Below are positions 1 to 49,574 of a stretch of DNA of 49,574 nucleotides, piece after piece; the first letter of the stretch is position 1, and each line of letters opens with the position of its first letter. The DNA lies in the NCBI GenBank assembly GCA_017424235.1, contig JAFPAQ010000263.1:1-49574 (forward strand). Reading direction: 5' to 3'. The position numbers and the translations under genes are program-made. The stretch comes from Lachnospiraceae bacterium (GTDB lineage Bacteria > Bacillota > Clostridia > Lachnospirales > Lachnospiraceae). The notes under the pieces are model-generated. The model had not been told where the DNA came from, ran no database searches, and saw only the letters and a list, made by a program, of their open reading frames with translations.

Positions 1-72
1 GCTACTGAATGGATTGATTTTGATAATAAGTACATGCGAAAAGATATTGGAAAAGCTATAGACGAAGCATAA
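1..72 (+). CDS. C-terminal end of an unidentified protein (partial)
   Basis: An open frame enters from the left edge and reads 23 codons to TAA at 70-72, ending in KAIDEA. It is followed closely by the SH3 protein gene, so the two may be cotranscribed. Too little sequence is present to name a family. Confidence 0.55.
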   Translation, partial: ATEWIDFDNKYMRKDIGKAIDEA

Positions 73-104
73 GTCTACATATGTATTTAATAATGGGAGG
101 AAAA

Positions 105-1907
105 ATGAGAAACATAAGATTTTTGTCCGCCATGAAAAAAGGTGTTGTGGCTCTGGCGTTGACATTATGTATAGCAACCGGTTCCGGATTTGCTTCTAAT
201 GCAGAAGAAAAAGGTACTGTTACTGTTGAAGCAGGAAAAATAAGAGCTTCAGCAGATACCGGAAGTGAACAGGTTGGAAGTGTTGCAAAGGGTGGAAATG
301 TTGATATTATCAGCAAAACTACCGGAGCAGACGGAAAAACATGGTATCAGGTATATGTTGATGCTAACCAAAAGGGATATATCAGAGCTGATTTAGTAAG
401 TGTTGAAGATAGTTCGAAGATAAAGACAACTTCTGAAACAACCTCTGATAATGGTAATACTACTGCACCGGAGGAGACAACAGCAACTGCTGTCGATGCA
501 AAGAAGGGTACAGTGATTACGAGCAATGTACGAATCAGAAAGGGTGCATCTACTTCACATGATGTTGTAGCAACAGCAAATCGCGGTATGGTTGTAACTG
601 TTACTGGTGAAGCTGATGGAGCAGATGGTAAGAAGTGGTTCCAGATTTCTTTTACATATAACAATAAAGAAATTACAGGTTTTATCCGTTCTGATTTGGT
701 AACCTTTGATGAAGTGCCAAATGATCCCGCAGTAACACAGATAACAGGTGAAAGTGCAGATAACACAGATCAGGAAGTTCAGCCAGAGCAAATACCAGAG
801 GATACAGGTGAAAATGTTGAAGCTGAGGATAATAATGATACACAGCAGCCGGTTGATAGTGTAGTACTTCTCAATACAGAGGAAATACCTTATATTCAGC
901 CGGAATTTGCTACTGTTACATTAAAGTGGCAGGATCAGCAGATAAATGCATATAAAAACGGAGAATTCTATATCTTTTACGCACAATATAATGGCGTAGA
1001 AGGCTGGTATATGTTTGATTCAGTTAATAATACATATCAGAGATATGTATATTCTCAGTCGGAATCTGTTGTACCTGGTGGAAAGACAGCCGGAAACACA
1101 GTGATTATAATTATTCTCATAATTGTGATAGTGATTCTTTTGGCTGCGGTAGGATTACTGTTCTTTAAACTTAGAGAATATTCTGTTGAATATGAGGAAT
1201 ATGCTGAGGGCGAAGAAGATGAGGATGAAGGTCTTGAAGATATCGAACAGTTTGAAGTAGACGAGAATAAGGAAATAGAAGAAGTACCTGAGAAAAAAGG
1301 TATTAAGTCAATATTTGGTTTAGGCAAAAATCGTCAGCAGTATGATGATTCAGAAATGGAGCAGGAAGCTGAAGAAGATGTAGAAGAAGAAATAGAAATA
1401 GAGTCTGAACAGCCAATGCGCAGACCACAAAGACCAGTACAGGAAATGGAGCAGCCAGTGCGCAGACCACAAAGACCGGTACAGGAAATGGAGCAGCCAA
1501 TGCGCAGACCACAAAGACCGGTACAGGAAATGGAGCAGCCAATGCGCAGACCACAAAGACCGGTACAGGAAATGGAGCAGCCGGTGCGCAGACCACAAAG
1601 ACCGGTACAGGAAATGGAGCAGCCAATGCGCAGACCACAAAGACCGGTACAGGAAATGGAACAGCCGGTGCGCAGACCGGAGGGACAGGCACCTGTAAGA
1701 AGACGTTCTGAGGGAGAAATGCAGCAAAGACCACCGTATGGTAACAGACCGACAGGTCAGCCACAGATTAACCCAAATAGAAGACCGACAGGTCAGCCAC
1801 AGGTCAATCAAAACAGAAGACCGGCAGGTCAACCGGTTCCAAGAAGTCAGGTAACCAGAAGTTATCCTCAAAATGAAAAAGACGGAATTGATATGATTGA
1901 TTTATAG
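105..1907 (+). CDS. Membrane-anchored SH3-domain protein with repetitive Arg/Pro-rich cytoplasmic tail
   Basis: A 600-residue protein. I place the start at ATG 105 because GGGAGG sits 5 bases upstream; the in-frame ATG at 81 has no such site. Residues 1-33 look like a signal peptide or anchor. Two bacterial SH3 repeats (about 36-100 and 133-198, both with the GxVxVxxxxIRxGAS-type pattern) should lie outside the cell and bind wall peptides. A very hydrophobic segment at about 331-356 is a membrane span. The cytoplasmic part is first strongly acidic (Glu/Asp runs), then carries six 14-residue repeats (core RRPQRPVQEM) from residue 435 and three shorter units with the core RPTGQPQ. Known of the family: SH3 domains in cell-wall proteins. 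Inferred: an envelope sensor or scaffold with a disordered intracellular tail. The exact role is unknown. Confidence 0.8.
   Translation: MRNIRFLSAMKKGVVALALTLCIATGSGFASNAEEKGTVTVEAGKIRASADTGSEQVGSVAKGGNVDIISKTTGADGKTWYQVYVDANQKGYIRADLVSVEDSSKIKTTSETTSDNGNTTAPEETTATAVDAKKGTVITSNVRIRKGASTSHDVVATANRGMVVTVTGEADGADGKKWFQISFTYNNKEITGFIRSDLVTFDEVPNDPAVTQITGESADNTDQEVQPEQIPEDTGENVEAEDNNDTQQPVDSVVLLNTEEIPYIQPEFATVTLKWQDQQINAYKNGEFYIFYAQYNGVEGWYMFDSVNNTYQRYVYSQSESVVPGGKTAGNTVIIIILIIVIVILLAAVGLLFFKLREYSVEYEEYAEGEEDEDEGLEDIEQFEVDENKEIEEVPEKKGIKSIFGLGKNRQQYDDSEMEQEAEEDVEEEIEIESEQPMRRPQRPVQEMEQPVRRPQRPVQEMEQPMRRPQRPVQEMEQPMRRPQRPVQEMEQPVRRPQRPVQEMEQPMRRPQRPVQEMEQPVRRPEGQAPVRRRSEGEMQQRPPYGNRPTGQPQINPNRRPTGQPQVNQNRRPAGQPVPRSQVTRSYPQNEKDGIDMIDL
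1407..1680 (+). repeat. In-frame 42-bp tandem repeats (six full units plus one partial)
   Basis: Six consecutive 42-bp units each encode EQPxRRPQRPVQEM, with x alternating between Met and Val; a seventh unit decays after RRP. The units are almost identical in DNA, which suggests recent duplication or ongoing slippage. Copy number may vary between strains without breaking the frame. Confidence 0.9.
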
Positions 1908-1921
1908 AGAGTAATTAATTG

Positions 1922-1963
1922 AAATCGAATGTGAAAGCATTTTGCTTTTACATTCGATTTTTT
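1922..1963 (+). terminator. Rho-independent terminator after the SH3 protein gene
   Basis: An 18-base left arm (1922-1939) pairs with 1943-1960 with one G-U-type mismatch, followed by a T run. Confidence 0.8.
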
Positions 1964-1965
1964 GC

Positions 1966-1994
1966 TTGTTTACAATATTGTATTGTGCTACAAT
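1966..1994 (+). promoter_or_regulatory. Putative sigma-A promoter of the GntR gene, with overlapping palindrome
   Basis: TTGTTT and TACAAT are separated by 17 bases. The perfect palindrome TACAATATTGTA (1971-1982) lies inside the spacer and would suit an autoregulatory operator. This function is inferred. Confidence 0.45.
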
Positions 1995-2068
1995 ATATAT
2001 AACAGCCATTATATACAAATTAGTAAAAATTACAGATACTTTCAGAAGAGAGGATGTGGTTATGTAAC

Positions 2069-2437
2069 ATGTTTATAGAAGTTGATTTTAATAGTGATGA
2101 AGCATTATATCTGCAATTAAGAAATCAAATCATAATCGGTATAGCCACTTCACAGTTTCAAGAGGGAGATGCCTTACCATCTGTGAGACAGCTTGCTGAT
2201 ACTATAGGCATTAATATGCATACAGTTAATAAAGCATATTCTGTTCTTAAACAGGAGGGATTTGTAAAGGTTGATAGAAGAAAAGGTGCTGTGGTGGCAG
2301 TAGATATGGATAAGCTTCGAGCGTATGCGGAGCTAAAGAGGGATATGCAGGTCTTACTTGCAAAAAGCAGTTGTAAAAGGATAAGCAAGGAAGAAGTACA
2401 TGCGCTTATTGATGAGATATATGAAGGCTATACGTAA
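2069..2437 (+). CDS. GntR-family transcriptional regulator, YtrA subfamily
   Basis: A 122-residue protein starting MFIEVDF. The N-terminal winged helix-turn-helix includes the family pattern YLQLRNQI, GDALPSVRQLAD, NMHTVNKAYSVLKQEGF and VDRRKGA. The C-terminal part is only about 45 residues, as in the small YtrA group, which usually controls neighbouring ABC transporter genes. Here no ABC genes are adjacent; the next gene is clpC. I prefer ATG 2069 because the family's conserved N terminus begins there; the in-frame ATG at 2054 overlaps its own purine-rich site and would add five residues. Confidence 0.85.
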   Translation: MFIEVDFNSDEALYLQLRNQIIIGIATSQFQEGDALPSVRQLADTIGINMHTVNKAYSVLKQEGFVKVDRRKGAVVAVDMDKLRAYAELKRDMQVLLAKSSCKRISKEEVHALIDEIYEGYT

Positions 2438-2566
2438 CTATTCAGCAAGTCAGTGCAGTAACTGTGCTGGCTGTTAAATAACTTAAATTTAGCAGGCGTG
2501 AATATATCATAAAATGTGATTTTGCATGTATTTGCGCTCGTAACTATGAAGATACATAATAGTTAC
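2434..2566. repeat. Dispersed intergenic repeat with inverted ends, copy upstream of clpC
   Basis: The stretch starts GTAACTATTCAG, overlapping the GntR stop codon, and ends AATAGTTAC. Inside the right end, CGTAACTAT (2539-2547) and ATAGTTACG (2559-2567) form a 9-bp stem with an 11-base loop. The same right-end hairpin recurs at 5313-5339, 24899-24926 and 26288-26313, each about 31-41 bases before a start codon. Confidence 0.6.
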
Positions 2567-2598
2567 GGTTATATAAATTAAAATGGAGGCATTAAATT

Positions 2599-5067
2599 AT
2601 GCAGCAATTTACAGATAAAGCTAAGGTGGCACTTCAAAAAGCTGCAAAAACTGCAAAAGATTTGCAGCAAAGCTATATAGGTAGTGAACATATTTTGGTC
2701 GGTCTTGTAAAAGAAAAAACAGGAGTGGCAGCAAGGGTGCTTGCAGATAATGGTGTAGAAGAGGTACAGATTATTAGTATGATAAAGGAGCTTATTGCTC
2801 CGGAAAGTAATGTAGCTATTCAGGAAAGAGATGGCTACTCACCTCGTGCTACAAAGATATTGGAAGATAGTCATAAAATTGCTATGAAATACAAGAGCCG
2901 GTTAACCGGTACAGAACATATACTGCTTGCTTTGATAAAAGAAGGAGAAAATGTAGGACTTAGACTATTGAATACAATAGGGGTAAATGTGCAGAAATTG
3001 TATATGGATACTATTGTGGCAATGGGAGAAGATCCTTCTCAGCATAAAGATGATTTATCAAAAAATAAGAATAAGAAAAAGAAAGATGGAACAACGGTAA
3101 CCCTTAATCAGTATAGCCGTGATTTAACACAGCTTGCAAAGGATGGTAAACTTGACCCTGTGATAGGAAGGGAAAGTGAAATCATGCGAGTTGTGCAAAT
3201 ATTGTCAAGACGTACTAAGAATAATCCTTGCCTTATAGGAGAACCTGGAGTTGGAAAGACTGCAATAGCAGAGGGATTGGCTCTTAGAATAGTAAATGGA
3301 GAGGTACCTGATACTGTAAAGAATAAGAGGGTCGTTACACTGGATCTTGCCGGGATGGTAGCTGGTTCCAAATACAGAGGAGAATTTGAAGAACGTATTA
3401 AGAAAGTAATACGAGAGGTAGTAGAGGCTGGAAATATTTATCTGTTTTTAGATGAAATACATACACTTATAGGAGCAGGTGGAGCGGAGGGCGCCATTGA
3501 TGCATCAAATATTCTTAAACCTTCTTTGTCAAGAGGGGAGATTCAGCTTATTGGTGCTACTACTATTTCTGAATACAGAAAATATATTGAGAAGGATGCC
3601 GCACTTGAGAGAAGATTTCAGCCTGTTATGGTAGAAGAACCTACTCAGCAGGAGGCTGTGGCTATATTAAATGGCGTTGCTTACAAATATGAAGAACATC
3701 ACAATGTAACTATTACACAGGATGCAATTGAAGCTGCAGTAAAACTTTCTGACAGATATATAAATGACAGAAATCTTCCTGATAAGGCAATTGATCTTAT
3801 TGATGAAGCGTCCGCAGCAATAAGATTAAAGAATATGCATATACCTGAAAATCTTAAAGAAATGACCGAAGAAATCAGAAAGATAGATTTACAGATAGAA
3901 AGATCGATTAAGATGGAGGCATTTGCGCAGGCAGCTGAATTGAGGCAGAAACAGGAAAATCTCATTAAAAAGTATGAAAAAGCAGTTGCAAAGCATGAGA
4001 AGCAACAGGCTGAAAAGAGCCTTGTTGTAACTGAAAACGATATTGCAGAAGTAGTTGCAAACTGGACAAAGATTCCTGTCAAAAAGCTAACACAAAAAGA
4101 AAGTGATAAACTGTTGAAGCTGGAGTCTATACTTCATAAGAGAGTTGTGGGACAGGAGGAGTCTGTAAAAGCAGTTGCACAGACAATGAAAAGAGGTCGT
4201 GTAGGATTGCAGGATCCAAACAGACCGATAGGTTCATTTCTGTTTCTGGGTCCTACAGGTGTGGGCAAAACTGAACTTTCAAAAGCATTGGCAGAGGCTA
4301 TGTTTGGTTCAGAAAGTGCTTTGATCAGAGTTGATATGTCTGAATATATGGAGTCTCATTCTGTGTCCAAAATGATTGGTTCACCTCCAGGCTATGTTGG
4401 GTTTGAAGAGGGAGGACAGTTAAGTGAAAAGGTCAGAAGAAATCCTTATTCAGTTGTACTTTTTGATGAAATAGAAAAGGCACATCCGGATGTATTCAAT
4501 ATTCTTTTACAGGTGCTTGATGATGGACATATTACAGATTCAAAGGGAAGAAAAGTCAGCTTTAAGAATACGGTTCTTATTATGACCTCAAATGCAGGAG
4601 CACAGAGAATAGTTGATCCTAAAAATCTTGGATTTAATACATCAAGAGATGCAGATGCAGATTATAATAAGATGAAATCAAACGTTATGGATGAGGTTAA
4701 GCGTATGTTTAAACCTGAATTTCTTAACAGAATTGATGAAATAATGGTATTCCATCCACTTACAGAACAGGATATGAAACAGATAATTACCATGCTGGCA
4801 AAAAATCTTTGTGACCGTTGTAAAGCACAGATGGATATAGAATTGTCGTTTACAAATACATTAAAGGAGCATCTTGTAAAGAAATATGCAGATCTTAAGA
4901 TGGGTGCCCGTCCACTGAAAAGAGCTATTCAGAATGTTGTTGAAAATGAGCTTGCAACAGCAGTTCTTGAAGGTCGTGTTGGTCGTGGAGACGTTGTTCA
5001 GGCAGGAGTTAGAAATGATAAGATAACGTTTGCGGTGAAAAACAGACCATCTGATAAAAATGAATAA
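2599..5067 (+). CDS. clpC: ClpC, AAA+ unfoldase of the ClpCP protease
   Basis: An 822-residue HSP100 protein that unfolds substrates and feeds them to ClpP. It has an N-terminal Clp repeat domain ([14 protein letters not shown] and a second repeat near residue 80), a first AAA module with Walker A GEPGVGKT at about 214 and Walker B FLDEIHT, and a UVR-like coiled middle region ([15 protein letters not shown]). The second AAA module has GPTGVGKT at about 551 and LFDEIEKAH. The tripeptide LGF after the second module fits the ClpP-contact loop. In many Firmicutes clpC follows ctsR-mcsA-mcsB; here none of those are adjacent and a GntR gene precedes it. I found no CtsR-type heptad repeat upstream. 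GGAGG lies just before the ATG. Confidence 0.95.
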
Positions 5068-5189
5068 AATTTAATAAAAAAACACAATTTTAGTGTAGAT
5101 AAATGACGAAAAATATTATATACTGATAATACTTCAAGGAATTGTCTTGAAATTTGAACATACATACAAATAGTGCTTGTAATTGATTT

Positions 5190-5339
5190 GTAACTGTTTG
5201 GCAGGTCTGCGCATTTACTGCGAAGACCGTAAGAAAATGTAGTGGAAACAAGCACAAATCCATTTGCATAACGAACTTGTTCGTATTGCAAATTTTGCAT
5301 GGATTTGTGTTCGTAACTATGAAGGTCCTGAATAGTTAC
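5190..5339. repeat. Structured dispersed repeat, copy filling the clpC-5380 gap
   Basis: The clpC-to-5380 gap (312 bp) is mostly this element. It starts GTAACTGTT and ends AATAGTTAC. It contains three nested hairpins: GGTCT/AGACC with CGCA/TGCG (about 5203-5228), a long imperfect hairpin bounded by CACAAATCCAT (5253-5263) and ATGGATTTGTG (5299-5309) with inner ACGAA/TTCGT, and GTAACTAT/ATAGTTAC (5313-5339). Its right half closely resembles the copy before clpC. Confidence 0.65.
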
Positions 5340-5379
5340 ATTGGTTTACATTCACCATGGATTTTAGGAGGCAAAAGAA

Positions 5380-5793
5380 ATGGCAGTAGTTGAGGAATTA
5401 CTACGTTCTGAGGTTAATGGAAATATCAGCTTTGGTAATCATAAGCTTGCGGCAAAGGCTAAGCTTGAAGATTTTGAACACGCAGGTGACATTTATAAGA
5501 TTAAGACATTTCAGGCGATGACAAAGCTTGAGAAAAATGGTTTGTTCTTATATGAATCAGTTCCTGGAACATCTGTATGTGACTTCTGTGAAAAAGAAGA
5601 TAGTATTTCATTTACAGTAGAAGGTGATCAGGATGCACAGATTACAATAGGATTGTCAGATGATACAGAGTATGAAATAATTGTTGCAGGTGAGAGTGCC
5701 GGAGTAATGAAAACTAACCTTTCCGGAAAGCTTAATATTAGTGTTGAGTTAGAGGGAATGGGACAGGTAGAAGTAAAATTAAATAAAAAGTAA
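5380..5793 (+). CDS. Conserved hypothetical protein (often labelled 'endosialidase' in Lachnospiraceae)
   Basis: A 137-residue acidic soluble protein with no signal peptide or membrane span. It is rich in predicted beta strands, with a central motif YESVPGTSVCDFC. From memory, close relatives recur in Lachnospiraceae genomes and are sometimes called 'endosialidase'. I see no sialidase catalytic pattern here, so I do not accept that label. It has a strong GGAGG site, its own terminator, and a structured repeat upstream, so it is probably a single-gene unit. Confidence 0.75.
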   Translation: MAVVEELLRSEVNGNISFGNHKLAAKAKLEDFEHAGDIYKIKTFQAMTKLEKNGLFLYESVPGTSVCDFCEKEDSISFTVEGDQDAQITIGLSDDTEYEIIVAGESAGVMKTNLSGKLNISVELEGMGQVEVKLNKK

Positions 5794-5800
5794 TGTGATT

Positions 5801-5833
5801 AACCTCCTCTGGCATATACAGAGGGGGTTTTTA
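5801..5833 (+). terminator. Rho-independent terminator after the 5380 gene
   Basis: AACCTCCTCTG pairs with CAGAGGGGGTT across a 7-base loop, followed by a T run. Confidence 0.85.
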
Positions 5834-5874
5834 GTTTCAGGTAGTATTTTGCGCAATAATAGAAAGGACAATTG

Positions 5875-7248
5875 ATGGCTAAAAAAATTACAACTATGTT
5901 TTTTTGTCAGGAATGTGGATATGAGTCTGCTAAATGGATGGGGCAGTGTCCGGCTTGTAAAAGCTGGAATACCTTTGTAGAGGAAAAAGTAAATGCAACC
6001 TCCACAGGAATGGGTGGAACAGTAAAAAGTACCGGTATTAAGGATATTCCAAAGCCGGTAGGTATAGGAGATATATCCTTAAATGAAGAGGACAGAATAA
6101 ATACAGGTATAGATGAATTGGACAGAGTATTAGGTGGTGGAATAGTACAAGGCTCGCTTACTTTAGTAGGCGGAGATCCGGGAATTGGAAAATCAACACT
6201 GCTGTTGCAGATGTGTCGTTTACTGTCTGAAAAAGGACATAAAGTGTTATATATATCAGGAGAGGAATCCTTAAAACAGATTAAGTTAAGAGCGGTTAGA
6301 ATAGGTGAATTTTCAAATTCAATGCTTTTGCTGTGTGAGACTAATCTTGGCATTATTGAAGAGGCCATAAGAAAGGCATCACCTGAGATAGTAATAATAG
6401 ATTCTATTCAGACTATGAACCAGGAAGAATTATCTGCTGCACCGGGAAGTGTTTCGCAGGTAAGAGAAGCGACAAATATGTTTTTAAAGATTGCTAAAGG
6501 AATGAATATTTCTATATTTATAGTCGGACATGTCACTAAAGAAGGGACAGTTGCCGGACCAAGAGTTTTGGAGCATATGGTCGATTCAGTATTGTATTTT
6601 GAAGGTGACAGACATGCATCTTATAGAATTTTAAGAGGTGTAAAAAACAGATTTGGCTCTACTAATGAGATAGGTGTTTTTGAAATGCGCAGAGAAGGTC
6701 TTATAGAGGTTGAGAATCCTTCGGAATATATGCTTAGTGGAAAGCCGGCAGGTGCAAGCGGTTCGGTGGTAGTCTGTTCAATAGAAGGCACCAGACCTAT
6801 ACTTATTGAGATTCAGGCACTTGTATGCAGAACTAATTTTGGCATACCAAGGAGGCAGACTACCGGTACTGATTTTAACAGGGTCAATCTGTTAATGGCA
6901 GTTCTTGAAAAGAGGGTTGGACTTCAGATAGGGGACTGCGATGCTTATGTAAATATTGCAGGAGGTATGAAGGTAACTGAACCGGCAATAGACCTTGGCA
7001 TTGTTCTTGCTATTGTATCAAGCTTTAAAAACCGACCTATTGATGAAAAAACGCTTGTTTTTGGAGAAGTTGGTCTTAGTGGAGAGGTTAGGGCAGTAAG
7101 TATGGCGATGCAAAGAGTGAATGAAGCTAAAAAATTGGGATTTGACACTGTAATTATGCCTAAGGTATGTATGGAAGGCATGGATAAAATAGATGGAATA
7201 AAAATAATTGGTGTAGGTGGAATAGCAGAGGCTATTGATCAAATATAA
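5875..7248 (+). CDS. radA: RadA (Sms), DNA repair and branch-migration ATPase
   Basis: A 457-residue protein acting in recombination intermediate processing. The N-terminal zinc finger has CQECG and CPAC (residues 11-28). Walker A GGDPGIGKST follows at about 99-107, then the RadA signature KNRFGSTNEIG and a C-terminal Lon-like domain. Length and order are normal. I choose ATG 5875 because AAAGGA ends 6 bases before it; the TTG at 5872 is too close to that site. The M18 aminopeptidase gene starts 22 bases downstream, so the two probably share a transcript. Confidence 0.95.
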   Translation: MAKKITTMFFCQECGYESAKWMGQCPACKSWNTFVEEKVNATSTGMGGTVKSTGIKDIPKPVGIGDISLNEEDRINTGIDELDRVLGGGIVQGSLTLVGGDPGIGKSTLLLQMCRLLSEKGHKVLYISGEESLKQIKLRAVRIGEFSNSMLLLCETNLGIIEEAIRKASPEIVIIDSIQTMNQEELSAAPGSVSQVREATNMFLKIAKGMNISIFIVGHVTKEGTVAGPRVLEHMVDSVLYFEGDRHASYRILRGVKNRFGSTNEIGVFEMRREGLIEVENPSEYMLSGKPAGASGSVVVCSIEGTRPILIEIQALVCRTNFGIPRRQTTGTDFNRVNLLMAVLEKRVGLQIGDCDAYVNIAGGMKVTEPAIDLGIVLAIVSSFKNRPIDEKTLVFGEVGLSGEVRAVSMAMQRVNEAKKLGFDTVIMPKVCMEGMDKIDGIKIIGVGGIAEAIDQI

Positions 7249-7270
7249 TTTTTTAGGAGTAGAGATATTT

Positions 7271-8581
7271 ATGGATAATTATGATGTTAATGAATTAATG
7301 CAATTTATGAATGAAAATATTACAGCTTACCATGCGATTGAGAATATTTCTAATGAACTTGGAGCAAAAGGTTTTTGTGAATTTTGCGAAAAAGAAATAT
7401 GGAATATCAGTAAGGGTGAAAAGGGATATTGTATTAGAAATGGTTCGTCACTTATAGCCTTTAAAATTCCTTATGTAAGTGTTGATGCCATTAAAGGATT
7501 TCATATCTTTGCAGCACATGCGGATTCACCAGCCTTCAAAATAAAAGAAAATCCGGAAATGACCAAAGAGGGAGTTTATGTCTGTCTTAATACAGAAAAA
7601 TATGGTGGAATGATAATGAATACATGGCTGGACAGACCACTCACAATAGCAGGACGAGTATGTGTATTGGAAGATGGGGATATAAAGTCATATAATGTAA
7701 AGCTTAAGGACAATATATGCATGATTCCTAACCTTGCTATTCATATGAACATAGATGTAAATAGTGGTGTGGCATTAAATGCACAAACAGATATGCTTCC
7801 TCTTATTACAATGATATCAGATGAAGATGAGAACAAATTTTCATTAAATAGATTGCTGGCAGAAGAACTGAATATTAAGCTTAATAAAAAGTATTCTGAA
7901 GAGGATATATTGGCATCAGATATTTTTATTGAAAATTGTCAAAAAGCAGTTTTGGCAGGTGCAAATGATGAATTTATTATGACGCCAAGATATGATGACC
8001 TTGCATGCGTATTTGCCGGATTAAAAAGCTTTGAAGCTTCTGAATCAGACAAATACATAGATGTATTAGCGGTTTTTGATAATGAAGAAGTAGGCAGTCT
8101 TACAAGGCAGGGAGCAGATTCAACTTTTCTCAAGGATACGCTTGAAAATATTGCAGATGGGATTGGGATAGATGCAAGGATATTTAGAACATGGAAGGCA
8201 GACAGTTTTATGATAAGTGCAGACAACGCACATGCCTGTCATCCAAATCAGGCAGGAAAAGCAGATCCTGTTAACAAGCCTTACTTAAATAAAGGTATTG
8301 TACTAAAATATCATGGTGGACAGAAGTATGCAACGGATGCATATTCATCAGCTTTTGTCAAAAGGATTTGCAAAGAAGAGAATATCCCATATCAAATATA
8401 CACTAACAGGTCGGATATTGCAGGAGGCTCTACTCTTGGAAATCTGTCTATGGCACAGGTATCAATGGCAGCAGCAGATATAGGGCTACCGCAGTTGGCA
8501 ATGCATTCGTCATATGAAACAGCAGGCGTTAAAGATATGGACTATATGATTAAGCTTGTGAAAAGATTTTTTGAGATATAA
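7271..8581 (+). CDS. M18-family aminopeptidase (aspartyl aminopeptidase type)
   Basis: A 436-residue cytosolic metallopeptidase that removes N-terminal (often acidic) residues. Motifs of the family are HADSPAFKIK (first metal ligand region), RYDDLACVF, DNEEVGS (catalytic Glu pair), DNAHACHPN, and GGSTLGN near the C terminus. The start at 7271 is set by TAGGAG 11 bases upstream; the open frame extends further up but begins inside radA. It is downstream of radA with no terminator between. A GC-rich hairpin (8589-8606) and a bidirectional terminator follow. Confidence 0.92.
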   Translation: MDNYDVNELMQFMNENITAYHAIENISNELGAKGFCEFCEKEIWNISKGEKGYCIRNGSSLIAFKIPYVSVDAIKGFHIFAAHADSPAFKIKENPEMTKEGVYVCLNTEKYGGMIMNTWLDRPLTIAGRVCVLEDGDIKSYNVKLKDNICMIPNLAIHMNIDVNSGVALNAQTDMLPLITMISDEDENKFSLNRLLAEELNIKLNKKYSEEDILASDIFIENCQKAVLAGANDEFIMTPRYDDLACVFAGLKSFEASESDKYIDVLAVFDNEEVGSLTRQGADSTFLKDTLENIADGIGIDARIFRTWKADSFMISADNAHACHPNQAGKADPVNKPYLNKGIVLKYHGGQKYATDAYSSAFVKRICKEENIPYQIYTNRSDIAGGSTLGNLSMAQVSMAAADIGLPQLAMHSSYETAGVKDMDYMIKLVKRFFEI

Positions 8582-8616
8582 AATGATTAGGGGGCAAAAG
8601 CCCTCTAAGTATATAA

Positions 8617-8644
8617 AAAAAGAGATACTTAATGTATCTCTTTT
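8617..8644. terminator. Bidirectional terminator between the M18 gene and tRNA-Trp
   Basis: AAAAGAGATAC pairs with GTATCTCTTTT across a short loop. A runs on the left and T on the right let it serve both the + strand peptidase gene and the - strand tRNA. Confidence 0.75.
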
Positions 8645-8646
8645 AG

Positions 8647-8717
8647 CAGGGGCAGAAGGAATCGAACCCTCGTTAACGGTTTTGGAGACCGCTGTTCTAC
8701 CGCTGAACTATGCCCCT
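8647..8717 (-). tRNA. tRNA-Trp (anticodon CCA)
   Basis: On the minus strand the acceptor arms AGGGGCA and TGCCCCT pair fully. The D arm contains AGCGGTAGA, the anticodon loop is CTCCAAA (anticodon CCA), and the T arm has GGTTCGATTCC. The discriminator is G; CCA is not encoded. Confidence 0.93.
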
Positions 8718-8756
8718 ATGTCATATTTTGTTATCTCTGTCTCACTGACGAATGTT

Positions 8757-8785
8757 AGTATATCATTATAATAATATAAATGCAA
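8757..8785 (-). promoter_or_regulatory. Promoter of tRNA-Trp
   Basis: Read on the minus strand, TTGCAT and TATACT are separated by 17 bases, about 40 bases before the tRNA 5' end. Confidence 0.6.
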
Positions 8786-8909
8786 GCCTTTTTTATAAAA
8801 AAATAAAGAAAAATAGTAGAACTTTTGGACATTAAAAATATTGGTTATACAGCATTTTAAGAAAAAGTTTTGTATTCACAGAAAATAGTATACATAATAC
8901 TTATATTGA

Positions 8910-8938
8910 TTGACACCATACAATAAAAAAGTTATAAT
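8910..8938 (+). promoter_or_regulatory. Consensus sigma-A promoter of the 8974 gene
   Basis: A perfect TTGACA and a perfect TATAAT are separated by exactly 17 bases in an AT-rich region. The start codon is 35 bases downstream of the -10 box. Confidence 0.85.
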
Positions 8939-8973
8939 TATATATAATATTGATGCTTAAGAGGAGACAAAAA

Positions 8974-9474
8974 ATGCCGGTATTTGATAAGGACGAGTTT
9001 TGGCTAAAAATTGAATCTATGTATATGTTAGCCAGACAAAATAATTATGTAATAAAGCTAAGTGAGGAAGAAGTTCAGGAGCTTAAAGCATTATTTGTTG
9101 ATGTCTATATACCAATTGAAAATTTGGGACATTATGATGATTTAAAATTGATTAAAAAAATGATGACTAAAATAGTATCAATATGTAAGATAGACAAAGA
9201 GCCTATGAGTGCAAGTGGCGATGTTATTCAGCTTGTAAATTCTGTAAATTATGATGGAAGAAACATGTATCTTAGATATGCAAAGATTTCACCAATAAAA
9301 TTCAGAAGACTTGAATTAGGAAAGTCTAAGAAAGAAATAGCAGATAGAATAGGGTATACTCCTATTACCATTGATAATTGTGAAGAATACTATTGTGACT
9401 TAAACAGACAGCCTGAAACACTGATACAGAAGCTTGCAAGTGCACTGCAGTGCGAAGTTTCCGAGTTGTTTTGA
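8974..9474 (+). CDS. Helix-turn-helix (XRE-like) protein
   Basis: A 166-residue protein. The last 65 residues form a Cro/C1-type HTH (FRRLELGKSKKEIADRIG, then TPITIDNCEEYY and LIQKLASALQCEVSELF). The first 100 residues are helical and of unknown family. GAGGAG 7 bases upstream sets ATG 8974; the in-frame starts at 8950 and 8953 lie before that site. It precedes a CheC-like gene by 87 bases and has a very strong promoter, so it may regulate that neighbourhood. Its target is unknown. Confidence 0.75.
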   Translation: MPVFDKDEFWLKIESMYMLARQNNYVIKLSEEEVQELKALFVDVYIPIENLGHYDDLKLIKKMMTKIVSICKIDKEPMSASGDVIQLVNSVNYDGRNMYLRYAKISPIKFRRLELGKSKKEIADRIGYTPITIDNCEEYYCDLNRQPETLIQKLASALQCEVSELF

Positions 9475-9492
9475 TTTTATGTTTTAATACCA

Positions 9493-9534
9493 ATGTACTT
9501 TCCGGCATTTGTTTAAAAGATTCCGAGAGTACAT
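9493..9534. repeat. Stem-loop repeat of the GAGAGTACATA type, copy before the CheC-like gene
   Basis: ATGTACT (9493-9499) pairs with AGTACAT (9528-9534), with CCGG-containing inner bases. The right arm and following bases (GAGAGTACATACTATAAG) match the copy ending at 23486 almost exactly. In both cases the start codon lies about 25-27 bases downstream. Confidence 0.55.
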
Positions 9535-9561
9535 ACTATAAGTATGGAGGGATATGGTTTC

Positions 9562-10173
9562 ATGGAAAATAATTTTACAGAACTTGAGATAGATGCAATT
9601 GGTGAGATATCAAATATATGTCTTGGAAATTCGGCATCTACGTTGAGTATGCTTGTTAATAAGAGTGTAGATATAACTCCGCCGAGAGTTGAGATAATTG
9701 ATAAAAGTGAATATACTAAGAGCGTTTCAACTAAAAAAGTATTTGTTAAAGTGAGTTATGTAGAGGGACTTACGGGTTGTAGTATACTTATGCTTGAAGA
9801 ACAGGATGCCAAGTCTATAGCTGATTTGATGATGGGCAGTGATGGAAATGGTATGTTTGCACAAATGGAGTTTGGTGAACTTCATACAAGTGCTGTCTCA
9901 GAAGCAATGAATCAGATGATGGGAGCAGCAGCTACATCTATGAGTGTAATGCTTGACAGAAAAACAGATATATCAACACCTGAGGCTAAATATATGGAAG
10001 AAGGAGAATATATAGCATATACTTTCACAAATACCGAAAGACTTATTAAGGTAGGATTTAAGATGTCAATAGGAGATGTATTTAGTAGTCCTATGGTTCA
10101 GCTTTATCCATATGATCTTGCAAAATCAATAAGTAATCTTTTCTTGGATAAGAAGGAGAAGGAAAAGAATTAA
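9562..10173 (+). CDS. CheC/FliY-type CheY-phosphate phosphatase
   Basis: A 203-residue protein with both catalytic motifs of the CheC family: DAIGEISN (residues about 10-17) and SAVSEAMN in the second half, each giving the Glu and Asn that contact CheY. It should remove phosphate from CheY-P at or near the flagellar switch. It lacks the C-terminal FliN/SpoA domain of FliY, so a CheC-like protein fits best. No flagellar or che genes are next to it. ATG 9562 is set by GGAGGG 10 bases upstream; the ATG at 9544 overlaps that site. Confidence 0.82.
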   Translation: MENNFTELEIDAIGEISNICLGNSASTLSMLVNKSVDITPPRVEIIDKSEYTKSVSTKKVFVKVSYVEGLTGCSILMLEEQDAKSIADLMMGSDGNGMFAQMEFGELHTSAVSEAMNQMMGAAATSMSVMLDRKTDISTPEAKYMEEGEYIAYTFTNTERLIKVGFKMSIGDVFSSPMVQLYPYDLAKSISNLFLDKKEKEKN

Positions 10174-10269
10174 TAACTGTTCAGAACTAAGTTTTTCATA
10201 GCTACAATTTAAATATTACAAAATAGTGGTTGTGAATGTTGCAAAAATTAATTATGGGGGGAAATAATT

Positions 10270-10467
10270 ATGATGTGTTCTTTTTGTGGAAACAGGGTAA
10301 AATGTTGGGCTGATATGTCTGATGAGGCATTGGAAATGGAGTTTGTTAAATGTGGATATGATGATTATGTGCTGGATGATTCAATTGAACTTGAAGACCT
10401 TCTGTATGAATCAGAGAGACGAGCAGAAGAACGGGAAATGATGGAAAGGGGCATAAATGTAGGCTGA
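10270..10467 (+). CDS. Small acidic hypothetical protein
   Basis: A 65-residue protein starting MMCSFCGN with a further Cys at residue 13, followed by an acidic helical tail (EERRAEEREMMERG type). A run of six G ends about 8 bases before the ATG (ATG 10270 or 10273). The CxxC plus later Cys could bind metal, but two more ligands are not evident. A strong terminator follows. Function unknown. Confidence 0.6.
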   Translation: MMCSFCGNRVKCWADMSDEALEMEFVKCGYDDYVLDDSIELEDLLYESERRAEEREMMERGINVG

Positions 10468-10505
10468 TTATTTAGTGTAAGTAGCATATAAGAATATAAA
10501 AAAAG

Positions 10506-10543
10506 CGAGAGTTGATAATGAGTGTTATCAGCTCTCGTTTTTT
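10506..10543. terminator. Strong bidirectional terminator
   Basis: CGAGAGTTGATAA pairs with TTATCAGCTCTCG (one G-U pair), with an A run upstream and six T downstream. Confidence 0.85.
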
Positions 10544-10580
10544 CGTTATAGGAAATTGCAACAGTGTAGTGTGAATTAAT

Positions 10581-10637
10581 CAAGAATTTGCTTTTGCAAA
10601 TTCTTGGAATCGGATGCCAGCACATCCGATTTTTTAT
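10581..10637. terminator. Two further hairpins, second with T run
   Basis: CAAGAATTTGC/GCAAATTCTTG form a perfect 11-bp stem at 10581-10606. AATCGGATG/CATCCGATT form a 9-bp stem at 10608-10631, followed by six or more T. The sequence just before (about 10546-10568) matches 34219-34240 at about 20 of 22 positions, so the block may be a dispersed repeat rather than a dedicated terminator. Confidence 0.6.
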
Positions 10638-10664
10638 AATAGAAGTTATATATCATTCAAAGTC

Positions 10665-11105
10665 TTATTCATTTATCAAAATAACATAAGAAGAAGATAT
10701 ATAGGCCTCTGCTCCATCATAGATTATTTTAATCCAGCCATTATTCTGGATTTCTATTATTTCAAATTTTGTGCCGGCATCAACTGTTGCAAGAACTTTC
10801 GCCTGAGGATTATCAGCATCTCTGATATTTACTTCCGTAGAAGTTTTACCGTATTTCTTTTGCACAGATTCTTCGGTAGCAATAGCTTCAGAAGCTTCTG
10901 TTTTATCGGCTGTTTTATCGGATGTTTCAGAGTCGTTATCTATAAGAGATTCTGATATGGGGACTTCAGTTATCACGGCTGTTTCAAGTTCCTCTGTATT
11001 TATATAATGAGGTCTGTTAATTATACAAATAATTAGTATACATATGGATATGGATAAGCATACAATGATGCCAATCAGTATTCTGTTGAGTATGATTTTC
11101 TTCAT
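10665..11105 (-). CDS. Membrane-anchored SH3-domain protein
   Basis: A 146-residue protein. Residues 1-30 contain a strong membrane anchor (ILIGIIVCLSISICILIICII). A Ser/Thr/Glu-rich linker follows, then a single bacterial SH3 domain (about 85-143: STEVNIRDADNPQAKVLATV and GWIKIIYDGAEAYISSSYV). It is probably exposed at the cell wall. It has the same type of domain as the protein at 105-1907 but is not a close relative. It is transcribed toward the terminator cluster at 10.5-10.6 kb. Confidence 0.75.
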   Translation of the reverse strand: MKKIILNRILIGIIVCLSISICILIICIINRPHYINTEELETAVITEVPISESLIDNDSETSDKTADKTEASEAIATEESVQKKYGKTSTEVNIRDADNPQAKVLATVDAGTKFEIIEIQNNGWIKIIYDGAEAYISSSYVILINE

Positions 11106-11290
11106 AAATTCTTTATCCCTTATATAATATGAATATAAAAAATTAACCCTTTTCGTAGATAGTATAGACTATGCATATGTAAAAGGCAAGAAATCTAACT
11201 TTTTTAAGTAATTGCTAATAATATGTTAACAAACTTGTAATAACTTTGAAAAAATGATATAAAAAAGAATAAGAAATTGTATTAAATTGA

Positions 11291-11319
11291 TTGACAATTA
11301 TAAAACTTTATGTTAATAT
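11291..11319 (+). promoter_or_regulatory. Promoter of tRNA-Thr
   Basis: TTGACA and TAATAT are separated by 17 bases, 39 bases before the tRNA 5' end. Confidence 0.75.
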
Positions 11320-11358
11320 AATATTCAGTGACAGCGATAAGTATATCGTAGGTAACTA

Positions 11359-11431
11359 GCTGGCATGGCACAGTCGGTAGCGCGCAACATTGGTAGTGTT
11401 GAGGTCACGGGTTCGATTCCCGTTGCTAGCT
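11359..11431 (+). tRNA. tRNA-Thr (anticodon GGT)
   Basis: The acceptor arm GCTGGCA pairs with TGCTAGC (one G-T pair). The anticodon stem CAACA/TGTTG encloses loop TTGGTAG (anticodon GGT). The T arm ACGGG-TTCGATT-CCCGT is perfect. The discriminator is T; CCA is not encoded. The D stem (GCAC/GCGC) has one mismatch. Confidence 0.9.
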
Positions 11432-11444
11432 TTAAAAAAGATAG

Positions 11445-11488
11445 ATAAAGCTTTCTAGGATGAAAAGTCTTGGAAAGCTTTATTTTTT
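11445..11488 (+). terminator. Terminator of tRNA-Thr
   Basis: AAAGCTTTC pairs with GAAAGCTTT across a loop and is followed by a T run. Confidence 0.8.
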
Positions 11489-11624
11489 AACATTTCTGTT
11501 ACAATGTGACACGGCAATACCAAAACGGTAGACGGTTAGCCTTTATCTTTAAATCTCATTGATGACATTCTTATTCATTTGAAAGGAGTTGATTTTATGG
11601 GAAATACAAAAGAAAGGTTCAATG

Positions 11625-11714
11625 ATGTCAGTAATAGACTTGATAGCTGTATTAAGTTACACAATAACTTGTATAGCTTTCGGTTATACTATTGGAAGAA
11701 ATTCCAAGAAATAG
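11625..11714 (+). CDS. Tiny single-span membrane peptide (holin-like/type I toxin-like)
   Basis: A 29-residue peptide: MSVIDLIAVLSYTITC, then a continued hydrophobic stretch, ending GRNSKK. This acid-hydrophobic-basic layout is typical of holin-like or type I toxin peptides and of small peptides carried by mobile elements. AGAAAGG lies 7 bases upstream; ATG 11622 is an alternative start. An overlapping frame, 11597-11728 (43 residues, MGNTKERFNDV...), has its own GGAG site and could be the translated product or a leader that couples to this one. I judge the hydrophobic frame more protein-like. No antisense RNA promoter was identified. Confidence 0.5.
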   Translation: MSVIDLIAVLSYTITCIAFGYTIGRNSKK

Positions 11715-11718
11715 ACAT

Positions 11719-11764
11719 AAAAAAATAACCGTCACAGTCTGGAAAACTACGGTTATTTTTTTAT
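11719..11764 (+). terminator. Terminator of the tiny peptide gene
   Basis: AAAAATAACCGT pairs with ACGGTTATTTTT across a 16-base loop and runs into further T. Confidence 0.85.
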
Positions 11765-11876
11765 AACAAAGTCTAAGGGCTAACCGTCTACGGTATTGCC
11801 TTTTCTACATATTAGCATATCAGCTGGGAAAAATCAATTATCAAGTTCAAAGTTGTAAAATCAGTATAAGTATTTT

Positions 11877-11907
11877 GTTACAGTACACACATAGTGTGCA
11901 CTGTAAC
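11877..11907. repeat. GTTACAGT...ACTGTAAC hairpin
   Basis: GTTACAGT (11877-11884) and ACTGTAAC (11900-11907) pair, with inner CACAC/GTGTG. The end sequence resembles the GTTACTGT/ACAGTAAC ends of the repeat at 19720-19823. Confidence 0.6.
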
Positions 11908-11951
11908 TTATTATGAACATAAATTAATCAAAAGCTTAATTATATTTTGTT

Positions 11952-14627
11952 TTAGTCTGTGTCTGAGGCAGGACCTGATGGAGTTTGGGCAGGAGCAACT
12001 AACTGACTTTGTCTTTGCATAAGTTCAAATTGCTGTGCCTGTATTACTTCGGATGCATTTGGTGATGCAAAGAAAGCGGCATTATGAGGGCACATTTGAG
12101 TAGGGTCAGCTACTGATTGGGTTGCGTCGGTCAAGCCTTCTTCAGTGCTTTGAAGGGCACTTCCAAGAGTAGTGTTCTTTAATCTTTCAGGCAGACGTTC
12201 AACTATTGAAGCCTGCTTAAAAGGACACTCATCACATGCAGTAAGTCCTGAATACAGACATACATTTGAATAGTAATGTACATCACAATACTCAGTAGGT
12301 ACAGTTCCCTCTGCAAAGTATTCAGTGATTGTACAACCATCACAAACTCCTGCAATTGGAAGTTTTCCGGATTTAGAGCAAACTCTTGCAGTTACAATGC
12401 CACTTGGAGTAGGGAAGGATTTGTATTCCAGATTTTGATGAATCTGCTCCATTACCATTTTCCAGAGAGTTTTTGCAAGGTTTTTCTCAGCCGAAGAAGA
12501 TAAACTTACATTATTGTCAAATCCAGCCCAGGTAGTTGCTGTATAATATGGTGTATATCCTGAAAACCAGACATCTTTGTAATCTGTAGTAGTACCTGTT
12601 TTACCGGCAATTGCCATATTTCCAAAATTACATCTTCCACCTGTACCTGAAGAAACAACATCCTGCATGGCACTGGTTAAAAGCCATGCGGTAGATTCTT
12701 TTATTACCTGTGTTGAGAAAGGTTCTGTATTGTCGATAAGTACATTTCCGTCATGATCCAGGATTTTTGTATAAAGTTTAGGTTTTATATATAAACCATT
12801 ATTAGCTATTGCAGCATAACCTGCATTTAGTTCAAGATTGGTTACACCATCTGTAATACCACCAAGAGCAAGGGGTTGTCCAATATCTGAAACAACTGAG
12901 CCATCTGACTGAACTCTGCGTTCGATCAATGTTGTAAAACCAAAATTCTGGAGATAGTCAAAACCAAGCTGTGGTGTAATCTGAGTAAGTGTCTTAACTG
13001 TAAGGACATTGGCAGACTGGACAATACCATATCTTAAGTTTATAAGTCCTCTGTAAGAACTTCCCCACCAGTTTTTAACAGGACGACCATTTGCGTAGGA
13101 ATAAGGAGCATCATTCTGAACCGTTGCCAAAGTAAGTCCCGCGCTGTCTAAAGCCGGCGCAAAGGTTGAAAGTACTTTAAATGTAGAGCCTGGCTGTCTT
13201 GTGGTATTTGAAGCCCTGTTAAGAGTACGGCTTGCAGTCTTGGCACCGCGACCTCCAACCATTGCAACAATATGACCTGTTGACTGGTCTTCAATTGTAA
13301 TAGAAACCTGTGGCTGAGGTGTCAGACTGACCTTTTCACCATCAACCTTGTCTCCTTCTGACATATGAGCAGCCTTATATGCTTCAATTGCTTCATATGC
13401 TTCATCCTTTGAATTATAGAGAAGATTGAAGGATGGATTTATCTGTTTATAATATGCCTTGTACATTTCTGTACTATGGTTTTCCTTTTCGCCATTTGCC
13501 TTTTCTATAGTAAGAGCATAGTTGAGATACCATTTCACATTTGAAGGATAGTTTTCTTCATTGTTGAATACATCATCACATATCTTTTGAATATCGGGAT
13601 CAAGAGTAGTAAAAATGCTGAGACCACTGCTGAACAGCATATTGTATGCCTGTGTTTCATTGTAGCCTTTAACCTCCATTAAGTCGTGAAGTACCTGTTC
13701 TGCTAACTCATCTTCAAAGTAGGTATATATTTTGTTTGTCTCAGTTTCCTGATTTACTGTTTCTATACGGCTATACACATCATCAGCCATGGCTTCGTCG
13801 TATTCCTGCTGTGAGATAGTCTCCATTTCAAGCATTTTCTTTAATACTTTATTACGACGCTTTACATTTTCCTCAGGATGTGAAATAGGGTTGTATTTTG
13901 ATGGATTCTGAGTAATAGCGGCTATGACTGCACACTCCGAAAGTGTCAATTCATAAGTTGCCTTATTGAAGTATCTTGCGGAAGCAGCTTTTACGCCAAG
14001 TGTATTTTGACCAAGGTTAATCGTATTCATATAAGCTTCGAGAATACTTTCCTTGGACATTTTCTTTTCCAAATCGATTGCGAGGTATTGCTCCTGAATC
14101 TTACGCTTTATTTTTTGCATTGTGCTTTCATCAGTCCAGTTATCAAAAACATTATTTTTGATTAGCTGTTGTGTGATGGTTGAGCCACCCTGTGAGAGCT
14201 TTCCTTTGCTTTTGATGACTTCGCCACCTGCACGCATGATAGCTTTGATGTCAATACCATTATGACGGTAGAAACGCTCGTCCTCAATTGCAACAAAAGC
14301 ATCTGCGAGATATTTCGGAATCTTATCCATCTTTTCGTAGCTTCTATTTGAATTGGCAGCTACAAGCTTAGTAAGCTCATTTCCCCTTGAGTCATATACT
14401 ACTGTAGCATATCCCTTTGGGATTACCTGTTCTGGATTAATGTCCGGAGCAGAGTATAGAATTCCCTTGAACATACCGATTCCCAAGCATATACCAATTA
14501 TGCATACTGATATTATTCCAATTAGCAAAAACTTGAGAGCTGAAATAAGAACCATCTTTTTCAGTTTTACGGACTTTGATGTAAGGGACTTCTGAACCTT
14601 ATGTATTCCTCTTTTTCCGTAATTCAT
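11952..14627 (-). CDS. Class A penicillin-binding protein (PBP1a-like)
   Basis: An 891-residue bifunctional enzyme that polymerises and cross-links peptidoglycan. A basic N terminus is followed by one membrane anchor (about 25-50). The glycosyltransferase domain shows EDERFYRHNGID and QGGSTITQQLIKN. The transpeptidase domain shows PGSTFK (catalytic Ser in SxxK), QSAN and AGKTGTT. The C terminus carries an unusual Cys-rich segment (CSKSGKLPIAGVCDGC through CDECPFK). Start 14627 is set by GGAGG 5 bases upstream; the longer frame to 14639 begins within that site. A TATAAT-like -10 sits upstream on the minus strand. It is divergent from yigZ. Confidence 0.93.
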   Translation of the reverse strand: MNYGKRGIHKVQKSLTSKSVKLKKMVLISALKFLLIGIISVCIIGICLGIGMFKGILYSAPDINPEQVIPKGYATVVYDSRGNELTKLVAANSNRSYEKMDKIPKYLADAFVAIEDERFYRHNGIDIKAIMRAGGEVIKSKGKLSQGGSTITQQLIKNNVFDNWTDESTMQKIKRKIQEQYLAIDLEKKMSKESILEAYMNTINLGQNTLGVKAASARYFNKATYELTLSECAVIAAITQNPSKYNPISHPEENVKRRNKVLKKMLEMETISQQEYDEAMADDVYSRIETVNQETETNKIYTYFEDELAEQVLHDLMEVKGYNETQAYNMLFSSGLSIFTTLDPDIQKICDDVFNNEENYPSNVKWYLNYALTIEKANGEKENHSTEMYKAYYKQINPSFNLLYNSKDEAYEAIEAYKAAHMSEGDKVDGEKVSLTPQPQVSITIEDQSTGHIVAMVGGRGAKTASRTLNRASNTTRQPGSTFKVLSTFAPALDSAGLTLATVQNDAPYSYANGRPVKNWWGSSYRGLINLRYGIVQSANVLTVKTLTQITPQLGFDYLQNFGFTTLIERRVQSDGSVVSDIGQPLALGGITDGVTNLELNAGYAAIANNGLYIKPKLYTKILDHDGNVLIDNTEPFSTQVIKESTAWLLTSAMQDVVSSGTGGRCNFGNMAIAGKTGTTTDYKDVWFSGYTPYYTATTWAGFDNNVSLSSSAEKNLAKTLWKMVMEQIHQNLEYKSFPTPSGIVTARVCSKSGKLPIAGVCDGCTITEYFAEGTVPTEYCDVHYYSNVCLYSGLTACDECPFKQASIVERLPERLKNTTLGSALQSTEEGLTDATQSVADPTQMCPHNAAFFASPNASEVIQAQQFELMQRQSQLVAPAQTPSGPASDTD

Positions 14628-14783
14628 AGCTTCCTCCATTAAATTCTTTTATAAGTTACAAAAACATATAAAGCCATTATAGCAAATTATATATGGTAAA
14701 TAAAGTTTTTTTTATGTATAATTGTTTTATCAATAGTATTAGATATTCTTATAATTAATATGCAAGATAGGATGAGAGGAATT

Positions 14784-15419
14784 ATGGCTGACATTACAGA
14801 ATTTGAAAATTATATTTTGCTTACCAAAGGCTCAGAGGCAGAAATAGTAGAGAAAAAATCAAGATTTATCGCAACAGTACGTCCGGTAGCTACAGAGGAA
14901 GAGGCGGTTGCATTTATTGAAGAAATGAAAAAGAAATATTACGATGCACGTCATAACTGCTCCGCATTTGTAATAGGAAGTAAGGGACAGATTACAAGAA
15001 GCAGTGATGATGGAGAACCAAGTGGTACGGCAGGAAGACCTATGCTTGAAGTATTGCTTGGAAGTGAGATTCGCAATGTGGCAGCAGTTGTGACCAGATA
15101 CTTTGGTGGAGTTCTTCTTGGTACGGGTGGACTTGTAAGGGCATATCAGGGAGCTTTAAAGAAGGCACTTGAGGAATGTGAAACTGCTCAAAAGTATTTT
15201 GGAGTAAAAACAAAAATAAAAACTGATTATAATGGAGTTGGAAAGATACAATATATTCTTGCAAGTAAGGGAATTAATATTTTAGACAGTGTTTATGGTG
15301 TTGATGTTGAACTTACGGTTATTGTCCCAATAGAAGAATATGACAGACTTTGTAAGGAAATAACAGAAGCTACAAGTGCAAGGGCTGGAATTGAAGAAAT
15401 AGAAAAAGGATATTATTAA
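14784..15419 (+). CDS. YigZ/IMPACT-family protein
   Basis: A 211-residue protein. The N-terminal UPF0029 domain has EKKSRFIA, YYDARHNCSAF, SSDDGEPSGTAG and VVTRYFGGVLLGTGGLVRAY, all strongly conserved in the family. A short C-terminal domain of DUF1949 type follows. The role is uncertain; relatives bind RNA or ribosomes. Start 14784 is set by GAGAGGA; the frame upstream to 14760 lacks a site. Confidence 0.9.
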   Translation: MADITEFENYILLTKGSEAEIVEKKSRFIATVRPVATEEEAVAFIEEMKKKYYDARHNCSAFVIGSKGQITRSSDDGEPSGTAGRPMLEVLLGSEIRNVAAVVTRYFGGVLLGTGGLVRAYQGALKKALEECETAQKYFGVKTKIKTDYNGVGKIQYILASKGINILDSVYGVDVELTVIVPIEEYDRLCKEITEATSARAGIEEIEKGYY

Positions 15420-15431
15420 TAGATAAATCAT

Positions 15432-15479
15432 AAAAAGAGATATCAGGTATCGTATGTATAGATACATGATATCTCTTTT
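15432..15479. terminator. Bidirectional terminator between convergent genes
   Basis: AAAAGAGATATCA pairs with TGATATCTCTTTT, with inner GTATC/GATAC. It serves yigZ (+) and the SpoIID-like gene (-). Confidence 0.85.
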
Positions 15480-15547
15480 ATTGCAATCGGATGTAAATAC
15501 TCATAACTGATATTGCGCGATTTTTACACGTGTCAGAATAGGATGTA

Positions 15548-16843
15548 TTAATCAGGTTCAGATATTCTTGATACACCTACAAATATTTCTGATACCTTAT
15601 ACCATGTAGGATAATCAACGATTCCGGTTGCAGGCAGTCCAAATATTGACTGGAATTTTTTTATTGCGTTTGCAGTGTTGCTTCCATATATACCATCCTC
15701 CTGAATTCGTGGAATTGCAGGATAGTTTTGTGCAATGCGGTTTAGTTGTTGCTGAAGCTGTAATACCTTTGAGCCTGACGAACCTGTAGAAAGATCATAT
15801 CCCGGCCATGAATAAGGAACACCTGAAATATAAGTAGTTGAGTTGATATACATATCGTAACCATAATAATATCTTATTATTTCAATAGGGCTGTACCCCT
15901 GGTCACCAAGGTATTTGCTTCCCCATTGTGATAAGCCTGTGCATGTAGCAGTAGTACCATTACAATAAGAAGTAAATATTGGCTGGAGCACACCAGGCCG
16001 TGAAAGATAATTTGCAAAGATACTGTCAACTATACGGTCTATATTTTCATAAATGTTTCTGCCATATATCCATTTCTGGTCGTATGCGGTTGAGGAAGTA
16101 ATAGTAAAATCGTATCCTTGATTTCTGTACCATTCAGTGTACACACGGTTTAGTGTAAATGACATTATAGCCAGTGTGTTTGCGTATATAGTGCTTTCAG
16201 GCCATGTAGCATAAATTTCAGAAGAAACTACATTTTTGATATAATCAGTGTAACGAACATAGTAATTTGGAGCTGATGAATCACTTGGAAGACCATCATG
16301 TACAATTACATATTCCGGAATAACAACACGGCTTAATACTATTTCTCCGCTTTCATCAATTGGCTTTATTTCAGCTTCAGGTATTTTTGCCGGATAATCA
16401 CCATACAAAGTATGGTCAGGAATAAGGATGTTTTCTACTTCTCCTTCGGATGGTATTTCAGGAGTTGAGGTTATTGGATTTTGTTCTGCAAGATTTAGCG
16501 GGTTCATTGTTATAGGCTGAATAGCGTTGACATCTGGCAGTATTTCTGTTCCTGATACTCTGACGGTTTCATATCCCGGAGCTGATACATCTATATTATA
16601 TTCTGTGTATGGCTGTATATCTCCCGGTTCCTGACTATATGAAAAATTAGGAGCCGGAAGTTGGATTGTTTTTGTCTGTCCGGAATTGTCAGTGGTAAGT
16701 GTTAAAATTGGTGATTGGGGAGTACTTTTTAAAGATATGGTAATTGTAGCATTATTTATTGGGATAAGCCCTATTGAAGAAGTGACATTTATAGTCAGAT
16801 TTCCGGTATAATTTGGATTTTCAGCCGGTTTAAGCTTTGACAT
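15548..16843 (-). CDS. SpoIID-like/peptidoglycan-binding protein (spore cortex-lytic related)
   Basis: A 431-residue protein. Residues 1-110 form a carboxypeptidase-regulatory-like beta domain (TDNSGQTKTIQLPAP, YNIDVSAPGYETVRVSG). The middle (about 190-335) is a SpoIID/LytB-type segment (SSEIYATWPESTIYANTLAI, YCNGTTATCTGLSQWG, YSPIEIIRYYYG). Residues about 350-425 form a PG_binding_1 domain (GSSGSKVLQLQQQLNRI, DGIYGSNTANAIKKFQ, GIVDYPTWYKV). No signal peptide is evident. The role is inferred as spore or cell-wall remodelling. The start is ATG 16843, with AGGAGA 6-7 bases upstream. That site lies in the stem of a perfect 12-bp hairpin, so translation may be controlled. Confidence 0.8.
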   Translation of the reverse strand: MSKLKPAENPNYTGNLTINVTSSIGLIPINNATITISLKSTPQSPILTLTTDNSGQTKTIQLPAPNFSYSQEPGDIQPYTEYNIDVSAPGYETVRVSGTEILPDVNAIQPITMNPLNLAEQNPITSTPEIPSEGEVENILIPDHTLYGDYPAKIPEAEIKPIDESGEIVLSRVVIPEYVIVHDGLPSDSSAPNYYVRYTDYIKNVVSSEIYATWPESTIYANTLAIMSFTLNRVYTEWYRNQGYDFTITSSTAYDQKWIYGRNIYENIDRIVDSIFANYLSRPGVLQPIFTSYCNGTTATCTGLSQWGSKYLGDQGYSPIEIIRYYYGYDMYINSTTYISGVPYSWPGYDLSTGSSGSKVLQLQQQLNRIAQNYPAIPRIQEDGIYGSNTANAIKKFQSIFGLPATGIVDYPTWYKVSEIFVGVSRISEPD

Positions 16844-16848
16844 AAAAA

Positions 16849-16884
16849 TCTCCTGCATATGTTTTTATTAGTATATGCAGGAGA
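16849..16884 (-). promoter_or_regulatory. Hairpin that buries the ribosome-binding site of the SpoIID-like gene
   Basis: TCTCCTGCATAT (16849-16860) and ATATGCAGGAGA (16873-16884) form a perfect 12-bp inverted repeat with a 12-base AT-rich loop. On the minus strand the 3' arm contains the AGGAGA used by the gene starting at 16843. Confidence 0.75.
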
Positions 16885-16934
16885 AAGTAACATGTGATAA
16901 AAAGACATAATTTCGATGAAATTGCGAGTTGCAT

Positions 16935-17399
16935 TTACAGTTGTTCATTAATCACTGAACCAGTTGTAGTAGTAGTATCACTTTTGGTGGTAACAGAGCT
17001 TTCTTTTAAAGCTTTTTCTTTTTCGGCAAGCATTTTATCAAGATATGAATTTTTATATTTTGATTCATAAGGCTTGTGAGAGAGTATGTCATCCAACACT
17101 GTATTTCTAATTGCAGGTTCGGTTTTTTTACCATTTTTATCATAAGCAGAAGCCATATTGTCGACTAGTGAATTTGATAATTTATCAGATTCCGTTTTGT
17201 TGCCGGAAGTGCTGTTGTCAGACTCTGCTTTTTTCATTTCTTTTACATACGATTTCATCAATTTGGTATATGCTCCTGATTTAATTAAGGATGCATCTCC
17301 AAGGCTATTATATATTCCACTATATGGAGAATTTCCTAAATTAAGGGAAGCATTAAGAAAACTGTTTAATGAAGAAGAAGTCCATGATATTTTTGCCAT
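16935..17399 (-). CDS. Hypothetical Ser/Lys-rich protein
   Basis: A 154-residue protein with no signal peptide or membrane span. It is rich in Ser, Asn, Lys and Thr. The first 55 residues (NSLGDASLIKSGAYTKLMK) are the most ordered; the last 20 are mostly Ser and Thr. A GGTGAG site precedes the start. It lies upstream of the SpoIID-like gene on the same strand, about 90 bases away, and may be cotranscribed. Function unknown. Confidence 0.6.
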   Translation of the reverse strand: MAKISWTSSSLNSFLNASLNLGNSPYSGIYNSLGDASLIKSGAYTKLMKSYVKEMKKAESDNSTSGNKTESDKLSNSLVDNMASAYDKNGKKTEPAIRNTVLDDILSHKPYESKYKNSYLDKMLAEKEKALKESSVTTKSDTTTTTGSVINEQL

Positions 17400-17544
17400 A
17401 AACTCACCATACCTTTCCGTAATTTTTCAATCCTTTGAATCCCAAAACAGTTGTTAGAGTATCCGTCTCAAAACGCTAAAGGTTTTTATAACAATCTAAT
17501 TTCCCTATTTATTTTATCGGCAGAATTTTTAAATACTTTATAAC

Positions 17545-17584
17545 AAAAAAAGGAAAAAACAATAATTTTGTCTTTTCCTTTTTA
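17545..17584 (-). terminator. Terminator of typA
   Basis: AAAAAGGAAAA and TTTTCCTTTTT form the stem; read on the minus strand it ends in a T run downstream of typA. Confidence 0.75.
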
Positions 17585-17593
17585 TAAATATTT

Positions 17594-19423
17594 TTATTTC
17601 TTAAATCCGGCACGTTTTCTAAGTGTAGGATCAAGGATTTTCTTTCTGATACGGAGATTGTCCGGTGTAACCTCAAGAAGCTCATCAGTGTCAATGAAAT
17701 CAAGAGCCTGCTCAAGACTGAGTACCTTAGGTGGTGTAAGTCTGAGAGCTTCGTCAGCACTTGATGAACGTGTATTTGTAAGCTGCTTCTTCTTGCACAC
17801 GTTAAGCTCAATATCTTCGCCCTTACCATTCTGACCAACTATCATACCGGCATATACCTTCTGACCTGGTCCGATAAAGAGAGTACCACGCTCCTGAGCA
17901 TTGTAAAGACCATAGGTGATAGCTTCTCCGGCCTCAAATGCGATAAGAGAGCCCTGCTTACGATACTGTATATCTCCCTTGTATGGACCATATCCATCAA
18001 ATATTGTATTGAGAATACCATTTCCTTTAGTATCAGTCATGAATTCTCCCCTATAACCTATAAGTCCACGCGAAGGAATAGAAAACTCAAGTCTGGCATA
18101 TCCGCCACTTGCTTTTCCCATGTTCTGAAGCTCGCCTTTTCTCTGGCTGAGTTTTTCGATTACAGTACCCGAAAATTCTTCCGGAACATCTACATAAGCT
18201 AATTCCATAGGTTCCAAGGTCTTGCCGTTTTCATCTTTTTTGTAGAGAACTTCAGCCTTGCTTACAGCAAACTCATAGCCTTCACGACGCATATTCTCTA
18301 TCAATACTGAAAGATGAAGCTCACCACGTCCTGATACTTTGAAGGAATCAGCACTCTCAGTTTCCTCAACTCTTAATGAAACGTCTGTGTTAAGCTCTCT
18401 GAAAAGTCTGTCACGCAGATGACGGCTGGTTACAAATTTTCCTTCCTGACCAGCTAATGGTGAATCATTTACCATGAACTGCATAGCAATTGTTGGTTCA
18501 CTGATTTTCTGGAAAGGAATTGGTTCTACATTGTCAACAGAGCATAAGGTATCTCCAATATGGATATCAGTAATTCCTGAAATAGCAACGATTGAACCGA
18601 TACCTGCTTCTTTGACCTCAACCTTGTTAAGTCCGTCAAATTCATAAAGCTTGCTTATTTTTACTTTTTTCTGTTTATCAGGTTCATGATGGTTGCAGAT
18701 TATTACTTCCTGATTTACCTTTACAGTACCATTATCAACCTTGCCAACACCGATACGTCCAACATATTCATTGTAATCGATTGTACTGATAAGTACCTGG
18801 GTACCTGCTTCAGGATCTCCTTGCGGAGCCGGAATATAATCAAGGATTGTTTCAAACAGAGGAGTCATATCGCTTCCTAATTCATCTTCTTCGAGAGAAG
18901 CTATACCTGCTTTTGCTGAAGCAAATACAAATGGACAGTCAAGCTGTGAATCATCTGCATCAAGTTCAAGGAAAAGCTCTAAAACTTCATCAACAACTTC
19001 TTTGGCTCTTGCTTCAGGACGGTCAATCTTGTTTATGCAAACTATAACAGGAAGCTTAAGCTCTAATGCTTTTCTGAGAACGAATTTTGTCTGAGGCATT
19101 GCACCTTCAAATGCATCAACCACGAGAATAACACCATTTACCATTTTAAGAACTCGTTCTACTTCTCCACCAAAGTCAGCATGACCTGGAGTATCAATTA
19201 TATTTATCTTTGTGTTTTTGTACATTACAGCTGTATTTTTAGATAAGATAGTGATTCCACGTTCACGTTCAATATCGTTTGAGTCCATAACACGTTCTGC
19301 TATTTCCTGATTTTCGCGGAAAACACCACTCTGTTTTAAAAGTTCATCTACGAGCGTGGTCTTACCATGGTCAACGTGAGCGATAATAGCAACGTTTCTG
19401 ACATCTTCTCTTTGTTGTTTCAT
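17594..19423 (-). CDS. typA: TypA/BipA ribosome-associated GTPase
   Basis: A 609-residue translational GTPase involved in ribosome assembly under stress or cold. G1 is AHVDHGKTTLVDELL, the switch region has RERGITI, G3 is DTPGHADFGGEVER and G4 is NKID. EF-G-like domains III and V are followed by the BipA-specific C-terminal domain (GQNGKGEDIELNVCKKKQL, TPDNLRIRKKILD). Length is normal. The start is ATG 19423 (MKQQREDVRN); the TTG two codons upstream (19429) is less likely. Confidence 0.95.
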   Translation of the reverse strand: MKQQREDVRNVAIIAHVDHGKTTLVDELLKQSGVFRENQEIAERVMDSNDIERERGITILSKNTAVMYKNTKINIIDTPGHADFGGEVERVLKMVNGVILVVDAFEGAMPQTKFVLRKALELKLPVIVCINKIDRPEARAKEVVDEVLELFLELDADDSQLDCPFVFASAKAGIASLEEDELGSDMTPLFETILDYIPAPQGDPEAGTQVLISTIDYNEYVGRIGVGKVDNGTVKVNQEVIICNHHEPDKQKKVKISKLYEFDGLNKVEVKEAGIGSIVAISGITDIHIGDTLCSVDNVEPIPFQKISEPTIAMQFMVNDSPLAGQEGKFVTSRHLRDRLFRELNTDVSLRVEETESADSFKVSGRGELHLSVLIENMRREGYEFAVSKAEVLYKKDENGKTLEPMELAYVDVPEEFSGTVIEKLSQRKGELQNMGKASGGYARLEFSIPSRGLIGYRGEFMTDTKGNGILNTIFDGYGPYKGDIQYRKQGSLIAFEAGEAITYGLYNAQERGTLFIGPGQKVYAGMIVGQNGKGEDIELNVCKKKQLTNTRSSSADEALRLTPPKVLSLEQALDFIDTDELLEVTPDNLRIRKKILDPTLRKRAGFKK

Positions 19424-19719
19424 ATACAATAACCTTTTCCTTTCAAAAAATGTAAAATACTATTTTATAGTTTTACCGGTAACAAATTTTTTCAATAGAA
19501 ATTTTCAAAACGTAAACATTTTAACATCTAAAATTTGATTTTGCAATGTGAATGTCGAAATATCAAACTTGAAAAATGTAGAAAAAAGCCGTTAATTTGG
19601 ATGTTTTGTTGTAAACTTGTCCAATTGGGTTCATTTTGCGAAATGTTATAAAAAAAATATTAATGTTATGTGAATAATTTATGATTCCATGAATATAAAT
19701 GATACTACAGTAGAAAAAA

Positions 19720-19823
19720 GTTACTGTTCACTCGTATCTCGTGGACGTAACAATTATGCAGCGTTGAAATCTCGGGTTTTCATTCTGAAGACACCGCGCG
19801 GGATATAATCTCTGTACAGTAAC
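19720..19823. repeat. 104-bp dispersed repeat with GTTACTGT/ACAGTAAC ends (full copy)
   Basis: It starts GTTACTGTTCA and ends TGTACAGTAAC, so its ends are inverted repeats. Its right half, with ACACCGCGCGGGATATAATC, recurs in reverse orientation at 26143-26196. The run CCGCGCGG is an island of G+C in AT-rich DNA. The rest of the 508-bp gap between typA and 19932 shows only AT-rich DNA and a small GCCG/CGGC hairpin before the next gene. Confidence 0.7.
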
Positions 19824-19931
19824 AAAAAAATCTTATTAATCTTGTGATTCAAAGGCTTTGACAATTGAATCCGGTTAGTAAGGAAAGTAAAGATAAAAAG
19901 GGGCCGTTAAGCGGCAGAATGTGAGGAAGTT

Positions 19932-20573
19932 ATGACAGATAAGGTAATTGAAAACAATCAGGTAACAGTAATGGGAGAAATCGTGAGTGAATTTACTTTC
20001 AGTCATGAAATTTTTGGTGAAGGCTTTTATATGGTAGATGTACAGGTTGCAAGGCTATCTGAATCAATGGATATTATTCCGGTTATGGTCTCTGAAAGAC
20101 TTATTGATGTAAATGAAGATTATCAGGGAGCATTAGTGGTTATTAATGGACAGTTCCGTTCATATAACCGTCATGACGAGCACAAAAACAAGCTTGTTCT
20201 GTCTGTTTTTGCAAGAGAAATTGATTTTGTTGATGAAATAAATGAAAATATCAAGACAAATCAGATATATCTTGACGGTTATGTTTGCAAGGAACCTATA
20301 TATAGAAAGACACCATTAGGACGCGAAATAGCTGATCTGCTTTTGGCAGTGAACAGGCCATATGGTAAATCAGACTACATACCATGTATTTGCTGGGGAC
20401 GTAATGCAAGATTTGCTTCTAATTTTGATATTGGCGAGAGATGTCTGGTATGGGGCAGAATACAGTCACGTGAATACATGAAAAAAATATCAGAAGATGA
20501 TATTGAAAAAAGGGTAGCTTATGAGGTATCTGTAAGCAAGCTGGAAATACCTGACAGCTATGATGAATATTAA
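19932..20573 (+). CDS. SSB-like protein with two OB folds
   Basis: A 213-residue protein. The first OB-like region (residues 8-100: QVTVMGEIVSEFTFSHE, ALVVINGQFRSYN) and the second (about 108-205: NQIYLDGYVCKEPIYRKTPLGREI, DYIPCICWGRNARFAS, CLVWGRIQSREY) both resemble single-stranded DNA-binding folds; the second is closer to classical SSB. It lacks the acidic C-terminal tip typical of replicative SSB. GAGGAAG precedes the ATG. It probably binds single-stranded DNA in a specialised process, which is unknown. Confidence 0.75.
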   Translation: MTDKVIENNQVTVMGEIVSEFTFSHEIFGEGFYMVDVQVARLSESMDIIPVMVSERLIDVNEDYQGALVVINGQFRSYNRHDEHKNKLVLSVFAREIDFVDEINENIKTNQIYLDGYVCKEPIYRKTPLGREIADLLLAVNRPYGKSDYIPCICWGRNARFASNFDIGERCLVWGRIQSREYMKKISEDDIEKRVAYEVSVSKLEIPDSYDEY

Positions 20574-20782
20574 CCTATATCCAATAGTTACCATAGTTCC
20601 CTTATCATAAAAAGTTGCTAAAGAAGTCCATGTATGGTATATTTAAGATGTTCAGACGGTTTTATGAGGGAGTATGCAAAAACATATATGTCAGGTTTGT
20701 GCGCACAATGAACAGGATTTTATATTATAAAAATTGTGTTCGGCACGAATTCACAAAGTCTGAAGAAAGGCATGGTATTAAT

Positions 20783-21280
20783 ATGGAAAAAGGGTTAGTA
20801 CAGATATACAGTGGAGACAGTCAGGGGAAATCTGCTGCTGCATTAGGCAGGGCTATACAGTTTGCTATTATGGGGAAAAAGGTCGTAATAATAAAATTCC
20901 TTAAAGCGAATCAAAGTGAAGATTTTTTTAAAAGAATGGAGCCTGAAATAAAGATCTTTCGTTTTGAAAAGAGCGAGGAAGAATTTGCCCTTTTATCTGA
21001 TGAGCGCAAAAAAGAGGAGATTCATAATATAAAAAATGGATTGAATTTTGCAAAAAAGGTGCTTTCAACAGGTGAGTGTGAACTGCTTATTCTTGATGAG
21101 GTGTTAGGCCTTTTAGATAATGGAATATTATCCTTTGAAGATTTAAAGACAATAATCGAATCTAAATCAGAAGATGTTGATATTATTCTGACCGGAAGCA
21201 GAATGAGTGATGAGATTTGTCAGATTGCAGATGAAATTTATAATATAGAAGCTGTAAATTATAAAATTTTCGAAGAATAA
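20783..21280 (+). CDS. CobO/BtuR-like ATP:corrinoid adenosyltransferase family protein
   Basis: A 165-residue P-loop protein (MEKGLVQIYSGDSQGKSAAA). The family's usual loop is GNGKGKTTAA; here it is GDSQGKSAAA, keeping GKS. LLILDEVLGLLDNGIL matches the family's second conserved motif, and DIILTGSRMSDEICQIADEI the third. No cobalamin genes are nearby, so the substrate is uncertain. I prefer ATG 20783 because homology begins there; the open frame extends to 20615 but the added residues look non-conserved. Confidence 0.75.
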   Translation: MEKGLVQIYSGDSQGKSAAALGRAIQFAIMGKKVVIIKFLKANQSEDFFKRMEPEIKIFRFEKSEEEFALLSDERKKEEIHNIKNGLNFAKKVLSTGECELLILDEVLGLLDNGILSFEDLKTIIESKSEDVDIILTGSRMSDEICQIADEIYNIEAVNYKIFEE

Positions 21281-21309
21281 TTGACATATTTATATAATGG
21301 ATATATAAT
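21281..21309 (+). promoter_or_regulatory. Consensus promoter of the lysine riboswitch-dapAB transcript
   Basis: Perfect TTGACA and TATAAT are separated by 17 bases. The -35 box begins at the base right after the stop codon of the preceding gene. Confidence 0.9.
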
Positions 21310-21337
21310 CTTTGTATTAACCGTTTAATAGGTTAAA

Positions 21338-21506
21338 AGTACAGATAGAGGTTGCGTTTTTTATCAGTACTTTTTAGGAGGTTTCAGAGGCCGGTGAGTA
21401 AAAAGGAAAGGAAATGACGCCGAAAGGATAAAGAATCTGATAATTTATCTTTGGGCATACAGTTAATAGCTGTATGACTGTCATCAATGGATGGAGAGCT
21501 ATCAAA
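21338..21506 (+). ncRNA. Lysine riboswitch (L box)
   Basis: The leader has the L-box core features: GATAGAGGTTGCG at the 5' side, GGCCGGTGAG with AAAGGAAATGACGCCGAA in the middle, then CAGTTAATAGCTGTATGACTG and GGATGGAGAGCTATC at the 3' side. GATAG/CTATC closes stem P1. A terminator hairpin lies 65 bases downstream, and dapA and dapB follow. High lysine should favour termination and lower diaminopimelate and lysine synthesis. Confidence 0.93.
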
Positions 21507-21571
21507 TAATCTTTTTAGATTTTATATGCATTGCATTTTGAATTAAAAAGGTATATTTTGCGGATAATGAT

Positions 21572-21608
21572 GCCGACCATCTATGTATTTTGGATGGTCG
21601 GCTTTTTC
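21572..21608 (+). terminator. Attenuator terminator of the lysine riboswitch
   Basis: GCCGACCATC (21572-21581) pairs perfectly with GATGGTCGGC (21593-21602), followed by TTTTTC. Confidence 0.9.
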
Positions 21609-21687
21609 TTTATACGGAAAAATATATTCGACATCCACTTATATAAAAATTCCGAGAACATATTAAACATTAAGGAGGAAAAAAAGA

Positions 21688-22572
21688 ATGGCAATATTTA
21701 CAGGAGCAGGAGTTGCAATAGTAACTCCAATGAATGACAATGGTGAGGTTAATTATGATGAATTTGCAAAAATAATTGATTTTCAGGTAGAGAATGGAAC
21801 TGATGCAATTATTGTATGTGGAACAACAGGTGAGGCTTCTACGCTTACTCATGAGGAGCACCTTGAAGCAATCAGATTCTGCGTTGAGAAGGTAAACAAG
21901 AGAATTCCTGTTATTGCAGGAACAGGCTCTAACTGTACGGAAACAGCAATTTATCTTTCTAAAGAAGCTGAAAAATATGGAGTAGATGGTCTTTTAGTAG
22001 TAACCCCTTACTATAACAAAGCAACACAGAATGGACTTTTTGAACATTTTAAGGCAATTGCTGATTCGGTTAAAGTACCTATTATTCTTTACAATGTACC
22101 AGGCAGAACAGGCTGCAATATTGCACCGGCTACAATAGTAAGACTTTGTAAAGAGGTTGAAAATATTGTAGGTGTTAAGGAAGCAAGTGGAAATATTGCT
22201 CAGGTAGCTAAGATAATGGCACTTGCTGATGGCTGTGTTGACCTTTATTCAGGAAATGATGACCAGATAGTACCTATTCTTTCACTTGGTGGAAAGGGAG
22301 TAATCTCTGTTCTTTCAAATGTTGCACCAAAGCAGACACATAATATTTGTGAATTGTATTTTAATGGAAATGTGACAGAAAGCTGCAAGGAGCAATTGAG
22401 AGCCCTTGATTTAATTGATGCATTATTCTGTGAAGTAAATCCTATTCCGGTTAAAAAGGCAGTAAGCCTTATGGGGATGTGTGGTGGAAAGCTTCGTATG
22501 CCATTATCTGAAATGGAAGAAAGCAATGCAGCTAAGCTTGAAAAAGCCATGAAAGATTACGGTGTGCTTTAA
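21688..22572 (+). CDS. dapA: 4-hydroxy-tetrahydrodipicolinate synthase
   Basis: A 294-residue aldolase-type TIM barrel that joins pyruvate and aspartate semialdehyde in lysine/diaminopimelate synthesis. Key motifs are CGTTGEASTL, the YNVPGRTG loop with the catalytic Tyr, and GVKEASGN with the Schiff-base Lys. GGAGG lies just before ATG. It is first gene after the lysine riboswitch; dapB follows after 31 bases. Confidence 0.96.
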   Translation: MAIFTGAGVAIVTPMNDNGEVNYDEFAKIIDFQVENGTDAIIVCGTTGEASTLTHEEHLEAIRFCVEKVNKRIPVIAGTGSNCTETAIYLSKEAEKYGVDGLLVVTPYYNKATQNGLFEHFKAIADSVKVPIILYNVPGRTGCNIAPATIVRLCKEVENIVGVKEASGNIAQVAKIMALADGCVDLYSGNDDQIVPILSLGGKGVISVLSNVAPKQTHNICELYFNGNVTESCKEQLRALDLIDALFCEVNPIPVKKAVSLMGMCGGKLRMPLSEMEESNAAKLEKAMKDYGVL

Positions 22573-22603
22573 TAAAAATAAGATTGACAGAGGAGAACAG
22601 GCT

Positions 22604-23368
22604 ATGACAAAAGTTATTATGCATGGCTGCAATGGTAAAATGGGTCAGATGATCACAGGTATTATTGCAGAAGATAAAGATGTTGAAATAGTAGCAGGAA
22701 TTGACGTATCTGATCATATTAAGAATACATATCCTGTATTTAAAAGTATTACAGATTGTGATGTGGCAGCAGATGTGATAATTGATTTCTGCGGTGTTGG
22801 AGCGATAGATACATTGCTTGACTACTGTGTAGAAAAGCAGATTCCTTGTGTGCTTTGTACTACCGGATTATCTCCGGAACAGTTAGCAAAGGTAGAAGAG
22901 TCTTCTAAGAAGGTTGCAATTCTTAAATCTGCCAATATGTCTTTAGGTGTTAATCTTCTTCTTAAAATGTTAAAGGAAGCAGCAACAGTACTTGCCGAGG
23001 CAGGATTTGATATTGAAATAGTAGAAAAGCATCATAATCTTAAGCTTGATGCGCCAAGTGGAACAGCACTTGCACTTGCTGATTCAATAAATGAAGAGTT
23101 TAATAATGAATATGAGTATGTTTATGACAGAAGTCAGGTGAAAGCAAGACGTACACAGAAGGAAATCGGAATCAGTGCGGTAAGAGGCGGTACTATAGTT
23201 GGTGACCATGATGTTATTTTTGCCGGTAATGATGAAGTGGTTACATTTTCACACAGAGCATATTCAAAAGCTGTATTTGGAAAAGGTGCAGTTCAGGCTG
23301 CAAAATTCCTTACGGGAAAACCAGCAGGTCATTATGAAATGAAAGATGTTATTGCAGCACAAAATTAA
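22604..23368 (+). CDS. dapB: 4-hydroxy-tetrahydrodipicolinate reductase
   Basis: A 254-residue NAD(P)H-dependent reductase acting after DapA. The nucleotide-binding loop is HGCNGKMGQM, and the substrate motif is EKHHNLKLDAPSGTA with the catalytic His and Lys. VRGGTIVGDHDV is typical of the C-terminal domain. AGAGGAG 11 bases upstream sets ATG 22604; the frame upstream overlaps the end of dapA and is not needed. Confidence 0.96.
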   Translation: MTKVIMHGCNGKMGQMITGIIAEDKDVEIVAGIDVSDHIKNTYPVFKSITDCDVAADVIIDFCGVGAIDTLLDYCVEKQIPCVLCTTGLSPEQLAKVEESSKKVAILKSANMSLGVNLLLKMLKEAATVLAEAGFDIEIVEKHHNLKLDAPSGTALALADSINEEFNNEYEYVYDRSQVKARRTQKEIGISAVRGGTIVGDHDVIFAGNDEVVTFSHRAYSKAVFGKGAVQAAKFLTGKPAGHYEMKDVIAAQN

Positions 23369-23400
23369 TCATCGTAACTGTTTAGAATTAAGTTATATTT

Positions 23401-23432
23401 AAGCCGCATTTGGCAAACAAATGCGGCTTTTG
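23401..23432 (+). terminator. Terminator after dapAB
   Basis: AAGCCGCATTTG pairs with CAAATGCGGCTT and is followed by T. Confidence 0.9.
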
Positions 23433-23442
23433 TGATAATATG

Positions 23443-23486
23443 TGTACATTCAGAAAATCATATTGTAAAATGATTTTGAGAGTACA
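23443..23486. repeat. Stem-loop repeat of the GAGAGTACATA type, copy before hisA-like gene
   Basis: TGTAC and GTACA ends with inner AAAATCA/TGATTTT form an imperfect stem. The right end GAGAGTACATATTATAAG matches the copy at 9525-9541 with one change. The next start codon is 25 bases downstream. Confidence 0.55.
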
Positions 23487-23510
23487 TATTATAAGAACAG
23501 GAGAAAATAA

Positions 23511-24299
23511 ATGGAATTCAGACCATGTATTGACATACACAATGGGCAGGTAAAACAGATAGTAGGGAGCTCCTTAAAGGATGAGAATAATGAGGCAAAA
23601 GAAAATTTTGTTGCCAGTAAAGGTGCAGAATACTATGCAGAATTATACAAAAGCAGGAATATAAAGGGCGGACATATTATTTTGTTAAATCCTGCCAGTA
23701 GTGATTTTTATTCAGCAACAAAAGAACAGGCTCTTAATGCACTAAAGGCATATCCGGGAGGATTGCAGGTAGGTGGTGGGATAAATGACACAAATGCTGC
23801 TGAATTTCTTGAGGCAGGTGCTTCGCATGTAATTGTCACATCATTTGTTTTTAAAGATGGAATGATTAATATGGAGCATTTAAAGAAAATATATGACGTT
23901 GCAGGCAAAGAACATTTGGTTCTTGATTTAAGCTGCCGATATAAAGATGGAGAGTATTATATTGTTACAGACAGATGGCAAAAATACACACAGGAAATAA
24001 TCAATAATGAAACATTAGATATGCTTAAAGAGTACTGTGATGAATTTCTTATTCATGCTGTTGATGTTGAAGGCAAAAGTCAGGGAATAGAGCAGGAATT
24101 GGTTAAGAAGCTTGGTAGCTGGAAAGCAATTAAGGGAAATGAAAACCATGCTATAACCTATGCTGGTGGGGTACACAGTTATGAGGATGTTGAGTTGTTG
24201 CGCAGGCTGGGAAGTAATAATATCAATGTCACTATAGGTAGCTCACTTGATATTTTTGGTGGAACTCTTGAGTTTGAAAGAATAGTAGATATGGTATAA
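23511..24299 (+). CDS. Eukaryote-type HisA (ProFAR isomerase, yeast HIS6-like)
   Basis: A 262-residue TIM-barrel protein. It isomerises ProFAR to PRFAR, step four of histidine synthesis. FRPCIDIHNGQVKQIVG at the N terminus, the long insert NEAKENFVASKGAEYYAELY, and VDVEGKSQGIEQELVKKLG are typical of the fungal/plant HIS6 branch rather than of standard bacterial HisA. AGGAG precedes the ATG. It stands alone between two terminators, with no other his genes visible. The family call is from memory. Confidence 0.82.
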   Translation: MEFRPCIDIHNGQVKQIVGSSLKDENNEAKENFVASKGAEYYAELYKSRNIKGGHIILLNPASSDFYSATKEQALNALKAYPGGLQVGGGINDTNAAEFLEAGASHVIVTSFVFKDGMINMEHLKKIYDVAGKEHLVLDLSCRYKDGEYYIVTDRWQKYTQEIINNETLDMLKEYCDEFLIHAVDVEGKSQGIEQELVKKLGSWKAIKGNENHAITYAGGVHSYEDVELLRRLGSNNINVTIGSSLDIFGGTLEFERIVDMV

Positions 24300-24333
24300 A
24301 AGATTTGAATTGCTTATTTGTAATTTTAAAAAT

Positions 24334-24378
24334 AAAAAGACTTTATGTTTTGAAAAAATCAAAACATAAAGTCTTTTT
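24334..24378. terminator. Bidirectional terminator with perfect 20-bp stem
   Basis: The arms at 24334-24353 and 24359-24378 are perfect inverted repeats (starting AAAAAGACTTTATG). It serves the convergent hisA-like and cold-shock genes. Confidence 0.92.
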
Positions 24379-24495
24379 GATTCCCCTCATAGTACATATT
24401 AATCCCGTAAAAACAATAGCTGATTTCAATTAATACACAAAATTTATATTAAGAAAGGCACATCGAATTTAGATTAAATGATCTATAAGTAAATC

Positions 24496-24696
24496 CTATA
24501 ACTTAGTTACGTTTACTGCCTGTGGTCCTTTTTCGCCGTTTACTACTTCGAACTCTACGTTAGCACCCTCATCTAAAGATTTGAAACCTTCCATAAGAAG
24601 TCCTGAGTAATGTACGAATACATCATTTCCTGATTCGTCTGAGATAAAGCCGTAACCCTTCTGATTATTGAACCATTTTACTGTACCTTTGTTCAT
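24496..24696 (-). CDS. Cold-shock protein, CspA family
   Basis: A 66-residue single CSD domain protein ([18 protein letters not shown], then DVFVHYSGL) that binds single-stranded RNA and DNA. Both RNP-like motifs, KGYGFI and VFVHY, are intact. GGAGGTAAC 4 bases upstream sets ATG 24696; the longer frame to 24711 is within that site. A TTTACT-N17-TATTCT promoter may lie upstream, followed by a leader with a TGCATTTTTTGCA hairpin. Confidence 0.95.
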
Positions 24697-24898
24697 TTTT
24701 GTTACCTCCAAATATATTAACTAACGTGCATTTTTTGCACAAATACAGAATACCATATAGTTTCAAAAAAGTAAATAGATTATGTTAACTTTTCAGATTA
24801 TTTTTTAAAATACAAGAAATAAGGGATATCGTCTCAAATTATATTGAATTTGTAAATGAATATATTGTTGTACAATTACGTGTTTATGTGATAATATG

Positions 24899-24926
24899 GT
24901 AACTATGAGGGTACTGAATCAGTTAC
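24899..24926. repeat. GTAACTAT...AGTTAC palindrome before 24957
   Basis: GTAACTATGAGGGTACTGAA is followed by TCAGTTAC. Loop bases resemble the loop at 5321-5331. The start codon of the next gene is 31 bases downstream. Confidence 0.55.
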
Positions 24927-24956
24927 TCGGTAATAAAGTGGGGAGGTGTAAAAAAA

Positions 24957-25676
24957 GTGGATTCAGTTGAAAAAGATGCCAAGAAAAGCAGTGTATGCAA
25001 TATTTTATTGGTACCGGAAGATGGATCTCAGGAGGTAAAGAAATTACATTTTACAACAAAACATTTGGGATTTTTTTGTATTGCAGTGGTATTTTTAATA
25101 GTTGCAACTCTTGTTTATAGTATTATTCTAACGGGAGAGTTAAAAAGTGCAAATGATTCAGTTGTCAATCTGCAAAAACAGGTTACGGATCTTCAAAGCA
25201 AAAATAATGAGCTTATAGAAGAAAATGATGTATTGCAGGAAAAAGTTACAATATTGAGTGATACTGTTAATGATAAAGTTCAAAAGGAAGCAGAGCTTGC
25301 TCAGAACTATATACCTAAGGGTTTTCCTTTAAGAGGTACTGCAGCATATGATGAACAGACAAAGACTACGTCTGATAATGCACCTATAGCAATATTCCAG
25401 GCATCTAGTGGAACACCGGTGATTGGTACTGCAAGCGGAAAAGTTGTGGAGATTGCAGGAGATTCGGTGAATGGATATATTGTAAAGGTAGATCATGGAA
25501 ATGGATATATTTCAATATATCGGAATGGATCGCAGGTAAAGGTAAAAGAAGGTGATGATATCACAGCTGCGACAGTTATTTTTGAAATTGAAGAAGGTCA
25601 TGAAGAGCTTGGATATCAGATAATGAAGGACGATGAGTATATTGATCCTTTTGAAATAATAGAGATAAATGGGTAA
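24957..25676 (+). CDS. Membrane-anchored LytM/M23-like protein with degenerate active site
   Basis: A 239-residue protein. The start is GTG, supported by GGGGAGG 10 bases upstream. A membrane anchor lies at about 36-58, a coiled coil at about 62-105, and a C-terminal LytM-like domain (GTPVIGTASGKVVEIAGDS, GYIVKVDHGNGYISIY, VKEGDDITAATVIFEI) at about 140-235. Active M23 enzymes need an HxxxD pair and a terminal HxH; here HLHFE is replaced by LGYQIM and the first His is absent. It is therefore probably not a hydrolase but a partner or activator, as known for EnvC-like proteins. Confidence 0.78.
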   Translation: MDSVEKDAKKSSVCNILLVPEDGSQEVKKLHFTTKHLGFFCIAVVFLIVATLVYSIILTGELKSANDSVVNLQKQVTDLQSKNNELIEENDVLQEKVTILSDTVNDKVQKEAELAQNYIPKGFPLRGTAAYDEQTKTTSDNAPIAIFQASSGTPVIGTASGKVVEIAGDSVNGYIVKVDHGNGYISIYRNGSQVKVKEGDDITAATVIFEIEEGHEELGYQIMKDDEYIDPFEIIEING

Positions 25677-25686
25677 TGTTATAAAT

Positions 25687-25718
25687 AAAAAAATGAGCAG
25701 GTTACTGCTCATTTTTTT
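25687..25718. terminator. Bidirectional terminator overlapping the end of the YerC gene
   Basis: AAAAAAATGAGCAG pairs with CTGCTCATTTTTTT. The stem includes the last codons of the minus-strand gene ending at 25702. Confidence 0.88.
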
Positions 25719-26004
25719 GATTTGACAAGCGTTCAAAAATCAGTTCATATCCATCGCTTCCATAGTTTAAGGAGCGGTTTACACGACTGATTGTTGCAGT
25801 AGATGCGCCTGTTTTTTCAGCAATTTCCATATATGTTTTATGTTCTCTAAGCATTGTGGCAACTTCAAAGCGTTGCGATAAAGATAATAATTCATTGACA
25901 GTACATAAGTCTTCAAAAAAATTGTAGCTTTCTTCTTTAGTCTGAAGACACAAGATAGCATCTATAAGGTGATCAACTGCAGGAGTTTTTATTTTCTTAT
26001 TCAT
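25702..26004 (-). CDS. YerC/YecD-family TrpR-like regulator
   Basis: A 100-residue helical protein. VDHLIDAILCLQTKEESYNF, EDLCTVNELLSLSQRFEVA and the HTH TYMEIAEKTGASTATISRVNRSL match the YerC/YecD branch of the TrpR superfamily. The DNA target and ligand are unknown; it need not respond to tryptophan. It faces the LytM-like gene and shares a terminator with it. Confidence 0.9.
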   Translation of the reverse strand: MNKKIKTPAVDHLIDAILCLQTKEESYNFFEDLCTVNELLSLSQRFEVATMLREHKTYMEIAEKTGASTATISRVNRSLNYGSDGYELIFERLSNQKNEQ

Positions 26005-26142
26005 AGTTATACGTTTGCCCCCTTATTTTATTGATTTAGTTAATGTAACTATTCATAACAACTATTCAGTAATTTAATATTTTATCACTGTAAAGTTTTA
26101 CAGTTATAAACATTGTATCATAATCTAATGAGAGTGTCAAAA

Positions 26143-26196
26143 GTTACTGTACATGGATTATATCCCGCGCGGTGTTTTATGAATGCCCCCCCCGAG
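26143..26196 (-). repeat. Partial, inverted copy of the 19720-19823 repeat
   Basis: Read on the minus strand, this runs from CTCGGG through ACACCGCGCGGGATATAATC to TGTACAGTAAC and matches the right half of the 19720 element at all but about nine of some 54 positions. A run of eight C (26186-26193) replaces a TTTT stretch. Similarity is lost beyond the C run. The rest of the 344-bp gap (26005-26348) holds GTAACTATTCA fragments and AT-rich DNA. Confidence 0.75.
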
Positions 26197-26287
26197 TTTA
26201 GTGGTCATAATAATTTAGTACTTGATATGTAGTTTTTAATACTATATAATGTGATATAGTAAGTGATAGCATGATAATGCAATTAGG

Positions 26288-26313
26288 GTAACTATATATA
26301 TACAAGTAGTTAC
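26288..26313. repeat. GTAACTA...TAGTTAC palindrome before 26349
   Basis: GTAACTA (26288-26294) and TAGTTAC (26307-26313) pair across 12 bases. The next start codon is 36 bases downstream. Confidence 0.55.
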
Positions 26314-26348
26314 TAATCATATTTGTGGAGTGGAAGGAATATATAAGT

Positions 26349-26972
26349 ATGCATATAGACACAAATGATTTATTAAAGAGTATAATGAAAAGTTTTGACA
26401 GAATAGATTATGTAAAGTCATCGGATATACCTAATATCGATCTTTATATGGATCAGGTAACAACTTTTATGGATAAAAATCTTCGCAAAAATTCGAGACA
26501 TCCGGAAGAGGATAAAGTTATGACTAAGACAATGATAAATAATTATGCGAAGAATGATCTGCTGCCACCACCAATTAAGAAAAAATATTCTAAAGAGCAT
26601 GTGTTAGTGCTTATTTTCATTTATTATTACAAAGGAATTTTGCCGATAAGTGATATACAGGCACTTTTAGAGCCTATTACAAAGAACTATTTTGCATCAG
26701 ATTTGGACTTCAATATTACAGATATTTATGAAGAAGTATTTGGAATGGAGAGGAATCAGATAGAAAGTCTTAAAAAAGATGTTATGCAGAAATATGAGAG
26801 CGCAATGGACACCTTTGGGGAAGCACCGGATGACAGTAAGGAGTTTCTGCGTTTATTTTCATTTATATGTCTTTTAAGCTTTGATGTATATATGAAGAAG
26901 ATGCTGATAGAGAAGCTTATAGATGAAATGAAGGATACCAAGTTTCCTAATAAAGATAAAGACAAAAAATAA
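26349..26972 (+). CDS. DUF1836-family protein
   Basis: A 207-residue cytosolic protein. DVYMKKMLIEKL and MTKTMINNYAKNDLLPPPIKKKYSKEHV are typical of DUF1836; the latter resembles a MerR-like DNA-binding helix pair. The biochemical role is unknown. AAGGAA 9 bases upstream sets ATG 26349; a GTG in frame at 26325 lies before that site. Confidence 0.85.
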   Translation: MHIDTNDLLKSIMKSFDRIDYVKSSDIPNIDLYMDQVTTFMDKNLRKNSRHPEEDKVMTKTMINNYAKNDLLPPPIKKKYSKEHVLVLIFIYYYKGILPISDIQALLEPITKNYFASDLDFNITDIYEEVFGMERNQIESLKKDVMQKYESAMDTFGEAPDDSKEFLRLFSFICLLSFDVYMKKMLIEKLIDEMKDTKFPNKDKDKK

Positions 26973-27084
26973 TTGAAAAAAACTGACAATAATATTATAA
27001 TAATATTGGAGGATTTTGTATATAGATTGTAATATATACTATAAAAACTCCGAAGGGACACATATAAGTAAAGGAGGGGATAAT

Positions 27085-27471
27085 ATGGCTATTGCACCAA
27101 TTAGTGGAATGTCACAGTATAGAATATCATCTATTAATGGTAATCCGGGCAGACTTGATCCGGTGCGCAGGATAGGTGAAGAGACAAATAATTCGAATAA
27201 CACATTGGTTATTGCTACAAAGAAGAAGGAAGATAACCTTTATGTTAAAGACTTTGGTGAACTTGAAAGCCCTAAAGGGACAGTTACCGGGGATTTTGCA
27301 GAAATGCTTAGTATTCAGCAGAATATGAATGCTGAGGAAAATGAAGCTGAGAATCAACAGACTATGGATAAACAATTTACAACATATCTTAATGATACCA
27401 TCGGAATGATGGGATACCAGAACAGGGTAAGAGATATGCTTGGAGGCGTAAGCTTTACTCCATATGCTTAG
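27085..27471 (+). CDS. Hypothetical protein
   Basis: A 128-residue soluble acidic protein. ISGMSQYRISSINGNPGRLDPVRRI at the N terminus and LNDTIGMMGYQNRVRDMLGG at the C terminus look conserved; the middle is Glu/Asn-rich and probably disordered. AAGGAGGGG gives a very strong site for ATG 27085. I do not recognise the family. It follows the DUF1836 gene by 112 bases and ends in a terminator. Confidence 0.65.
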   Translation: MAIAPISGMSQYRISSINGNPGRLDPVRRIGEETNNSNNTLVIATKKKEDNLYVKDFGELESPKGTVTGDFAEMLSIQQNMNAEENEAENQQTMDKQFTTYLNDTIGMMGYQNRVRDMLGGVSFTPYA

Positions 27472-27495
27472 TTATTTTACATGAAATATATTTAG

Positions 27496-27533
27496 AGAAC
27501 CTTATACTAATGAAAGTATAGGGTTCTTTTTTT
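27496..27533 (+). terminator. Terminator after 27085 gene
   Basis: AGAACCTTATACT pairs with AGTATAGGGTTCT and is followed by a T run. Confidence 0.88.
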
Positions 27534-27637
27534 GAACACACAATTTTAACAAAATAAACATAATTTTATCAGAAATGATGAATAGAATATAGAGTATTAA
27601 AATTTGCAGGGTTAAGGGAAAGGCAGGATTGTTATAT

Positions 27638-28708
27638 ATGATTGAAGTCAGAAATATTACTAAGAAATATGGTGATCATACAGCACTTGATGATGTGTCA
27701 TTTAATATTGAAAAAGGTAAGGTATATGGATTACTGGGAGTTAATGGGGCTGGTAAATCAACCACGATGAATATTATTACAGGCTATATTCCTGCAACTG
27801 GTGGAAGTGTAGTGGTAAATGGTTATGATATGGCAAAGAAGAGTGATAAAGCTAAAAAATACATAGGGTATCTGCCGGAGATTCCACCACTGTATCCGGA
27901 TATGACAGTTATGGAATATATGAAATTTGTATCCGGAATAAAAAAGCTAAAGCGCAGTGATTCAGGTAATAGTATTGAAGAGGCCATGCAAAAAACCGGT
28001 ATATATGATTGTTCACATAGACTTATAAAGAATCTTTCTAAAGGTTACAGACAAAGGGTTGGGCTTGCACAGGCAATATTGGGCAATCCGGAGGTCATTA
28101 TTCTTGATGAACCAATGGTAGGACTTGATCCTAAACAGATAATTGAAATAAGGCAGCTTATACGAAGTCTTGCTAAAGAGCATGCGGTGATATTAAGCTC
28201 TCATATTTTATCAGAAGTAAAGGCTGTTTGTGATTATATTATGATTATTTCAAAGGGAAAGCTTGTTGCAAGTGATTATTCTGATAAATTAATGGATGCA
28301 TTTAATGGTGAAAGATGTATTGAATTAAGTGTATTGGGAAATGCTGAAAGACTTACAGCGGTTATCAGTAATATTGATGGAGTGGAAAGCTTTGAAGTAA
28401 GCGAAGCTGAGGAAAAAAACGGTATGTTAAGCGCAAGTATAAAGATAAAGGATGATAATGACATACGAAAAGAACTTTTTTACAGACTGGCATCAGAGGA
28501 TATGCCTATAATGGAGCTTAATTATATAAAAAAATCTCTTGAAGACATATTTATGGAATTGACAAACGACTTAGAAAGTGAAAATTCTTCAGAGGATGAA
28601 TTTGCAGAAGAAAGTGAAAAAAGTGATAGTGATGAGTCTGATGAGCAGTCTGCTGTATTGAATGAGATAAACGAGGAAGAAGGTGATATAAATGAGAGCG
28701 ATTTTTAA
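27638..28708 (+). CDS. ABC transporter ATPase (GldA-like)
   Basis: A 356-residue ATPase. Walker A is GVNGAGKST, the signature is NLSKGYRQRVG and Walker B is VIILDEPMVGLDP, with H-loop SSHIL. After the ATPase domain (about 1-220) there is a regulatory-like domain and a strongly acidic tail from about residue 310 (SSEDEFAEESEKSDSDESDE). AGGCAGGA 9 bases upstream favours ATG 27638 over the TTG at 27629. It overlaps the permease gene by 17 bases, so translation is likely coupled. Confidence 0.9.
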   Translation: MIEVRNITKKYGDHTALDDVSFNIEKGKVYGLLGVNGAGKSTTMNIITGYIPATGGSVVVNGYDMAKKSDKAKKYIGYLPEIPPLYPDMTVMEYMKFVSGIKKLKRSDSGNSIEEAMQKTGIYDCSHRLIKNLSKGYRQRVGLAQAILGNPEVIILDEPMVGLDPKQIIEIRQLIRSLAKEHAVILSSHILSEVKAVCDYIMIISKGKLVASDYSDKLMDAFNGERCIELSVLGNAERLTAVISNIDGVESFEVSEAEEKNGMLSASIKIKDDNDIRKELFYRLASEDMPIMELNYIKKSLEDIFMELTNDLESENSSEDEFAEESEKSDSDESDEQSAVLNEINEEEGDINESDF

Positions 28709-30845
28709 AAAAGAAATTATGACATATTTTCATTCTGTCCTGGGTTATTTTTTTATTGCAGCAATATGGTTTGTGTTTGCGATATATGCACTTGCATATA
28801 ATCTAAGATTTGGTTCTCCTTATGTTGGACTTACTGTATCAGCAATTCCTGCATTATTTTTTGTTGCAATTCCATTCCTTACTATGAAAACTCTGTCAGA
28901 TGAAAAAAGGAACAGGACAGATCAGCTCCTTATGACATCACCTGTATCTGTTTATAAAATTGTGATAGGAAAATTTCTTGGAGTAACATTTGTTTTTATA
29001 ATACCAACTGTTCTTATACTATTATACAGCCTGTATCTTAATATGTTTGGCAGTATTTCAATGATAGATACAGCAGTAGCATTACTTGCATATGCTTTAT
29101 ATGGAATGGCATGCATAGCAGTAGGTATTTATATATCTTCATTAACTGAAAAATCAATATTGGCAGCTGCAATTACATTTGTTATTATATTTTGTACATA
29201 TATGATGGATGGCTTAAAAAGCTTGGTTTCTGCCAATGAAAATTTAATAACAAAAGTTATGGATATATTTGATGCGGCTAAACGTTTTGATATGCTTGTA
29301 AGTATTGAATATGATGCTACAGGAAATATTTATTCCACTTCTTCATTTGATTTATCAGCTGTTATTTATTTTATTTCTATAATATTTGTAATGTTGTTTT
29401 TAACAGTCTGGCGAATAAAGAGAAAAAGAGTTACGTTTTCGATTAAGAATTATGCTTTTAACATAGGTGGTGTAAGCTTTGCAGTTTTTATAATTGCGTT
29501 AGTAGTGTTTGCTAATATGTTTATAGTAAAGATTCCGGAAAATTATAGAATAGTAAAATTTGATAATAAAGAATTATATGGGATTTCCCAGCAGACAAAA
29601 AATGTACTGAATAGTCTTGGCTATGATATAAAAATATATGTTTTATCCAAGGAAGAAAATGTGGATAATACATTGAACAATACCTTAAAAGAGTATAAAT
29701 CAATGTCAGATAAAATATCTGTTGAATATATTGACATTACAAAAAATACAAATTTTGCAGAGAAGTATACAAATCAGACACTATCAGAAGGAAGTCTGAT
29801 AATAGAATCGGAGAAGAGATTTAAGGTAATTCCTTTTTCTTCCATATACGAATTTGAATATGATTATTCTACCTATACCAGAAATATCACAGGATACGAT
29901 GGAGAGGGACAAGTAACAAGTGCAATTGATTACTGTGTAAGGGATAATATGCCCAAAGTATATATAATTGCAGGGCATAATGAATATGAATTAAACACCG
30001 GATTTACAGGTATACTGGAAAAGGAAAACATTGATTATAGTACAATAAGCCTTATGAATTATGATGAAATTCCAGAGGATGCAAAATGTGTTATCATAAA
30101 TGCTCCTGAGACAGATTTTTCAAAGGACGATTCAGAAAAGGTTATTAATTACCTGAATAAAGGTGGCAAGGTGATTATTACAACTGAGTTTGTACAAAAC
30201 AGTCTGACTAATTTTGAGAATATTATATCTGATTTTGGAATGACAATAAAGCATGGCTGCATAGCAGACAATACGTTTGATAATTATTACCAGTCACAGA
30301 TTTATTTGCTTCCGGATATAAATTATGCAGATGAAACCATGGACATAGCAGGTGAGTATTCATATATTATGGCACCCTTGGCACAGGCTATTACAGTTCC
30401 TGAAAACGAAGTGGAAAATATGACATATACCAGACTTTTGACAACCTCTGACAAGGCGGTATTAAAAAATGGCAAGAATCAGATAAAGACTTTTGAAAAG
30501 GAAGAGGGAGATGAAGAGGGCAGCTTTTGTATTGGAGTGAAGGCGCAAAAAGAGATAGCAGAGGATACCTATGGTACTTTATATGTCTTCGGAAGTGCAC
30601 AGATGTTTACTGATGATATAGATGCTTATGTGTCAGGAAATAATAAAAAACTTTTTAAAAATATTGTTAAAATAACATCAGATATTTCAGAGAGTATATC
30701 CATTCCTGTAAAGAGTTATTCCATACCAAAACTTATGGTTGCAGAAAGTAATATACATTTATTTATTGTGGTGGCAATTATTGTGATACCTTTGACCATA
30801 ATATTAACAGGTATGATAGTATGGCTTAGAAGAAGAAAACTGTAG
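28692..30845 (+). CDS. ABC-2 permease fused to GldG-like domain (GldF-GldG type)
   Basis: A 717-residue protein. Residues 1-245 carry six predicted membrane spans (the ABC2-type permease, with MKTLSDEKRNRTDQLLMTSPV). A seventh follows at about 255-280. A large outside domain (about 280-690) resembles GldG/ABC_transp_aux (VYIIAGHNEYELN, INAPETDFSKDDSEKVINYLNKGGKVII). A final span lies at about 690-712. In gliding Bacteroidetes GldA, F and G form such an exporter; here F and G are one polypeptide. The substrate is unknown. Confidence 0.88.
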   Translation: MRAIFKKEIMTYFHSVLGYFFIAAIWFVFAIYALAYNLRFGSPYVGLTVSAIPALFFVAIPFLTMKTLSDEKRNRTDQLLMTSPVSVYKIVIGKFLGVTFVFIIPTVLILLYSLYLNMFGSISMIDTAVALLAYALYGMACIAVGIYISSLTEKSILAAAITFVIIFCTYMMDGLKSLVSANENLITKVMDIFDAAKRFDMLVSIEYDATGNIYSTSSFDLSAVIYFISIIFVMLFLTVWRIKRKRVTFSIKNYAFNIGGVSFAVFIIALVVFANMFIVKIPENYRIVKFDNKELYGISQQTKNVLNSLGYDIKIYVLSKEENVDNTLNNTLKEYKSMSDKISVEYIDITKNTNFAEKYTNQTLSEGSLIIESEKRFKVIPFSSIYEFEYDYSTYTRNITGYDGEGQVTSAIDYCVRDNMPKVYIIAGHNEYELNTGFTGILEKENIDYSTISLMNYDEIPEDAKCVIINAPETDFSKDDSEKVINYLNKGGKVIITTEFVQNSLTNFENIISDFGMTIKHGCIADNTFDNYYQSQIYLLPDINYADETMDIAGEYSYIMAPLAQAITVPENEVENMTYTRLLTTSDKAVLKNGKNQIKTFEKEEGDEEGSFCIGVKAQKEIAEDTYGTLYVFGSAQMFTDDIDAYVSGNNKKLFKNIVKITSDISESISIPVKSYSIPKLMVAESNIHLFIVVAIIVIPLTIILTGMIVWLRRRKL

Positions 30846-30852
30846 CAAATAG

Positions 30853-30893
30853 AAAAAAGCTGAGGTTCCAATTGGTGAAATCTCAGCTTTTTG
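30853..30893. terminator. Bidirectional terminator
   Basis: AAAAAGCTGAG pairs with CTCAGCTTTTT across a loop. It serves the exporter (+) and the lipoprotein gene (-). Confidence 0.85.
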
Positions 30894-30895
30894 TT

Positions 30896-31924
30896 TTAAT
30901 GCGCATTTATGGAGAAAGTATTATTTACAAGGTCTGTGTATGGAACATAAGAATCAAGTTCACCGGCTTCCATAAGGATATTTTGCAGAAGAGTGAAGCT
31001 TTCTTCCGTAAATATTAAATCGTTTTTCCAGGTTTCCTGATCTTTGTATCTGCCGACAATAGTTGATATTGTATTTATATCTGTTTCTATAAATTGAGGA
31101 AGTATTATCTGTGCTATTTCGTCAGCAGAATGTGAATTTACATAGTCCATTCCTTTTTGAAGAGCATTTGTAAAGCCCTGGATAGTCTGTTTATTATCCT
31201 TGAAATAACTTTTTCTTGCACAAAATGCAGTATATGGAACGTATCCTGAGCTGACACCAAGTGATGCTACAATATATCCCTTTCCCTGTGCTTCAAGTGC
31301 GGTTGCGTGAGGTTCAAATTCTACTGTAAAATCTGAATAGCCCTTATCACCTTCTTTTGCACCGGAGAATGCTGCAGCAGTATAGCCAAAATCTATACTG
31401 GTATCAATAGTAAGATCTTTATAAGGATCTATTTGGTTCATTTTTAGTATATATTCAAATACCATTTGTGGCATGCCACCTTTTCTTCCGCCCAAAACAT
31501 AGCTTCCTTTTAACATTTTCCAATCAAAATTATCTATAGGTTTTCGGCTTACAAGAAAGTTTCCTGCTCGTTGTGTAAGCTGTGCAAAGTTGACAGCGTA
31601 GTCCTGTGCACCTTGCAGATAAGTGTATATAGAGGCTTCAGAACCCATGAAACCAATGTCAGCTTCACCTGTTAGTAATGCGGTCATAGTCTTGTCAGCA
31701 CCATACCCGGTTACAAGAGTAAGATCTATACCTTCATCCTTGAAATATCCATTTTCAATGGCAACATATAGAGGCGCATAAAATATGGAATGTGCAACTT
31801 CATTTAATGTAACCTTTGTGAGTGAAGATGAGTTTTGTGTACTGCAACATCCGGTTAGTGATGCGAAGGTAAAGATAACACATAGTAAAAGAGAAAAAAC
31901 TTTTTTAAATATGAATTTTGACAT
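30896..31924 (-). CDS. NMT1/ThiY-like substrate-binding lipoprotein, orphan
   Basis: A 342-residue lipoprotein. The signal peptide ends in the lipobox LTGC (Cys about 26). The mature part has the NMT1/THI5 or SsuA-like binding fold (FYAPLYVAIENGYFKDEGID, LLTGEADIGFMGSEA, KGSYVLGGRKGGMPQMVF). It would capture a small organic ligand for an ABC importer. No ATPase or permease of an importer is adjacent. I chose ATG 31924 for the signal peptide; ATG 31936 or an upstream start is possible. Confidence 0.82.
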   Translation of the reverse strand: MSKFIFKKVFSLLLCVIFTFASLTGCCSTQNSSSLTKVTLNEVAHSIFYAPLYVAIENGYFKDEGIDLTLVTGYGADKTMTALLTGEADIGFMGSEASIYTYLQGAQDYAVNFAQLTQRAGNFLVSRKPIDNFDWKMLKGSYVLGGRKGGMPQMVFEYILKMNQIDPYKDLTIDTSIDFGYTAAAFSGAKEGDKGYSDFTVEFEPHATALEAQGKGYIVASLGVSSGYVPYTAFCARKSYFKDNKQTIQGFTNALQKGMDYVNSHSADEIAQIILPQFIETDINTISTIVGRYKDQETWKNDLIFTEESFTLLQNILMEAGELDSYVPYTDLVNNTFSINAH

Positions 31925-32108
31925 ATTGGTGGCCATACCTTCTTTCAGATTCTGAGATTTTTGAAACATAATATTTGTAATATAATATGACAAGTGTATA
32001 AAAAGTGTGAAATAATTAAACTATAGATTTATTTTTGTGTTATACTATAAAAAAGTATTTCAGATTTGTTATGAATTAAAAATAATTTTAGATAGGAAAA
32101 ACAGGATT

Positions 32109-34064
32109 ATGAAAAAAACAGATTTTGGTATTTCAAAGGGTATAATTATAGGATTTTTAGTGGCAATAGTGTCCATTTTATGTTGTGGAGTAAATACAAA
32201 AGCAGTAACGAAGCCAAAACAATTGAAGGTATTATTTACACATGACATACATTCTCATCTTGAGAGTTTTCCAATCATGGAAGATGGTGAAAAGGTTATA
32301 AGTGGTGGTTTTTCAAGAATAAGAACTCTTATTAAGCAGCAGCTTGAAAAAGCGCCGGATACTTTAATAATTGATGCCGGAGATTTTTCAATGGGAACAC
32401 TGGTACAGACAGTGTTTGATACAGAGGCAGCAGAAATCCGACTTTTAGGAGAAATAGGATGTGATGTGACAACTCTTGGAAATCATGAATTTGATTTTAA
32501 TTCAAAGGGACTTGCAAATATGCTGACTGTTGCAAGAGATAGTGGAGATAAACTGCCTGCTATGGTTTTATGCAATGTGGATTGGGATTCTATGAGAAAA
32601 CAAGGCTTGTCTCAGAATCAGCAGCTACTTTTGGAGGCATTTGAAAAGTATGGAATAAAAGATTATGTTGTTCTGCAAAAAGGCGATGTAAAGATTGCAG
32701 TGTTTGGTGTATTTGGAAAACAATCACTGGAATATGCACCAACCTGCGAACTGCTGTTTAGAGATCCGGTAGAGGCCTCAAAAGAAATGGTGGCAAAGAT
32801 AAAAAGTGAAGAGGATGTAGATATGATTGTCTGTGCATCTCATAGTGGAACTAACTCCGACCCCAAAAAGTCAGAAGACGAGATACTTGCAAAGGCAGTG
32901 CCTGATATCGATCTGATAATCAGTGGACATTCACATACAGTACTGGAAAAACCTATTGTGTACGGCAATACAACTATTGTTTCCTGTGGTGAGTATGGAA
33001 GCAGATTGGGTTCGCTTGATATGCAGCAGTTGGATAATGGAAGATGGACAGTATGTGATTATGAACTGATACCTGTAACAGAGGATATTGCTGAGGATGA
33101 GGAAACAGAGCAAAAAATCCAAAAATTTATGGAGTGTGTAGATGAGAAATACCTGTCAAAATATGGGTACAACAGAAAACAGATTCTTGCAGAAAATAAG
33201 ATTAATTTTGGTAAACTTCATGATTTATTATTTATACATGAAGAACAAAATATGGGAAATATTATTTCCGATGCATATATATATGCTATAAATAATATTG
33301 ACGATTGTGACAAGGATGACATAGATCTGGCAATAGTTCCGGCAGGAATTATAAGGGATACATATTCAATTGGAAATATTACAGTAGAAGATGTTTATAA
33401 TTCTTTTTCACTTGGAATAGGAGAGGATGGAATCCCCGGATATCCTTTAATAAGTGTATATCTTACAGGCGAAGAATTAAGAACAGTTGCTGAGGTTGAT
33501 GCTTCAATATCAGATTTTATGCCCACAGCCAGACTGTATTGCAGTGGTTTATATTTCAACTTTAATCCAAATAGAATGATACTAAATAAAGTGACAGATT
33601 ATTATGTTACAGACAGGGATGGAAACAGAATAGAGGTTGATAAAAACAAGCTGTATCATGTCGTAGTAGATTTATATAGTGCAAGAATGCTGGGTTCGGT
33701 AACTAAGCTTACACATGGTTTGATTTCCATCGTGCCCAAAAATTCAGAAGGAGTAGCAGTTGATAGATTTGAGGATCAGATTATTTATGATAATGGCAGC
33801 GAACTAAAGGCCTGGGTTGCTCTTGCATCATATATAGATTCCTTTAAGGATACAAATGGAGATGGAATAGGTGATGTGCCTGAGACATATGGAATAATGC
33901 AGGGACGAAAGGTTGTAGAGGATAACAAAAATATATGGAATATTATAAAAAATCCTAACAGATATACCATGATAATTGGTGCAGCAGTTCTTTTGTTAGC
34001 AGGAATTGTGTTTGCATTGGGCAAATTAATAGCAAAAAAAATATTAAAAAATAAAAAGAGTTAA
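32109..34064 (+). CDS. Secreted 5'-nucleotidase-family metallophosphoesterase with C-terminal anchor
   Basis: A 651-residue protein. A signal peptide or anchor lies at about 12-35. The metallophosphatase domain shows FTHDIHSHLE, DAGDFSMGT, GNHEFDF and SGHSHT. The C-terminal 5'-nucleotidase domain includes NIISDAYIYAINN and a Ca-binding-like loop DTNGDGIGD. A membrane span near 625-645 and a Lys-rich end would fix it to the membrane. It probably hydrolyses nucleotides or similar phosphoesters outside the cell. No LPXTG sorting signal is present. Confidence 0.9.
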   Translation: MKKTDFGISKGIIIGFLVAIVSILCCGVNTKAVTKPKQLKVLFTHDIHSHLESFPIMEDGEKVISGGFSRIRTLIKQQLEKAPDTLIIDAGDFSMGTLVQTVFDTEAAEIRLLGEIGCDVTTLGNHEFDFNSKGLANMLTVARDSGDKLPAMVLCNVDWDSMRKQGLSQNQQLLLEAFEKYGIKDYVVLQKGDVKIAVFGVFGKQSLEYAPTCELLFRDPVEASKEMVAKIKSEEDVDMIVCASHSGTNSDPKKSEDEILAKAVPDIDLIISGHSHTVLEKPIVYGNTTIVSCGEYGSRLGSLDMQQLDNGRWTVCDYELIPVTEDIAEDEETEQKIQKFMECVDEKYLSKYGYNRKQILAENKINFGKLHDLLFIHEEQNMGNIISDAYIYAINNIDDCDKDDIDLAIVPAGIIRDTYSIGNITVEDVYNSFSLGIGEDGIPGYPLISVYLTGEELRTVAEVDASISDFMPTARLYCSGLYFNFNPNRMILNKVTDYYVTDRDGNRIEVDKNKLYHVVVDLYSARMLGSVTKLTHGLISIVPKNSEGVAVDRFEDQIIYDNGSELKAWVALASYIDSFKDTNGDGIGDVPETYGIMQGRKVVEDNKNIWNIIKNPNRYTMIIGAAVLLLAGIVFALGKLIAKKILKNKKS

Positions 34065-34086
34065 TAAAGATAAGTTGATTTACAAA

Positions 34087-34119
34087 GAACAGGTGAATAA
34101 ATACTCACCTGTTCCTTTT
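34087..34119 (+). terminator. Terminator after the phosphoesterase gene
   Basis: GAACAGGTGA pairs perfectly with TCACCTGTTC and is followed by CTTTTG. Confidence 0.78.
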
Positions 34120-34206
34120 GCATAAATTTATCTAATAGTGAAAATTTGTTCGTATATTATCTTAAAAGCCTTTTATATTATGACATTTTCTGATATACTT
34201 GATAGC

Positions 34207-34269
34207 ATGGTTTACGATATAGAAAATTGCGACAGTGTAAACCATTCAATCAAAAAGCGTAGCTTTTTA
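34207..34269. repeat. Inverted repeat and hairpin before pcrA
   Basis: ATGGTTTAC (34207-34215) pairs with GTAAACCAT (34237-34245). The spacer contains TATAGAAAATTGCGACAGTG, which matches 10546-10565 with about two differences. AAAAAGC/GCTTTTT follows. In both places ATCAA precedes a hairpin. Confidence 0.5.
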
Positions 34270-34311
34270 TAAAAAGATTTTCAGAATATTTAAAGGGAAA
34301 GGATAGAGAAG

Positions 34312-36861
34312 ATGAGTCTATACGATACTCTTAATGAACAACAGAAGAAAGGTGTGTTTACGACAGAAGGTCCATTGCTGATTCTTGCAGGCGCAGGCTC
34401 TGGAAAGACAAGCGTGCTTACAAGAAGAATAGCTTATCTTATTGATAATGCAGGTGTTAATCCATGGAATATAATGGCTATAACCTTTACGAATAAAGCA
34501 GCCAAGGAAATGAGAAACAGGGTTGATGATCTCGTTGGATATGGCTCAGAGGGTGTATGGGTTGCTACCTTCCATTCTACATGTGTGCGAATATTAAGAA
34601 GACATATCGACCGGATTGGGTATGACAACAGCTTTACTATATATGATACTGATGATCAGAAAAATGTAATGAAGGAAGTATGTAAAAAGCTGGATATTGA
34701 TACAAAACAGTATAAGGAAAAAGCTATTCTTTCAGAGATTTCCACCGCTAAGGATAACCTGATATCACCCTTAGAATATCAGATGTCTGCAATGGCAGAT
34801 TTCAGTAAAAAGAAAATAGCTGCTGCCTATAGTGAGTATCAGATGATGCTTAAGAAAAACAATGCGCTTGATTTTGATGATATCATAGTAAAGACAGTAG
34901 AGTTGTTTAGAAGCTGCCCGGACGTACTTGAAAACTATCAGGAGAGATTTCAGTATGTCATGGTAGATGAGTATCAGGATACAAACACAGCCCAGTTTGA
35001 GCTTATAAAGCTTTTAGCAGGAAAATATAGAAATCTGTGTGTGGTAGGTGACGATGATCAGTCTATTTACAAATTCAGAGGGGCTAATATACGAAATATA
35101 CTTGATTTTGAAATAGTTTATCCTGATGCACAGGTTATCAAGCTTGAACAGAATTATCGTTCTACACAGAATATACTTGATGCTGCAAATGCAGTGATAA
35201 GCAACGATGTAGGACGTAAAGCTAAGGCACTCTGGACCGATAAAGGCTCAGGAAACCGTATTCATTTCAGGGACTTTGAGAATGCGTATGAAGAGGCCTC
35301 CTTTATTGCAGGAGATATCAGAAGAAAGAAACGTGAGCTTATAAGTGATTATGGCAATTGTGCAGTATTGTACAGAACCAATGCTCAGTCACGTCTCTTG
35401 GAGGAAAGCTTTGTAGGGCTTGGAATTCCATATAATGTAGTGGGTGGTGTTAATTTCTATGCAAGAAAAGAAATAAAGGATATTCTGGCTTATTTAAAGA
35501 CTATTGATAATGGAAAAGATGATTTGGCTGTAAAGCGAATAATCAATGTACCAAGAAGAGGAATCGGAGCAGCCAGCATTAATAAAGTGCAGGCATATGC
35601 TGATGACAATGATATAAGCTTTTATGAGGCTTTATTGCAGTTAGATGATATACCGGGACTTAAGAGTGGCAAGTCAGCTGAAAAGCTTAAGGGCTTTGTT
35701 TCAATGATTCAGGTATTTAAGACCAAGCTACAGTTTATAAGTCTTGAAGAACTGATAAATGACATAATCGAAACCACAGGGTATGTACAGGAGCTTGAAG
35801 AAGCTGATGATGAGGACGCTAAGGATAGAATAGAGAATATCGATGAGCTTATAACTAAGATAGTGTCTTTTGAAATGGAAAAAATGGAGCTTGAACAAGA
35901 GGTAACCTTATCAGATTTTCTTGAAGAGGTAGCACTTGTGGCTGATATAGATGGGGTTGATAAGGACAATAATAAAGTACTTCTGATGACTTTACACAGT
36001 GCGAAGGGACTTGAATTTTCACAGGTTTATCTTGCAGGGCTTGAGGATGGTATTTTTCCAAGCTACATGACTATGTTTTCGGGTGACCAAAGCGATATGG
36101 AAGAAGAAAGACGTCTTGCCTATGTAGGAATAACAAGAGCCAAGGACGATCTGACAATTACATATGCAAAGCAGAGAATGATAAGAGGTCAGACTCAGTA
36201 TAATGCAATCAGCCGATTTGTAAAGGAAATTCCGGCAGAGCTTCTGGATAATAAAATTCCTAATAAGAAAAGATATGATGAAGCAGCTTATGATGACGAT
36301 TCACAACAGAGAAATATATTTAGGACAAAACCATTTCAGTATAATGATATGTATGGAAAAAGTAATACTGTAAGAACATTACCAAAAGAGAAGCTGTCTG
36401 ATATCGTGTTTGATAAACCAAAGAAAAATAATTGGGAAGCTGCTGTTATTAACAGTCCTTCAGCCGGCAGTACACAAGGTAGAACCCGACAGGTAAGTGG
36501 TGTAAAACCTGTAAGTACTCCGAGACCTGTAAACAATCAAAAACCGGTAAGTGCTCCTAAAAAGGATATTTCTGCCATAATGACTTCGAGACCTAAAGCA
36601 GTGATAAAGAAGAAGGAAACCCCGGCAGAAAATAAACCGTATATAGCTAAATCACTTGATGGATTAACTAAAGGAATGCCATCAATGGCTTCAGGTGGTC
36701 CCGGATATGAAGTAGGTGACAGGGTAAATCATATAAAATACGGAAATGGTACTGTATTGAATATAATTCAGGACGTGAGAGATTATAAGGTTACGGTGAA
36801 TTTTGATGTTGCCGGAAACAAGATAATGTATGCAGCATTTGCCAAGTTAAAGAAATTATGA
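34312..36861 (+). CDS. pcrA: PcrA/UvrD-type superfamily 1 DNA helicase
   Basis: An 849-residue 3'-5' helicase in repair and in clearing RecA or RNA polymerase. Walker A is AGAGSGKTSVLTRRI, motif Ia is AITFTNKAAKEM, Walker B is VDEYQDTN, motif III is DDDQSIYKFRGA, motif IV is LEQNYRST, motif V is LMTLHSAKGLEF and motif VI is VGITRAKDDL. The C terminus has a low-complexity linker and a Tudor-like fold (GDRVNHIKYGNGTVLNI) that in PcrA binds RNA polymerase. The length is somewhat above the usual 720-750 because of that linker. Confidence 0.95.
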   Translation: MSLYDTLNEQQKKGVFTTEGPLLILAGAGSGKTSVLTRRIAYLIDNAGVNPWNIMAITFTNKAAKEMRNRVDDLVGYGSEGVWVATFHSTCVRILRRHIDRIGYDNSFTIYDTDDQKNVMKEVCKKLDIDTKQYKEKAILSEISTAKDNLISPLEYQMSAMADFSKKKIAAAYSEYQMMLKKNNALDFDDIIVKTVELFRSCPDVLENYQERFQYVMVDEYQDTNTAQFELIKLLAGKYRNLCVVGDDDQSIYKFRGANIRNILDFEIVYPDAQVIKLEQNYRSTQNILDAANAVISNDVGRKAKALWTDKGSGNRIHFRDFENAYEEASFIAGDIRRKKRELISDYGNCAVLYRTNAQSRLLEESFVGLGIPYNVVGGVNFYARKEIKDILAYLKTIDNGKDDLAVKRIINVPRRGIGAASINKVQAYADDNDISFYEALLQLDDIPGLKSGKSAEKLKGFVSMIQVFKTKLQFISLEELINDIIETTGYVQELEEADDEDAKDRIENIDELITKIVSFEMEKMELEQEVTLSDFLEEVALVADIDGVDKDNNKVLLMTLHSAKGLEFSQVYLAGLEDGIFPSYMTMFSGDQSDMEEERRLAYVGITRAKDDLTITYAKQRMIRGQTQYNAISRFVKEIPAELLDNKIPNKKRYDEAAYDDDSQQRNIFRTKPFQYNDMYGKSNTVRTLPKEKLSDIVFDKPKKNNWEAAVINSPSAGSTQGRTRQVSGVKPVSTPRPVNNQKPVSAPKKDISAIMTSRPKAVIKKKETPAENKPYIAKSLDGLTKGMPSMASGGPGYEVGDRVNHIKYGNGTVLNIIQDVRDYKVTVNFDVAGNKIMYAAFAKLKKL

Positions 36862-37011
36862 TAATTTTTTATTAGGCATATATTGAGAAGAAATTATGAG
36901 AAATAGTTAAAAAAATTAAAAAATATTATTTTTTGGTAGTAATATTTCATAAATAGTGGTATTATATATTTATAGCTGATTAAAGATTCAGACAAGAAAG
37001 GGGTAACTAAC

Positions 37012-37293
37012 ATGAAAAGAATTGATGATTTAGTAGATTATATTCAGGATTTGAAAGACACATATAGTGTATGTGAAAAGAAGAAAGAAGAAAAGAATAG
37101 TAATACGCTATTGTGGATTTTAGCAATTATTGGAGCGGTTGCAGCTGTAGTAGGTATTGCATATGCGGTTTATCGTTATATGACTCCGGATTATCTTGAA
37201 GACTTTGATGATGAGTTTGAAGATGGTTTTGAGGACGATTTCTTTGATGACGAGGACGATGATGAAGACGAAGAAGACATTACAGAGGAATAA
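37012..37293 (+). CDS. Small single-span membrane protein with very acidic tail
   Basis: A 93-residue protein: a helical N terminus with a KKKEEK cluster, one membrane span (LLWILAIIGAVAAVVGIAYA) and a 40-residue tail made mostly of Asp, Glu and Phe. GAAAGGGG precedes the ATG, and a terminator follows. Function unknown; the charge layout suggests a cytoplasmic or external acidic patch that binds a basic partner. Confidence 0.7.
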   Translation: MKRIDDLVDYIQDLKDTYSVCEKKKEEKNSNTLLWILAIIGAVAAVVGIAYAVYRYMTPDYLEDFDDEFEDGFEDDFFDDEDDDEDEEDITEE

Positions 37294-37307
37294 TTTGTCA
37301 ATGTTGA

Positions 37308-37338
37308 AGGGTGCTGTGTTTTACAGCACCCTGTTTTT
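37308..37338 (+). terminator. Terminator after the 37012 gene
   Basis: AGGGTGCTGT pairs with ACAGCACCCT and is followed by GTTTTT. Confidence 0.9.
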
Positions 37339-37406
37339 ATGTTATAGTTAAATTCAAATGAATAGTAGTTACTTTATACTACTAAGCATTAAGTATATGT
37401 GTTTTT

Positions 37407-39143
37407 ATGAAAGGTATGGTTAATAATCAGATGAAAAAATGTCAGGTTTATGAAGGGTATGTTGAAAGAGTAGATTTTCCAAATAAAGGTATAGTAAAAT
37501 GTGATGAAGAGTATGCAGTAGTAAAGAATACTATACCGGGACAGAAGGTATCTTTTATGGTTAATAAGAAGCGTAAGGGAAAGGCAGAAGGTCGATTACT
37601 GGATATTTTAGAAAAGGCTGATTGTGAGATTGAAAGCCCTTGTCCACACTTTATGGAATGTGGTGGCTGTAACTACCAGAATCTTCCATATGATGTACAG
37701 CTTGAATTGAAGAAACAACAGGTCAGAAAAATACTTACACCTGCGATACAAAAACAGATGATATTAAATAATGTTGAGATGGAGCAGGATAAATATATTG
37801 ATAGTTTGTATGAAGGAATAAAGGCAAGTCCGGTCCAGTTTGATTATAGAAATAAAATGGAATTTTCTTTTGGTGACGAATACAAAGATGGTCCGCTTGC
37901 ACTTGGTATGCATAAGAGAGGCAGCTTCTATGATATTGTCTCTGTAAGAGAATGCAGACTTATAGATGAAGATTATAGAAAAATATTGTCATGTGTTCTT
38001 GATTTCTTTGCGAAAAAAAATACCACCTATTATCATAGAATACGTCACGAGGGTTATTTAAGACATTTATTGGTTAGAAAAGCACAAAAAACAGGTGAAA
38101 TTTTAATAGCACTAGTCACTTCAACTCAGGAAACATACAATTTACAGCCTTTGGTAGAACAGTTGACAGGACTGCAATTAAAGGGAAAAATAACAGGTAT
38201 ACTTCATACAAAAAATGATTCGGTAGCAGATGTTGTTCAAAGCGATGAAACTGTTTTGCTGTATGGGCAGGATTTCTTTTATGAAGAGCTTTTAGGGCTT
38301 AAATTTAAAATATCACAGTTCTCGTTTTTCCAGACAAATACTCTTGGAGCAGAAGTATTATACGAAACAGCGCGTGAATACCTTGGAGATATTACAAAGA
38401 ATGGAAAAAGTAATAGTACAGTATTTGATTTATATAGTGGTACAGGAACTATTGCTCAGATGCTTGCGCCGGTCGCAGGAAAGGTAATTGGTGTTGAAAT
38501 AATCGAAGAGGCAGTTGAAGCAGCAAAAGAGAATGCAAAACTCAATGGACTAACCAACTGTGAATTTATTGCAGGTGATGTATTAAAGGTAATTGATGAG
38601 ATTCAGGAAAAACCTGACTTTATTATTCTTGATCCACCACGTGATGGTATTCATCCAAAGGCACTTCAAAAGATAATTAATTATGGAGTTGAAAAAATAG
38701 TATATATAAGCTGCAAACCCACAAGCCTTGCTCGAGATTTGGAAGATTTGTTAGACGGAGGATACAGAATTGAAAGAATAACAGCATGCGACCAGTTCCC
38801 TGGCACGGTGCATGTGGAGACGGTTGTTCTTCTTTCCAAGGGTGTGGTCGACAAGGATAATTATAGAAAAGTGAAAGTCGATTTCTCTTTGGAAGATATG
38901 GATTTGACTGAGCTTAGAGGCAAAGCGACATATGCTCAGGTGAAAGAGTATATCCTGAATGAGTTTGGATTAAAAGTGTCTTCGCTTTATATTGCACAGG
39001 TAAAGAAGAAGTGTGGTATTGAAACCGGAGAGAATCATAATTTGCCAAAGTCGGAAGGCGCTAGGCAACCTCAGGTAACGCCTGAGAAGGAAGAGGCTAT
39101 CATGAAGGCATTTAGACATTTTGGAATAATAGAAGGTGAATAA
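37407..39143 (+). CDS. rlmD: RlmD-type 23S rRNA (uracil-C5)-methyltransferase with non-native C-terminal tail
   Basis: A 578-residue protein. A TRAM domain (about 10-65) is followed by an Fe-S Cys cluster (CPHFMECGGC) and the SAM-binding domain (FDLYSGTGTIAQ). LDPPRDGIH and YISCKPTSLARD are catalytic regions. The usual family end is at VHVETVVLLSK. Here about 95 more residues follow (KVKVDFSLEDMDLTEL, ATYAQVKEYILNEFGLKVSSLYIAQVKKKCGI, EKEEAIMKAFRHFGII). From memory, this tail is seen in proteins near mobile elements inserted in this gene; I infer it was supplied by the element. The start is uncertain: ATG 37407 has no clear site; ATG 37416 and 37431 are alternatives. Confidence 0.9.
   Translation: MKGMVNNQMKKCQVYEGYVERVDFPNKGIVKCDEEYAVVKNTIPGQKVSFMVNKKRKGKAEGRLLDILEKADCEIESPCPHFMECGGCNYQNLPYDVQLELKKQQVRKILTPAIQKQMILNNVEMEQDKYIDSLYEGIKASPVQFDYRNKMEFSFGDEYKDGPLALGMHKRGSFYDIVSVRECRLIDEDYRKILSCVLDFFAKKNTTYYHRIRHEGYLRHLLVRKAQKTGEILIALVTSTQETYNLQPLVEQLTGLQLKGKITGILHTKNDSVADVVQSDETVLLYGQDFFYEELLGLKFKISQFSFFQTNTLGAEVLYETAREYLGDITKNGKSNSTVFDLYSGTGTIAQMLAPVAGKVIGVEIIEEAVEAAKENAKLNGLTNCEFIAGDVLKVIDEIQEKPDFIILDPPRDGIHPKALQKIINYGVEKIVYISCKPTSLARDLEDLLDGGYRIERITACDQFPGTVHVETVVLLSKGVVDKDNYRKVKVDFSLEDMDLTELRGKATYAQVKEYILNEFGLKVSSLYIAQVKKKCGIETGENHNLPKSEGARQPQVTPEKEEAIMKAFRHFGIIEGE
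38805..38840. other. Probable attachment site (left end of the integrated element) in rlmD
   Basis: The bases coding VHVETVV (CATGTGGAGACGGTTGTTCT, 38811-38830) mark the point where native RlmD usually ends. The 3' end of this gene (rum/rumA) is a known insertion site of some streptococcal integrative conjugative elements. The second copy expected at the right end is not inside the window. Confidence 0.45.
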
Positions 39144-39152
39144 TATAAAGAA

Positions 39153-39833
39153 ATGAATAAGGTTTATTTAGTTGAAGATGAAGAGATAATAGCAAGACAA
39201 ATATCAATTCACTTAAAAAATTGGCAGATGGATGTGAAGGTAGTTGAAGACTTTCGAAATATAGATAAGGAAATACGAGAATTTGACCCGGACTTGATTC
39301 TTTTAGATATTAATCTGCCGTGTTATAACGGATTTTATTGGTGCGGAGAAATCCGTAAATTTTCAAAAGTTCCAATAGTTTTCCTGTCTTCTGCAAATGA
39401 GAACATGAATATCATTATGGCTATGAATATGGGAGGAGATGATTTTATCTCTAAGCCATTTGAGATGGATGTATTAACGGCGAAAATTCAGGCAATGCTC
39501 CGTCGAGCCTATAATATGGACTTGGCAAAGAAAAGTTTGGAATGTCAGGGGGTAGAACTGAACCTGGATGACACAAGTGTAACTGTTAACGGTAAAAGAA
39601 TAGATTTATCGAAAAATGAATTTTTAATAATAAAAACGTTGTTTGAAAAACAGGGGCGGGTCGTATCAAGGGAAGAGATTATGGAACGTCTGTGGGGTAA
39701 TGATGAATTTGTCGATGATAATACATTGACGGTTAATATAACAAGAATCAGAAAAAAATTTGAAGCGGAAGGTAAGCACGATTTAATAAAGACGAAGAGA
39801 GGTATGGGGTACATCGTTGGAGAAGCAGAATAA
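39153..39833 (+). CDS. bceR: OmpR-family response regulator, BceR-like
   Basis: A 226-residue regulator. The receiver domain has the acid pocket VEDEE, the phospho-Asp in LILLDINLPCYNG, and Lys in ISKPFEMD. The winged-helix domain (about 130-225) ends TKRGMGYIVG. It most resembles BceR/VraR-type regulators of antimicrobial-peptide transporters. It starts 9 bases after the rlmD tail and overlaps the kinase gene by 17 bases. A site matching the BceR box is present before the transporter genes. Confidence 0.88.
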   Translation: MNKVYLVEDEEIIARQISIHLKNWQMDVKVVEDFRNIDKEIREFDPDLILLDINLPCYNGFYWCGEIRKFSKVPIVFLSSANENMNIIMAMNMGGDDFISKPFEMDVLTAKIQAMLRRAYNMDLAKKSLECQGVELNLDDTSVTVNGKRIDLSKNEFLIIKTLFEKQGRVVSREEIMERLWGNDEFVDDNTLTVNITRIRKKFEAEGKHDLIKTKRGMGYIVGEAE

Positions 39834-40737
39834 TTTTCTTATTCACCATATACCGTTAATAATATATGGGCCGGTAATAACTGTAACTATATTGGTTGTA
39901 GCAACTTTGTATGAGCTTAATTTTGAATATATAGGTTATTTTATAGCATTTATATTATTAAGCTGGGGTGGTGCTGTAAGTATACAATTTTTGACTTACA
40001 GAAAGGCACAAAGAGAAGTACTAAAAGAGATAGCAGGTAAGGTTGAGGATGATCTGAAGTGGGAGATTGTAAAGGAAAAGGAAGATTTTTTTGCAATGTG
40101 GGCACATCAGATAAAGACCCCTATTGCGGCCTTAAATTTGCTATTACAATCTGAAGATGTAAATGTCAAAGAGTGCAGACAGGAGACTATACAAATAGAA
40201 AACTATGTAGAGATGGCTTTAAACTATCTGCGATTTGACAACATGAGCAATGATTTGGTGCTGGAGCCGGTATGTCTCGAAAGCATAGTAAAAGAGGCGG
40301 TTAAGAAACAAGCTATAGTTTTTATTTATAAGCATTTAAACATAAAACTGGAAAATATGGACTATGTGGTATTATCAGATGGTAAGTGGCTTTCCTTTGT
40401 TTTAGATCAACTTTTGTCTAATGCTTTGAAATATACAAAAGAGGGGGGCATTACTATTAGTGGTGAAACCGGAGAAGATACTTTTATTTTAAAAATAACT
40501 GACACTGGTGTTGGTATTAGAAGCGAGGATATGCCCAAAATTTTTAGTAAAGGTTTTACAGGCTATAATGGAAGAATGGATAAAAAGGCAAGTGGCATTG
40601 GATTATATCTTTGTAAAGGTGTTTGTGACAAACTTGGACACAGATTAGAAATAGAATCAGTTCAGGGAGCAGGGACTACGATATCAATACTATTAAATAT
40701 GGATAAGATTAAAAAAGACGACCTTACAAAAATGTAA
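39817..40737 (+). CDS. bceS: Intramembrane-sensing histidine kinase, BceS-like
   Basis: A 306-residue kinase. The start is TTG 39817, with GGGGT 6 bases upstream, overlapping the end of bceR. Two membrane spans (about 10-30 and 36-56) have almost no outside loop, as in BceS-type kinases that sense through the partner ABC transporter. The dimerisation motif is WAHQIKTPIAALN (phospho-His), the N box is LLSNALKYT, and the G boxes are DTGVGI and ASGIGLYL. Confidence 0.88.
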   Translation: MEKQNNFLIHHIPLIIYGPVITVTILVVATLYELNFEYIGYFIAFILLSWGGAVSIQFLTYRKAQREVLKEIAGKVEDDLKWEIVKEKEDFFAMWAHQIKTPIAALNLLLQSEDVNVKECRQETIQIENYVEMALNYLRFDNMSNDLVLEPVCLESIVKEAVKKQAIVFIYKHLNIKLENMDYVVLSDGKWLSFVLDQLLSNALKYTKEGGITISGETGEDTFILKITDTGVGIRSEDMPKIFSKGFTGYNGRMDKKASGIGLYLCKGVCDKLGHRLEIESVQGAGTTISILLNMDKIKKDDLTKM

Positions 40738-40739
40738 GG
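40722..40739. promoter_or_regulatory. Likely BceR-binding site upstream of bceAB
   Basis: The sequence CCTTACA-AAAA-TGTAAGG is a perfect dyad. It contains TTACA-N4-TGTAA, which fits the TNACA-N4-TGTAA consensus reported for Bacillus BceR-like regulators (recalled, not checked). It lies at the end of the kinase gene and about 90 bases before bceA. Confidence 0.7.
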
Positions 40740-40748
40740 TTGGTAAGA

Positions 40749-40790
40749 GGAATTGTAAGTCAAATGAATGGCGGATCAATTCCTTTTTTG
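40749..40790 (+). terminator. Possible terminator or attenuator before bceA
   Basis: GGAATTG (40749-40755) pairs with CAATTCC (40777-40783), with a 21-base loop, followed by six T. The large loop makes this weaker than other terminators in the window. Confidence 0.4.
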
Positions 40791-40828
40791 TTATTATTAG
40801 CTCAACAAAAACGAAGGAGAAATAACAA

Positions 40829-41608
40829 ATGTCAGTATTAGAAGTTAATCACGTTAAGAAAGTATATAAAACCAGATTTGGCGGTAATGAGGTTACAGCA
40901 CTGAAGGATGTGCATTTTAGTGTTGAGAGTGGTGAATTTGTTGCAATTATGGGAGAGTCTGGTAGTGGAAAAACTACTCTTTTAAACATACTTGCAGCGC
41001 TTGATAAACCAACAAACGGAAAGGTGCTGATTGATGGAAAGGATTTAACAGAATTGAAGGATTCAGAAAGAGCTCTGTTTAGAAGAAGTAATTTGGGCTT
41101 CATTTTTCAGGATTTTAATTTGCTAGATAATTTCTCACTCGAAGATAACATCATACTTCCATTAGTGCTTGCAGGAAAAAAATATGATTATATGCAGGAA
41201 AAAATGATGCCAATAGCAAAGACATTAGAGATAGAGGAATTACTCAAGAAATATCCGTACGAAGTATCCGGCGGACAAAAACAAAGAGTTGCCGTAGCAA
41301 GAGCTTTAATTACGGAACCTTCTATTCTTCTTGCGGATGAACCAACTGGAGCATTGGATTCTAAAGCTTCTACAAATTTACTAAAGCAGCTTAGAAACAT
41401 CAACAAAACAGGACAGACTATACTTATGGTTACGCATAGTAATGTTGCAGCAAGCTATGCGGACAGAGTAATGTTTATAAAGGATGGTGAGGTTTTCCAT
41501 CAGATTTACAAGGGCGGGTTATCCAGAAGTGAAATGCTTGATAAAATATGTGATTCTGTGACAGTGCTTATGAGAGGAGAGAAGGAAAATGAATCTCAGG
41601 TTGATTAG
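40829..41608 (+). CDS. bceA: ABC transporter ATPase, BceA-like
   Basis: A 259-residue ATPase of the MacB/LolD class. Walker A is GESGSGKTTLLNI, Q-loop FIFQDFNLLDNFSLEDN, signature VSGGQKQRVAVARAL, Walker B ILLADEPTGALD and H-loop MVTHS. GAAGGAGAAA precedes the ATG. It overlaps bceB by 20 bases. The pair should move or release antimicrobial peptides or lipid II complexes and signal to BceS. Confidence 0.9.
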   Translation: MSVLEVNHVKKVYKTRFGGNEVTALKDVHFSVESGEFVAIMGESGSGKTTLLNILAALDKPTNGKVLIDGKDLTELKDSERALFRRSNLGFIFQDFNLLDNFSLEDNIILPLVLAGKKYDYMQEKMMPIAKTLEIEELLKKYPYEVSGGQKQRVAVARALITEPSILLADEPTGALDSKASTNLLKQLRNINKTGQTILMVTHSNVAASYADRVMFIKDGEVFHQIYKGGLSRSEMLDKICDSVTVLMRGEKENESQVD

Positions 41609-43580
41609 TAAAATTGCAATTTCAGGAATGAAAAAGAATTATAAAACAATAATTCCATATTTTATAGCTGGAATAATGGCAATTTCAATCTTCTTTATTT
41701 TGGCTTCGCTTTCTGATTGCCCATATATTTATAAAAATGGAGTTGAGGCTTTTTACGGAGCAAAACAGATATGCTTATTTTTAGATATAGGTATTTATGT
41801 GGTTGGAATTTTTGCTTTAGTATTTTTGCTTTATGCTAATGTCTTTGTAATGAAGGAAAAGAAAAGAGAAATTGGATTATATGGAATATTGGGGTTGTCT
41901 AAGAAAAATGTAGCTACTCTGTTACTTTTTGAAACGTTTGTTTATATAGTTGTCTGTGTTTTTGGTGGCATGGCGGTTGGTTTGTTTTTAAATAAACTTA
42001 TGCTTTTGTGGCTATATAAAATTGTTGGTCAGTCAAGTTTTAACGGATTATTTGTTTCCTTTAAGGCAATCAGAAATACAGTGCTTTTATTTTTAGGCAT
42101 ATATTTGGCAACATTTATTTTTAATACAATTATTACAAATACAGGGAATCCTATTGATTTGATAAAAAGTAATAAAACAGGTGAAAAAGAGCCAAAAGTA
42201 AAATGGATAAGAGTAGTAATTGGTGCAGTATGTTTAATAGCAGGATACGTTATAGCTTTGAGGACAAAAACAACACTTGCTGCGATGAGTAATTTCTTTA
42301 TTGCGGTTGTGTTAGTTATGGCTGGTACCTACAATTTATTTATTTCAGGAAGCATTTTTTTACTAAAGCTGTTAAAGAATAATAAAGAATATTATTATAG
42401 GACAAAGCATTTTATTAGTGTTTCAAATTTGATTTACAGAATGAAACACAATGCGGCTGGGCTTGCATCAATTTGTATTTTATCAACAGGTGTAATTATT
42501 TTATTAAGTTGTGCCTCAAGCCTTATGGCACTTGGAGAACAGAATATAAATAGTATGTATCCTAAGGATGTCAGAGTAGATGCTTACGTGGCTAATCCAT
42601 CTGATAAAGATACTCTGAAAGATTCTTTGGTTAAAGCGGCAGTAGAAAGTGACATCGATTATAATAATACGGAAGTGTTTTTATATCATACGGCTACTAT
42701 TGAGAAAACTGTTGATGGTATAAAAAAGGTAGGCGACATAAAAAACTATGATGATTGCGCTCAGGTCTATTTGTACACATTAGATGAGTATAAGAATCAT
42801 TATGACACTAATATTACTTTGGAAGAAAATGAAATAATCTTTTACTGTTCAAAGACAAAAAATGTTAAAAACTTTACTATAAATGGCAAGGAATATATAG
42901 TAAAAGATGAACTGCATCTTGAAGCTGTTAATGCGACCACAATGGTAGAGATGTCTTTATTCGATGCATATTATATAGTGGTAGACAATTTGGAAACTTT
43001 AGATTCTTTGAATAAAGAATTGGCTTCTTTTGAGGTGAAAGAAGGTTACTATAATGTGTTGGCAGGATTTAATACAAGGGGAGATTTATCTGATGAGCAA
43101 ATAAATAGCATCAAAAAGGAGCTCGCTCAGTATGGAGAATATGTAAGCGTTGGATTCAAGCAGGAAGACAGAGTATTCTTTTATAATACTTATGGTGGAA
43201 CCTTTTTTGTAGGAATGTTTTTAGCGATTCTTTTCCTTATGGCAACAGTAATGATTATTTATTATAAGCAGATGGCAGAAGGCATGGAGGATCAAAAAAG
43301 ATATCAAATTCTTATGAATGTAGGCTTAACAAAGGAAGAGATACAAAAGACGATAAAGAATCAGGTAATGCTGTTATTCTTTTTGCCTGTAGTAACAGCT
43401 ATATTACATATGGCGTTTGCAAGCAATATTGTCAGACTGTTTTTATCAATGATTTTACCGGTTGAAACAAAAACATTTATACTTGCAATTGCAATTGTTT
43501 GCATAATATTTCTTGTTATATATGCTTTGGTTTACAAAATTACTTCGATTCAATATTATAAGATTGTTAAGGGCGAATAA
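41589..43580 (+). CDS. bceB: FtsX-type permease, BceB-like
   Basis: A 663-residue permease. Its layout of about ten membrane spans with one large outside domain (about residues 320-530) between spans VI/VII and VIII is the BceB hallmark. FtsX-like motifs appear near 95-105 (KEKKREIGLYGILGLSKKNV) and 575-600 (DQKRYQILMNVGLTKEEIQKTIKNQ). The outside domain is thought to bind the peptide substrate. AGAGAGGAG lies in the end of bceA. It is the last gene of the module. Confidence 0.9.
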   Translation: MNLRLISKIAISGMKKNYKTIIPYFIAGIMAISIFFILASLSDCPYIYKNGVEAFYGAKQICLFLDIGIYVVGIFALVFLLYANVFVMKEKKREIGLYGILGLSKKNVATLLLFETFVYIVVCVFGGMAVGLFLNKLMLLWLYKIVGQSSFNGLFVSFKAIRNTVLLFLGIYLATFIFNTIITNTGNPIDLIKSNKTGEKEPKVKWIRVVIGAVCLIAGYVIALRTKTTLAAMSNFFIAVVLVMAGTYNLFISGSIFLLKLLKNNKEYYYRTKHFISVSNLIYRMKHNAAGLASICILSTGVIILLSCASSLMALGEQNINSMYPKDVRVDAYVANPSDKDTLKDSLVKAAVESDIDYNNTEVFLYHTATIEKTVDGIKKVGDIKNYDDCAQVYLYTLDEYKNHYDTNITLEENEIIFYCSKTKNVKNFTINGKEYIVKDELHLEAVNATTMVEMSLFDAYYIVVDNLETLDSLNKELASFEVKEGYYNVLAGFNTRGDLSDEQINSIKKELAQYGEYVSVGFKQEDRVFFYNTYGGTFFVGMFLAILFLMATVMIIYYKQMAEGMEDQKRYQILMNVGLTKEEIQKTIKNQVMLLFFLPVVTAILHMAFASNIVRLFLSMILPVETKTFILAIAIVCIIFLVIYALVYKITSIQYYKIVKGE

Positions 43581-43607
43581 TAGTATAGGATGGAATTTGG
43601 TGTATGA

Positions 43608-43902
43608 ATGGCAACCTTTATTGATCGCGTAGATATCTTCCCAGAACGACGTGAGGATGGTAATTGGATTAAGAATATACCCTTCAAGTTTTATGTTCCG
43701 ATTATGAAAGAGGGCAAAGCACCGGAGAATATCAAGGGTATTACACTTGATAAAGAAGACAATACAGGTGATTTAGTTCCCTTGGAAAAGTTAATGACAT
43801 TTGAGTGCTTTGATTTATGAAGCGAGGGAACGTGGATTATTCTTGAAAGGCTATGAAAAGCCAGTTCCTCCAGTGATAATGTTTGTAGATGCAGCGGAAT
43901 AG
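43608..43902 (+). pseudogene. Frameshifted gene of unknown family
   Basis: Frame one (43608-43820) reads 70 residues (MATFIDRVDIFPERREDG..., FKFYVPIMKEGKAPENIKGI) and stops at TGA. Reading on in the +1 frame from about 43810 gives YEARERGLFLKGYEKPVPPV and IMFVDAAE before TAG at 43902, in good protein-like sequence. A single frameshift near 43795-43812 would join them. No strong ribosome-binding site is seen. It lies at the junction of the bce genes and the mobilization genes and may be a remnant from the element. Confidence 0.5.
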
Positions 43903-43919
43903 GAATAGTTATTTGATTT

Positions 43920-43970
43920 TACAAAGGCACATTCAGTCTACAGTAGTAGGTATAATGTGCCTTTGTTTTT
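43920..43970. terminator. Terminator between convergent units
   Basis: ACAAAGGCACATT pairs perfectly with AATGTGCCTTTGT across a 20-base loop, followed by TTTTT. Confidence 0.8.
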
Positions 43971-43971
43971 A

Positions 43972-44784
43972 TCATTTCTTCTTGCCTCTTCCGTTGCCTT
44001 TTGGCATCTTAAAAGCATCTGAATATCTCTGAAGAATATCTGTAAAGGTCTTGAATTCATATGGCTCCATCTTTGTGAAGTTAATCTTAAACATCTTACT
44101 GTACATAATCATTTGAGCCTGTGTGGCATTATCAGCCTTCTGGACCTGTTCAAAGGCATCTTCGATTTCATCAACTTCAGTTGTGTCACTTCCGGTACTG
44201 GAATCCTTTTTATGAGCTTCTTTAATATCCTTTGCAATCCCGGCGATATCGCTACCGAGAAGATTTGCAAAATAATCATCTTCCTTTATAGTGGCAGCTT
44301 CAAGAGTTTTCATATAGTGGTCTGTGGTGCTGGTACCTTTTTCTTGAAGTTTTGCTCTAGTGAATTCAATGTATTTATTCATGTTGTGAATCTGCATAGC
44401 AGCCAGGTTATCAACATAAATTTCCATATCTGACAGGAAATTAGCAAAAGTAGGATTCTTAATCATCTCACAAATAAGCCTGACATTTAAGTCACCGCTT
44501 TTTAGTATTTCCACAGTGGCATCATCAAGACCAAGCTCATCGACAGGGAAGAGGTGGTGTTCTTTATTATCCGTCATACCAAGCAGATAGTCAGTTGTTA
44601 CACCATAATACTTTGCTAAAGTAGTAAGAGGAACTATTGTTATTTCCTTCTTGGTATCATCACTTTCATAGCTGCCAAGTGCGGATTTCGATATTCCGGT
44701 AGCTTCTTCAAGTTCTATTAGAGATAGCCCCGCAGCTGTCCTTAAATCTTTTAATTTTTCTCCAAGCGTTAGCTTGCAATTCAT
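43972..44784 (-). CDS. XRE-family regulator with long C-terminal domain
   Basis: A 270-residue protein. Residues 6-70 are a Cro/C1 HTH (LGEKLKDLRTAAGLSLIELEEATGISKSALGSYE, YYGVTTDYLLG). The rest is helical with a polar linker and ends in a basic tail (KMPKGNGRGKKK). Divergent from the RepA_N gene, it is the probable repressor controlling the element's replication and mobilization genes. A good promoter is present upstream. Confidence 0.88.
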   Translation of the reverse strand: MNCKLTLGEKLKDLRTAAGLSLIELEEATGISKSALGSYESDDTKKEITIVPLTTLAKYYGVTTDYLLGMTDNKEHHLFPVDELGLDDATVEILKSGDLNVRLICEMIKNPTFANFLSDMEIYVDNLAAMQIHNMNKYIEFTRAKLQEKGTSTTDHYMKTLEAATIKEDDYFANLLGSDIAGIAKDIKEAHKKDSSTGSDTTEVDEIEDAFEQVQKADNATQAQMIMYSKMFKINFTKMEPYEFKTFTDILQRYSDAFKMPKGNGRGKKK

Positions 44785-44828
44785 CTATATCACTTCTTTC
44801 ATTTATACTCACAAAAGGTTACTGACAC

Positions 44829-44858
44829 ATTATACAGCAGAACAACAGTTCGTATCAA
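44829..44858 (-). promoter_or_regulatory. Promoter of the XRE gene
   Basis: On the minus strand TTGATA and TATAAT are separated by 18 bases, about 45 bases before the start codon. Confidence 0.65.
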
Positions 44859-44863
44859 CAGGG

Positions 44864-44883
44864 ATTTCCATAAGCGTGGAAAT
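44864..44883. promoter_or_regulatory. ATTTCCA/TGGAAAT dyad in the XRE-rep intergenic region
   Basis: ATTTCCA and TGGAAAT flank TAAGCG just upstream of the XRE promoter, a possible operator. The remaining gap to 45144 is less AT-rich than its surroundings and includes GATTCGGGGAAGC, ACCGGAATTCCG and GTGAGCGAGCCAAGG. It could hold a replication origin or oriT, but I cannot show which. Confidence 0.4.
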
Positions 44884-45144
44884 TCTTATTTTTTTGCCTC
44901 AAATCCTACTTTTTGGATATACGGGAAACGGCCTCGGTTTTTGAGAAAATCGCTATACAACTTCATGAGCGTTCCAAATCAATACCGATTCGGGGAAGCT
45001 AAGCGATGACCGGAATTCCGTGAGCGAGCCAAGGTCGTGATAACGGCACAGTCCAAAAAAGTCCACAGGGCTAAAGAAACCAGAGGTTACCTGCCAGGAA
45101 TTGAGGAGGGGAGACGACGGAAACAAATATTAACGGGAGGAAAG

Positions 45145-46023
45145 ATGAAGAAGCGATTTAATTATTTTTATGGTGATCAAGCACAGTTGTTTGCTTTCTA
45201 TAGAACACCAAAAGTATTTTTCCAAAGTGACGAATACAAAGATTTATCGGCAGAAGCAAAGATTCTATATGGAATTCTTTTAGACCGGGTATCTTTGTCA
45301 GCAATGAACGAATGGAAAGATGAAGCCGGCAGGGTATTTATCTACTGCACTTTAGAAAGCATACAGGAAGCGTTGGGCTGTGCACATCAAAAGGCCACTA
45401 AACTCTTAAGGGAGTTGGAAAGAGCGGGACTACTTGAACGTAAGAAACAAGGGCTTGGAAAGCCGGATATTATCTATGTTATGAACTTTGCGGATAATCT
45501 GTTTTCAGCATTCAAGAGTGATGAAAATCATCATTCCGGGGAGCTGAAAATCAGCACTACAGAATGCTTAAAATCATCAGGTAATAATACTGATAAAAAT
45601 TATATTGATAGTAATAATACTAATCCTATCTTATCAGCGGATGAAGATGTGGATATGGATAAGAGACTGTCATATCAACAGTATTTTGAGGAACAACTCT
45701 GTGTAGATGCTCTTTATCATGATAATCCTTATGACAGAGAGAGTATCACGGAAATACTTGAGCTTATTCTTGATACAGTTTGTTCTAAGAGAAAGACGAT
45801 ACGGATTGCAGGTGATGACAAGTCATTAGAGGTGGTAAAAAGCAGATTCATGAAGCTGGATCATAGTCATATAAGTTATGTGTTGTCCTGTCTTAAGGAG
45901 AATTCCACACAGGTTAGAAATATTAAGCAATATCTGCTTGCAACACTTTATAACGCACCACTGACAATAAGTAATTATTATCAGGCAATGTACAACAATG
46001 ACCATGCGAATGGTCTAGTTTAG
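45145..46023 (+). CDS. RepA_N-type replication initiator protein
   Basis: A 292-residue protein. Residues 1-110 match the RepA_N domain (YGDQAQLFAFYRTPKVFF, LSAEAKILYGILLDRVSLS, GRVFIYCTLESIQEALGC, TKLLRELERAGLLERKKQGLGKP), a winged-helix initiator fold. The C-terminal half (about 195-290) resembles the DUF6017-type tail common in such proteins. GGGAGG fixes ATG 45145; the frame runs up to 45037 without a site. It starts the rep-mobC-relaxase operon. Confidence 0.88.
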   Translation: MKKRFNYFYGDQAQLFAFYRTPKVFFQSDEYKDLSAEAKILYGILLDRVSLSAMNEWKDEAGRVFIYCTLESIQEALGCAHQKATKLLRELERAGLLERKKQGLGKPDIIYVMNFADNLFSAFKSDENHHSGELKISTTECLKSSGNNTDKNYIDSNNTNPILSADEDVDMDKRLSYQQYFEEQLCVDALYHDNPYDRESITEILELILDTVCSKRKTIRIAGDDKSLEVVKSRFMKLDHSHISYVLSCLKENSTQVRNIKQYLLATLYNAPLTISNYYQAMYNNDHANGLV

Positions 46024-46036
46024 GAGGAAATGACAA

Positions 46037-46372
46037 ATGAGGGAATACAGAACGAAGCAGATTAATTTCAGGGTTACAGAAAGCGAATATGCCCGTATCA
46101 ATGAGAGAATGCAGGAGGCAGGGATCAAGCATCCTTCGGCATATTTAAGAAAAATGGCGATGGATGGTTATATCCTAAAGCTTGATTTGGGTGATTTACA
46201 GGAGATTCAAAGGCTTGCAAGAATCAATTCCAACAATATAAATCAGATTGCAAAACACGCAAATGAAACCGGAGCTGTTTATAAGAGTGATGTTGAAGAG
46301 CTTACCGCGGGGCAGAGAGAAATACAGAAGTTGCTCCGCGATATTTTTTCTGAACTTGCAAAGATTCAGTAG
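46037..46372 (+). CDS. mobC: MobC-type relaxosome accessory protein
   Basis: A 111-residue protein. The ribbon-helix-helix N terminus (TKQINFRVTESEYARINERM) and INSNNINQIAKHANETGAVY are typical of MobC. It helps open oriT for the relaxase. GGAGG lies upstream; 13 bases separate it from the initiator gene, and 14 from the relaxase gene. Confidence 0.92.
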   Translation: MREYRTKQINFRVTESEYARINERMQEAGIKHPSAYLRKMAMDGYILKLDLGDLQEIQRLARINSNNINQIAKHANETGAVYKSDVEELTAGQREIQKLLRDIFSELAKIQ

Positions 46373-46386
46373 GAGGGAATGGGACT

Positions 46387-47820
46387 ATGGCGGCAACGAG
46401 ATTAATTCCTATGCATTTGCAAAAGAGCAGGAGCATGGGACAGTGCTTAAAGGAAAGAACTGATTATGCGAAAAATGATGAGAAAACGGAAGCTGGGGAA
46501 TATGTATCATCTTATGAATGTGATCCAGATACTGTGGATTTGGAATTTGAAATCACAAAGAATCAGTATGCGGTTAACACCGGAAGAAATCCAAAAGAAA
46601 AGGATGTAATTGCTTATCAGATTAGGCAATCCTTTAAGCCAGGTGAAGTCACACCGGAAGAGGCAAACCGGATAGGATATGAAACAGCGATGCGATGGAC
46701 GAAAGGAAAACATGCTTTTATTGTTGCTACGCATGTGGACAAGGCTCATATCCATAACCACATTGTTTACAATTCCACCACACTGGACGCACAGCATAAG
46801 TATCAAAACTTCTTTCTGTCATCCTTTGCGTTAAGGCGATTAAGTGATCTTATCTGTCTGGAACATGGCATTTCTGTTATTCCGGAGAAGAAGCCGGGTG
46901 AGTGGCAAAAGCGAACCACTTACCCTAAAAAAGAAACAAAAAGAGATGATATCCGTAATCTGATAGATTTGATTTTTGAGAAAAAAAGGCCAGATAACTT
47001 TGATGAATTTTTAAGAGCACTTGAAGGTAACGGCTATGAAGTTAAACGGGGAAAATATATTTCTGTTAAAGGAAAAGAACAGAAGAATTTCCTGCGACTT
47101 CGCTCACTTGGAAACGGATATACAGAAAAAGATATTGAAAAGAGAATTGCTGGTGAAGAAATAGAAGAGGTGCCTGTAGGTTCAAACAAAGCTGCTTCAG
47201 TTAAAACTATAAAAGAAAAAGCGGAACAGAAGCTGGATGTGGTCCTTGATATTCAAAATATTATTGCCAAGAATAAAGGACCCGGATATGAACAGTGGGC
47301 GAAGCGACACAATATAAAAGCCATTTCAAAAACGTTAATCTTTTTAAGCGAAAGAGGACTTGAAAGTTACAAAAAGCTGTCTGTTGTTGCAGAAGAGGCA
47401 AGTGAAAGGTTTGATACTATTACCTCCAGACAAAAAGAAATTGAGAAACGTATGAGTGAAATAAAGGAGCTCCGCCAGCATATTTTCAATTACGCTAAGT
47501 CGAAAAAAGTCTATGCAGAATACAAGGCAAAAAAATATGACGAAAGATTTTTTGAAGAACATCGTGAACCATTAACGCTTTATAAGGCTGCAAAGGAAGC
47601 CTTTAAAAAATTTGATGGCCCGATTCCAACAATCAGAGAACTCGACGCAGAATTCCAAGAACTGCTTCAAGAGAAACGTCAGCTTTATTCAGAATATAAA
47701 ATTGCCCGGGCAGAAATGCAGGAACTTTTAACTGCAAATCAGAATGTGGAACAGTTTTTAGGAAAGCAGAATTTACCGGACCATGATATTCAAAAGAAGA
47801 AAGATGAGGCATCTCTGTAG
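46387..47820 (+). CDS. Relaxase/mobilization nuclease (MobA/VirD2-like)
   Basis: A 477-residue relaxase that nicks oriT and stays bound to the transferred strand. The N-terminal domain has the metal-binding histidines in HVDKAHIHNHIVYN (about 115-128) and a Tyr-rich start segment (RTDYAKN, with a candidate nucleophile Tyr 27). The C-terminal 200 residues are coiled coil (RQKEIEKRMSEIKELRQHIF; ELLQEKRQLYSEYK). AGGAGG precedes the ATG. Confidence 0.92.
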   Translation: MAATRLIPMHLQKSRSMGQCLKERTDYAKNDEKTEAGEYVSSYECDPDTVDLEFEITKNQYAVNTGRNPKEKDVIAYQIRQSFKPGEVTPEEANRIGYETAMRWTKGKHAFIVATHVDKAHIHNHIVYNSTTLDAQHKYQNFFLSSFALRRLSDLICLEHGISVIPEKKPGEWQKRTTYPKKETKRDDIRNLIDLIFEKKRPDNFDEFLRALEGNGYEVKRGKYISVKGKEQKNFLRLRSLGNGYTEKDIEKRIAGEEIEEVPVGSNKAASVKTIKEKAEQKLDVVLDIQNIIAKNKGPGYEQWAKRHNIKAISKTLIFLSERGLESYKKLSVVAEEASERFDTITSRQKEIEKRMSEIKELRQHIFNYAKSKKVYAEYKAKKYDERFFEEHREPLTLYKAAKEAFKKFDGPIPTIRELDAEFQELLQEKRQLYSEYKIARAEMQELLTANQNVEQFLGKQNLPDHDIQKKKDEASL

Positions 47821-47878
47821 ATGAGGATTTTAGAAAAATGGTTTTTTAGCTCCGAGCCGAAGGTGAGGTTTTGGGGGA

Positions 47879-47940
47879 TTGGGGCAGTGGTCCCCAACAA
47901 GCTAAATCGATATTCGCTATCGAATATCATTGCTTGCAAT
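47879..47940. repeat. Three short hairpins after the relaxase gene
   Basis: TTGGGG/CCCCAA (47879-47897), GATATTCG/CGAATATC (47909-47928) and ATTGC/GCAAT (47929-47940, followed by CTTTTT). They may end the rep-mob transcript. Confidence 0.6.
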
Positions 47941-47981
47941 CTTTTTATGAACTTGTTTGAAAAGGAAAGGAATTTAGATAT

Positions 47982-48218
47982 ATGAAAGAAAAATATTATG
48001 ATGATCCGAAAGAAAATGCAGCTTTTTTAAGGCATGTTGATGTTGTTACAAATATGATTTTAAAGTATGGTCCTGCGCTAAAAAGGAAATGGGCGAGGGA
48101 AGCATTATTTAATACAGTGTGGCTGGATTGTTTCTTCAAGGAGACTGCGGTTAAGAGATATATGGCATATTTTAACTACTATATCTCCTCCGAGGAGTGT
48201 TTCAAATGCTCTGCCTAA
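47982..48218 (+). CDS. Small hypothetical protein of mobile elements
   Basis: A 78-residue protein starting MKEKYYDDPKENAAFLRHVD. It is helical, with no membrane span. The last Cys pair (CFKCSA) is notable. GGAAAGGAA precedes the ATG. It lies between the relaxase gene and an HTH gene with its own promoter. I do not recognise a function. Confidence 0.6.
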   Translation: MKEKYYDDPKENAAFLRHVDVVTNMILKYGPALKRKWAREALFNTVWLDCFFKETAVKRYMAYFNYYISSEECFKCSA

Positions 48219-48245
48219 AATTTTATCAAACATGACAAAATCAAA

Positions 48246-48274
48246 TTGACGAAACATATTTGAATAAGTATAAT
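48246..48274 (+). promoter_or_regulatory. Promoter of the 48320 gene
   Basis: TTGACG and TATAAT are separated by 17 bases, 45 bases before the start codon. Confidence 0.75.
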
Positions 48275-48319
48275 TGAGACAAAATGAAAATGACATGTTG
48301 CTGAGAGGTGGAAATATTT

Positions 48320-48613
48320 ATGGAAACGATTACGACATTAGAGGAAGCTCTTAAAAGAATTGCGGAACTAGAAAAGGAAAATGCAAAGCTTAAAGAAGAA
48401 GTTGAGTATTACAAAAATAGAAAAGCCAGTGGTCGTCAGAAGCATAATGCCAAGTGGATGGCAATCTATAATGATTTTGTTGTTTGCTATGAAGGTGGCA
48501 TGACGATGGTAGAGATTGCTAAGCGTAACAATATCAGTGAGCGTAGCATTTATAGGTATAAGGCGTATTATGACAAGTTAAGAGAAGTTGCTGATAATGA
48601 TGCAGGTAACTAA
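48320..48613 (+). CDS. Coiled-coil/helix-turn-helix protein (resolvase-HTH-like)
   Basis: A 97-residue protein. Residues 1-36 form a short coiled coil (EEALKRIAELEKENAKLKEE). After a basic patch (RKASGRQKHNAKW), the C-terminal 50 residues form an HTH like the one at the end of serine resolvases (MTMVEIAKRNNISERSIYRYK). AGGTGG 8 bases upstream sets ATG 48320; a GTG at 48308 is in frame. It lies right before the array of 27-bp dyads and is a natural candidate to bind them. Confidence 0.75.
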   Translation: METITTLEEALKRIAELEKENAKLKEEVEYYKNRKASGRQKHNAKWMAIYNDFVVCYEGGMTMVEIAKRNNISERSIYRYKAYYDKLREVADNDAGN

Positions 48614-48644
48614 TTTTATCCCGTCGAATTCGATGAGATAGAAA

Positions 48645-48850
48645 TTTGCGGTGAAAAAATTGCACCACAAAATTTATTCAAGGTGAATTATTTGCACCTT
48701 GAAGATTTGAGGTCGAAATTTTCGACCTCAAGTTGGGAATGAAGCTTGCAAGTGATTTTTCGGAAAAAATTTTTAAAGAAGTCTTTAGTGGTCACATTTT
48801 GTGGGACCAAGAGAAAAGCAAAGTTTGCGGTCAAAAATTTTGACCGCAAG
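48645..48850. repeat. Array of 27-bp dyads with GGTS-N9-SACC core
   Basis: Four units share the layout TTnnnGGT(C/G)-N9-(G/C)ACCnnnAA: 48645-48671, 48677-48703, 48706-48732 and 48824-48850. A looser one (48785-48811) has an 11-base spacer. Arm bases differ between units but change together across the dyad (GAGGTC/GACCTC, AAGGTG/CACCTT, GCGGTC/GACCGC). The array fills most of the gap before the gene at 48872. A separate TCGAATTCGA palindrome lies at 48624-48633. Confidence 0.75.
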
Positions 48851-48871
48851 ATAGATGGAGGATTGGAATTT

Positions 48872-49411
48872 ATGGCAGAAGATGCAAATTCAAGAAATGT
48901 ATCCGTGATTAAGGATGTAAATGGGAATAATATAGTAATGATTAATGACATTATTTTCAAAGGTAGACAGGCGATTAACTGGGAAGATGTAGAGAATTAT
49001 TTGATGCGATATGTTGGCGATTTTTATACGATTGCTGATAATAAGGAGATTGTATTCATAGGTACAGATCTTCCTGATGAGTATACTCACTCTGAATATA
49101 CGAATATTTTAAAAGGAGCAAATGCAAAGGCAAAAGCAAACGCAGCGCAGGGTTTACCTGAGTTGATTGAAATAGCTTCAGGAGTTCGTTATACACCAAA
49201 TACAAAGCCTAAACATAATAAAGATGCTAAACATGGATGGTATAGGTATGAATCAAGGTTTGCATTACCTGTGTTTGGAGACAATGGAGAAGTAGCAAGA
49301 TATAATGTGTTCCACGTTGCGATGATTCTTCGCCATGCAGAAGATGGAAAGAAATATTTGTATGACATTATGAATATAAAAAAAGAAACTAGTAGCCTTT
49401 TCCAGTCCTAA
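48872..49411 (+). CDS. Hypothetical protein with possible nuclease-like C-terminal domain
   Basis: A 179-residue protein starting MAEDANSRNVS. TGGAGG 10 bases upstream sets this start; the longer frame from 48746 runs through the dyad array and is unlikely. The C-terminal 70 residues (HGWYRYESRFALPVFGDNG, YNVFHVAMILRHAEDGKKYL, YDIMNIKKETSS) recall, from memory, domains at the ends of phage and mobile-element polytoxins (barnase/EndoU/RelE-like group). I cannot confirm a catalytic site. It may be a toxin or a remnant of a longer protein. Position after the dyads suggests joint regulation. Confidence 0.55.
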   Translation: MAEDANSRNVSVIKDVNGNNIVMINDIIFKGRQAINWEDVENYLMRYVGDFYTIADNKEIVFIGTDLPDEYTHSEYTNILKGANAKAKANAAQGLPELIEIASGVRYTPNTKPKHNKDAKHGWYRYESRFALPVFGDNGEVARYNVFHVAMILRHAEDGKKYLYDIMNIKKETSSLFQS

Positions 49412-49413
49412 GA

Positions 49414-49540
49414 CCTTACTCAGTTGAAAACTCATTTCTTGCCTTAAATATTAACAAAATATGTGGTTTTTGTCAACAAAAAAGAAGTAGGCAGGTCTTG
49501 TCAGGCAATAGCCTTACCCAGTGAAAACCTATTTCTTAGG
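49414..49540. repeat. Pair of diverged 30-bp direct repeats at the right edge
   Basis: CCTTACTCAGTTGAAAACTC... (49414-49443) and CCTTACCCAGTGAAAACC... (49512-49540) agree at most positions, both continuing into ATTTCTT. They lie just after the last gene; AT-rich DNA separates them. I see no gene in the last 160 bases. Confidence 0.5.
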
Positions 49541-49574
49541 TATCATTATATGGTGACTGCTAATAATAGTTAAC

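Follow-up and report, generated by a model that had tools for sequence, protein, structure and literature searches.

What recognises a cluster of inverted repeats whose arms change from one unit to the next, and which gene does such a cluster serve? This question is raised by positions 48645-48850 of a 49,574-nucleotide stretch of Lachnospiraceae DNA (contig JAFPAQ010000263.1), referred to as the window. Most of the window is chromosomal judging from its gene content, with ClpC-, RadA-, UvrD- and PBP-like proteins among nine that were scanned, and its last part encodes a RepA_N/DUF6017 protein (45037), a NikA/MobC-like protein and a relaxase. The relaxase gene is followed by a small orphan gene, the gene of a small coiled-coil/HTH protein (P0001; 48320..48613, forward strand) that matched HTH_Tnp_1 above the cut-off (E 4.2e-6), the array, and the gene 48872 (48872..49411, forward strand), after which the contig is near its end. 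The orphan frame (47982-48218, 78 amino acids) had no family match. The 179-residue product of 48872, P0002, has no assigned function: no match was found in Pfam at E<=1 or in PADLOC, the best NCBIfam match (0.057) was below the cut-off, the best PHROG and PDB sequence matches had E values of 0.015 and 0.092, and its AlphaFold model was uninformative (pLDDT 35). Relatives of P0002 occurred in 107 of 397 family genomes, many of them as fragments or with stops. Some are fused to or stand behind different HTH domains (L016, L018, L025 and L029), fusions by which the family may be judged a modular effector or regulator, and in L005 (1481-1948) a P0002 remnant, residues 155-175 of the C-terminus, stands behind an HTH gene.

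An earlier note on this DNA had described four GGTS-N9-SACC units and a looser one, with arms that differ between units and pair within each, and this description held up. The window contains exactly four GGTSN9SACC matches (48650-48666, 48682-48698, 48711-48727 and 48829-48845), all confined to 196 bp (48650-48845), against 0.62 expected in the whole 49.6 kb (sd 0.84), and four matches, wherever placed, turned up in only 1 of 100 dinucleotide shuffles. The cores are 25 bp long in an 8-9-8 layout, with arms TTGCGGTG/CACCACAA (one mismatched pair), TCAAGGTG/CACCTTGA, TTGAGGTC/GACCTCAA and TTGCGGTC/GACCGCAA, and the half-sites of these four units are of TTGNRRTS type and exactly 9 bp apart. Dyad 1 (48646..48670, half-sites TTGCGGTG / TTGTGGTG around N9) has a left half-site identical to one found inside an ORF6N gene of the same genome (L173, on contig C240). 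Dyad 2 (48677..48703, TTCAAGGTG-N9-CACCTTGAA) is also present in the leader of L173, and its half-site (TCAAGGTG) is that of the L038 and L040 genes. Dyad 3 (48707..48731) and dyad 5 (48825..48849) have perfect 12-bp arms, with half-sites TTGAGGTC, as in L166, and TTGCGGTC, as in L070, respectively; in the alignment, dyad 5 coincides with the final dyad in the leaders of L038 and L040. The looser unit (about 48786-48812, GGTC-N11-GACC) has as its counterpart in the aligned leader of L173 an N9 dyad of regular form, TTTGCGGTCACcatttGTGACCACAAA, and therefore looks like a decayed member of the ORF6N type. A sixth unit had been overlooked: an inverted repeat at 48614..48643 (TTTTATCCCGTCGAATTCGATGAGATAGAA, with a CCCGTCGAATTCGATGAG core, 81% complementary), which appears to be a degenerate palindrome of KilA-N type when compared with the in-gene KilA-N palindrome TTTTAAACCCGTCGAATTCGACGGGTTTAAAA. 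No KilA-N match was found in this genome's assembly (completeness 91%).

The nearest candidate reader is the HTH protein 48320, whose gene adjoins the array, and the earlier note had offered the dyads as its operators; through them the protein might regulate itself or P0002. In a set of 101 distinct HTH gene copies, the genes that come next vary (ORF6N, Bro-N, KilA-N, PBECR3, CdiA_C-like, relatives of 48872 and others). An N9 dyad lay within 400 bp downstream in 19 of 98 copies, and the ORF6N genes behind the HTH gene had N9-type dyads in their leaders. However, among ten HTH-48872 pairs only that of the window has dyads between the genes (0/9 in the others), and near-identical HTH proteins precede quite different palindromes of ORF6N, Bro-N and KilA-N types. 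Using one filter, upstream N9 dyads were found in 16 of 69 ORF6N genes, of which just 5 had an HTH gene within 900 bp and 11 had none. Thus the array does not follow the HTH gene, the proposed tie of the dyads to 48320 and 48872 failed since they occur elsewhere without either neighbour, and operators of 48320 are a very unlikely identity for the array. A TTGTGCCA-N9-TGGCACAA dyad about 36-40 bp ahead of a few HTH genes (L007, L036, L115 and L125) is possibly the HTH protein's own operator, and a likelier one than the array; 48320 is likely a neighbour of the array dyads rather than their ligand. As separate observations, HTH genes of this type also precede a PBECR3-type nuclease (L085), a CdiA_C-domain protein (L083) and what we take to be an Abi-like protein (L063), so that the HTH gene may be a general partner of effector genes, and a serine-recombinase-like frame was seen by eye after the Bro-N, ORF6N or KilA-N gene in L045, L047, L070 and L110.

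The origin of the array became apparent from leader comparison. The window array aligned with the leader of L173. The match takes in dyad 2 and the ribosome-binding region, and a segment of about 79 bp around dyad 3, at whose edge this dyad sits in the window, is missing from L173. The ribosome-binding region plus the first four codons (48860..48883, forward strand, ATGGCAGAAGAT) are common to the aligned ORF6N genes L173, L038 and L040, and the reading frames of 48872 and of the L173 ORF6N gene both start with ATGGCAGAAGAT. From the leader alignment and the common first codons, 48872 therefore stands at the former place of an ORF6N gene. The array thus lies in sequence homologous to the leaders of ORF6N genes, with the gene itself swapped: P0002 replaced it after its first codons.

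ORF6N-type proteins, together with those of Bro-N and KilA-N type, interact with DNA, belong to mobile elements and have been called a domain-swapping Bro network in PMC10111431, where Bro proteins are also noted to resemble homing endonucleases. We considered that the dyads might be recombination or homing sites by which Bro-network genes are swapped, the array being a scar of earlier exchanges. One leader carrying different genes (P0002 or ORF6N) is in keeping with such exchange, as are the gathering of several dyad types behind the HTH gene and an ORF6N reading frame (L069) that starts right at its own palindrome. By contrast, the junction between P0002 and ORF6N sequence is in the start region, outside any dyad, and none of six aligned sequences showed a break at a dyad, making a recombination role unlikely.

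Similar palindromes were found in or before genes with the Bro-network domains (Bro-N PF02498, KilA-N PF04383 and ORF6N PF10543), and RhuM genes (PF13310), tested beside them, likewise carry in-gene palindromes. These Bro-network genes share with the window the position beside the same HTH gene and differ from it in that P0002, the gene product behind the array, matches none of their domains. Of 30 ORF6N loci taken from genomes of the family, 28 have within the ORF6N domain, at the motif L[RK][SC][QK]xxT[SL], a long palindrome whose arms vary from gene to gene. The ORF6N palindrome beat all 100 synonymous-codon shuffles in 52 of 69 genes, and the mean best-palindrome score in the domain was 11.2, compared with 4.8 in the shuffles. 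Exceptional in-gene palindromes were also present in 24 of 33 Bro-N genes (motif DHFxxVxKMV; E. coli dinD included), 28 of 38 KilA-N genes (motif FKxVEFDxFK) and 16 of 22 genes of the RhuM panel (0/60 shuffles as good), the four families having them at different motifs and with different sequences. Only 1 of 150 control stretches from other genes of the same loci beat all 100 shuffles (mean 4.9 vs 4.7), and this one turned out to lie inside a RhuM-type gene. For E. coli K-12 dinD, none of 200 shuffles was as good. Across dinD/Bro-N genes of other lineages and phyla, K-12 included, 4 of 10 were exceptional (E. coli K-12, Klebsiella, Bernardetia and a Flammeovirgaceae bacterium) and 6 were not (another E. 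coli, Thiothrix, Streptococcus, Zymomonas, Calothrix and a Bacteroides RhuM gene scanned over its first 420 nt); in Thiothrix and Bernardetia a similar palindrome was present upstream of the gene.

Leader and in-gene sites of ORF6N genes are related to each other. Leader dyads with an RRTS half-site had N9 spacing in 20 of 23 rows, some of which are near-identical loci. Half-sites of leader and gene fitted their own partner better than swapped partners (p 0.001, 35 loci; p 0.066 in a stricter set of 14 loci), a preference not seen in the small Bro-N and KilA-N sets, and the in-gene site was the more constant of the two. A purely mutational account, in which template switching at quasi-palindromes keeps functionless palindromes perfect, would explain why the sequence drifts and the symmetry stays and why arms are at times very long (20 bp in L163). 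However, it does not predict the fixed codon position in four gene families, the near absence of palindromes from the 150 same-locus controls, the N9 spacing that leader copies hold in spite of often asymmetric centres, or the covariation with protein residues described below, and we regard it as extremely unlikely.

Across 68 ORF6N proteins, single half-site bases co-varied with residues whose codons lie outside the palindrome. At column 126, Arg accompanied G (51/68) and Lys accompanied A (15/68) at half-site position 2, with two exceptions (nMI 0.90); at column 59, Gln or Glu was accompanied by C at position 7, and Arg by G or A (nMI 0.71); at column 127, Tyr went with G and Lys or Thr with A at position 4 (nMI 0.68); and at column 122, Lys went with C at position 3. 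For comparison, 99% of column pairs had an nMI below 0.63. Pairings of Arg with G and of Glu with C are well-known preferences in base contacts. In phylogenetically independent pairs, drawn from a tree built without the columns under test, base and residue changed together in 6.5 of 7 pairs for column 126 (p 0.016) and 8 of 8 for column 59 (p 0.008), none changing in the opposite way, and in 5 of 6 for column 127 (p 0.06) and 3 of 3 for column 122, the columns having been chosen by rank and the p-values being post-selection. Among the mis-paired controls listed (position 4 with column 126, 7 with 127, and 2 with 127), only 0 to 0.3 pairs changed the same way. In the AlphaFold model of the L046 ORF6N domain (14 sequences, pLDDT 72), columns 55 and 59 (K48 and R52) fall in the helix 47-60 and columns 122, 126 and 127 (K89, R91 and Y92) in the loop before the strand 95-98, a modelled placement as expected of a recognition helix and a wing. 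By its residues at the covarying columns, the ORF6N protein of L173 should read TTGCGGTG, which is its own in-gene half-site; its predicted specificity would thereby match the left half-site of dyad 1.

That the arms are self-complementary and that palindromic copies could pair in trans leaves the question of whether the signal is read in DNA or in RNA. Here the units would be hairpins in leader and ORF6N mRNA that a protein reads or that pair among themselves, and passages of PMC10111431 indicate that phage antirepressor-type loci can encode immunity RNAs. We reasoned that an RNA stem should have more G-U pairs than were counted. Half-site pairs of ORF6N genes were mismatched in 15 of 536 cells (3 G-T and 5 A-C), and the 24 leader dyads had 6 G-T and 5 A-C mismatches. 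In 122 ORF6N, Bro-N and KilA-N genes, 33 of 1098 pair cells were mismatched, a low rate that is partly by choice because these genes were picked for good palindromes. Of these, 7 were G-T and 4 A-C, and stems accordingly showed no excess of G-U over A-C mismatches in genes (7 vs 4) or leaders (6 vs 5), so the hairpin reading is not supported. Moreover, the centres of leader dyads 1 and 2 are unpaired, a C-A mismatch at half-site position 3 recurs (window dyad 1, L050/L150 and L173), the spacing is fixed, and the half-site bases co-vary with putative base-contacting residues. Five related loci gave no Rfam match that reached the gathering score, and near the array in the window there were only two far-below-threshold matches, neither on the array. 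Together with the presence of copies inside coding sequences, this makes RNA hairpins decidedly unlikely, whereas the fixed spacing and often unsymmetric centres suit a symmetric DNA-binding protein.

The same observations bear on two further suggestions of the earlier note. Type III toxin-antitoxin systems have near-identical direct repeats that form a processed RNA antitoxin. The window resembles them in having repeats upstream of a possible effector gene, but its units are palindromes with unlike arms that derive from another gene's leader; the lack of G-U excess, the Rfam result and the copies inside coding sequences likewise speak against such an antitoxin. As to a downstream toxin of the ToxN, AbiQ, CptN or TenpN kind, P0002 had no match above the cut-off in Pfam, NCBIfam or PADLOC, and the searches and the uninformative model speak neither for nor against the RNase-like domain that the earlier note saw as possible in 48872. 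Plasmid iterons are direct repeats of a single sequence, located in an origin and recognised by a Rep protein. The window is reminiscent of them in that its element has a RepA_N gene and several spaced repeats, but these repeats are inverted, have unlike arms and lie about 2.6 kb from that gene; no evidence for origin sites was obtained, and like dyads occur in leaders and coding regions of regulator genes. The third suggestion, a dyad-binding protein, gives the best reading, with residue-base covariation as an indirect sign of binding.

Taken together, we consider it probable (roughly 0.7) that the dyads are DNA operators for ORF6N-type proteins, inherited by the gene that replaced ORF6N. The sites, the leader homology, the replacement, the excess of in-gene palindromes and the residue-base covariation are computed, and from them we infer binding, dimer geometry and repression. 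In this mechanism, ORF6N-domain proteins would bind the dyads as double-stranded DNA, a two-fold symmetric protein reading, with a helix-turn-helix plus a wing, a 25-bp site in which exactly 9 bp separate two 8-bp half-sites of TTGNRRTS type. The site would usually lie inside the ORF6N gene, where the DNA-binding domain is encoded, and would in many cases be repeated in the leader, which suggests autoregulation via an external and an internal operator, by roadblock or looping if we may guess. The leader that now precedes P0002 in the window would combine sites of four specificities with a decayed KilA-N site, so that the array is best seen as a cluster of putative sites for several Bro-network proteins. 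P0002 would probably be controlled by ORF6N proteins encoded elsewhere in the genome, among them that of contig C240 with its fitting specificity TTGCGGTG, control of 48872 by the array being part of what the proposal implies.

The lac and gal systems also combine external and intragenic operators. A symmetric site near the gene start and another inside the coding region are common to them and the genes described here, which differ in that the intragenic site lies in the regulator's own DNA-binding-domain codons, and does so in four families. Among Bro-network proteins, CapR is reported to repress by binding the -35 region of a promoter (PMC10111431), a likeness in that a Bro-network protein acts as a repressor on DNA; a self-embedded palindrome is absent from the CapR passages of that source. 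No description of such a palindrome was recognised in a full-text literature search judged from titles and the starts of abstracts, and a palindrome carried inside its own regulator gene is apparently an undescribed arrangement.

We would give about even odds to a broader proposition: that ORF6N, Bro-N/DinD (with K-12 dinD as a member), KilA-N and RhuM genes of mobile DNA hold the recognition palindrome of their own protein within the codons for its DNA-binding region. Motif and site would then evolve as one and be inseparable when the gene moves, which may be the point of an in-gene site; recognition residues in helix and wing would shift with the site, and arrays would be multi-specificity clusters through which one element detects or silences another. 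Phages and mobile elements widely carry Bro-network domains, few of which have known targets, and in-gene sites help to read what poorly known ORF6N-type proteins recognise. If the in-gene palindrome is the protein's own site, the specificity of many regulators would be readable from gene sequence, a residue-base code could be fitted and cross-talk between elements predicted, and these genes would show, unusually, the symmetry of the encoding DNA shaping a protein motif.
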